Shown here: positions 1 to 35,107 of the stretch, one piece after another | Numbering within the stretch: the stretch's first letter is position 1 | Layout: each line of letters begins with the position of its first letter | Origin: a virus | Virus record (IMG/VR): IMGVR_UViG_3300010885_051823 | Location: 1-35,107 of that record | Direction: 5' to 3' (one strand) | Length of the DNA stretch: 35,107 nt | Notes under the pieces: generated by a model | The model's input: the letters and a program-made list of their open reading frames with translations, nothing else | What the model was told of the DNA's origin: nothing | The model's database searches: none | Program-made: the position numbers and the translations under genes

Positions 1-40
1 GTTACTACCCTATTAACTTCTCTTATTCTTTGCTACCCCT

Positions 41-175
41 GCCCTTGGAAACATTTATCTAGATTAAGTTCTAGCAGTCGTTTCCGAGGGCTATTCTTTT
101 TTGACTACAAATTACCCGTATAATAAAATAACAAATCGTTAAAACCTTTACGCAGTAAGCTTTCGAGGGCTAAAT
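41..175 (+). ncRNA. candidate ωRNA / structured leader of iscB
   Basis: The stretch before iscB can fold strongly. Bases 41-52 (GCCCTTGGAAAC) pair with 80-91 (GTTTCCGAGGGC) over 12 bp with one G-T wobble, enclosing an inner CTAGA/TCTAG stem (59-63 with 70-74). The string CGAGGGCTA occurs in the right arm of this stem and again just before the iscB start codon, which leaves room for a competing or pseudoknot pairing. IscB proteins are known to use an ωRNA encoded directly upstream with its guide at the 5' end. If that applies here, the guide lies at or beyond the left edge. The structure is seen; the ωRNA role is inferred from position. Confidence 0.6.
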
Positions 176-1477
176 ATGAAATATGTATTTTGTTTAAACG
201 CAGACAAAACTCCGATGAATCCGATTAAAGCAGGAGAGGCTAGACATCTTCTTAAAAACAAAAAAGCAGCAGTATTTTTAAATTATCCATTTGTAATTAT
301 TTTAAAAGAACAGAAAATACAGAATCTAATAGAATCATATCGTCTCAAAATAGATCCAGGCGCTTGCTGGACAGGTTTGGCAATAGTAAATGATTGCACG
401 GGAGATGTTATTTGGGCGGCTGAATTGAGACATAGAGGACGTGCTATGCCAGGATTAAAAGAAGGAATAACCGAAAAATTAACGGCTAGGAGATCAATCA
501 GACGGGGAAGAAGAGCTAGGCACACCCGTTATAGAGCGCCAAGGTTTGACAACAGATCTAGAATAAATGGATGGTTGCCCCCAAGTCTACAAAGCAGAAT
601 TTTAAACATAATGACTTGGGTAACTAGATTGAAAAAATTTTGCCTTATTAACGCTATTAGCCAAGAATTAGTAAAATTTAACATGGCATTGATAGACAAT
701 CCCAATATTCAAGGCAAAGAATACCAACAAGGAGAATTATGTGGATACGAAACAAGAGAATATTTATTAGAAAAATGGAATAGACAATGTGCTTATTGTG
801 ACGTTAATAATGTGCCATTAGAAATAGAACATATTATTCCTCGTTCTAAAAACGGATCTAACTCTATCAGAAATTTAACTTTAAGTTGCCATAAATGCAA
901 TATTAAAAAAGGTACGCAAGACATCAAAGATTTTCTTAAAAAAGATCCTAACAGATTAGCAAATATTCTTAAACGTACAAAAATGCCTTTAAAAGATGCG
1001 GCGGCTGTAAATGCTACTAGATGGGCTTTATTGAATGAGTTAAAAAAGACAAAATTGCCTGTAGAGTGTGGCAGTGGCGGGTTAACTAAATACAACCGCA
1101 CATCTCAAAAAATAAACAAATCTCATTGGACTGATGCTGCTTGTGTTGGATTATCTACACCTAAACTTAATATTAAAGGTGTTCAGCCATTAATTATTGC
1201 AGCAATAGGACATGGAAATAGACAGTTATGCCAAACAGATAAATATGGGTTTCCTAAATCACATCGACAAAATGTTAAAAAATATTTTGGATTTCAAACT
1301 GGTGACATTGTTATTGCTAATGTATCAAAAGGTAAACATAAAGGAGTCCACAAAGGTAAATTAACCGTTAGAAAAACAGGATCGTTTGGTATTACTACTA
1401 GTCAAGGTAAAAAAGATGGTATTAATTATAAAAATTGCAAAGTGATTCACAAAGCTGATGGTTACAACTATCAATAA
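176..1477 (+). CDS. iscB: IscB RNA-guided nuclease (RuvC-HNH, OMEGA family)
   Basis: 433 residues, the usual IscB size. Domains in order: N-terminal PLMP-like segment (residues 8-34, here with a TPMNP core); RuvC-I around D60 (KIDPG); Arg-rich bridge helix 105-127 (RRSIRRGRRARHTRYR); RuvC-II with E164; HNH domain 200-246 with zinc pairs C205/C208 and C238/C241 and catalytic IEH at 217-219; RuvC-III with H317 and D320 (HWTDAACVG); then the C-terminal target-recognition-like region (TDKYGFPKSHRQ). All catalytic residues are present, so it looks active. IscB cuts double-stranded DNA matching an ωRNA guide. It is the left-most gene, on the + strand, with the folded leader directly upstream. Its base composition is as AT-rich as its neighbours, which suggests long residence. 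No tnpA is visible. Confidence 0.95.
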   Translation: MKYVFCLNADKTPMNPIKAGEARHLLKNKKAAVFLNYPFVIILKEQKIQNLIESYRLKIDPGACWTGLAIVNDCTGDVIWAAELRHRGRAMPGLKEGITEKLTARRSIRRGRRARHTRYRAPRFDNRSRINGWLPPSLQSRILNIMTWVTRLKKFCLINAISQELVKFNMALIDNPNIQGKEYQQGELCGYETREYLLEKWNRQCAYCDVNNVPLEIEHIIPRSKNGSNSIRNLTLSCHKCNIKKGTQDIKDFLKKDPNRLANILKRTKMPLKDAAAVNATRWALLNELKKTKLPVECGSGGLTKYNRTSQKINKSHWTDAACVGLSTPKLNIKGVQPLIIAAIGHGNRQLCQTDKYGFPKSHRQNVKKYFGFQTGDIVIANVSKGKHKGVHKGKLTVRKTGSFGITTSQGKKDGINYKNCKVIHKADGYNYQ

Positions 1478-1778
1478 AGAAACATTAAATACATTAACTT
1501 TGGCTATTGATAAAATTGTAACCAATAGTTTAGAAAATAATACTAAACCATTTTTACATATTAATCCAATTACCGGAGAAATTGTTACTTATTTTTCAAA
1601 AATTACACCTTATCTAGGTTTTATTGAATTAATAATTGATTGGGATGTAGTTAAACACTATTATTTGTTGCCCGAAAAATGGAAATTGTCATTTTACAAA
1701 AATACTTTAAAACGTATTTTAAGTAATTATATATTTACAATCGGTTCAACTAAATTTTTAGCTAATAAACGTCCATAA
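1458..1778 (+). CDS. hypothetical protein, possibly 5'-truncated
   Basis: 106-residue ORF that begins inside the last 20 bp of iscB and ends in antisense overlap (52 bp) with the next gene. No family is recognised. It is rich in Leu/Ile/Asn, with an aromatic stretch around residues 58-78, and reads like a soluble AT-rich phage protein. There is no Shine-Dalgarno before the ATG, so it would need translational coupling to iscB. Because IscB elements insert by their ends, this could be the remainder of a gene whose 5' part was displaced by the element. Whether it is expressed is uncertain. Confidence 0.4.
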   Translation: MVTTINKETLNTLTLAIDKIVTNSLENNTKPFLHINPITGEIVTYFSKITPYLGFIELIIDWDVVKHYYLLPEKWKLSFYKNTLKRILSNYIFTIGSTKFLANKRP

Positions 1779-1978
1779 ATATCAAGAATAGTTGCTTCAG
1801 TTTCTCCTGTAAATGCAACAATTACAGATAATTCTACAGATAAACCATCTTTAAATATAGAATCCGTAGCAATTAATTCTAATAATCCATATTCAGAAAT
1901 TGATAACGGAGTTCTATCTTCTGACAATTCACTATATTGACAAAAACCTTCGTTACTTAATTTTAATTTTTGAGTCAT
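1727..1978 (-). CDS. hypothetical protein
   Basis: 83 residues, not recognised; acidic, with alternating hydrophobic stretches. Its start lies 2 nt after the stop of the upstream 98-residue gene, so the pair is very likely co-transcribed and translationally coupled; no separate ribosome site is visible. Its 3' end overlaps the opposing 106-residue ORF, which makes one of the two ends suspect. The tight spacing favours this one being real. Confidence 0.6.
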   Translation of the reverse strand: MTQKLKLSNEGFCQYSELSEDRTPLSISEYGLLELIATDSIFKDGLSVELSVIVAFTGETEATILDIYGRLLAKNLVEPIVNI

Positions 1979-1980
1979 AA

Positions 1981-2277
1981 TTAATTTTCTAAATTTTTTT
2001 TTAAACTTTTAATTTTTTGAACGTGATCTAAAGTTAATTTAGCATTTTCAATAAGCAATTTAAAATTAGCTTCATTAAAACATACACCAGCTATCTTGTG
2101 TGTTTGATTGTTGTCATCAATATACCCTAGCTCTAGAGTGAAATCAAACTCATCTGTAGTGAAACCAAACCGCATCAACCAGCAATTTTCATACCCATTT
2201 TTAAAAGTGTGGTGGTGAACGTCCCAATCAAACTGATTAACTTCTTCTTGGCTTAATTCATTTTTGTCTTTTTCCAT
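1981..2277 (-). CDS. hypothetical protein
   Basis: 98 residues, mostly acidic, with a His cluster (VHHHTF, residues 20-25) and a C-terminal basic helix ending in KSLKKNLEN. No family is recognised. A strong Shine-Dalgarno (AGGAGG, 4 nt before the ATG) sets the start. The right end of the tnpB element lies directly upstream of that Shine-Dalgarno, so the gene has been cut off from its original promoter and may now be read from within the element. Confidence 0.7.
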   Translation of the reverse strand: MEKDKNELSQEEVNQFDWDVHHHTFKNGYENCWLMRFGFTTDEFDFTLELGYIDDNNQTHKIAGVCFNEANFKLLIENAKLTLDHVQKIKSLKKNLEN

Positions 2278-2281
2278 ATAA

Positions 2282-2287
2282 CCTCCT
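2282..2287 (-). promoter_or_regulatory. Shine-Dalgarno of the 98-residue gene at the IS boundary
   Basis: AGGAGG on the minus strand, 4 nt upstream of the ATG at 2277. It decides the start of that gene. The tnpB element's terminal hairpin begins only a few bases further upstream, so any guide segment read out of the element end would contain this site. Confidence 0.8.
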
Positions 2288-2290
2288 AGT

Positions 2291-2325
2291 TGACATCCTC
2301 CCCGACATGAATGTCGAGGATTCCC
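2291..2325 (-). repeat. IS200/IS605-type right-end hairpin of tnpB element 1
   Basis: Imperfect palindrome CGACAT-GA-ATGTCG (2303-2316) with outer ATCCT/AGGAT arms, directly after the tnpB stop codon. IS200/IS605 elements carry subterminal hairpins at both ends, and the 3' end of tnpB plus this hairpin is where TnpB guide RNA (reRNA/ωRNA) scaffolds are encoded. The exact cleavage site and target site cannot be fixed by eye. Confidence 0.75.
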
Positions 2326-3554
2326 TTAAAACAACTTTAATTGTGTTGCTTTAAAGGTGGTTGACACTTCACGGGGTACTGCTTGATTTGACTCAAGTCT
2401 AACATTCCCTCGATGTCCGTTTAAAGTTTCGGTCTGTCCAACCGCAACTTTAGTTATATTTCTAGTATTAAGTATATTTTTACTTGCATTGATATCTCTA
2501 TCGTGGACATCTCTACAGTACAAACAAGTCCATTCTCTTACATTTAATGCCTTTTTACCGCCTATTTGTTGGCAGCTAGAGCACCTTTGAGAGGTTGGTT
2601 CGTATCTGTTAATTATCCTAAACTCCCTGCCATAGATTTCTGATTTAGCAGACAACATATCTCTAAATGTTCTCCAACCTAAATCACTTATAGCACGAGA
2701 GAGTTGACGATTCTTAATCATATTTGAGACTGCTAAATCTTCTAAAACTATTACTTGATTTTCGTTAACAATTTTAGTTGAGAGTTTATGCAGAAAGTCG
2801 TTTCTAGTGTCGGCTATTTTAGCATGTAACTTAGCTACTTTAAGTCTTGCTATCTCACGTCTTTTACTTCCTTTAGTCTTTCTGCTTAAGTTCTTTTGTA
2901 GTCTCTTTAATTTCCTCAAATATTTCTTAAGAGGCTTAGGGGCTTTAACTTTCTCTCCAGTCGATAGGGTTGCAAAATCGGTAATTCCTAAATCAATACC
3001 TACTGACTTACCGTTATCTGGTAATTGAGTAGGATTAATCTCTACTAGAAAACTTAAGAAATAGCGATTAGCAGCATCTTTTATGACTGTTACACTCGTA
3101 GGAACAGAAGGTAAATCTCTAGACCAAATAATCTCTAATTGACCTATTTTAGGTAGATAGACTTTATCTTGGAGTACCTTGAAAGCGTTATTAGTAAACC
3201 TAGCAGTCTGGTATCCTCTACGTCTTTTAAACTTAGGTGGCTTAACTTTAATGCCTTTTCTTTTTCCTTTAATTGAATTAAAAAAGTTAGAATAAGCTGT
3301 CTCCAAATCCCTAATAGATTGTTGCAATGGAACGCTAGAAACTTCACCTAACCACTTCTTCTCTTCTGTTTTTTGGCTTGAGTTAATCTCTTACTTAATT
3401 CTGTTTCTTTAGGCTTTTTACCCCCATTCTTATATTGTTCTTGACAGAAAGCTAGAGCGTCATTCCAAGCTACGCGACAACAACCAAAAAGTTGAGCTAA
3501 ACTTATTAGTTGTGTGTTAGTTGGGTAAATGCGATACTTATATCTAGCTTTCAT
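2326..3554 (-). pseudogene. tnpB: TnpB RNA-guided nuclease, broken by a single-base frameshift
   Basis: Two adjoining frames together give one complete TnpB. The N-terminal part (3554-3348, starting MKARYKYRIYP) runs into a stop. The rest (read from about 3375 to 2326) continues with WLGEVSSVPLQQ. The break maps to an A6 run on the coding strand (3369-3374); one more A, or a -1 slip there, restores KKTEEKKWLGEV. Within the second frame, numbered from its ATG at 3327, all catalytic features are present: D112 (GIDLG), E196 (LEDL), zinc pairs C249/C252 and C268/C271, D278 (DRD). The protein ends QLKLF, a sliding-clamp-binding type motif. TnpB cuts DNA next to a short TAM, guided by RNA from the element's 3' end. 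No TnpA is present. Confidence 0.9.
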
Positions 3555-3609
3555 CGTTAATTATTTTTATGCTATGCTACCATTATACATAATATTTAAG
3601 TAGTTAGCA

Positions 3610-3780
3610 ATGTCAAGATTAGATTTAATTGTTTCAGAAGAAGAAAAACGACTCTTAGAAGAGTACTGTAGGAAGACGAAAAGAACAAAGACTGATGTTC
3701 TCAGAGAGTTAATTAGGAGTTTAAACCCGAATACAAAGCCGTCCTGAAGGACGGGGTTTTAGACCCAATTTTTCGATAAA
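3610..3780 (+). CDS. small ribbon-helix-helix (CopG/Arc-like) protein
   Basis: 56 residues, divergent from tnpB. It starts MSRLDLIVSEEEKRLLEEYC and continues RTKTDVLRELIRSF: a β-strand followed by two helices, the ribbon-helix-helix DNA-binding pattern. Such small proteins are often found beside cyanobacterial tnpB elements and may repress them. The last ~15 residues are encoded by the element's terminal hairpin (3740-3755), so the natural C-terminus may differ. The 55-bp tnpB/RHH interval would hold divergent promoters. The fold is an inference from the sequence pattern. Confidence 0.6.
3737..3780. repeat. left-end hairpin of tnpB element 1 (shared repeat)
   Basis: CCGTCC-TGAA-GGACGG hairpin (3740-3755) followed by GGGGTTTT and a short GGG...CCC stem. 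A second copy with the same layout lies at 18537-18580 far from any tnpB. It probably marks the left end of the tnpB element and may also act as a terminator. Confidence 0.6.
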
Positions 3781-3804
3781 CTCCGCAATTGTTAAACTGC
3801 GGAG
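3781..3804 (-). terminator. hairpin after the papain-like protease gene
   Basis: CTCCGCA pairs with TGCGGAG around a 10-nt loop, 10 bp past the stop of the minus-strand protease gene. On the minus strand it is followed by TTTATCG, a short T-tract. It probably ends the leftward structural operon; the tnpB element appears to have landed just beyond it. Confidence 0.5.
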
Positions 3805-3814
3805 AAATAATATT

Positions 3815-4600
3815 TTAAACTATATTATTAATTTTCCAAAAATTAGAAGCTAAAGAATTACCATCTTGGTCATCACCTACTAGATATTCATAAGGCATTG
3901 TAAAATAACCTTTTTGTCCCCAATGTTCACCCCATGAATTTCTGACAATAAATACTTTTTTAGTATCATCATAACCCACTGCTAAGACTGCATGACCACC
4001 TAAAATTTCTTCATTATCAAAATCAGGAAATTTAAGAACACCTGATTGAGCTACTTCCGGACTTTCAAAAGAACTATAGACAGTAAACCCAAATACAAAA
4101 GGATAACCACTGGCTAAAGCTTGTTTAAATGTCAAAATGCTTTGAGCTAAACTTTCATATTTAATGCCTTTGTGCAATGATGCTGCTACATAAACTGATG
4201 GTGATGGTTTTTGTTTAAATTTAATATCATCATCTGAATAAGTCCATAGAGGCTCTGGAGGAACACCAAATTTAGCAACAGTGTGAATGCCATCATGTAT
4301 TTCTGCTCCTGCATCTTCGTCAACAGTGCCTTCAATAACTCGTTCGTTATAGTAAATAAATAAACGAGAAGGTTGGAAAACTGGTAATTTTTCTTTAATT
4401 AAATCAAATTCAAGAGCACCAGCAATAGCATTAGCTGTACAAGAGCCTAAAGATCCTTGATTGTAAACTGCAGGACATTTTGGTCTTAAATCAACTTTAA
4501 CAGGTAAATTTTCAACAGTAAGCAAAGAATGAAATTTAGGAGCGGTTTCATCTTTAACTTTGCTACGAATCCAACCATATTTACGAGTAATGTTAGTCAT
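3815..4600 (-). CDS. papain-like cysteine protease (C1 family, xylellain-like)
   Basis: About 261 residues from the ATG at 4600; an upstream in-frame TTG at 4609 is possible. Counting from that TTG, the papain signatures are the oxyanion-hole Q51 and C57 in QGSLGSCTANA, H206 in GGHAVLAVGYDD, and N224 in RNSWGEHWGQKGYF. A short N-terminal stretch before KVDLRPKCP replaces a long propeptide, as in xylellain-like C1 peptidases. There is no signal peptide. It is the last gene of the leftward structural operon, just before a terminator. A full catalytic set suggests an active protease for virion maturation, host takeover or entry; the sequence does not tell which. C1 proteases are unusual in phages. 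Confidence 0.9.
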   Translation of the reverse strand: MTNITRKYGWIRSKVKDETAPKFHSLLTVENLPVKVDLRPKCPAVYNQGSLGSCTANAIAGALEFDLIKEKLPVFQPSRLFIYYNERVIEGTVDEDAGAEIHDGIHTVAKFGVPPEPLWTYSDDDIKFKQKPSPSVYVAASLHKGIKYESLAQSILTFKQALASGYPFVFGFTVYSSFESPEVAQSGVLKFPDFDNEEILGGHAVLAVGYDDTKKVFIVRNSWGEHWGQKGYFTMPYEYLVGDDQDGNSLASNFWKINNIV

Positions 4601-4663
4601 ATTTATCAAATTAATAATCTTTAATACAAATGATTATAAACTAAAATTGTCAACATGTTTTCA

Positions 4664-5131
4664 TTAAGCAGCAGTAGCAAGTCCTTGAGGAAACTGTACA
4701 AATAAAGCTAATTTCAATCCTAAAACAGGGTCATAACCATAATTAAGAGCACTAGGAGTAGAAAACGCTCTATGGCTAACTACCCTGCCTGTAATTCCAT
4801 TAACTGTGGCTAAAATATCACCCTGTGCTTGTATAGGTAATGGATAAACTTTTGGGTTAATTAATCTTCCTTCAAAATAAACAGTTTGAGTATCAGATCC
4901 TAAAGGAGTTTCTAAAATAGCTTGAGATAAACTAGTTTCTTTAAGATAACAACTCAAAATAACTTGTTTATATTCAATATCTGGAACATAAGCGTTACCA
5001 TCTGGTAAATATTGAATTTCTACAGAAATATTGTCACGAATAGTATTAAATGACAATGTTGCATTAGGAATGACATTTAAAATATCACCTATCATGTTTA
5101 TCTCATCTCGAAAAGAAAAATCAAAAACCAT
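4664..5131 (-). CDS. hypothetical phage protein (possible virion component)
   Basis: 155 residues, β-rich, no signal peptide or membrane segment. Not recognised. The composition (many Val/Ile/Thr strands; NVIPNATLSF, EGRLINPKVYPLPIQ) resembles small head-tail or tail completion proteins. It follows the 68-residue gene by 4 nt, so both belong to the leftward operon. Confidence 0.6.
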   Translation of the reverse strand: MVFDFSFRDEINMIGDILNVIPNATLSFNTIRDNISVEIQYLPDGNAYVPDIEYKQVILSCYLKETSLSQAILETPLGSDTQTVYFEGRLINPKVYPLPIQAQGDILATVNGITGRVVSHRAFSTPSALNYGYDPVLGLKLALFVQFPQGLATAA

Positions 5132-5135
5132 AATA

Positions 5136-5342
5136 TTAATAAATATTTTTATTTTTAAATGTGTTTAACAATTTAATATGTTCTAAAGATTTAAACCCAT
5201 GCTTTATGCCGTGCTCTATCAAAGTTTCTTCAATGTAAATGTTCCCATTGTCAAGATACCAATGAAGACCTTTAATTAACATACCTTGTCGATTAAAATT
5301 TTGAATATGTTCTGGCAATTCAGGAATTAATGTGTAAGTCAT
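5136..5342 (-). CDS. hypothetical protein
   Basis: 68 residues, not recognised. It contains a GLHWYLDNGNIYIEE stretch and a Lys-rich C-terminus. The start is an ATG; the stop of a 37-residue membrane peptide lies 2 nt upstream, which suggests coupling. It is part of the leftward operon. Confidence 0.55.
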   Translation of the reverse strand: MTYTLIPELPEHIQNFNRQGMLIKGLHWYLDNGNIYIEETLIEHGIKHGFKSLEHIKLLNTFKNKNIY

Positions 5343-5343
5343 A

Positions 5344-5457
5344 TTAATTATTTAAAATATTAATACAAAATAATATTAACCACAACGCTAAACCAATAAT
5401 AAATATTACCGTTAACACTGACAACAATTGGTCAACATAAACAATTAAAAAAATCAT
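5344..5457 (-). CDS. 37-residue predicted membrane peptide
   Basis: A short ORF starting MIFLIVYVDQLLSVLTVIF and continuing almost entirely hydrophobic (LALWLILF) to residue 32: one or two membrane passes with a polar Asn-rich end. It fits exactly between neighbours, with its stop 2 nt before the next start. No Shine-Dalgarno is obvious. It could be a small holin-like or lysis-accessory peptide; function is unknown. Confidence 0.45.
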   Translation of the reverse strand: MIFLIVYVDQLLSVLTVIFIIGLALWLILFCINILNN

Positions 5458-5551
5458 AAATTAATTTTGAGATTTTTTAGTTAAAATAACATAAATATTT
5501 GATTGGTCAAACAAACAATCTAATCACTAAAATTTGTCCATTAACAAAATT

Positions 5552-5797
5552 TTAATCCCAATTTACAGGCTTCCACTGTTCATTAGGTTTAACTTTTAAC
5601 ATACCATCAGTCAAAGGTAAAGAAACTTGTTTAGCAATATCTTGGCGCTGTTTTGCTAAATCTTTTTCCATTCTTTTTTTTAACTTTAATTTCATTTCTA
5701 ATCTTTGCCTGTGTTCTGATTCATTAATCAGAGAAAGCACTAATATCCCGAAAATGGATACAGTAAGACCATATAACCAAATCGGAATAACAATCAT
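5552..5797 (-). CDS. membrane-anchored coiled-coil protein (spanin/holin-accessory-like)
   Basis: 81 residues: an N-terminal membrane segment (about 3-24, IPIWLYGLTVSIFGILVLSL) followed by a charged helix rich in Lys/Glu/Gln/Arg (25-58) and a polar tail ending WKPVNWD. This is the topology of inner-membrane spanins or T4-like lysis accessories. Its ATG overlaps the stop of the upstream 71-residue holin-like gene by 4 nt (ATGA). No sequence family is recognised; the lysis role is inferred from topology and pairing. Confidence 0.6.
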   Translation of the reverse strand: MIVIPIWLYGLTVSIFGILVLSLINESEHRQRLEMKLKLKKRMEKDLAKQRQDIAKQVSLPLTDGMLKVKPNEQWKPVNWD

Positions 5798-6009
5798 TTT
5801 TCATTTTCCTCTTCATCTTCAATTTTATTAACTAAACGAATTGGAATTTTATTATTAACTTGCAAATAAGTTAAAGCTGAACCTAAAACAAGAGAAAGAC
5901 CTTGTGATAAATCATTGCTTTTAAGATAAGCGCTGTTATAGCCAATTCCTAAAAGACAACCAATCATAATCATAAAAGGTAACCCAACATCGTACAATTT
6001 ACTGTTCAT
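5794..6009 (-). CDS. putative holin (two membrane segments)
   Basis: 71 residues with hydrophobic segments at about 6-28 (VGLPFMIMIGCLLGIGY) and 36-50 (GLSLVLGSALTYL), and a very acidic, charged C-terminus (KIEDEEENEK). Size, two-pass pattern and charged tail fit a small phage holin. It is coupled by ATGA overlap to the membrane/coiled-coil gene downstream. No endolysin is found beside it. Confidence 0.5.
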   Translation of the reverse strand: MNSKLYDVGLPFMIMIGCLLGIGYNSAYLKSNDLSQGLSLVLGSALTYLQVNNKIPIRLVNKIEDEEENEK

Positions 6010-6052
6010 AATTTAAAAATTTTTACAACTTTAAATGTAATTTACCACAATT

Positions 6053-6376
6053 TTACAGTTTATTTTTAATGGTTTGAGCAATTTTATCTAACCATTCAAT
6101 ATTAATCATCGGTTCTGCAAGTTGAAAAACTTTCCAGCCGTGGTAAACCAATAAATTATTTTTTTCGTAATCTCGTAAAAGTCCTACGCCGCTTGAATGC
6201 TTGCTTTTTACCCATAATCCTCCATTGATTTCGATAGCAACTTGCGTGGATATATGAGCAAAATCAAGCCTAAACTTTCTTTTGGGAATTGCTAAAACTT
6301 CCCTTTGCAATAAAAGATCAGAATGTGTAGATTCCCAAAGATTTAAAAATTTACTTTCTAGTGCGCTATTGCTCAT
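6053..6376 (-). CDS. Vsr/DUF559-like PD-(D/E)XK endonuclease
   Basis: 107 residues. The core RLDFAHISTQVAIEINGGLW gives D38 and E49 with N51, followed by SKHSSGVGLLRDYEKNNLL and the closing strand GWKVFQL. This matches the single-domain very-short-patch-repair/DUF559 nuclease fold common in phage genomes (RxDFA...AIEIxGG...GxxxDxEKxN). It would nick or cut DNA; its substrate is unknown. Its ATG overlaps the stop of the upstream protease-like gene (ATGA). Confidence 0.8.
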   Translation of the reverse strand: MSNSALESKFLNLWESTHSDLLLQREVLAIPKRKFRLDFAHISTQVAIEINGGLWVKSKHSSGVGLLRDYEKNNLLVYHGWKVFQLAEPMINIEWLDKIAQTIKNKL

Positions 6377-7041
6377 GCAAAAGAAAGAATTTTAGCGGTC
6401 TGGGAATTTAAAACTCTAGCACTTGGACAATTACCAGCCGTCACTAAAGATAACTCAATAGTTTCTTGATACCCTGAACGAATCCAATAAGGAGCCACAG
6501 GAAAAGAATTATTAGCATATTCAAAACCTGGTATCAAATGTGGGCAATTATCATCATCAAAATCTGTATTACAAACAGGACAAATCATAGATCCATCAGC
6601 TAGACCACCAATAGAAGCATTAATTTTCCGCCCGTAATTTAGCTCACTAGTGATAGGATGACTGGTTTCGGTAGCAATGCAACATTTAAGCTGATAAAGC
6701 CCCTCATCTGCCATAATTTGTCGATCGATATCAGGCGCAGGAGATAAAGCTAGAAAATAATCTTGAACTTCTTGGCTAGGTTGAGGGTAATGATACAAAC
6801 AAGCATCATAAATAAAAGCGTGTTGTGCTGCGACATTCTCCCATTGATGATCTAAAAGCAGTGGTTTTCCGGGATAAGTCTGAGCCATTTGAATTAAAGA
6901 ATTTTTATCCCATTTAAACATTGAGGCGTGAAGCAAGTTATTGCTTGCTAAAACATCAAAACTGGATAACTCCCCGTCTGTGTATTCAGGAGAATTATGA
7001 GGTCTATATTGATTAATTTTTTGTAAAGTTGCTGCGTCCAT
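6373..7041 (-). CDS. putative capsid-maturation (prohead) protease with zinc-binding insert
   Basis: 222 residues. GKPLLLDHQWENV holds a conserved-looking His (H65) and KINASIGG a Ser (S143), the spacing and context of phage prohead serine proteases. It is followed by MICPVCNTDFDDDNCPHLIPG (C154, C157, C166, H168), a zinc-knuckle insert, and ELSLVTAGNCPSARVL, resembling the EVSLV end of these proteases. It begins a leftward operon. The catalytic assignment is an inference from motifs; the alternative is a structural protein derived from such a protease. Confidence 0.5.
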   Translation of the reverse strand: MDAATLQKINQYRPHNSPEYTDGELSSFDVLASNNLLHASMFKWDKNSLIQMAQTYPGKPLLLDHQWENVAAQHAFIYDACLYHYPQPSQEVQDYFLALSPAPDIDRQIMADEGLYQLKCCIATETSHPITSELNYGRKINASIGGLADGSMICPVCNTDFDDDNCPHLIPGFEYANNSFPVAPYWIRSGYQETIELSLVTAGNCPSARVLNSQTAKILSFA

Positions 7042-7165
7042 ATTTTTTATATTAATTCATTCTATCTATCAGTATAAAAGTTTTTTTGTTGTTTGAGTAA
7101 ATGTCAAGTTAGTATTTAACCATTTTCAATGTTATACTAATTAAAATTTTGTAAATATTAAGTTT

Positions 7166-7561
7166 ATGACAAATATTCAACCAATCGCCCCACTAACTGG
7201 TAAAAAACTAATTAAAAAAGTTAAACAACTTGAAAATTTTTCGCAAAAAGAAAAAGCTTTTCAATGTGGATATTATACAGAAACCAAAAACGGTGTTAAA
7301 AGAGTTAAATTAACAGCTTTTCAAAAAGCATTATTAACGGCTACAAATATTAATGTTGACCAATGTCCACAACCAAAGAAAAAAAGCGGTCGTCATGCAA
7401 TTTATAAAGTTAGTGTACAACAAAACTACAACATATTAATTAATCCAGCTTACACAAAACAACTAGATGTAGAACCGGGTACTATATTTGAGGTAATTGT
7501 TGGAAAAAAATATATTACTTTAAAAAAAATTGAATATGACAACAAAGAAAATAAAAATTAA
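7166..7561 (+). CDS. cyAbrB-like transcription regulator
   Basis: 131 residues matching the cyanobacterial AbrB layout in order: LTGKKLIKKVKQL (10-22), KEKAFQCGYYTETKNGVKRV (28-47), LTAFQKALLTA (49-59), then a Lys-rich linker and a C-terminal AbrB β-domain (75-118: GRHAIYKVSVQQNYNILI, LDVEPGTIFEVIVGKKYITL). cyAbrB proteins are general regulators of carbon/nitrogen balance in cyanobacteria. This is the only + strand gene in a leftward block and starts soon after a TATACT (7133-7138), so it is separately expressed. As a phage gene it could imitate or compete with host cyAbrB. Family assignment is firm by pattern; function here is inferred. Confidence 0.85.
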   Translation: MTNIQPIAPLTGKKLIKKVKQLENFSQKEKAFQCGYYTETKNGVKRVKLTAFQKALLTATNINVDQCPQPKKKSGRHAIYKVSVQQNYNILINPAYTKQLDVEPGTIFEVIVGKKYITLKKIEYDNKENKN

Positions 7562-7566
7562 CATAT

Positions 7567-7839
7567 TTAACAATATATTGACACATACCATAAACGTACA
7601 TCTTTTTGAACAGAACAATTATTAATTTTATCTTCTTGTATTTTTTGAAAATGTTTTAATTCTAAATACAGTTCTTGGCTAAACTGATCAAGATATATAC
7701 CAATATACGGAGCTTTAAATTTAAACTTAGGATTAAGTTGTTTAAAATCTTCGCATAATTTTTTAATATCTTTACGTACTTCCATAGCAGAAGTATTTTT
7801 AAAAAATAAAATTCTTACAGTTTTATTCCATTCTGTCAT
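7567..7839 (-). CDS. hypothetical protein
   Basis: 90 residues, basic, no membrane segment, not recognised. It ends with a VRLWYVSIYC strand. Its start overlaps the stop of the upstream 151-residue gene (ATGA), so it belongs to the same leftward operon, and it converges on the cyAbrB-like gene with only 5 bp between stops. Confidence 0.6.
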   Translation of the reverse strand: MTEWNKTVRILFFKNTSAMEVRKDIKKLCEDFKQLNPKFKFKAPYIGIYLDQFSQELYLELKHFQKIQEDKINNCSVQKDVRLWYVSIYC

Positions 7840-8291
7840 AAACTTTTAAACTTTCCATCATTATTGCTTGTTTGTTCAGCCATTAATAAAATAGCTTGAT
7901 ATAGATTAGGAACGGCTACAATCACACTTAAAATATTAGCAGGAAGATTACCAGCATCTCTAGCCGCAATAATGCAAGTCGCTGTTTCTTTATCAATCAT
8001 TTGAGATTGTTCAGCAGTTTTGAAATCGTAGGGAAGAAAATCTTCAATATTGCGAGAACTGCTTTTTTCATGATCTCTAATATATTCATAAACCATGTGA
8101 GCAATAGTAGCCACAGTAGAAGATAAAGCATTAATTTCATGTGCTTTGATTTTCTTAATACCCTGCCAAACCTTAACAATAGTATGGCTAGGGTAATTAT
8201 AAAAATCATCAAGGGGTAAACCCCAAGCTACCCACTCAAAAAAGATAGTTTCCCAATCTAGAGCAGGAGCATTATAATATTCTCGCTGCAT
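7836..8291 (-). CDS. hypothetical protein (possible tail-assembly region)
   Basis: 151 residues, helical, with hydrophobic patches (TIFFEWVAWGLPLDDFYNYP; PNLYQAILLMAEQT). Not recognised. It lies between a 230-residue helical protein and a 90-residue gene downstream of a tail-type protein, the usual place of tail assembly chaperones, but no overlap or slippery site suggesting a programmed frameshift is seen at its start. Confidence 0.6.
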   Translation of the reverse strand: MQREYYNAPALDWETIFFEWVAWGLPLDDFYNYPSHTIVKVWQGIKKIKAHEINALSSTVATIAHMVYEYIRDHEKSSSRNIEDFLPYDFKTAEQSQMIDKETATCIIAARDAGNLPANILSVIVAVPNLYQAILLMAEQTSNNDGKFKSL

Positions 8292-8311
8292 TTCTAGATG
8301 GGATTCTAAAT

Positions 8312-9004
8312 CTATTTCTTTCCCTTAGTGCTATCTTTTTCCCATCCTGTAATTTCATTGGTTACAAAACTTGCTAAAGCACTTCTAAAACCAGTGTGCA
8401 AATTGCGAAAATTTTGAGGGGTAAAAGTAATTTTTTTGCCAGTTGTAACACGTTTGCCGCTTAAAAATAACGCTATAAGATGAACATAATACTCATCAAA
8501 TGTTTTATTATATTCCGCAGTAGCTTGGTTAAATTGTTCGGTATATGGCAATAAAGTTTCAGCTATTCTGACGCTTTCTTCTCTTGATGTTTGCTTAATC
8601 CGTTGAAGTTCTTGTCTAATTTCTAAATAGCTACTAGATCCATTTTTGGCTTTATCGGCAGCCGTCCTGATCTCTTCTTCTAAATCATCTATATCTTGAG
8701 GTAGCCTTAATTGAACTTCTGTGCGAGTTAGACCCGTTCTGTTGGCAACATCAGTAATGAGATTAAAATACGCTTTAGAAGCATCTAAATAAGCTTGATG
8801 TTGTTCTTTGATGGCTTCATCCTCCGATGGGTGAATACCATTCCTTTTTAAAAGATTAATACCAATTTCACCATTTTCTGTTTCTGTAACTATTTGTTCA
8901 AGAAGGGGTAACTCAGCAGAATCATAAGAAAATTCTAACCATTCTGGTTCAAGAGTTAAAAAATATGTTGAAGGTTTAAATTTACTAAGTAGTGAAATGC
9001 TCAT
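8312..9004 (-). CDS. hypothetical, largely helical phage protein
   Basis: 230 residues, not recognised. The middle (about 70-180) is a long charged helix region (DLEEEIRTAADKAKN, YLEIRQELQRIKQTSREES), likely coiled coil. The C-terminus is Lys-rich (WEKDSTKGKK). Its start overlaps the stop of the upstream gene (ATGA). Position downstream of the tail-type protein suggests an assembly or structural role. Confidence 0.6.
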   Translation of the reverse strand: MSISLLSKFKPSTYFLTLEPEWLEFSYDSAELPLLEQIVTETENGEIGINLLKRNGIHPSEDEAIKEQHQAYLDASKAYFNLITDVANRTGLTRTEVQLRLPQDIDDLEEEIRTAADKAKNGSSSYLEIRQELQRIKQTSREESVRIAETLLPYTEQFNQATAEYNKTFDEYYVHLIALFLSGKRVTTGKKITFTPQNFRNLHTGFRSALASFVTNEITGWEKDSTKGKK

Positions 9005-9270
9005 TTAATTAACTCCAGTTCTAAATATTGAACAACCATTGCTGTATCCATTAATATTAATGGCTCAGGTATTATTATTTTAAGATGATATCGCATATCT
9101 TTGGTGGGATAGAGATTAACCACTTGTTTATCAATTCCTTTAGCAAACACGCATAAACCAACTTGTAATTTTTTGTGTTTTACATAGGCACTAGCTATCC
9201 ATACCCAATCTCCGTTATGCCAATGAGATCTAAGAAGGTCAAATTGATTGCGTCCTTTATTAGGTTTCAT
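9001..9270 (-). CDS. hypothetical protein
   Basis: 89 residues, β-rich, not recognised. Features are HWHNGDWVWIASAYVKHKKL near the N-terminus and an ELELIK end. The ATGA overlap with the 230-residue gene shows a shared transcript. It is the first gene after the orphan IS-end hairpin at 9348-9386. Confidence 0.6.
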   Translation of the reverse strand: MKPNKGRNQFDLLRSHWHNGDWVWIASAYVKHKKLQVGLCVFAKGIDKQVVNLYPTKDMRYHLKIIIPEPLILMDTAMVVQYLELELIK

Positions 9271-9347
9271 TTTAAAATTACTTTACCATCAAATAATCTG
9301 TTAAAATATACAATTTAATTAATGCACCATTTAACGTAAATTGAAAT

Positions 9348-9386
9348 GTGACGTACCCGACGCTTATTGAGCGCGGGGCTTCTAAG
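9348..9386. repeat. orphan IS200/IS605-type end hairpin
   Basis: CCCG-A-CGCT (9356-9364) pairs with AGCG-CGGG (9370-9377) around TATTG, preceded by TGACGTA and followed by GCTTC. The order TGAC...CCCGAC...hairpin resembles the tnpB element end at 2291-2325, but no transposase or tnpB lies beside it. It is probably the scar of a lost or non-autonomous element. Confidence 0.45.
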
Positions 9387-9389
9387 AGG

Positions 9390-9578
9390 CTAGCTAAAAA
9401 AATTAGCTTTTCTTACTTCTGTTCTTAAATCTTGTAATATTTCTTGGTAAACTGCTAATTTTTCTTTTAAAATTTGAAATCTTTTGTAATGAGTAATATC
9501 CGATAAACCATCAAAAGTCGATAACTCATTATCTATTTCTACAATTTTAGCTTGGTATTTGTTGATAAGATGTTGCAT
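9390..9578 (-). CDS. small coiled-coil protein
   Basis: 62 residues, almost entirely helical with heptad-like Leu/Ile spacing (KIVEIDNELSTFD, RFQILKEKLAVYQEILQDL). Not recognised. The stop lies right at the edge of the orphan IS-end hairpin, so the C-terminus (KANFFS) may have been reshaped by that insertion. It sits after the terminator of the tail-type gene and may have its own promoter. Confidence 0.55.
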   Translation of the reverse strand: MQHLINKYQAKIVEIDNELSTFDGLSDITHYKRFQILKEKLAVYQEILQDLRTEVRKANFFS

Positions 9579-9630
9579 TATGAACCACCCATTTTGTAGT
9601 TATTTGTGAAAAAATTATTGCATAAAATAC

Positions 9631-9662
9631 AAAAAGACTCCAGATTTTAATGTCTGGAGTCT
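9631..9662 (-). terminator. rho-independent terminator of the repeat-bearing tail protein gene
   Basis: Perfect 10-bp stem AGACTCCAGA/TCTGGAGTCT (9635-9644 with 9653-9662), 8-nt loop, followed on the minus strand by a five-base T run. It lies 18 bp past the stop of the 339-residue gene. A strong terminator right after one gene is typical for a highly expressed structural protein. Confidence 0.85.
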
Positions 9663-9680
9663 CTAAGATAATGAAAGATT

Positions 9681-10700
9681 TTAGTATTCGTAAGAAATTA
9701 AAGCGCCAGAGCGTTCGAGGTTAATCGTCTGCATGATGTACTGGTTTTTCTGAATATTTTCAGGAAGACCTGCAATGATAGATTCAAATCGACGAACACC
9801 ACGTTGGAAAGGTTTGACAACCTCTACAACAACTAAATCACCATTGGGATTAGCTTGTTGTAGAATTGCAAGACCCGGATCTTGATAAACTTGAACACCT
9901 TGCGCATTAGCTTTACCATCTAATTGAGTAACAGCTTTCTGTGTATCAAGTCCAGCGCTGAAATTTTGTTCTGCAATAACAGTCGCTGTATTATCTAGGT
10001 TAATTTGGTTTGTGCTGAATACGGGAACCCAAGCGTACAAAAAGCCTGCGCCAGGTGTAGTAGGCAAAACAGGGCTTGGTAGTGTAGATGGAGCTGCAGG
10101 GATAGCATATTTAGAAGGCTCAATAGGAATGGCAACTGATCCAGCAGGCGTAAAAACTGACGCATATACAGGAGTGCTTATACCATTAACTATAAATTCA
10201 ATGCGAGTTCCTTCATAAATATCAACAGGAGTCCCATCAGGTACTGAAATTTCAATATCACCAACTGCAACAGCACCTGTAGAATTGGTAAAACCAGTAA
10301 TAGCAGCAGTTGTTGCAGAAACAGGATAACCAGAACCACCAACTAAATCACTATAACCAGTAACCACACCATTGGTTATTGTCAAATTAGCACTTGCACC
10401 AGAACCACCGGAACCTGTAAATGCAATATTAGCGACTCCACTATAACCAGAACCACCTGCTGTAATTTGAATAGCAGTAATAGATCCTGTGGTACCACCT
10501 GCTGTAGCAGGTGTAACAGTAACAGTAGCAGTCGCACCACTACCAACAGCCCCACTTGTACCAGCTAGAGTTACATATTCAGTAGGGACGATACTGCCTC
10601 TACTATAAGAGTGCGAAATAAAAACTTTTGTCTGTTGACCCGGAGTAAAATTAGTTTTGTTGCTTGTGAGAGCTTTATAGTTTAGCGCTGAAGAAGCCAT
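9681..10700 (-). CDS. major tail-type structural protein with Gly-Ser-Gly-Tyr β-repeats
   Basis: 339 residues. N-terminal (1-46) and C-terminal (about 230-339) parts frame an inserted Gly/Ser/Thr/Ala-rich block (about 47-140) with two copies of a motif ending GGSGY: TAIQITAGGSGYSG and GYSDLVGGSGYPVS, around ITNGVVTG. This repeat family is common in phage virion proteins and appendages. The gene has its own strong terminator and abundant small residues, which fits an abundant tail tube or decoration protein. No signal peptide or enzyme motif is present. Tail tube versus other virion protein cannot be settled from the sequence. Confidence 0.65.
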   Translation of the reverse strand: MASSALNYKALTSNKTNFTPGQQTKVFISHSYSRGSIVPTEYVTLAGTSGAVGSGATATVTVTPATAGGTTGSITAIQITAGGSGYSGVANIAFTGSGGSGASANLTITNGVVTGYSDLVGGSGYPVSATTAAITGFTNSTGAVAVGDIEISVPDGTPVDIYEGTRIEFIVNGISTPVYASVFTPAGSVAIPIEPSKYAIPAAPSTLPSPVLPTTPGAGFLYAWVPVFSTNQINLDNTATVIAEQNFSAGLDTQKAVTQLDGKANAQGVQVYQDPGLAILQQANPNGDLVVVEVVKPFQRGVRRFESIIAGLPENIQKNQYIMQTINLERSGALISYEY

Positions 10701-10749
10701 ATATTTTAATACCTACTATAGTTATTTTTTTGTATTGTAGCACATATTT

Positions 10750-11229
10750 TTATTGTTTGTAATACCAATCACCTACAGAAATTTTTACTATAGTAGTTTC
10801 CAAAGCTATACCTGTTGTCAATTCAGTATAAGGGGTAGTGCGAGGTGATTCTAAAATCAAAAAATCTTTATAATTGACAATTTTAAGAACAGCTAGTTCG
10901 GTAGATTTTGCAGGGTCAAATTGACGCAATTGTATATTAAACGTGCGATAAATTGCTTGTCCTCCAGATAAAGCTCCTTCAACTTGAATATCAACAGCCC
11001 GATTGATTATGCACTCTATACCAGATTTAGGAGCCATTCTAAATTGAGTATCAAGCACGGGTGGGGCAGTTCGGATACTTGGGGTAAGTCCTATAATTTG
11101 ATTACCTTTGACTAGTTGGTATTGCCCCAGTTCATTTTTCAAGATTATTTGCAAAATCTGATTGAGGTAAGAAAACCTAGAGTTTAAGTCGTTTTCAGTC
11201 GGTAAAGAAGGAAGTGAAAATCCAGTCAT
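10750..11229 (-). CDS. hypothetical virion-associated protein
   Basis: 159 residues, mostly β with a short N-terminal helix (LNSRFSYLNQILQIILKN). Not recognised. It is upstream of the tail-type gene on the same strand, 49 bp away, and divergent from dnaN across only about 50 bp, so its promoter shares that short AT-rich space. Size and position fit a head-tail connector or tail completion protein; this is only positional. Confidence 0.55.
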   Translation of the reverse strand: MTGFSLPSLPTENDLNSRFSYLNQILQIILKNELGQYQLVKGNQIIGLTPSIRTAPPVLDTQFRMAPKSGIECIINRAVDIQVEGALSGGQAIYRTFNIQLRQFDPAKSTELAVLKIVNYKDFLILESPRTTPYTELTTGIALETTIVKISVGDWYYKQ

Positions 11230-11280
11230 AATTTTAGTGTATATTCTTAATACTTGAATATTAATCTAAATATTTTTCTC

Positions 11281-12399
11281 ATGCAATTCACAGTCCTTCA
11301 ATCCGTTTTGAACCAGCACTTGTCTTTAATTAGTTCAGTTATTCCATCATCACCAAGTCATCCAATTTTAGGTAATGTACGTATTGATGTAGCTAATAAC
11401 TTAGCCACTTTAACAGGATTTGACTTGAGAACTGCAATACAAGTTAAATTTTCTGTTGAAGTTGTAGAAGAAGGTAGTTTTACTCTACCTTTAGGTTTTT
11501 TGAAAAACTTAATTAGTCGCATCGAAGAAGGACAAGTAAAACTAACCCTTTTGGATGCTGAATCAGGACAATTTCAAATAAAGACAGCAACAGGTGATTT
11601 TAAAATACAAGGCTTACCTAGCAATCAATTTCCAAATTTACCAGAAATCACTGCTGAAGAAAATATAACTATTCCTGTAGACGTGTTTCAAAAAGGATTA
11701 GCAGGGACTATTTTTGCTGCTAGTAAAGAAGAAACTAAAATGATTTTGACGGGAGTTTTGATTACTAAAACAGATTCTCAATTAGAATTTGCTGCTACAG
11801 ATAGCCATAGATTAGCAATTGTAACTTTAGAAGTTGATAGCACCATTCCTGATTTTAGAGTCATTGTTCCTCGTTTTAGTTTAGGTGAAGTCTCTAAACT
11901 AGTCACCGCTAGTAAAGTTGATAAAATTTCTATTGAAGTATCCAATAATACTTACATTTTATTTAGAATGGGTAACTATACTTTAATAAGTCGGTTACTA
12001 GAAGGCACTTATCCCGCTTATCGCCAACTAATACCCACATCGTTTAAAATTACAGGAATTTTAAACAAAAAACAATTACTTGATAAAATTTCTATTATCA
12101 GCATCATTGCCGAATCTAAAAATCATTTGATTGAATTTCATTTAGATAATAATGAACTTGGGTTGCAAGCTTCTAATGAACAAGGAACAGCTAAAGAAAA
12201 ATTAGAAGTTCAGGAATTAACCGAAAATTTGTCATTAGCTTTTAATTTTAAATATTTAATTGATGGATTAAAAACTCTTACATCTGAAAATTTAACCATC
12301 AATGCTAATAACGAACGACTTCCTGTAATTTTTACACCAGTTAACACTTCCAACATTTCAGCTATTTACCTAGTTATGCCTATACAAATTTCCAAATAA
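11281..12399 (+). CDS. dnaN: DNA polymerase III β-subunit (sliding clamp)
   Basis: 372 residues from the ATG at 11281 (an upstream in-frame TTG at 11254 is unlikely). The whole length follows the three-domain DnaN plan: LQSVLNQHLSLISSVIPSSP and LTGFDLRTAIQV at the start, GSFTLPLGFLKNLISRI, AATDSHRLAIVTLEV in the middle, and the VMPIQI end that lines the hydrophobic client pocket. The phrasing (PSHPILGNV, LTGFDL) is like cyanobacterial DnaN, so host origin is plausible. It would give the phage its own processivity clamp. It heads a rightward block before the terminase genes. Several proteins in this window end in clamp-binding motifs. Confidence 0.95.
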   Translation: MQFTVLQSVLNQHLSLISSVIPSSPSHPILGNVRIDVANNLATLTGFDLRTAIQVKFSVEVVEEGSFTLPLGFLKNLISRIEEGQVKLTLLDAESGQFQIKTATGDFKIQGLPSNQFPNLPEITAEENITIPVDVFQKGLAGTIFAASKEETKMILTGVLITKTDSQLEFAATDSHRLAIVTLEVDSTIPDFRVIVPRFSLGEVSKLVTASKVDKISIEVSNNTYILFRMGNYTLISRLLEGTYPAYRQLIPTSFKITGILNKKQLLDKISIISIIAESKNHLIEFHLDNNELGLQASNEQGTAKEKLEVQELTENLSLAFNFKYLIDGLKTLTSENLTINANNERLPVIFTPVNTSNISAIYLVMPIQISK

Positions 12400-12405
12400 A
12401 ATACT

Positions 12406-12430
12406 AAAATAGTATTAAATATGCTATTTT
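12406..12430 (+). terminator. weak AT-rich hairpin after dnaN
   Basis: AAAATAG pairs with CTATTTT around an 11-nt loop, between the dnaN stop and the small-terminase start. The stem is AT-only except one pair and no T run beyond the stem follows, so it may only attenuate transcription. Confidence 0.25.
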
Positions 12431-12432
12431 AA

Positions 12433-12466
12433 ATGTCAATTTGTGGAAAATGTCAATTTGTGGAAA
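12433..12466 (+). repeat. 17-bp tandem duplication over the terS start
   Basis: The unit ATGTCAATTTGTGGAAA occurs twice in a row (12433-12449, 12450-12466). The second ATG is out of frame and would give only six residues. In-frame alternatives are the first ATG or GTG at 12460. Confidence 0.9.
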
Positions 12467-13116
12467 ATAAAAAAGTAGAACTGTGGGATCAATTACTGGA
12501 AGAACCTGATTTATGGTATCAAAGGTTCCTCCAGTTCTACTTGCATGAAACTAGAAAAACACCAAAAGTTGAAATAGCTTACTTAAATTTTGTTGAAGCA
12601 GAATGTATAAAAGGTAGAGATAGATTATTAAAACAATGGCTTAAAACTTGTATTGTCCCAAAAGAATGGTATGAAAAAGCTGCATTATACAAATGGGAAG
12701 AACGACTAGCCGCTTATAACAAAAGTATTCAAAAATTTCTCCGCCAAGAAGAAACAACACAACTTAAAAATTTAACAGCAGTTAGAGCTAAATTTTTTGA
12801 GATGGGTTTGAAACGTGGGGAAATTTTGCAAGAACAATTTATTAAAAATTATGGTAATCCTGATTTTGTTTATGAAAAAACATCAGATTATCTAAATGTT
12901 GTTCGATCATCCATAATGTTGACTGAAGATAATGAAAAAAATATAGCGGGGTATGCTGCTTCAAAAGGATTGCATGAAATATTAGAAGAAAAAGAAAAAC
13001 AACAAAAACAACAATTAAATTCAAGTCTTGATGTTTTTCCTACAACCAATATGGGATTTACGCTTCCAACTACCAAAGAATTAAATAATACTCCTAAAAA
13101 TTCCAAACAAAAATGA
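12433..13116 (+). CDS. terS: terminase small subunit
   Basis: 227 residues. The pattern DLWYQRFLQFYLHE, then a region with VEIAYLNFVEAEC, then VPKEWYEKAALYKWEERLAAYN is that of phage small terminases, where an N-terminal helix-turn-helix recognises the packaging site. The C-terminal third is a charged helix (EILEEKEKQQKQQLN) and a polar tail. The stop overlaps the large terminase start (ATGA). The N-terminus is uncertain because a 17-bp tandem repeat covers the start; GTG at 12460 would remove nine residues. The family call rests on motif pattern and position. Confidence 0.75.
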   Translation: MSICGKCQFVENKKVELWDQLLEEPDLWYQRFLQFYLHETRKTPKVEIAYLNFVEAECIKGRDRLLKQWLKTCIVPKEWYEKAALYKWEERLAAYNKSIQKFLRQEETTQLKNLTAVRAKFFEMGLKRGEILQEQFIKNYGNPDFVYEKTSDYLNVVRSSIMLTEDNEKNIAGYAASKGLHEILEEKEKQQKQQLNSSLDVFPTTNMGFTLPTTKELNNTPKNSKQK

Positions 13117-14558
13117 ACAAAAATTATCATCGATTATCCAAATTGTATGACACTCAATTGGAATTTAACACAGGAGGAATTCAACCAAAAACACAAATAT
13201 CTAATAAATTACTCGTTCCTGAACATTGGCCTGATTTTGCACGAATTTGTAAAATCAGAGGAGATAAAGGTGTTCAGCAGTTTGAACCATATGAATATCA
13301 AATTAAATTAAGTAATTTAATTGATGACTGCCCATTAGTTGTAATCGGCAAAACTCGCCAAATGGGAATTTCTGAATATGTACTTAATAGATGTCTTTGG
13401 AAAGCAATATCTATACCAGGTTATTTAGCAGTTATTTTCTCCAAAAACGGAGGAGATACCATGAACTTTGCTAAAAGAATTAGACGAACTATTGATAGTT
13501 TAGATGCTTATTGTGAAGTATTAACTAATTCATTGACTGATATTGAGTTCAAAGATAAAGGAAGACTTTTATTTAGAAACTCAACTCCCAACGGGGCAAG
13601 AGGTATTGATGCGGCATGGGATTTAATTTTTGATGAAGCTGCTTTTGTGCCCGAAATAGAAGAAATTTTTAAAGCGGCTATTCCTACAACTACAGTAATT
13701 GGGGATCGAGCAAGAGTAATTATTCTTTCTACTCCTAATGGTCAAAGCGGGTGGTTTTATGACAAATTAGCATCTAATAATGGTGAAAAAGACATTATAG
13801 AGATGTGTGATGCTATTAAAACAGAACGTATTGATCCCTATCAACAATGGGTAGATGAAAACGGTAATGGAAAAGTTTTACTACATTGGTTAGATCATCC
13901 TAAATTTAGACTACAAAAAGATACTTATTTAGAAGATATTCAAAAGAAAAGAGGTCTTTCTAAAGAAGCAGTTGAACAAGAATACAATCTTAGTTTTACC
14001 CGTGCTGAATCAATTGTCTTTAGTAGTGAATTAGTAAGTTTGGTTACTACAGGTCAATGGGAAAAAGAAGTCGATATCAATGCTTCTTACTATATGGGTA
14101 TTGATACAAGTTTGTTAGGTCAAGATTATTTTGTAGCGGTAATACTAAAATCCTTTGAAGATAAATACTTTTTGGTTGATATGTATCGTAAACAAAAAGA
14201 AAGTAACGAGTACCACTTGTATAAATTGTCTGAACTAATAGAAAAATATGATCCGGTTAAGATAGGAATAGAAGTCAATTCTGGAGGGCAGATTTATTAT
14301 GAAAGATTGCTTTCACAACATTCCGATAAAACCATAGAAGCTATCAAAACTACTGCTCAAAGTAAACCAGTAATGATTAATCGGTTAATGTTGGCTATGG
14401 AACAACAAATTTTAGTGTTACCCAAAGATAAAATAGTTTTAGAAGAGTTATTCTCTTTTAGAAACAATGACGGGGTTTTAGGGGCAATTTCAGGCAAACA
14501 TGATGATATATTGATGGCAGTAAGTTTTGCGTTGTCTATTACAACTTTTAACAAATAA
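13113..14558 (+). CDS. terL: terminase large subunit (packaging ATPase/nuclease)
   Basis: 481 residues. ATPase: Walker A variant VVIGKTRQMGISEY (76-89), Walker B LIFDEA (171-176; D174, E175), coupling motif LSTPNG (205-210). RNase H-fold nuclease: YMGIDTS with D331, IGIEVN with E387, and KHDDILMAVSFAL with D464/D465. All motifs for DNA translocation and headful/site cleavage are present. It is translationally coupled to terS by ATGA. It is oriented opposite to the tail-type genes to its left, so the packaging block is transcribed separately. Confidence 0.95.
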   Translation: MNKNYHRLSKLYDTQLEFNTGGIQPKTQISNKLLVPEHWPDFARICKIRGDKGVQQFEPYEYQIKLSNLIDDCPLVVIGKTRQMGISEYVLNRCLWKAISIPGYLAVIFSKNGGDTMNFAKRIRRTIDSLDAYCEVLTNSLTDIEFKDKGRLLFRNSTPNGARGIDAAWDLIFDEAAFVPEIEEIFKAAIPTTTVIGDRARVIILSTPNGQSGWFYDKLASNNGEKDIIEMCDAIKTERIDPYQQWVDENGNGKVLLHWLDHPKFRLQKDTYLEDIQKKRGLSKEAVEQEYNLSFTRAESIVFSSELVSLVTTGQWEKEVDINASYYMGIDTSLLGQDYFVAVILKSFEDKYFLVDMYRKQKESNEYHLYKLSELIEKYDPVKIGIEVNSGGQIYYERLLSQHSDKTIEAIKTTAQSKPVMINRLMLAMEQQILVLPKDKIVLEELFSFRNNDGVLGAISGKHDDILMAVSFALSITTFNK

Positions 14559-14559
14559 C

Positions 14560-14724
14560 TTAAATCTTGTCGTTAAATTGATCTAATTTTTTATCTAATT
14601 TGTCAAATTTTTTATCTAATTGTTGAATTTTTAATTTTAAAAACTCTAATTCTTCGTGTAAATCTTGATGATGAAATCTAAGATGCATTTGAAATAACTG
14701 TTTAAGAATTTTTTTAGGTTTCAT
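14560..14724 (-). CDS. 54-residue coiled-coil protein
   Basis: A short minus-strand ORF from ATG 14724. The C-terminal half reads LEFLKLKIQQLDKKFDKLD and continues KKLDQFNDKI, a clear heptad pattern likely to form a coiled coil. Its stop lies 2 bp past the large-terminase stop, so the genes converge. Not recognised; it may be an oligomeric adaptor. Confidence 0.5.
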   Translation of the reverse strand: MKPKKILKQLFQMHLRFHHQDLHEELEFLKLKIQQLDKKFDKLDKKLDQFNDKI

Positions 14725-14747
14725 GAATTTAACTGTTTACTTAAATT

Positions 14748-15326
14748 ATGGCTATTTCAATCACGTTCGCTTTCGGTAGCTCAAAAAAAAATATCTTTAG
14801 TAATTGTTTTAGTGCATTAGCTTTTGACCATGTTAAAGGAAAACAAACTATAAAAGGTTTTAAAAAAGGTCAAAACATCAAACAATTACTAGACAATTTA
14901 ATTGTACCTTTTGCTAAAGATGAATATGACAAAATAGAAATTATTTTTAAATCTCAACGAGTAGCTAAATCATTTCAAGAGCAACATTACACACCCCCAG
15001 AATGGAAAATAAAATCTTTAGAAGGTCTGCAGATACTTAAAATAGAAAATAGTAAATTTGATGAAAATTCTATTTATGCTATTTTATTAGAATCTTTAAG
15101 TACAGAAAATTTAGATATCACTAATCTTACTAAAACTGAACGAGAAGTTTTAATTGATTTAGTTCCCAATTTGGATGATGCACTAACTCAGAGTTTATTA
15201 GTCGGGATTGCTAAACAGCCTAAAATGCTTGATTTAAGCAAGTGTTTTGCTCCACTTTCTAAAGATGTAGAAACATATTTACAACAAACAAAAAAAGATT
15301 ATGAATGCAAAATCAAAAGAAACTGA
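14748..15326 (+). CDS. hypothetical protein
   Basis: 192 residues, not recognised. The N-terminus (AISITFAFGSSKKNIFS) is β-like; the rest is mixed with an LTKTEREVLIDLVPNLDDAL helix segment. No membrane segment or catalytic motif stands out. It is divergent from the 54-residue coiled-coil gene and overlaps the start of the next + ORF by 26 bp. Confidence 0.6.
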   Translation: MAISITFAFGSSKKNIFSNCFSALAFDHVKGKQTIKGFKKGQNIKQLLDNLIVPFAKDEYDKIEIIFKSQRVAKSFQEQHYTPPEWKIKSLEGLQILKIENSKFDENSIYAILLESLSTENLDITNLTKTEREVLIDLVPNLDDALTQSLLVGIAKQPKMLDLSKCFAPLSKDVETYLQQTKKDYECKIKRN

Positions 15327-15480
15327 AGAAGATTTAGAAGAACTTCAAGATATTGACGACCAAGAAAGCTATTGGGATTGTAAATATTTTATGCAACAAT
15401 ACAATATTAGACATTTAAAAAAAAGTAAGCTACCATATTTAAAACAGGTAGCTTTTCAGAAAAAATGGCAACAAAATTAA
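15301..15480 (+). CDS. 59-residue hypothetical protein
   Basis: It starts MNAKSKETEEDLEELQDIDD and continues QESYWDCKYF, then a basic C-terminal half (HLKKSKLPYLKQ). An acidic front and basic back suggest a small binding protein, family unknown. It overlaps the 192-residue gene by 26 bp and the opposing glycoside-hydrolase-like gene by 4 bp, and its 3' part is also the terminator of that opposing gene. Confidence 0.5.
   Translation: MNAKSKETEEDLEELQDIDDQESYWDCKYFMQQYNIRHLKKSKLPYLKQVAFQKKWQQN
15417..15454 (-). terminator. terminator of the glycoside-hydrolase-like gene
   Basis: AAGCTACC pairs with GGTAGCTT (15427-15434 with 15447-15454). On the minus strand the stem is followed by AC and eight T. 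It lies just past the stop of the leftward gene and inside the opposing 59-residue ORF. Confidence 0.75.
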
Positions 15481-16955
15481 AAATTTGCTAATTTTGCTTG
15501 AGTTAAAACTGTTTGATATTTAACAGTGTTTAAATTTGCGTAATTATTAAGTAATCCCCAATTACCATATTTATCACCTAAATTAGTGCCATCAGCCGCT
15601 ATAGTGTCTGGAGTAAGCAAATTAAATTGGTTAAACAAAGATACATTATTTTGAATCAATAATTCAAATAATATTTTATAAGCTTTGCCGATTCTAGGGT
15701 CATCTTGTGCCAATCTAAAAAGTTTTAAAAGTTTAGGATCATTATGAATAGAACTGTCAGCTACTAAACTTTGACCTCCTTCATAGCACAGTAATTGCAA
15801 ATTAGGATAATTTTGTTTTAAGTATGTTTTCCATGCAACTAGTTGATTAGTTATTGTAGTTTGAATAGCAGGAATAATTTGATTAAAAATAGCATCCAGT
15901 CCTACACTATAACTAGGCTCGTTAAACCACCCTGCGTTCACAGCATTATCTAGATCTGCTCGTTGTGGGTAGTAATAAAGGTACGGAGCTATTGCCACAG
16001 CATCGGTTAAAGGTGCATATTGAATGGCTACAGGGTCTGGATTAACAATCCAAGATCCAAGTACAGCAATTACATTATTAGCCCCTAACGTATTTTTAAA
16101 AATAGTAAATACATCATTATTGCGTTGACCTAACCATTGACTACGAGAGATTCCAGCATTTTGCGCCTGTTGCGTCACCCAATAATATTGCTGAAAGTCC
16201 GGATTCCAAACTTCATTGCTATACTCAATATAAATTTTTAATTTAGTATAGTTAAAATTTGCTTTAATATAACTGGCAAATTGCTGTACATAATCATCAG
16301 TTGCTTGGTGTGGAATTTGTACCCATAAATTAGTTTGTAGACTACTAGCAATATCAACTAAAACTTCTATGGGAACTCCGCTAGGACGCAACCATGAATA
16401 ATAATTAAATTGTGTATTGTCTGACCAATTAACAACATTAGAATTATTAATTTTTTGCAAATCTAAACATCTAACAACATTAAAAGGTTGAGCAGCAGTT
16501 AAAAAATTACTATTAAATAAAGCTTCACGGGATTTTGCTACATCAATGACGCTAAATTCTCTAGGATAATTATTTGGGTCAATGCTTGAAACATCTATAA
16601 ATAATGGATTTTGAGAAGCATCAAAAGCAAAAGTAGCAACATTAGTATTTAATGTTTTATTAATTGTTACATTTTGTTGATTTCTAAAATTTACATTTCC
16701 CGATCCTTGCCATACTGCTTGTAAATTACCTGAAAAATTAGGAGGAACAAATACGCTTAACGTATATGTAGTGCCAGATGGTAAACCATTAACCCAACCA
16801 TTAGAATCAAAAGTTATGCCAGTTCCATTAGGTTGAAAATTATACCCTGGTGAACTTTTTACCAGATTATTTACCCAATTATCCGAATAATAATCTAATT
16901 GTGCTAAATTTATACCAACATTAATTTTTTTTACAGTCATTTTATAATATCTCAT
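15477..16955 (-). CDS. tail-associated glycoside hydrolase-like protein (putative depolymerase)
   Basis: 492 residues (ATG at 16955; a second ATG at 16940 would give 487). An N-terminal β-domain (about 40-125; FQPNGTGITFD, YTLSVFVPPNF) is followed by a TIM-barrel-like region. LKIYIEYSNEVWN places an Asn-Glu pair (E248) like the acid/base of clan GH-A enzymes; LLCYEGGQSL (E392) fits the nucleophile on a later strand. No signal peptide, as expected for a virion enzyme. Lying next to a jelly-roll protein and behind its own terminators, it is likely a tail fibre or spike that degrades host sheath polysaccharide. The enzyme class is inferred from motifs; the substrate is unknown. Confidence 0.65.
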   Translation of the reverse strand: MRYYKMTVKKINVGINLAQLDYYSDNWVNNLVKSSPGYNFQPNGTGITFDSNGWVNGLPSGTTYTLSVFVPPNFSGNLQAVWQGSGNVNFRNQQNVTINKTLNTNVATFAFDASQNPLFIDVSSIDPNNYPREFSVIDVAKSREALFNSNFLTAAQPFNVVRCLDLQKINNSNVVNWSDNTQFNYYSWLRPSGVPIEVLVDIASSLQTNLWVQIPHQATDDYVQQFASYIKANFNYTKLKIYIEYSNEVWNPDFQQYYWVTQQAQNAGISRSQWLGQRNNDVFTIFKNTLGANNVIAVLGSWIVNPDPVAIQYAPLTDAVAIAPYLYYYPQRADLDNAVNAGWFNEPSYSVGLDAIFNQIIPAIQTTITNQLVAWKTYLKQNYPNLQLLCYEGGQSLVADSSIHNDPKLLKLFRLAQDDPRIGKAYKILFELLIQNNVSLFNQFNLLTPDTIAADGTNLGDKYGNWGLLNNYANLNTVKYQTVLTQAKLANF

Positions 16956-16956
16956 T

Positions 16957-16994
16957 AAAAAAAATAAAGTACCTAAGATTAATCTTAGGTACTT
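16957..16994 (-). terminator. strong terminator between the two tail-region genes
   Basis: Perfect 28-bp palindrome AAGTACCTAAGATT/AATCTTAGGTACTT (16967-16994); on the minus strand followed by TA and eight T. It lies 9 bp past the stop of the 200-residue gene and just before the start of the next gene, so partial read-through may set the ratio of the two products. Confidence 0.85.
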
Positions 16995-17003
16995 AAAATA
17001 CGA

Positions 17004-17606
17004 TTAGATTGTAGTGATTGTGATTGTTACACCACCATCAATTTGTCCGTAAGCTAATTGATTAGAAGAGTCTGTAGCGCCGTAATTTGCATTATCTACA
17101 AATATTTGGAAAAAACTGCCGTTTAAATCCATTCCTTTGTAAATCCCTAAATCTGTGGAATATTTGCCTGTTGTAGCTGATGCCAAAGGTGCGGGAGATT
17201 TGAATTTATAGTAAGCAGCCGCATTTTGATTGACTGAAGGTTGATAAGTTCCAGAAACAATAGGAGCGGTAGGCGGTAAAGGCGCTGGTGCGGTTGAGTC
17301 AAAAACTAAATTAACATTGGCAATACTACCTGAACCACCACAACCAGAAAGCAATTCAACAGCTTCTATTTGATCGCCGCCTAAATATTTAGGATGTTTT
17401 TGAATTGGTCCTGCTGTATTTGCTAAAAGGACAATAAGGTCGTTAGTCCAAGTAAAAGTAACACCTGATAAACTGACAGTAACATTTTCCACTTTTCCTA
17501 CTAATCCATCAATAGGAATAAAAACAGGGTAAGGAGAAGTGAAACTGGACTTGGTGTATTTAGGAACGACAATCGGAGCATTATTCGTAAAAGTATAAGT
17601 AGCCAT
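17004..17606 (-). CDS. P-domain-like β-jelly-roll tail protein
   Basis: 200 residues. VTVSLSGVTFTWTNDLIVLLANTAG with NVNLVFDSTAPAPLPP and later LGIYKGMDLNGSFFQIFVDN follows the proprotein-convertase P-domain-like pattern (VTVxLxGLxHTxxxDLxILLxxP ... LxxFxGxxxNGxWxLxVxD). These β-sandwiches occur in adhesins, secreted proteins and phage appendages. No catalytic residues. It lies just upstream of the glycoside-hydrolase-like gene, separated by a terminator, so a receptor-binding or fibre-decorating role is plausible. Confidence 0.65.
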   Translation of the reverse strand: MATYTFTNNAPIVVPKYTKSSFTSPYPVFIPIDGLVGKVENVTVSLSGVTFTWTNDLIVLLANTAGPIQKHPKYLGGDQIEAVELLSGCGGSGSIANVNLVFDSTAPAPLPPTAPIVSGTYQPSVNQNAAAYYKFKSPAPLASATTGKYSTDLGIYKGMDLNGSFFQIFVDNANYGATDSSNQLAYGQIDGGVTITITTI

Positions 17607-17711
17607 AGTTATTTCTTTTTACATTTTCAAATTTATTATATAGGCATTTTTGAAGTCAATTTTTCATATTGCTGTTGTCACATTTGTTAAAATCAATAAA
17701 CAAAGTTTGGT

Positions 17712-17717
17712 AAGGAG
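17712..17717 (+). promoter_or_regulatory. Shine-Dalgarno of the DHH gene
   Basis: AAGGAG, 7 nt before the ATG at 17725; one of the clearest ribosome sites in the window and decisive for that start. Confidence 0.8.
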
Positions 17718-17724
17718 AACTTAA

Positions 17725-18537
17725 ATGCCCACATATATTTTGTATCACGCTAATTGTTTAGATGGGTTTGGCGCTGCTTATGCTGCTTGGAAAAGGTTTG
17801 GGAATAGCGCTCAATATATTCCCGTACAATATCAACAAGACCCCCCAGAGATGGAATTAAACTCTGAAATTTACATTGTTGATTTTTCATACCCATTGGA
17901 AACATTACAAAACCTTCAATCTCTTCACAAAAAAGTTTGTGTATTAGACCATCACGTCACAGCTAAAGAAGCATTACTATCTTACAAAGATTCAATATTT
18001 GACCTTAATAAATCTGGTGCGGTCATTACATGGGAATATTTTCATCCAGATATGCAAGTTCCTTGGCTTTTACAAGCTGTTCAAGATAGAGACCTTTGGC
18101 AGTTTAAATTTGAAGATACCAAAGCCATTACTGCTGCTTTGTGGGTCGGTAACAAAACTTTTAAATTTTGGGATGATTTGATAGGTTGGGATGATCCTGA
18201 TCAACAATTTAAAAATGTTCAAAATTTAATTCAAGTTGGTAATTATTTGTTAAAACAGCAAGACCAAATAGTTGAACATCAAGCCAAAAATAGCTATAAA
18301 AAAACTCTACCTAATAGACGTACATTGTGGGTTACTAATACCGCAAACTTTCCTAGTGAAACTTGTCAAGCCATTATGACGTTACGTGAGGTTAATATTG
18401 CTGCTACTTGGTATGAAACCTCTGAAGGGATAATCTATTCGTTTAGAAGCAAAAATGATGAAGATGCAGGAGAATTAGCCAAAGAATTAGGAGGTGGCGG
18501 TCATCGTCATGCAAGCGGGGCAATGATTAAAAATTAA
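17725..18537 (+). CDS. DHH/DHHA1 phosphoesterase (NrnA/RecJ-like)
   Basis: 270 residues. DHH motifs in order: HANCLDGFGAAYAAW (8-22), IYIVDFSYP, VLDHH (76-80), QDRDLWQF; then the C-terminal DHHA1 signature GGGGHRHASGA (255-265). These Mn-dependent enzymes cleave short oligonucleotides, single-stranded DNA or cyclic dinucleotides. In a phage, recycling of nanoRNA/DNA to mononucleotides is the likeliest job, which fits the dNTP genes to the right. Length and motifs are complete. It converges on the exonuclease gene with stops overlapping by 4 nt. Confidence 0.88.
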   Translation: MPTYILYHANCLDGFGAAYAAWKRFGNSAQYIPVQYQQDPPEMELNSEIYIVDFSYPLETLQNLQSLHKKVCVLDHHVTAKEALLSYKDSIFDLNKSGAVITWEYFHPDMQVPWLLQAVQDRDLWQFKFEDTKAITAALWVGNKTFKFWDDLIGWDDPDQQFKNVQNLIQVGNYLLKQQDQIVEHQAKNSYKKTLPNRRTLWVTNTANFPSETCQAIMTLREVNIAATWYETSEGIIYSFRSKNDEDAGELAKELGGGGHRHASGAMIKN

Positions 18538-19193
18538 AGCCGTCTTGAAAGACGGGGTTTTGACCCATTTTCCTGATAATTACCTAAATTTTGATATTCA
18601 CTCAATCTAGACAACCATGTCTCCCATAGATTCCACTTTTCCTCTTGGTTAAAGTGGAATAATTGCACAGTGTGAGGACAAACAACAGCAATCAAACCAG
18701 AATTAATTTCTACATGGTGCATCTCCTGATAAGCCTGTTGATATGCGGCTATTTGAAGAAATTCATCTTGCATCCAGTTTGATTGTTTTTCCTTTTCAGA
18801 AGTTTTAATGTCAATCAAAGTTAGTTCATTTTCATAGTTTGCCAATAAATCCAATTTGCCAGCATAACCAAAACTACGACTGTATACTACTTTTTCTGAA
18901 CATATAACTTTGCTAATTAATTTTAAAAAAGATTGAGTATTGCGCCAAAAATCTTTAAACTCTTCTGGACAGACCATATTCCAGCCATATAACTCAGCTT
19001 CTATTAAAGAATGAATAGTTGATCCTCTTTTAATTGAATTTTGTTTAATAATTTTAGCTTGTTCTTCTCCTATTTCTTGTTCCCACTTTTTAAAATGTTC
19101 AATTTTTTCAGGAGCCAAAGTTTTTCTTAAAATTGATGTAACACTTGGAAATTCCCCATCTGGTGTCGAATATAGACCAAATTTTGCTGCCAT
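18534..19193 (-). CDS. PD-(D/E)XK exonuclease (RecB/Cas4/MGME1-like)
   Basis: 219 residues. FPSVTSILRKTL and RGSTIHSLIEAEL at the front, then the core GYAGKLDLLANYENELTLID followed by IKTS (metal-binding Asp, Asp-x-Lys), and QIAAYQQAYQE, the QxxxY motif of RecB-type nucleases. It probably processes DNA ends during replication or recombination. The last ten residues (GSKPRLSRRL) are encoded by the repeat hairpin at 18537-18580, so the natural C-terminus was probably altered by that insertion; the catalytic core is intact. Confidence 0.85.
   Translation of the reverse strand: MAAKFGLYSTPDGEFPSVTSILRKTLAPEKIEHFKKWEQEIGEEQAKIIKQNSIKRGSTIHSLIEAELYGWNMVCPEEFKDFWRNTQSFLKLISKVICSEKVVYSRSFGYAGKLDLLANYENELTLIDIKTSEKEKQSNWMQDEFLQIAAYQQAYQEMHHVEINSGLIAVVCPHTVQLFHFNQEEKWNLWETWLSRLSEYQNLGNYQENGSKPRLSRRL
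18537..18580. repeat. orphan copy of the IS left-end hairpin; also convergent terminator
   Basis: CCGTCT-TGAA-AGACGG (18540-18555), then GGGGTTTT, GACCCA and a TGATAA end. It matches 3737-3780 closely, including the loop, and the closing stem pair has changed C-G to T-A on both sides. It lies exactly between the convergent DHH and exonuclease genes, with no tnpB nearby, and could terminate transcription from both sides. Confidence 0.7.
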
Positions 19194-19227
19194 GGATTAA
19201 AACCTGCTCGTATCAATTAATGCTGCT

Positions 19228-19237
19228 AGTATATAAT
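19228..19237 (+). promoter_or_regulatory. possible promoter of the TIGR03792-like gene
   Basis: A consensus -10 TATAAT (19232-19237) about 40 bp before the ATG at 19278. No good -35 box is seen at the expected spacing, so the call is tentative. Confidence 0.35.
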
Positions 19238-19277
19238 GTAAAAAGGTAAGTATAAATGTAGGTATAGGATTAATTTT

Positions 19278-19865
19278 ATGTATTTCGTTGAAGAATTTAC
19301 TCATTTAGTGCAACAAGAAGGATTAGAGTTATTCAAATATTTAGAAGAAACCCTTTGGACACCTTGGTTATTGCAACAACCGGGCATTGTAAACAAGGAA
19401 ATGTGGATTCAAACTGATGATTCTAATCCATGTATAGTCAAAAACATTATTACTTGGTATAGTTCTGATTCTTTAACAAATATTAATCAAGCAGAAGTAG
19501 AGCAAGTTAAACAAACAGTAGAAGAAACCATGGCATCCGCAGGGTTTATTTTTCAATATATTAATTCTGCTACTTGGTATTCTCAAACTATTATTGATCA
19601 AGGTGTTTTAGATAATGACAATGACCAAGATGATAATGATGACATTACAGGAGATCCAAGCGGTTTAAATCCAGATGGTTCAGTTATTCCCGATGATGAT
19701 TCTGATATTCAAGTTATAAACAACATGGATATGAAAGATATGAACATGGAAGACATGAAAGACATGCTTAAAGAAATGGGTATGTCAGATGATGATATGG
19801 CAAATATGTCAGAAGATGAAATGTGCAGTATGGTAGAAAAAATGAAAGAAATTCTTAAAAAATAA
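19278..19865 (+). CDS. TIGR03792-like protein with acidic linker and Asp/Met-rich tail
   Basis: 195 residues. Residues 1-90 follow the cyanobacterial TIGR03792 pattern (dimeric αβ-barrel type): VEEFTHLVQQEGLELFKYLE, ETLWTPWLLQQPGIVNKEMWI, IITWYSSDSL, then a helix. A linker of Asp/Asn (about 112-145; DNDNDQDDNDD) leads to a tail with about 12 Met and many Asp/Glu (MDMKDMNMEDMKDMLKEMGM), a possible metal-binding or disordered region. Flanked by a -10 box upstream and a terminator downstream, it is a single-gene unit. Family members have no clear function. Confidence 0.65.
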   Translation: MYFVEEFTHLVQQEGLELFKYLEETLWTPWLLQQPGIVNKEMWIQTDDSNPCIVKNIITWYSSDSLTNINQAEVEQVKQTVEETMASAGFIFQYINSATWYSQTIIDQGVLDNDNDQDDNDDITGDPSGLNPDGSVIPDDDSDIQVINNMDMKDMNMEDMKDMLKEMGMSDDDMANMSEDEMCSMVEKMKEILKK

Positions 19866-19884
19866 GTAAAAATATTAATTAAAA

Positions 19885-19918
19885 AAAACGCTCAATCCTT
19901 ATGGAAATTGAGCGTTTT
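19885..19918. terminator. bidirectional terminator between convergent genes
   Basis: AAAACGCTCAAT (19885-19896) pairs with ATTGAGCGTTTT (19907-19918), a perfect 12-bp stem with a 10-nt loop, A-rich on the left and T-rich on the right. It serves the rightward TIGR03792-like gene and the leftward 88-residue gene. Confidence 0.88.
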
Positions 19919-19935
19919 AAGGAGAACAATTGTTA

Positions 19936-20202
19936 TTAATCCCATTTTACAGCAGTGGATTCTTTAATTGTTGGTTTAGCCGTTTCAGTTGGCAATAAAG
20001 CAACAAATTTATCTATTAAAACCACAAATTCATCAAATTCAGCTTTAAGTTTAGGATTACCAATTAAAAGAACATCTAATTCTGGTTTAAGATTGTCTAA
20101 ATAAGTACCAAGAGCTTTAATTTTGGGCATTTCAACAACAATAAAATTTTCTGCTGCTTTAATTTCTTGTTGGACTACATCGAGTATGTTTTGAAGTGAC
20201 AT
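19936..20202 (-). CDS. hypothetical helical protein
   Basis: 88 residues, helical and acidic (ILDVVQQEIKAAENFIVVEM; EFDEFVVLIDKFVALLP), ending STAVKWD. No membrane segment or known motif. It stands alone before a bidirectional terminator; it could be a small virion or scaffold protein, but nothing specific supports this. Confidence 0.55.
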   Translation of the reverse strand: MSLQNILDVVQQEIKAAENFIVVEMPKIKALGTYLDNLKPELDVLLIGNPKLKAEFDEFVVLIDKFVALLPTETAKPTIKESTAVKWD

Positions 20203-20272
20203 AATAAATTTGCTATAGTAATTGACAAATTTATTTTACACCATCATGACAACAACAACTGTTCAAGATTTT

Positions 20273-21010
20273 TTAAAAACTTAACGAAGATTTACCCCAA
20301 TATTTTTCTCGATACCATTGGGCTAATTCTGGAACCCATTGATAAAATTCTTTGTAAATATACTCGCAAAGAGTTTGAATTTCAACTTGAGCATCCTTAG
20401 CTACTCTCATGTTAAAGAAATGAAGTAATGAGCGAATGTTACAAGTAAAAGTATAATTTTGCCTGATATTTTGCGTTAAGTAATGCCGTGCTTGTTCAGG
20501 AGGCATTCCTGCAAATATATTGTCAGCATATCTGATCGCTGATTGCTTGCTAAACCACTTGTCATTCTCTCTAGCATCTTCTGTATACTCAAAATGATTG
20601 CCTTCACGGTCATGGTATTTCCCCACAGGTCTGAAATAAAATATTGATTCTATGTCTGTTTTTTCATCTAGGCATGTAATAATTCTGTTACCTGTATAGC
20701 GCTGTGATTGTACATCAAAGGTAGCTATACGATGTGTCCTGTGCTGCATTACAACATCGTGAGGAAAACCGCCTACCGCTATAGTGATATGAGCGTGTTC
20801 TAATGGACCTGCATGAGGTCTAGCTGAGTGTAAAAGTTGTTTGTCTATCAATCGCAATGCTTTTTCTTCATCAGGCCATAACCCGTTATCCCACTCATCT
20901 CCTATAAAGCCTTCTGAGTAATCTCCGTGGGCAGGAGTCCAAGTTGTTGAATATGGGTTAGGTGTTGCAGCTATAGTTTTAACTTTAAAGTATGGGTCAT
21001 TAATAATCAT
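20273..21010 (-). CDS. thyX: flavin-dependent thymidylate synthase
   Basis: 245 residues from ATG 21010 (an upstream TTG at 21013 adds one residue). The ThyX signature is read in QHRTHRIATFDVQSQRYTG: the usual RHR-x7-S appears as THR-x7-S, a variant with Thr for the first Arg. FTCNIRSLLHFFNMRVAKDAQVEIQ near the C-terminus is the FAD/dUMP-binding helix of ThyX. It makes dTMP from dUMP using methylene-THF, NAD(P)H and FAD. It lies 6-10 bp after the dNMP kinase gene in one operon with dUTPase, so dUMP supply and use are neighbours. Confidence 0.92.
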   Translation of the reverse strand: MIINDPYFKVKTIAATPNPYSTTWTPAHGDYSEGFIGDEWDNGLWPDEEKALRLIDKQLLHSARPHAGPLEHAHITIAVGGFPHDVVMQHRTHRIATFDVQSQRYTGNRIITCLDEKTDIESIFYFRPVGKYHDREGNHFEYTEDARENDKWFSKQSAIRYADNIFAGMPPEQARHYLTQNIRQNYTFTCNIRSLLHFFNMRVAKDAQVEIQTLCEYIYKEFYQWVPELAQWYREKYWGKSSLSF

Positions 21011-21019
21011 CAATTGTAC

Positions 21020-21607
21020 CTATATGAAAAAATCTTGAGCTATTTGTAATCCTTGGTGTAAAAAAGAATCTAAATTATTATTAATCAAAAAAGGGTAAAC
21101 TTTTACACCCAATTCAGCTAAAGTATCGTAATCAACATAATTTCTAGAATCGCCTTCAAAAGTATATTCACTTCTTATTAAAGGCAAAACTTTAACATTA
21201 TCACAACCAAATTTTTTAATTAAAGGCATTATTTCTTCAATAAAACCACCATCACTAATTACAAAAAATTTTAAATTATTATCTATCCAACGATTCTGTT
21301 TAAAAATTTCTTCTACAAGGCGTTCTCCAAAAAATTCAAAACCATGTATAGGTTTAATGTATTTTTCAGATAGATTGATGTAAGCTTGCCTAGGGGTTAA
21401 TCCAAAAAATGAAGGATTTGGAATATCTTTAGAATCTTCAAACAAGTTTGATTCTCCTAATATGTCATAAAGTTTGTGTGTCATATTTTTTAAAAATGTT
21501 GCAAACTTTAAATGAGCAGTATTTGGTAAATTATCTACAATCCAATTAGCTAGGGTATCTTTACCTGATCTAGACGGTGCGTTTAAAATTAATACTTTAA
21601 TTGTCAT
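21020..21607 (-). CDS. deoxynucleoside monophosphate kinase (P-loop)
   Basis: 195 residues. The P-loop is APSRSGKDTLA (10-20), near the N-terminus as in phage dNMP kinases; a lid/substrate segment (LTPRQAYINLSEKYIKP) and FFVISDGGFIEEI follow. Such kinases raise dNMPs (including dTMP) to dNDPs. It lies between ThyX and dUTPase, so it would phosphorylate the dTMP made by its neighbour. A different nucleotide kinase cannot be excluded. Confidence 0.75.
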   Translation of the reverse strand: MTIKVLILNAPSRSGKDTLANWIVDNLPNTAHLKFATFLKNMTHKLYDILGESNLFEDSKDIPNPSFFGLTPRQAYINLSEKYIKPIHGFEFFGERLVEEIFKQNRWIDNNLKFFVISDGGFIEEIMPLIKKFGCDNVKVLPLIRSEYTFEGDSRNYVDYDTLAELGVKVYPFLINNNLDSFLHQGLQIAQDFFI

Positions 21608-21631
21608 TTTGTTAATATACTAATAGGGTGT

Positions 21632-21764
21632 ATGTTATCTATTACATACTTTGGGCAGACTGAAGGAGAAACACGTCAAGTCTCCACTTACTATCAAAAC
21701 TGGTTTTTGTGTTTTCCCAGTTTTAATTTAATAAATGTTATCCCTTAAAGGGGGCAATAGATAG
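21632..21764. other. densely structured intergenic region (candidate RNA; 38-codon ORF on +)
   Basis: The 188-bp space between dUTPase and the kinase holds several helices: TATCTATT (21636-21643) with AATAGATA (21756-21763) closing a domain that contains GGAGA/TCTCC (21665-21669 with 21681-21685), AAAACTGG/CCAGTTTT (21696-21703 with 21717-21724) and CCCT/AGGG (21742-21745 with 21749-21752). A competing pair AGACT/AGTCT (21657-21661 with 21679-21683) excludes the second helix. A + strand ORF (21632-21748, 38 codons) also reads through. No known riboswitch is recognised. Confidence 0.3.
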
Positions 21765-21795
21765 GAAGAATTGAAGATAGGCACTTGCTTACGGT

Positions 21796-22284
21796 TTATT
21801 GACTGTAAGTTTTTGTGTCAGTAGACCCAAATCCTCCTCGTTGAACTGTGCGGGGGTCTTCTTCTATTTGGTTCAAAACACTAGGTATGTTAGGCGTTAT
21901 TACCAATTGAGATACTGCTTTATCTGCTTTTAACAAGATAGGTTTATGTAAACTATAAAGTGTTAAAAATAGCTCTCCAGTATATAGCGGATCAATGACC
22001 CCTATTGAATTGGCTAATTGTACACCTTTTTTAACAACTGAACTTCGAGGATAGATGGTAAACCAATAATCTAATTTATCAGGAGCTAAAACAATACCTG
22101 TTTTTTGTAACGGAAATTTATACTCATTTTTTTCGTCATCAAATGGGATTTGTGAAAAAGGTAATATTAGCGTGTCTTCCGTTAAATAAATGTCCCAACC
22201 TACATCTGATGGGTTATGTTTAACTAACTGTTTGGGTGGGCAATGTGGAAGTTTAAGATAGTTTAGAGTGTATGGAGTTTGCAT
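21796..22284 (-). CDS. dut: dUTP diphosphatase (trimeric dUTPase)
   Basis: 162 residues with all five dUTPase motifs: SDVGWDI (26-32), YPRSSVVKKGV (78-88), NSIGVIDPLYTGEL (92-104), KAVSQLVI (122-129) and QRGGFGST (148-155), the mobile C-terminal arm that closes the trimer active site. It hydrolyses dUTP to dUMP, which keeps uracil out of DNA and feeds the neighbouring ThyX. Confidence 0.93.
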   Translation of the reverse strand: MQTPYTLNYLKLPHCPPKQLVKHNPSDVGWDIYLTEDTLILPFSQIPFDDEKNEYKFPLQKTGIVLAPDKLDYWFTIYPRSSVVKKGVQLANSIGVIDPLYTGELFLTLYSLHKPILLKADKAVSQLVITPNIPSVLNQIEEDPRTVQRGGFGSTDTKTYSQ

Positions 22285-22310
22285 ATTGTATCAAAAAATT
22301 TAGAACCTAT

Positions 22311-22384
22311 ATCCCCGAGTAGGATTTGAACCTACGATCCTTAAATTACAAACTTTAATGCTCTACCAACTGAGTTACCGAGGA
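22311..22384 (-). tRNA. tRNA-Thr(UGU)-like, with an apparent 8-nt anticodon loop
   Basis: 74-nt cloverleaf: acceptor TCCTCGG with TCGGGGA (two G-T pairs), D arm ACTC-AGTTGGTA-GAGC with one A-C mismatch, anticodon stem TTAAA/TTTAA, T arm GTAGG-TTCAAAT-CCTAC, discriminator T; CCA is not encoded. The perfect 5-bp anticodon stem leaves the loop GTTTGTAA, 8 nt, with UGU as the only reading that keeps T33 and a purine at 37. A 7-nt loop is possible only with a mismatched stem. It lies upstream of dUTPase on the same strand. Confidence 0.85.
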
Positions 22385-22428
22385 TTAGTATTCTTTGTTT
22401 ATTATATGGTAAATGCACCAAAGAAAAT

Positions 22429-22560
22429 TTAAAAAATTGTCAATTGACTGAGATTTTTATTTGATTTCTGACTAGTTAATTTTTTCTTTTCTTCCTGTTT
22501 AACTATCTTAATATGATCTTTAAAAACTATAGGCTTAACTTCATACCAATTAGGCAACAT
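22429..22560 (-). CDS. 43-residue ORF ending in a clamp-binding motif (gene remnant or small gene)
   Basis: Starts MLPNWYEVKPIVFKDHIKIV, then a Lys/Glu helix, and ends NLSQLTIF, a C-terminal QLxxF clamp-binding type motif. The frame is open only ten codons further upstream, where it enters the end of tnpB element 2, so it may be the 3' remainder of an interrupted gene. Family unknown. Confidence 0.45.
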   Translation of the reverse strand: MLPNWYEVKPIVFKDHIKIVKQEEKKKLTSQKSNKNLSQLTIF

Positions 22561-22582
22561 TGCTTTAGCTTTATGAACTACA

Positions 22583-22609
22583 CGCTAGCCGCCTACGGCT
22601 GAGCTAGCG
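22583..22609 (-). repeat. right-end hairpin of tnpB element 2
   Basis: CGCTAGC (22583-22589) pairs with GCTAGCG (22603-22609), with an inner AGCCG/CGGCT stem and CCTA loop. The tnpB stop codon lies inside the hairpin loop, the arrangement in which tnpB 3' ends double as guide-RNA scaffold. Confidence 0.75.
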
Positions 22610-23846
22610 GTTTCGGTTGCTTCGTCATAGTTTCTTGCTTCCAACCGCCACATTTTACTGTAGGTTTGGAAGTAGAGGATACTACTCCACAATTATTGAG
22701 GCTAGTTCCTAACCCCAGAGCGTAATTGAGCATTACTTTCGCTGCGGCCACGTCCCGATTTAAGGTACAGCCACAACTACAGCTATGCACTCGCTCGTTT
22801 AATTCTTTCTTCTTCTTAGCGCCACAATTAGGACAGGTTTGACTAGCGGCTATTTTGATTGGAACTTCGACAAATACTCCATCACACTCGCTTAATTTAT
22901 ATTTAATTAGTGAGGTTAGGTTGCCTATTCCAACATCCAAAAGGCTTCGATTTAATCCCGTCTTCTGGGCTTTTCTTTTGCTACCTTTCTTAGCCTTTTT
23001 AGTCATAGCCTTGATATTGAGTTTCTCTGTAGCAATTAGGCTATTACCGCTAACTAATTTTGCTGCTACTTTATGAGACCAATCTGTCCTTTGTCGTGTG
23101 ACTTTGTTCTGTAACTTACTTACATTCTTCCTAGCTTTTCTCCAGTTCTTAGAACCCTTAACTTTCTTCCTGAAGTTGGGCGCTTGTTTTCTTTTTAATG
23201 AACGAGATGCTTGCTTAACCTTAGCCCTAGACTGAGTTAGATACTTTGGATTATCTATCAAGGTACCATCGCTACAGGCTACGGCATGATTAACACCAAA
23301 ATCCAAGCCTATTGCACCCTGATCAGTTGTTCTAGTCGGCTCACAATCTACTGTTATGGATGCGTACCATTTGCCATCTTTAAAGATAATCGTACAAGTC
23401 TTAGGCATTCCCCAAGTTCTTGCTTTTCCTCTCATCTGGATAGAACCTAAATTGCTTAGATTTAGATAACCATTTTCTCCATTAGTAGTAGCTTTCCAAC
23501 CTGCTATACATGGGTAAGTCCAGCCCCTGTAATGGTGAAAAGACTTAAACTTTGGCTTACCTCCTAATCCATTGAAGAAACGTTGGTAGGCAAAATCTAC
23601 CCGTTTAACTGTCGCTTGTAGTGCATGACTCCCCAACTCTTTATAATCTGGCCAGCACTCTTTAAAAGCTGGTAAGAGGTTCTGCTGGTCAAAGTAATTG
23701 ATGGACTTTCCTAACTTTTCGTACTGTATCTTGCGTTCATGCAAGCAAGCATTATATAGTTGTTGATGCAACTTGCGCCAATTATGTAATTGCTTCTCTT
23801 GTGCTTGTTTTGGATACAGTCTAAAAGTTATTCGTCTGGTAGCCAT
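22593..23846 (-). CDS. tnpB: TnpB RNA-guided nuclease (intact)
   Basis: 417 residues, uninterrupted. The N-terminal helix-turn-helix/wedge part begins MATRRITFRLYPKQAQEKQL. Catalytic D182 (IGLDFGVNHA), E274 (IATEKLNI) and D365 (LNRDVAAAK) are present; zinc ligands C338/C341 and C356/C358 (CPNCG; CSCG). It is of the IS891/IS1341-like type, distinct from TnpB1. TnpB uses RNA from the element's 3' end to cut donor-type sites, which helps element retention. No tnpA is visible, so movement would need help in trans. Its base composition is clearly richer in G+C than the phage background, indicating recent arrival. Confidence 0.95.
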   Translation of the reverse strand: MATRRITFRLYPKQAQEKQLHNWRKLHQQLYNACLHERKIQYEKLGKSINYFDQQNLLPAFKECWPDYKELGSHALQATVKRVDFAYQRFFNGLGGKPKFKSFHHYRGWTYPCIAGWKATTNGENGYLNLSNLGSIQMRGKARTWGMPKTCTIIFKDGKWYASITVDCEPTRTTDQGAIGLDFGVNHAVACSDGTLIDNPKYLTQSRAKVKQASRSLKRKQAPNFRKKVKGSKNWRKARKNVSKLQNKVTRQRTDWSHKVAAKLVSGNSLIATEKLNIKAMTKKAKKGSKRKAQKTGLNRSLLDVGIGNLTSLIKYKLSECDGVFVEVPIKIAASQTCPNCGAKKKKELNERVHSCSCGCTLNRDVAAAKVMLNYALGLGTSLNNCGVVSSTSKPTVKCGGWKQETMTKQPKPLAQP

Positions 23847-23873
23847 GCGGTTAACTTTGTTAAAGTGTTACTA

Positions 23874-24584
23874 TCAATTATAGTCGTGCGGTTGGGGCTT
23901 TTCAATTGCACACAAAGCGTCCAAGGTTTCTAGTCGCATGAAAGATGTCACATTGTCGCAAAAAGATACGTAAACTTGTAGAGTCATTGTGGGAAAGAAA
24001 TCTCGAATAAGGTCACTGTCTTTGATGTCCCAACCCTCGGCGGATGCTCTGTTTCGCATCTGTTTTGCCCGTTCTCCAGTGATTGCCAGATTAATTTGGT
24101 CGTGCACCTCGGCATAAAGATTAGTTCTAGGTTTCCCGCCAATCCGTTCTAGCTGCAGTTTAATTTGATCTGTGAGTGCTAGTCGAGATTTGTCTTTGAG
24201 TCCATTTCTTAAATCAATGCGTTGAGTGTTGTAGTTGGAGTTTTTAGTGGTGGCTGAGCTTGTAACTTTGTAACCAGCTATTGTGTGAAGGTAAACTCGC
24301 ACACCTGCTTTTAATAGCTTTTTAGCCATTCGAGGATTATCATCTATAATCCATTCGACTATAGTATCCTCATCAATTAATTTAACACGTTGTAATCCGC
24401 CACCTGTCTGTATTTCAGCTATTTTAAAGCTCTTTTGGTTATCACCCGTACATCTTTTCGATATAGCAGGTTGAGACAATCCAGACATCCGAGCGTAACC
24501 ACGAATAGATGCAAATGTTTCGCCATTTTGCAAATCAATGATAATTTCTATACCATCGCAATCAAATCGTTGTAAACTGTTCAT
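23874..24584 (-). CDS. putative DNA-binding protein (BRO/KilA-like pattern, common cyanobacterial type)
   Basis: 236 residues. The N-terminal region GIEIIIDLQNGETFASIRGY then ARMSGLSQPAISKRC looks like a helix-turn-helix (ARMSGLSQPAISKR) preceded by a β-hairpin; DEDTIVEWIIDDNPRMAKKLL and GVRVYLHTIAGYKV follow, as in phage antirepressor-like and cyanobacterial proteins. The C-terminal half (TNLYAEVHDQINLAITGERA) is helical. A good Shine-Dalgarno (AGGAG) precedes the ATG. G+C is higher than in neighbours, as in the adjoining tnpB. Its last codons abut the tnpB element's left end, so the C-terminus may be altered. Function is inferred only from the fold pattern. Confidence 0.6.
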   Translation of the reverse strand: MNSLQRFDCDGIEIIIDLQNGETFASIRGYARMSGLSQPAISKRCTGDNQKSFKIAEIQTGGGLQRVKLIDEDTIVEWIIDDNPRMAKKLLKAGVRVYLHTIAGYKVTSSATTKNSNYNTQRIDLRNGLKDKSRLALTDQIKLQLERIGGKPRTNLYAEVHDQINLAITGERAKQMRNRASAEGWDIKDSDLIRDFFPTMTLQVYVSFCDNVTSFMRLETLDALCAIEKPQPHDYN

Positions 24585-24669
24585 TGGGATTACTCCTAGT
24601 TGTGTAGGTTTAATTCAAGTCGTCTAGATAAGTATTTCGAGTGCTTTTCTAGGCGCATTTTATATACTA

Positions 24670-24678
24670 ATTATATCA
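24670..24678 (-). promoter_or_regulatory. extended -10 promoter candidate
   Basis: TGATATAAT on the minus strand, an extended -10 box, about 90 bp before the start of the 236-residue gene. No -35 box is recognisable, which extended -10 promoters tolerate. Confidence 0.4.
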
Positions 24679-24725
24679 AAAAAAAAACAGTTTAATTTTG
24701 GTCTTTCAATTCTAAATATAACGAA

Positions 24726-25562
24726 TTAAAATAATTTTAATTGACTATTATTAATTGCATAATCTGAGCGTTTAATCCATATACATTCAGTTCTTTTTTT
24801 TATTACATCTTTCTTTTTTGAAGCACTCATCACAGTTTTAAACTCTATTTTTTCCCAATCATCGGGCATATTCCCCTGTGGATAACAACTCAAAATCATT
24901 GAACCTTGAATATTTTTTAATGTTTCAATTAAATTATTAAAATCTTCTGTTGTATATCCTTTGTAATGTCCTTGGTCAGTATTAATGTAAGGCGGATCGC
25001 AATAAAAAAAAGTTGTTAAACTATCCCATCTTTTTATACATTTAATAGCGTCTTGACAATTAATGTACACATTTTTTAACCTATCTATTATTTTTGGCAA
25101 TCTTTCTAAATGTGTAAAATAACCTGCACATTCATTTTGATTAATTAATCCAAAAGCCCATCCTGAATTTATTTTATTAGCAAAACTACAATTACATTGA
25201 ATAAAAGTAGCCCATGCGATTTCTAATTCTGAATATTTTTGAGGATTTTTATAAATTATTTTAGATTTATTATATTCCGATTCAGAATAAGGAGTAGATT
25301 CAATTAATTGTAATAATTCATTAGGATATAATTTAGCCATTCTATATATTATAACTAAATTGTTATTAATATCGTTAATAACTTCTTGGTAATCAGATTT
25401 ATTTTGTAAACAATGTTGTTTTTTAGCAAATAACATTGTACCCCCCCCCACAAAAGGTTCTACATATATATTATGTTTGGGTATATACGGTAATATTTTT
25501 GCAATAATTCTTTGTTTTCCGCCATAGTAAGAAACCATTGGTTTTAAATTAATTTTAGTCAT
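24726..25562 (-). CDS. Dam-type DNA adenine methyltransferase (class D12/MT-A70-like fold, D12)
   Basis: 278 residues from ATG 25562, chosen because it overlaps the upstream stop (ATGA); an ATG at 25577 would add five. Motifs of D12 adenine methylases in order: MVSYYGGKQRIIAKI, NIYVEPFVGGGTMLF (SAM binding), and FFYCDPPYINTDQGHY (catalytic DPPY). It methylates adenine in DNA, presumably to protect phage DNA or mark it. The C-terminus is NNSQLKLF, a sliding-clamp-binding motif, suggesting the enzyme travels with the phage clamp. No cognate restriction enzyme is seen, so it is an orphan. Confidence 0.92.
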   Translation of the reverse strand: MTKINLKPMVSYYGGKQRIIAKILPYIPKHNIYVEPFVGGGTMLFAKKQHCLQNKSDYQEVINDINNNLVIIYRMAKLYPNELLQLIESTPYSESEYNKSKIIYKNPQKYSELEIAWATFIQCNCSFANKINSGWAFGLINQNECAGYFTHLERLPKIIDRLKNVYINCQDAIKCIKRWDSLTTFFYCDPPYINTDQGHYKGYTTEDFNNLIETLKNIQGSMILSCYPQGNMPDDWEKIEFKTVMSASKKKDVIKKRTECIWIKRSDYAINNSQLKLF

Positions 25563-25951
25563 ACCACCAAAGGACATTTATTAACCACATTTGCACCTCC
25601 ATAACAGTCAGGTCTATACTTTTCAACCAGTTTTAAAACTAAATTTCTATGGGAAAACTGCTCAGGTTTTTCCCACGCCAATAAAGTCATATTTTCTTCT
25701 GGTTTTAAACTATTTAACCAATCTTGAATAACACACCAATTGTCTTTAATTTCTTCTCTATAAACCTTGGTGTATTGTTCCTCGGTGATTTTATTGGCTC
25801 GACCATTTCTTAAAAAAGATGCTTGGGGTATAAAAAACTTAAGCGGTGGTTCTAACTTAAATTTATATTCAAATGATGGAATACCAAAAGAAATAGGAAT
25901 TAACTTGCCATGTAAACAAGCATAATCATGGTAACAAGCTGTATAAATCAT
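25559..25951 (-). CDS. DUF488-like protein
   Basis: 130 residues. NMTLLAWEKPEQFSHRNLVL followed by KLVEKYRPDCYGG resembles the end of DUF488 proteins (LLCxEK...CHRxLV); the N-terminus is YTACYHDYACLHGKLIPISF. Function of the family is unknown. It is coupled at both ends by ATGA overlaps, to the 131-residue gene upstream and to the methylase downstream, so it may be functionally linked to the methylase. Confidence 0.5.
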   Translation of the reverse strand: MIYTACYHDYACLHGKLIPISFGIPSFEYKFKLEPPLKFFIPQASFLRNGRANKITEEQYTKVYREEIKDNWCVIQDWLNSLKPEENMTLLAWEKPEQFSHRNLVLKLVEKYRPDCYGGANVVNKCPLVV

Positions 25952-26343
25952 GGTGTCAAATCATCAAATCGATGTTTAGCTTGGAATAATATTGTGTATA
26001 GTTTTTCTGCCACCATAGCAGGCAATATGTGAGCGTTATAAGCATATAAAATAGATTGACCGTTATCTAATTTAATATGTTTTTCAAAAGTTAAAATAAT
26101 GTCAGTACTGTTATCTACAGCGCTAACTACAACCGTTTCATCATAATTTTGCTCATCTGTAATTAAGAAAATATCAAGAACATTTTCATCGTCATCATCA
26201 AAAATGACATCTTTAATGCGTTCTATCTTTTTCCAAATTTTCTGTAAAATCGTTAATACAGCCTGAATCTTTTGCATAGCGGCAAATCCTTTGTTTAACT
26301 TCTTCTTTACTGATTGGTCTGCCCCAAGATGGACGTGGTACAT
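25948..26343 (-). CDS. hypothetical protein with uncertain start
   Basis: 131 residues from ATG 26343, or 109 from ATG 26277. The first version overlaps the 61-residue zinc-type gene by 131 bp in another frame; the second by 65 bp. The second is likelier, since the sequence after it (QAVLTILQKIWKKIERIKDV) reads as a normal helix followed by an Asp cluster (DDDDEN) and β-rich C-terminus. Family not recognised. Confidence 0.5.
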   Translation of the reverse strand: MYHVHLGADQSVKKKLNKGFAAMQKIQAVLTILQKIWKKIERIKDVIFDDDDENVLDIFLITDEQNYDETVVVSAVDNSTDIILTFEKHIKLDNGQSILYAYNAHILPAMVAEKLYTILFQAKHRFDDLTP

Positions 26344-26398
26344 TATCTACAAATTTCATCGAACAAGCTGGACATATTTGTGTATTTAATTCATTCAT
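26213..26398 (-). CDS. small zinc-binding-type protein
   Basis: 61 residues with CPACSMKF (C9, C12) and a second Cys pair RICRYAKDSGCIN (C39, C46), plus basic patches. The cysteine layout suggests one zinc site. It overlaps the next gene in a different frame; both look protein-like, so real overlap is likely. Not recognised further. Confidence 0.5.
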   Translation of the reverse strand: MNELNTQICPACSMKFVDNVPRPSWGRPISKEEVKQRICRYAKDSGCINDFTENLEKDRTH

Positions 26399-26463
26399 GG
26401 TTTTTTTAATATGTTTAAGGTTAAGAATAAATTAATTAAAATCTATTCTTAACCCAATAATAA

Positions 26464-26661
26464 TTAATTAGCTTGTAATTTGCTTAAAAAATCTTGTTGA
26501 ACTACTGGATCATCAATAATAATAGTATCATTTTCTTCAGTTGATAAATAAATAGTTAAATCTTTTTCATCTAAATCTTCATAAACATAAGTAACATTGT
26601 CGAGGTTAATACGATAAATGCCATTGTCTTGAGGATTTAAAACTGTAATAAATTTACTCAT
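26464..26661 (-). CDS. hypothetical protein
   Basis: 65 residues, acidic and β-rich (YRINLDNVTYVYEDLDEKDL), ending FLSKLQAN. Not recognised. A GGAGA ribosome site lies 6 nt before the ATG. It follows nrdB by 38 bp in the same direction. Confidence 0.6.
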   Translation of the reverse strand: MSKFITVLNPQDNGIYRINLDNVTYVYEDLDEKDLTIYLSTEENDTIIIDDPVVQQDFLSKLQAN

Positions 26662-26699
26662 TTGTAATCTCCGTAAAGGTTCTTGAATTTATTCTAACC

Positions 26700-27743
26700 T
26701 TAAAAATCCCACCCTTTTTTGTCGTTATTAATTTGATAAGAAGGCACGGATTCAAAAAAGTTACTTTTGGTGTGTCCTTTATCTTCTAAATCAGCAAATC
26801 TTTCTAAATGCTGATAAGGGTTAATTATCTTATCATTTAATCCCGTAACACCTATGGCTTTTAATCGAGTATCAATTAAATAATTGACATAGGTATCAGT
26901 AGATTGTTTAGTTATCCCAAGAATGTTATTTTGGCATACGTGGCTATTCCAAGTTTTTTCATTGTTACTAGCATCTTTAAACATGGCATGAAGGTTGTCC
27001 TGAGAGAAAACTTTCCTTACCTCAGAATCTGTTGAGTTTTCATATTGTTTTTTAGCTTCAACAATTAAGTTTTGATAAAGTCGCACGTGTGACAATTCAT
27101 CTCTGTGAATCAACTTGATAATATCTGCAGTTCCTGGCATCAATGACCTTGTAGCCAAAGTGTAGAAAAACATAAAGCCACAGTAGAAATAGACACCTTC
27201 TAGGATGTAATCAGCAATGAGCGCTTGTAAATAGCTGGTCAAACTGCCATCATCAATGAACCCCTGATAAAGTTTAGAAATGGTTTCACATCGTTGACGC
27301 AGTATTTCATCTTGTCGCCAAAGCTCATAAATAGAATCTCTTTCAGATTTAGGTATTAATGTCTCTATGAGCACTTGGTAAGACTGCGAGTGCATTGCTT
27401 CTTGTGAAGTTTGTTCAACTAAACAAATATTAATTTCAGGAGCACTAATAGGCTTTTTGATATTGTGAATATTGTTAAGTTGTATGGAATCTAAAAAAAC
27501 TAAAAAACCTAAAATCTTGTTAAAAGCATTTCTTTCAAAATCTGTCAATTTCTTATAATCATTGACATCTTGGGTTAAATCTATTTTTTCAGGAATCCAG
27601 AACTGACTCCTCATTTGTTGGTAAAGACTGTATGCCCAAGGTCTTGCTATATTGTTCAATTGACAAATACCTGTGGTATTTCCTTCAAAAATAGTAGGGT
27701 GGGGATCTTGTCCATTAGGATTAAATAATTGATTAATGTGCAT
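26700..27743 (-). CDS. nrdB: class Ia ribonucleotide reductase small subunit
   Basis: 347 residues from ATG 27743, chosen because AAGGAG lies 5 nt upstream; an ATG at 27761 would add six. With this start the di-iron ligands fall at D85, E115, H118, E182, E216, H219 (LDSIQ, EAMHSQSY, ILEGVYFY, RDELSHV) and the radical tyrosine at Y122, close to classical numbering. All ligands and the tyrosine are present, so it is the tyrosyl-radical type. It pairs with NrdA to reduce NDPs. The stop of the upstream 103-residue gene overlaps its start by 11 bp. Confidence 0.95.
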   Translation of the reverse strand: MHINQLFNPNGQDPHPTIFEGNTTGICQLNNIARPWAYSLYQQMRSQFWIPEKIDLTQDVNDYKKLTDFERNAFNKILGFLVFLDSIQLNNIHNIKKPISAPEINICLVEQTSQEAMHSQSYQVLIETLIPKSERDSIYELWRQDEILRQRCETISKLYQGFIDDGSLTSYLQALIADYILEGVYFYCGFMFFYTLATRSLMPGTADIIKLIHRDELSHVRLYQNLIVEAKKQYENSTDSEVRKVFSQDNLHAMFKDASNNEKTWNSHVCQNNILGITKQSTDTYVNYLIDTRLKAIGVTGLNDKIINPYQHLERFADLEDKGHTKSNFFESVPSYQINNDKKGWDF

Positions 27744-28044
27744 TTTTCTCCTTAATAGCATTAAAAAACATAAAATATTGGTGCATCCGCATAATTAACA
27801 TTGAAATTAAAAAATCTTTTTCTACAACATCAGCTAATTCTTTTATTTTTTCTGCTGATGCTAAATAATTTAATTCTAAAAAAGGATTTTCTTCAATTTG
27901 AACTCTGGTTTGTCCAATTTTTTTAGTGTAATCAATAATTAATTCAACTATTAATTCTTTAGAAGATTGCAAATTATCTACTACGGCTTTACGTAATGCA
28001 AATTCTTGTTCAGTAGTAATTGGTTTTAATTGTGGAATATTCAT
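27733..28044 (-). CDS. hypothetical protein between nrdB and nrdA
   Basis: 103 residues, helical (FALRKAVVDNLQSSKELIVE; KIKELADVVEKDFLISMLIM), no known family. Its start directly follows the stop of the 106-residue gene (TAAATG) with a GGAG site inside that gene, and its 3' end overlaps nrdB. Tight coupling in the reductase operon suggests a related accessory role, unproven. Confidence 0.6.
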   Translation of the reverse strand: MNIPQLKPITTEQEFALRKAVVDNLQSSKELIVELIIDYTKKIGQTRVQIEENPFLELNYLASAEKIKELADVVEKDFLISMLIMRMHQYFMFFNAIKEKNAH

Positions 28045-28365
28045 TTAACTCCGTTTTTTAGTTTCAGCATTTATTAACTCAGCGCTCAATTCATCCATAC
28101 GATACACAAATTTTAATGGCAACAAATAAGTTACTGGTGTTCCTTCTTCAGAAATGGCTTTCATTTCTGATAACAATTGATTAAACATGGTGCAAATATC
28201 ATCTTTAATAATTGCAGAAGTTCTAACTTGTGTTGCTTCATATTTATTGTGTGGGATGTGGGGGTATGGTGACATTTTTAAAAAGAATTGAATTTTATCA
28301 ATTACATCTTTTAAAAAAAATCCAATTAACCCACCACCGACAAATACTATTAACCGCAAAATCAT
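28045..28365 (-). CDS. hypothetical protein with N-terminal membrane segment
   Basis: 106 residues. Residues 2-18 (ILRLIVFVGGGLIGFFL) form one membrane segment; the rest is soluble and helical (MFNQLLSEMKAISEEG). Not recognised. It lies 13 bp after nrdA and abuts the next gene. Confidence 0.6.
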   Translation of the reverse strand: MILRLIVFVGGGLIGFFLKDVIDKIQFFLKMSPYPHIPHNKYEATQVRTSAIIKDDICTMFNQLLSEMKAISEEGTPVTYLLPLKFVYRMDELSAELINAETKKRS

Positions 28366-28378
28366 TTTACATACCCCA

Positions 28379-30643
28379 TTAATTTTTACAACTTGTACAT
28401 TCTACATTAACTGATTGCCATTTATCTTCTGGCACAGTTCTTATATAGTAAATAGCTTTTACTTTTTGTTTCCAAGCAGAAAATAAAATACTATAAATAT
28501 TTTTTGGCTCTACATTATTTAGATTAAAAAGTAATTCCATAGAAATTCCAGTATCTATCCATTTTTGAATAGCTGCTACGGTATTTACTATAATTTGTTG
28601 ATCTAAATGTTTATTTTCCTCGTAAAACCAGAAATATTTGTCAATAAAAGGAGGAGCAACAGGCAAACTTCCTTTAGCTTTATCAAAAAATAATCTGCTA
28701 TGTGTGGGTAAAATTGACGCTGTACAGCCTTGTATTAAAGATGATGAAGTATTAGGAGCAATAGCTAAAACTTGACTATTTCTAATTCCAAATTCAGCTA
28801 ATTCATCAAACAATCTTTCCCATCTTGAATAATTGGAAGCATTAACTTTATACCAAGCTTTATCTTGACAATTAATTAATCCTTTATGCCATTCAGATTG
28901 TCGATAAGCAATAAAAGATCCTCTTACTTTGGCTAAATCAATTGATGCTTTGTAAGCATGATAGGCTATATCTTCAAACAACAAGTTAATATTAGCTAAA
29001 TTTTTAGTGTAACTAAATTCTTTTTTAACCAACCAATCCGCTAATCCCATTACACCTACACCGATAACTCGATATTTGTAATGATGTCTAGCCGCTAATT
29101 CAATGGGTGGTGTAGCTACATTTAAAGAATTATCTAATATAGTTACAGCTAATTTAGTTATTTGAGGCAATTCATCATCATTAATTTGAGATAAATTGAG
29201 AGACACTAGATCACAAGCATGTGTTTCGTATGGTGACACATTGCTAAAACTTTCGGTACAAAGATTTACTGAGGGAATATAACCACCATCTTTATTAGGA
29301 TTAGCTTGGTTAATCGTATCTTTAAAAGCCAAATAAGGAAGACCTGTGTCTAATTGGTTTCTCATAATTTGCTTAAACAAGTCTTTGGCTTTGACTCGTT
29401 TATAAAGAGTGATTTCAGATGCTGACTGAGTTCCTCCGACATTGCAACTAAATAAATCTTTATTACCTAAAATTTCGCTTTCAATGACGGCATAAGCTTC
29501 CTCAAATTCTTTTCCCCAAAGAGTTGCTAAGTCGTATTTAAAAACTTTTTGAACTTCGTATGGATCAACTAAAGTCCATTCCTCATCCTGTTCTACTCGT
29601 TGCATAAACAGATCGGGAATGACTATTTGAGGAAAAATATCATAAGCTTTGCGCCTGTGGTCACCATGTTCAGTTTGCAATTCTAAAAACTCAGGAACAT
29701 CTAAATGCCAAATATCTAGAGCTACAGTAATGGCACCTGCCCTACGACCACCTTGATTAACAGCCAATGCAGTGTCGTTGAGAATTTTTACCCAAGGTAC
29801 GACTCCCCCTGATGAATTGGGACGATTTCTGACCCAAGAACCTGCTGCCCTTATTTTGGATAGACATACACCTAGTCCTCCTCCCTGTTTGGAAATTTCA
29901 GCGCATTGAGCTACTACTTTGAAAATATTAGTTAAATCATCTTGAACATCTAAAATAAAACAACTAGTAACACTTTGGTTCGGCTGTCTTAAATTAGACA
30001 ACATTGGACTGGCTAAACTAATTTTCCGTTGTGATACAGCTTTATAAATTTCTTGTGCTAATAATAAGCAATTTTCTTTGTTTGTATCATACGGTAAAGT
30101 TCCTGAGGCTAGCAATAAAGCAGTAACTAAATACGCTTCTTGCAACAATTCATCTGGTAATAAATATCTTGAAATTAATAGACTTGTTCCAGCATAGTCG
30201 TACTCTTTATCAGCGTTAACATTAAGCCAGTTACAAGCTTCTTCAATGTCATCTAACCTGTAATGTTCTATTAATTTTGGGTTATAAATCCCTTGATTAA
30301 TTTTGTTTTTGATGGATTTAAAACTTGAAGAATAGATATCGTTAATATCTGTTAATTGGCGTTTAACTTTAATATCTTTCCATAATGCCCACATATGGAG
30401 TCTACCTGCAACATAACGCCAATTAGGATATTCAGGAGTGCATAATTCTAGGCAATTAGAAATCAAATTTTCTTGAATTTCGCTAGTTGTAATCACGTCT
30501 TTTAATCTTGCGTTAAATACTGCTTCTAATTCCACAGCATTAACATTTTCAATCCCCACACAAGCCCACTCTACAACTGCTTTGATTCTAGAAATATCTA
30601 AAGGTGTGAGTTTACCATTTCTATGCTTTACCTGAATATCCAT
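28379..30643 (-). CDS. nrdA: class Ia ribonucleotide reductase large subunit
   Basis: 754 residues. N-terminal ATP-cone (residues 1-90, KHRNGKLTPLDISRIKAVVE), then the reductase barrel: SVTSCFIL (active-site Cys), NLCTESF (Cys and Glu of the radical site), HACDLVSLNLS (third Cys), PNTSSSLIQGCTASILP, the radical-transfer tyrosines Y732-Y733 (AIYYIRT) and the redox pair C749/C752 in CTSCKN at the very end. A full set, so it looks active. It uses NrdB's radical to make dNDPs. It is followed by two small genes and nrdB in one operon. Confidence 0.96.
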   Translation of the reverse strand: MDIQVKHRNGKLTPLDISRIKAVVEWACVGIENVNAVELEAVFNARLKDVITTSEIQENLISNCLELCTPEYPNWRYVAGRLHMWALWKDIKVKRQLTDINDIYSSSFKSIKNKINQGIYNPKLIEHYRLDDIEEACNWLNVNADKEYDYAGTSLLISRYLLPDELLQEAYLVTALLLASGTLPYDTNKENCLLLAQEIYKAVSQRKISLASPMLSNLRQPNQSVTSCFILDVQDDLTNIFKVVAQCAEISKQGGGLGVCLSKIRAAGSWVRNRPNSSGGVVPWVKILNDTALAVNQGGRRAGAITVALDIWHLDVPEFLELQTEHGDHRRKAYDIFPQIVIPDLFMQRVEQDEEWTLVDPYEVQKVFKYDLATLWGKEFEEAYAVIESEILGNKDLFSCNVGGTQSASEITLYKRVKAKDLFKQIMRNQLDTGLPYLAFKDTINQANPNKDGGYIPSVNLCTESFSNVSPYETHACDLVSLNLSQINDDELPQITKLAVTILDNSLNVATPPIELAARHHYKYRVIGVGVMGLADWLVKKEFSYTKNLANINLLFEDIAYHAYKASIDLAKVRGSFIAYRQSEWHKGLINCQDKAWYKVNASNYSRWERLFDELAEFGIRNSQVLAIAPNTSSSLIQGCTASILPTHSRLFFDKAKGSLPVAPPFIDKYFWFYEENKHLDQQIIVNTVAAIQKWIDTGISMELLFNLNNVEPKNIYSILFSAWKQKVKAIYYIRTVPEDKWQSVNVECTSCKN

Positions 30644-30657
30644 TTTCTTGATTCCTA

Positions 30658-31149
30658 TTATTCAAAAATTAAATCCAATGTTAATTGCTGTATCCAAGGG
30701 TTTTTAAAAATCCTTGCGTTGTCTGTGGATTGCCAGCCCCACTCTTTTAGCTTGTCAATTAGAAAATCCATAATGTCTAGAGTTTCTATTTCGTCTAAAA
30801 TCTCTTCAGGAAAAAGGATTTTAAAAACGGTGTAAAGAGCAACTACTGGTTTATCACTAATTTGTTTTTGTACAATACCTTCCCAGTTTAAAGGTAAAGA
30901 TTTAGGAAGTTCTTCTAACCAAAAATCACTAGTTTTAGATGGCTCAAAGTTTTTAATTAATTCTCCTGTAGTGGCTATAGAAAGATATCTAATGGCAATA
31001 TCATGGTCTTTGTCGCCATACTTTTGCCTGAGTCTTTCAGCTTCTGCAATTTGTTTAGGACTAGCGTATTTAATTAAAACTTCGTACGGTGGTAAACGAT
31101 ATTTACGTTTGGTGACTTGAGAGTTTTTCGCAAGAGTAGTAGTAACCAT
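30658..31149 (-). CDS. hypothetical protein with C-terminal clamp-binding-type motif
   Basis: 163 residues. A basic N-terminus (KNSQVTKRKYRLPPYEVLIK), an acidic helical centre (PEEILDEIETLDIMDFLIDK) and the end QQLTLDLIFE, which contains the hexapeptide QLxLxL (QLTLDL) known to bind bacterial sliding clamps. Family not recognised. It lies 34 bp after the primase-helicase and 14 bp before nrdA, so a replication accessory role is likely. Confidence 0.6.
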   Translation of the reverse strand: MVTTTLAKNSQVTKRKYRLPPYEVLIKYASPKQIAEAERLRQKYGDKDHDIAIRYLSIATTGELIKNFEPSKTSDFWLEELPKSLPLNWEGIVQKQISDKPVVALYTVFKILFPEEILDEIETLDIMDFLIDKLKEWGWQSTDNARIFKNPWIQQLTLDLIFE

Positions 31150-31183
31150 CTGAACACTTAAGGTAGGGTTAGTAGCGTAAATA

Positions 31184-34100
31184 TCATCCTGTATTCACGC
31201 TATTTTCCGTCCAAACTTCAACTTCTTCAATAGCTGCGAGAATTTCATGATTATTGTTCAATTCTTGTAAAATAACCCAATTAGGTGATTTATTTTTGTG
31301 CTTAGTCGTTAGCTCTAAAGGATTAGGAATACCACAGAACCAATAAAGCTTAGAGTTATGTACAACTAAAGATCCAGCCACTAAAGGACACCAAGCAGGA
31401 ACAGTAAATGGATTAAAATACTTAATCTTTGTAATCTTCTTGTAATTAGTAAGAGCTAAAATTTTGTAACGAATATCTAAGGGTGTATTTTCCCAAACTT
31501 TACAGAATGTCTCATAATTACTGCGATTAGCGTTATACCAATTTTCAATTTCAGTAAAATCATCCTCATAAACAACTTTAGTTAATTCTCTTGCCAATTC
31601 ATGTGAGGATTTATTGGGATAAATAACCGTAACCTTTGTAATAGGCTCAACTGTAATAGCTGATTCATTATTATCCACTAATTTTAAATTAGCAATTGGG
31701 TACTTAAAGTTCATATGAGATTCATCCTCAACTGTTGCATACTCCCCAGTAATTTCTGTAATAATTCTTTGATTTTGTGTACCATTTACAAAAACTTTAT
31801 CACCAACTTTAAAAGGACAATCTGCAACACTTTCAGGTTGACTTGTTAATATTTCAACAGAAGTTTCTATAGGTTGTGGTGGCGTTTCTGGTGGTTGTTG
31901 ATTAATAACAGGTTGTGGTTGAGTTCCTGCTTCAAAAGCATCTTTATGGCTTTCTAAAATCTCAATTAAATATTCTCCGTTAAATCCATCATCTACAGGA
32001 GTATGTCTCTGAATATAATCAGTAGGTATCAACATACAAGTCCTGCAAACTCTTTCGGGTTCTTTAAGAGTATTGTTAGGGTCATTTTTTTGACGTTCCC
32101 AAGCCTCATACGCATTTTTAGACTCTGAGAATTTTTGCCGATCTTTTACTATTCCACCAGCTTTAGTAACTAACTCTTTAAGCGTTCCCATGCCATAAAC
32201 TGGCTTATAAGCAGCCTCGAACTGTTTCCATACGCTGTCTAAAACTACTGCGTAATATTCTGGTTCATGCCCATTGCTTTGAACACGTTTTTTAATAATG
32301 CGATAATTCCAATCACCAATTTTAGATTCACCTTTCAAAGATTCACATTTTTCAATAAAATCAAACAAAGAATCTTGATTGACGCTAGCTTGGCTAGCAG
32401 TTTTACACAAAGTATTTAAAACATAAAATTTAACTTCTTGCTCAGTCAAACCAGCATAAGGAGCTAACGCCAAAGCGTAATAAGTTAAAACTGATAAAGT
32501 TTCTGGCGACCGACTATCTGCATCCACTAAATTAGCTGATAATTCCTTAGCCAGTTCTCTAATCTTTTTATGATTGTATCCAATTGAAATTAATTGACTA
32601 AAAGCTCCTGACGCTTCTGGAAATAAATCAATTAGTTCTGCTCTTTTTTCCTGATTAATCACAGGAGACCGGAAAAAAGGAATATGTATGAACCGTGAAG
32701 TAATAGCTGATGAATGCTCCCCTAATGGGTGATTGCTGGTAATAATTAAGGAACTATGCGGTAATTGCGTGTTTCCACGGACAGTACGAGCTAACCCGTT
32801 AAACAATCCTTTAAATATTTCTTCTAGCTCTAAATCCTTAGCAGGATCATCAATACTTAGGGTAAGACATCCAACTTTACTAAGGGACTCATACAGCATT
32901 GACTTAGAACTACTAGACATACCCCCAATTTCATGCAGCCCTACCAAAGCTTGACCAATTCTAGTAGAGTTGGTTTTTCCTGATGCTGCATCACCTGTAG
33001 CGTTTATCAATGGAAACCAACCATTATGCTTAAAAATTTCATCATAAAAAAGACCCATAATTTGGGCAGATATGACAAAAAAGGTAGGCATAAAATATTT
33101 ATTATCTGCAACTAAAGCCTTAGCTGTTCTCAGGACTTTTCCTAAAATTTCTTTATTGGGTTTTAAAACTGTAGGATTAGGAATTGCGTCACCATCTCCG
33201 TAGGACGGATTCCAAACTATCCCAGATTGTTCAGAAGTACAAACATTACCTTTAGAATCAAACTGAATTGTTTCAAATACCCAATAACCGTTTTTTTGCT
33301 TGCCACGACAGGGAGCTAGTATGTGGCGTTTGCCCCCTTTGTCGTAATATTGCTGCAAGCGAACATGTAGTAATGCACCAATTTCTTCACCTTTTAAGCT
33401 ACAAATCAAATCAGATTTATAGGCTTTTTTCAATGCTGTAATAAAATCTTTGGGGACTGAAGTATCTAAAGATTTAAGTAATATTTCTTTAAATACATTA
33501 TTGGTCTGTTTTAAATTTAATTTGTAACCACCACCATTATCATCTTCTAAATAATCCAAGATTTCAAAATCAAAATCAGCTTTAGGTTCAAAAACCTGTT
33601 GCTTTTTAAGAACAATGTCCCCCTTTTCATCTAAAAGTAATGTTTCTACCCCGTTTTCATCAATAATCTTTTGAGGTACCTGTTTAATTTTCCATTCACC
33701 TAATTCACCATTTAAAGAAGCAGGAGCCTCCCAATGATTACGGGCATTAGTATTAAGGCTATTAGGAAGAGATGGTAAATTGTATTGTTTTTTGGGCTTT
33801 TGCCAAGCGTCAAGGCAATTTAAAAGCTTATCTTCAGAAAGACAAGGAGTCGGATTATCTTTGAGTGCAGACTTCCAAATAGTCTCTATCTCACGGTCTG
33901 TCAAAGGAGGATTACATTTACTATTAGCCTCTTCTAGTAAAGATCTTGCAGATCCCGTATATTCTACGCCCGTGTTTCTGCACCAATTTTCACACCCTAA
34001 AGCATCTCTTACAAGCGTAGATAAAGTTGTATTGCGGCTGCCAGATGACACCCCACGTAAAACAATATCTCTATGGGCAACTGAGCATAATTGTTCTAAA

Positions 34101-34774
34101 GGTATAGCTTTAAATTCTTTTTTAGGTAATGGCTTTGTTTGTGGAAGAGTAGGAAGTTCTGGCGCTGTTGTGGGAATAGAATCTCTAATTTCTTGAAAAG
34201 TATATTGATTCCCAGACTCAGCAATTATCCTGTTTTGAAAAGGCTCAAGATCATTACCCTGTTCATCTTTTCCAATATGCCAACTTCCCGCAAGTCTAAA
34301 GACTCTACTAGGATTTTTATTAGCTTTATCAGCCTTTGTATAGATTATGAGATCATTGATTAAAACTTTCCAATCATCAATAGATACTTTCTCGCTAAAT
34401 ACCCAATATTGATGAATGCTATTCCGAGTCTCAACCTGAAAGGTTGGCTCAGGCAAATCAAGAGATTGCCACAGGACTTTTTGTTCATCCTTGCTTAGTC
34501 CATCTTTAAAGTCATGCTCAATAAAAACCGCTCTAGCGTATTGAACATCTGCATCTTTTTGACCTTGCCCATTAACAACCAAATATAGACCTTTATGCGG
34601 ATCTTGTTCTAATTTATTTAATTCATCAAAAGCTATGTCCCATCGTCTAGGCGCAACTTTAGGAAAAAACTCAGGCGGTTTCCCTACAAAATCAGCTAGA
34701 TAAATACGGTCATTTAGACTATAACCTAATAGGGTTAACTGTCGTTTGGTTTGTTCTTGGTCAATTTGTCTCAT
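31184..34774 (-). CDS. primase-helicase: AEP primase, PriCT-1 and AAA+ (DUF927-like) ATPase
   Basis: 1196 residues. AEP primase-polymerase (about 10-180): acidic FIEHD (E86, D88), SIH at 119-121 in ETRNSIHQYWVF, then RVFRLAGSWH. PriCT-1-like linker about 240-305 (GSRNTTLSTLVRDALG). ATPase about 560-720: Walker A GDAASGKT (594-601), LSIDDPAKD with D642/D643 in the Walker B place, sensor TSN (679-681), Arg finger R694 in TSRFIHIPF. C-terminal: Pro/Gln linker, an SH3/KOW-like strand set (PFKVGDKVFVNG) and a cyanobacterial-type end domain. It would prime and unwind at the phage origin. Walker B is DD rather than DE. No ribosome site is obvious. Confidence 0.85.
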   Translation of the reverse strand: MRQIDQEQTKRQLTLLGYSLNDRIYLADFVGKPPEFFPKVAPRRWDIAFDELNKLEQDPHKGLYLVVNGQGQKDADVQYARAVFIEHDFKDGLSKDEQKVLWQSLDLPEPTFQVETRNSIHQYWVFSEKVSIDDWKVLINDLIIYTKADKANKNPSRVFRLAGSWHIGKDEQGNDLEPFQNRIIAESGNQYTFQEIRDSIPTTAPELPTLPQTKPLPKKEFKAIPLEQLCSVAHRDIVLRGVSSGSRNTTLSTLVRDALGCENWCRNTGVEYTGSARSLLEEANSKCNPPLTDREIETIWKSALKDNPTPCLSEDKLLNCLDAWQKPKKQYNLPSLPNSLNTNARNHWEAPASLNGELGEWKIKQVPQKIIDENGVETLLLDEKGDIVLKKQQVFEPKADFDFEILDYLEDDNGGGYKLNLKQTNNVFKEILLKSLDTSVPKDFITALKKAYKSDLICSLKGEEIGALLHVRLQQYYDKGGKRHILAPCRGKQKNGYWVFETIQFDSKGNVCTSEQSGIVWNPSYGDGDAIPNPTVLKPNKEILGKVLRTAKALVADNKYFMPTFFVISAQIMGLFYDEIFKHNGWFPLINATGDAASGKTNSTRIGQALVGLHEIGGMSSSSKSMLYESLSKVGCLTLSIDDPAKDLELEEIFKGLFNGLARTVRGNTQLPHSSLIITSNHPLGEHSSAITSRFIHIPFFRSPVINQEKRAELIDLFPEASGAFSQLISIGYNHKKIRELAKELSANLVDADSRSPETLSVLTYYALALAPYAGLTEQEVKFYVLNTLCKTASQASVNQDSLFDFIEKCESLKGESKIGDWNYRIIKKRVQSNGHEPEYYAVVLDSVWKQFEAAYKPVYGMGTLKELVTKAGGIVKDRQKFSESKNAYEAWERQKNDPNNTLKEPERVCRTCMLIPTDYIQRHTPVDDGFNGEYLIEILESHKDAFEAGTQPQPVINQQPPETPPQPIETSVEILTSQPESVADCPFKVGDKVFVNGTQNQRIITEITGEYATVEDESHMNFKYPIANLKLVDNNESAITVEPITKVTVIYPNKSSHELARELTKVVYEDDFTEIENWYNANRSNYETFCKVWENTPLDIRYKILALTNYKKITKIKYFNPFTVPAWCPLVAGSLVVHNSKLYWFCGIPNPLELTTKHKNKSPNWVILQELNNNHEILAAIEEVEVWTENSVNTG

Positions 34775-34928
34775 AGGGAATTAAAATAGCCCCTATTAAT
34801 TTTTAGTATTTGCCGAATATACATTGTCTTGATTCCCCTACTTCAATATTTTAGAACATTTCTACGAGTTCTAAGAAAAATCTCAAGACTCAAGAAAACC
34901 ACACCTGGAAAAAAGAAAAAACAGCTAC

Positions 34929-34934
34929 TATAAT
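34929..34934 (+). promoter_or_regulatory. possible -10 box of a short rightward transcript
   Basis: TATAAT about 30 bp before the terminator hairpin at 34961. There is no good -35 box at the expected spacing. If used, it would give a roughly 50-nt RNA or an attenuated leader. Confidence 0.3.
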
Positions 34935-34960
34935 GACTATAAGAATTGTTTTTGCTTTGG

Positions 34961-34988
34961 GCAAGGGATTACAGCCCCTTGCTTTTTT
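34961..34988 (+). terminator. rho-independent terminator
   Basis: GCAAGGG (34961-34967) pairs with CCCTTGC (34976-34982), 8-nt loop, followed by six T. A classic strong form on the + strand, with no + gene before it in the window. Confidence 0.8.
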
Positions 34989-35107
34989 AGTAAAGACCAC
35001 AAACAACTTACCAAAGAGCGCCTTGTTTTTTACTTTCTCTTATTTTGCCATATAAATCTTGTTTTGAGTGAGTATTCTTATAAAAAAATATTTTTCTGTA
35101 AATTTAA

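What the first reader, a model, noticed from the sequence alone, without database searches (positions are those of the whole stretch)
41..1477. Phage-borne IscB with an intact active site and a folded upstream ωRNA candidate
IscB has every RuvC and HNH catalytic residue and is preceded by a 12-bp stem with an inner stem, plus a repeated CGAGGGCTA that allows a pseudoknot. IscB is an ancestor-type Cas9 relative normally studied in transposons. One inside an AT-rich, lytic-type gene set may have become a phage tool (competitor exclusion or homing). Composition matching the neighbours supports long residence.
Basis: partly seen in the sequence, partly recalled or inferred. Interest (0 to 1): 0.72.

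Follow-up and report, generated by a model that had tools for sequence, protein, structure and literature searches.

The report
Phage IscB without its usual guide RNA
A virus of (probably) filamentous cyanobacteria carries an intact gene for IscB, the small RNA-guided DNA cutter related to Cas9, but the guide RNA that sits just in front of this gene in practically every relative is not recognisable here, and the hairpin taken for it looks more like a transcription stop signal.

Summary
The protein half of the finding is right. ORF 176-1477 is a full-length IscB (NCBIfam NF040563, 416 bits, cut-off 175) with all RuvC/HNH catalytic residues, nested in a clade of Nostocales plasmid IscBs but on a long branch. 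The window is a 35-kb fragment of a large phage related to Nodularia/Cylindrospermopsis phages.

The RNA half is not supported. IscB's omegaRNA is the Rfam family HEARO. HEARO lies beside iscB in 103 of 104 related loci (the exception has 105 nt upstream), including relatives at 27-32% identity and contigs cut off within the RNA. Nothing above chance is found at window 1-175 or elsewhere in the 35 kb. The 12-bp hairpin (41-91) is real (z -6.6), but nothing folds behind it; followed by TATTCTTTTTT, it resembles an intrinsic terminator. The second CGAGGGCTA is iscB's ribosome-binding site. Two direct repeats cannot pair with each other.

Phage-borne IscB is already known. The anomaly is an apparently constrained IscB whose guide RNA is lost, displaced or remodelled; the contig edge prevents a decision. 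Side results: a recent 1.5-kb HEARO-IscB insertion in a Nodularia phage, stand-alone HEAROs in viral contigs, and phage IscBs beside CRISPR arrays.

The parts
176..1477 (+). iscB, 433 aa, full-length IscB with RuvC and HNH catalytic residues
   Evidence: NF040563 416 bits; Pfam RRXRR and HNH; conserved residues; tree
41..91 (+). hairpin, 12-bp outer stem (41-52 with 80-91) and inner stem; terminator-like rather than omegaRNA
   Evidence: -26.7 kcal/mol, z -6.6; strongest T-tailed hairpin of the window
92..102 (+). U-rich tract TATTCTTTTTT directly behind the hairpin
   Evidence: sequence, scan
101..129 (+). promoter-like TTGACT-17-TAAAAT (10 of 12 matches); weak evidence, such sites are hardly commoner than in shuffles
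164..172 (+). second CGAGGGCTA; GAGGG lies 6 nt before the ATG = ribosome-binding site of iscB, in the place of the siblings' GGAGGGAC / GGAGGGGC
1..175 (+). region where relatives carry the HEARO omegaRNA; no HEARO recognisable; contig begins here
   Evidence: Rfam at E<=10: none; own model R1 2.0 bits

Best explanation
This is an intact, apparently selected IscB nuclease gene that descends from the HEARO-IscB elements of Nostocales cyanobacteria and is carried by a large cyanophage-type virus. The HEARO omegaRNA that should end within about 93 nt of the start codon is not there. In its place stand a terminator-like hairpin, a possible promoter and a ribosome-binding site, so iscB is read as a free-standing gene. 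Shown: protein family, active site, ancestry, absence of a recognisable HEARO at 1-175 and in the 35 kb. Inferred, not shown: the protein still cuts DNA under RNA guidance, with the RNA supplied in trans, either by a HEARO elsewhere in the unsequenced rest of the phage or by the host's HEARO copies.
For: Protein. Nostocales clade with support 97 and 99, end branch 0.71 against 0.07-0.27 for siblings, while conserved sites are kept and differences fall mostly on third codon positions. HEARO present in 103 of 104 relatives by model R1, in 45 of 49 and 17 of 18 records above Rfam's cut-off, but not in the window. HEARO 3' end to ATG: median 27 nt, largest 93 nt in 69 loci. Fold and T tract. Stand-alone HEAROs without an IscB beside them exist in viral contigs (G043 at 131 and 151 kb, G038 at 5 kb, W03 at 377 kb).
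Against: No RNA or activity data. The contig starts 175 nt before the gene, so a HEARO further left is not excluded; in one relative (L048) the HEARO lies about 500 nt away. No HEARO was found in trans in the 35 kb available. The long branch could also reflect relaxed constraint. The 1-175 segment could be a bad contig end.
Confidence: 0.42

Rival explanations
1. Decaying copy: the RNA half of a HEARO-IscB element was deleted or replaced recently; the nuclease gene is still open but has no guide and no RNA-guided function.
For: HEARO not detectable; a neighbouring TnpB gene is frameshifted (2326-3554), so OMEGA elements do decay in this phage; long protein branch.
Against: All catalytic and bridge-helix residues and all fully conserved columns checked are intact despite much divergence; third-position bias of differences.
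Confidence: 0.23
2. Remodelled cis omegaRNA: the hairpin 41-91 is the guide-adaptor stem of a much shortened, non-HEARO omegaRNA, with the guide at about 25-40.
For: Stable hairpin at a plausible place; the protein keeps its RNA-binding residues; protein and RNA may have changed together on the long branch.
Against: 91-175 is unstructured (z about 0; siblings' 3' domains fold at -33 to -45 kcal/mol). Relatives at 27-32% protein identity still keep HEARO. The hairpin is followed by a T tract like a terminator. No homologue of 1-180 in phages or plasmids to test covariation.
Confidence: 0.12
3. Displaced HEARO: an ordinary HEARO lies beyond the contig start, separated from iscB by an insertion, perhaps as part of a CRISPR-associated arrangement as in the nearest phage relative.
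For: In L048, from the nearest phage relative, the HEARO ends about 500 nt before iscB with CRISPR repeats between. A terminator at 41-102 would suit the end of a separate RNA transcript.
Against: Only one of about 104 loci is arranged so; no repeats in 1-175 or elsewhere in the window.
Confidence: 0.13
4. Contig-end artefact: the first 175 bases are a wrong join, and the real upstream region holds an ordinary HEARO.
For: The contig breaks exactly here; contigs of several relatives (L007, L071, L103) also end inside the element.
Against: Composition of 1-175 (GC 0.36) fits the phage; a well-placed ribosome-binding site leads into the gene as in siblings.
Confidence: 0.1

Closest known systems
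IscB of OMEGA/HEARO systems (NCBIfam NF040563; solved examples OgeuIscB, HfmIscB)
   Same: Domain order, catalytic residues and bridge helix; closest by sequence to Nostocales plasmid IscBs (62.7% to Anabaena cylindrica pANACY.01)
   Different: No recognisable HEARO in front of the gene; long branch
HEARO-IscB element of Nodularia phage vB_NspS-kac68v162
   Same: IscB in a related large phage of a filamentous cyanobacterium (48% identity)
   Different: Has HEARO (82.7 bits) and is a precise 1,526-bp insertion in a TnpB gene
IscB of contig IMGVR_UViG_3300025390_000524 (L048, L131)
   Same: Phage shares more than 20 genes with the window, mostly 33-69% aa identity; IscB 49% identical
   Different: Other insertion site (between TerL and the next gene), two HEAROs, CRISPR repeats on both sides of iscB

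Membership tests
IscB protein family | Match to the IscB family model above its curated cut-off | tested here: met
   NF040563 416 bits, cut-off 175
IscB protein family | RuvC-I/II/III and HNH catalytic residues | tested here: met
   D60, E164, H317, D320; H219, N233, N242
IscB protein family | PLMP-type N-terminus, Arg-rich bridge helix, C-terminal TAM-interacting domain | tested here: met
   Aligned end to end with siblings, conserved columns kept
OMEGA (IscB plus omegaRNA) system | HEARO-type omegaRNA directly upstream of iscB | tested here: not met
   positive controls. Caveat: the contig starts at -175
OMEGA (IscB plus omegaRNA) system | Guide equals the DNA flanking the element's left end | not testable with these tools
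   Left flank lies beyond the contig start; no overlapping contig
OMEGA (IscB plus omegaRNA) system | RNA-guided DNA cleavage | not testable with these tools
   needs biochemistry
Intrinsic terminator (hairpin 41-102) | Stable GC-rich stem directly followed by a U tract | tested here: met
   but the loop is long (inner stem), and the default terminator scan, limited to loops of 3-8, does not list it
CRISPR-associated IscB | CRISPR array beside iscB | tested here: not met
   no array in the window; left flank beyond the contig unknown

The most novel reading that the evidence does not exclude
A phage IscB that has given up its cis HEARO and works as a trans-guided or otherwise guided nuclease (host- or phage-supplied HEARO, or a minimal non-HEARO RNA), a separation of effector and guide like that on the way from IscB to Cas9.
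Probability: 0.2. Interest if true: 0.65.

Novelty: new member of a known kind. Interest (0 to 1): 0.4.

Why it matters
If the gene works without a neighbouring HEARO, it separates the nuclease from its guide and makes guiding in trans by stand-alone HEAROs directly testable. If not, it is one more phage IscB, with a broken RNA half. For the family, the survey gives a working rule: HEARO is nearly always present and ends within 93 nt of iscB, so exceptions like this one stand out. It also shows that cyanophages exchange these elements.

Tried and rejected
An eye alignment of window 1-175 with the 3' part of sibling HEAROs (CTAC boxes, AATAACA, equal length) looked persuasive but failed the tests: model R1 2.0 bits, pairwise z 0.7-1.7, and a sibling control score of +52 against -12 for the window. 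Including the ribosome-binding site raises the pairwise score (2 of 300 shuffles), which says only that the ribosome-binding site is shared.

Direct repeats in 1-175 as relics of a CRISPR array: not above shuffles (56 of 500).

Rfam HgcC at 2277-2411: below its cut-off.

Near-identical contigs to extend leftwards: none. Similarity search of 1-180: no useful match.

The genome-contig scan returned two false relatives (an HNH protein and a lipoamide dehydrogenase-like protein). Relatives by taxonomy could not be drawn for a virus record.

Domain-wise rate test for loss of RNA binding: the bridge helix and PLMP diverged more than HNH (ratios 3.4 and 1.9 against 1.3), but phage IscBs that keep HEARO are about as far from the siblings in the bridge helix, so it is not diagnostic.

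Full report
What the window is. It is a 35,107-base IMG/VR virus record with no estimate of completeness. It holds a terminase large subunit, a DNA polymerase III beta-like clamp, ribonucleotide reductase, ThyX, a dUTPase-like protein, a helicase/primase protein and one tRNA-Thr. The terminase is closest to Nodularia and Cylindrospermopsis phages (34-39%) and, in IMG/VR, to contig 3300025390_000524 (54%). That contig shares more than 20 genes with the window, mostly at 33-69% amino-acid identity. The host is therefore probably a filamentous cyanobacterium (inference).

The protein. ORF 176-1477 is IscB: NF040563 at 416 bits against a cut-off of 175, Pfam RRXRR and HNH, and solved IscB chains as best PDB matches. 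In an alignment of 70 IscBs the fully conserved columns checked are all kept: D60, E164, H317 and D320 of RuvC, H219, N233 and N242 of HNH, and the arginines of the bridge helix. Only three nearly invariant positions deviate (T40V, D169N, Q171A). In a quick maximum-likelihood tree (the careful search did not finish) the window sits inside a clade of Nostocales plasmid IscBs plus two viral contigs (support 97 and 99). Its end branch is 0.71, against 0.07-0.27 for its siblings. Differences to siblings fall mainly on third codon positions. So the gene came from Nostocales-type elements, changed a lot, and stayed constrained.

The guide RNA in relatives. Rfam HEARO (RF02033) is the omegaRNA of IscB. 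It was found in front of iscB in all three reference phages, in 19 of the first 20 IMG/VR loci, in all eight Nostocales plasmid loci, and above its cut-off in 45 of 49 and 17 of 18 whole records. Phage IscBs at 27-32% identity, from staphylococcal, clostridial and gut phages, also have it, some below the cut-off. The Rfam search missed L007, whose contig starts 110 nt before the gene, so a truncated HEARO can be missed. I therefore built a model of the HEARO 3' domain from 40 relatives (R1). It finds HEARO in 88 of 88 loci (the 40 model sequences match by construction) and in 15 of 16 others. Its controls include L007 (78 bits from 94 nt), L071 (cut off, 114 bits) and divergent L069 (31 bits). 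The one miss, L103, has 105 nt upstream and shows the HEARO 3' signature AACATTGTCGA by eye. Some loci are near-duplicates, so the counts are not independent.

The guide RNA in the window. With filters off, 1-175 gives 2.0 bits, and the whole 35 kb gives nothing above chance (best 10.4 bits, E 0.33). Pairwise alignment to sibling HEAROs is no better than shuffles once the ribosome-binding site is left out. In 69 loci the HEARO ends 16-93 nt before the ATG, so most of it should lie inside 1-175.

What stands there instead. The hairpin 41-52/80-91 is real (z -6.6), but 91-175 is unstructured (z about 0) whereas the siblings' 3' domains fold at -33 to -45 kcal/mol. The hairpin is followed by TATTCTTTTTT and is the strongest T-tailed hairpin of the window. 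A promoter-like TTGACT-17-TAAAAT follows. GAGGG then lies six bases before the ATG, in the place of the siblings' GGAGGGAC or GGAGGGGC. The second CGAGGGCTA is thus the ribosome-binding site, and the two copies, being direct repeats, cannot pair with each other.

Reading. Most likely this is a selected IscB gene without a cis HEARO, read from its own leader; if it is active, its RNA must come in trans. That last step is inference, helped by stand-alone HEAROs in other viral contigs. The rivals are decay, a remodelled cis RNA, a HEARO displaced beyond the contig end, and a bad join at the contig end. The contig edge at -175 keeps all of them alive.

Context in phages. IscB in phages is known: over 16% of fragments encoding these nucleases were viral or prophage-derived, and only 65% of their 5' leaders hit RF02033, in PMC9755519. 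So lack of a hit is not rare in the wider family, though it is in this sample. In Nodularia phage kac68v162 a 1,526-bp insert of HEARO plus IscB splits a TnpB gene that is whole in kac68v161 and kac65v151, with 99.7-100% identical flanks. This is direct evidence of recent movement. The window's nearest phage relative carries its own IscB elsewhere, between TerL and the next gene, where the window has none, so the two phages acquired IscB separately.

Side result. That relative has 36-nt CRISPR-like repeats on both sides of iscB, and two HEAROs whose guide position is complementary to the repeat: -19.5 and -21.0 kcal/mol, with 3 and 0 of 1000 shuffled repeats as good. A second phage group (L011, L018 and kin) has arrays just downstream of iscB and a similar complement (-15.7 kcal/mol, 2 of 1000). 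Control leaders of HEAROs without arrays, taken as longer 50-nt stretches, reached -18.8 and -23.2 kcal/mol against the same repeats, so this needs a stricter test. None of 67 spacers matched the window or other held loci convincingly.

Noticed in passing
L131 6017-9453 (contig IMGVR_UViG_3300025390_000524, about 42-45.5 kb); same region in L048: Phage IscB flanked on both sides by CRISPR-like arrays (36-nt repeat, 72-78 nt period) with two HEAROs whose guide position is complementary to the repeat (3 and 0 of 1000 shuffled repeats as good), like a tracrRNA.
   Followed up: partly
L011, L012, L018, L022, L023, L025, L028, L032 (e.g. L018 4398-5759): Second phage group with a CRISPR array (repeat GTTAATGATTGTATTGGTTCTTGATTGATCTGATAC, up to 17 units found) directly downstream of iscB, and a HEARO 5' end complementary to the repeat (2 of 1000).
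   Followed up: partly
L005 3781-5309 (Nodularia phage kac68v162) against L134 and L133: A 1,526-bp HEARO+IscB insert in a TnpB gene is absent from sister phages kac68v161 and kac65v151 (99.7-100% flanks): a precise filled and empty site for a transposase-less element in phages.
   Followed up: yes
G043 131324-131548 and 151340-151549; G038 5145-5365; W03 377116-377337: Stand-alone HEAROs in viral contigs with no IscB beside them.
   Followed up: partly
window 2326-3554 (-): TnpB gene split by a frameshift into two ORFs; a second TnpB at 22593-23846 is intact.
   Followed up: partly
window 3735-3760 and 18536-18561: Two 92% identical copies of a 26-nt hairpin end (AAAGCCGTCCTGAAGGACGGGGTTTT), one near the frameshifted TnpB, the other between ORFs without a TnpB: possible orphan IS end.
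   Followed up: no
window 3815-4609 (-): Papain-family cysteine protease, 51% identical to one in a 595-kb uncultured phage and 44% to one in Burkholderia phage FLC9.
   Followed up: no
window 2277-2411 (-): Weak similarity of the TnpB 3' end to the RNA family HgcC (22.6 bits, cut-off 50); may reflect a TnpB omegaRNA end, or chance.
   Followed up: no
L093, L094: Staphylococcal Herelleviridae phages carry a diverged IscB with a weak HEARO (32-37 bits), annotated as HEARO in PV295866.
   Followed up: partly
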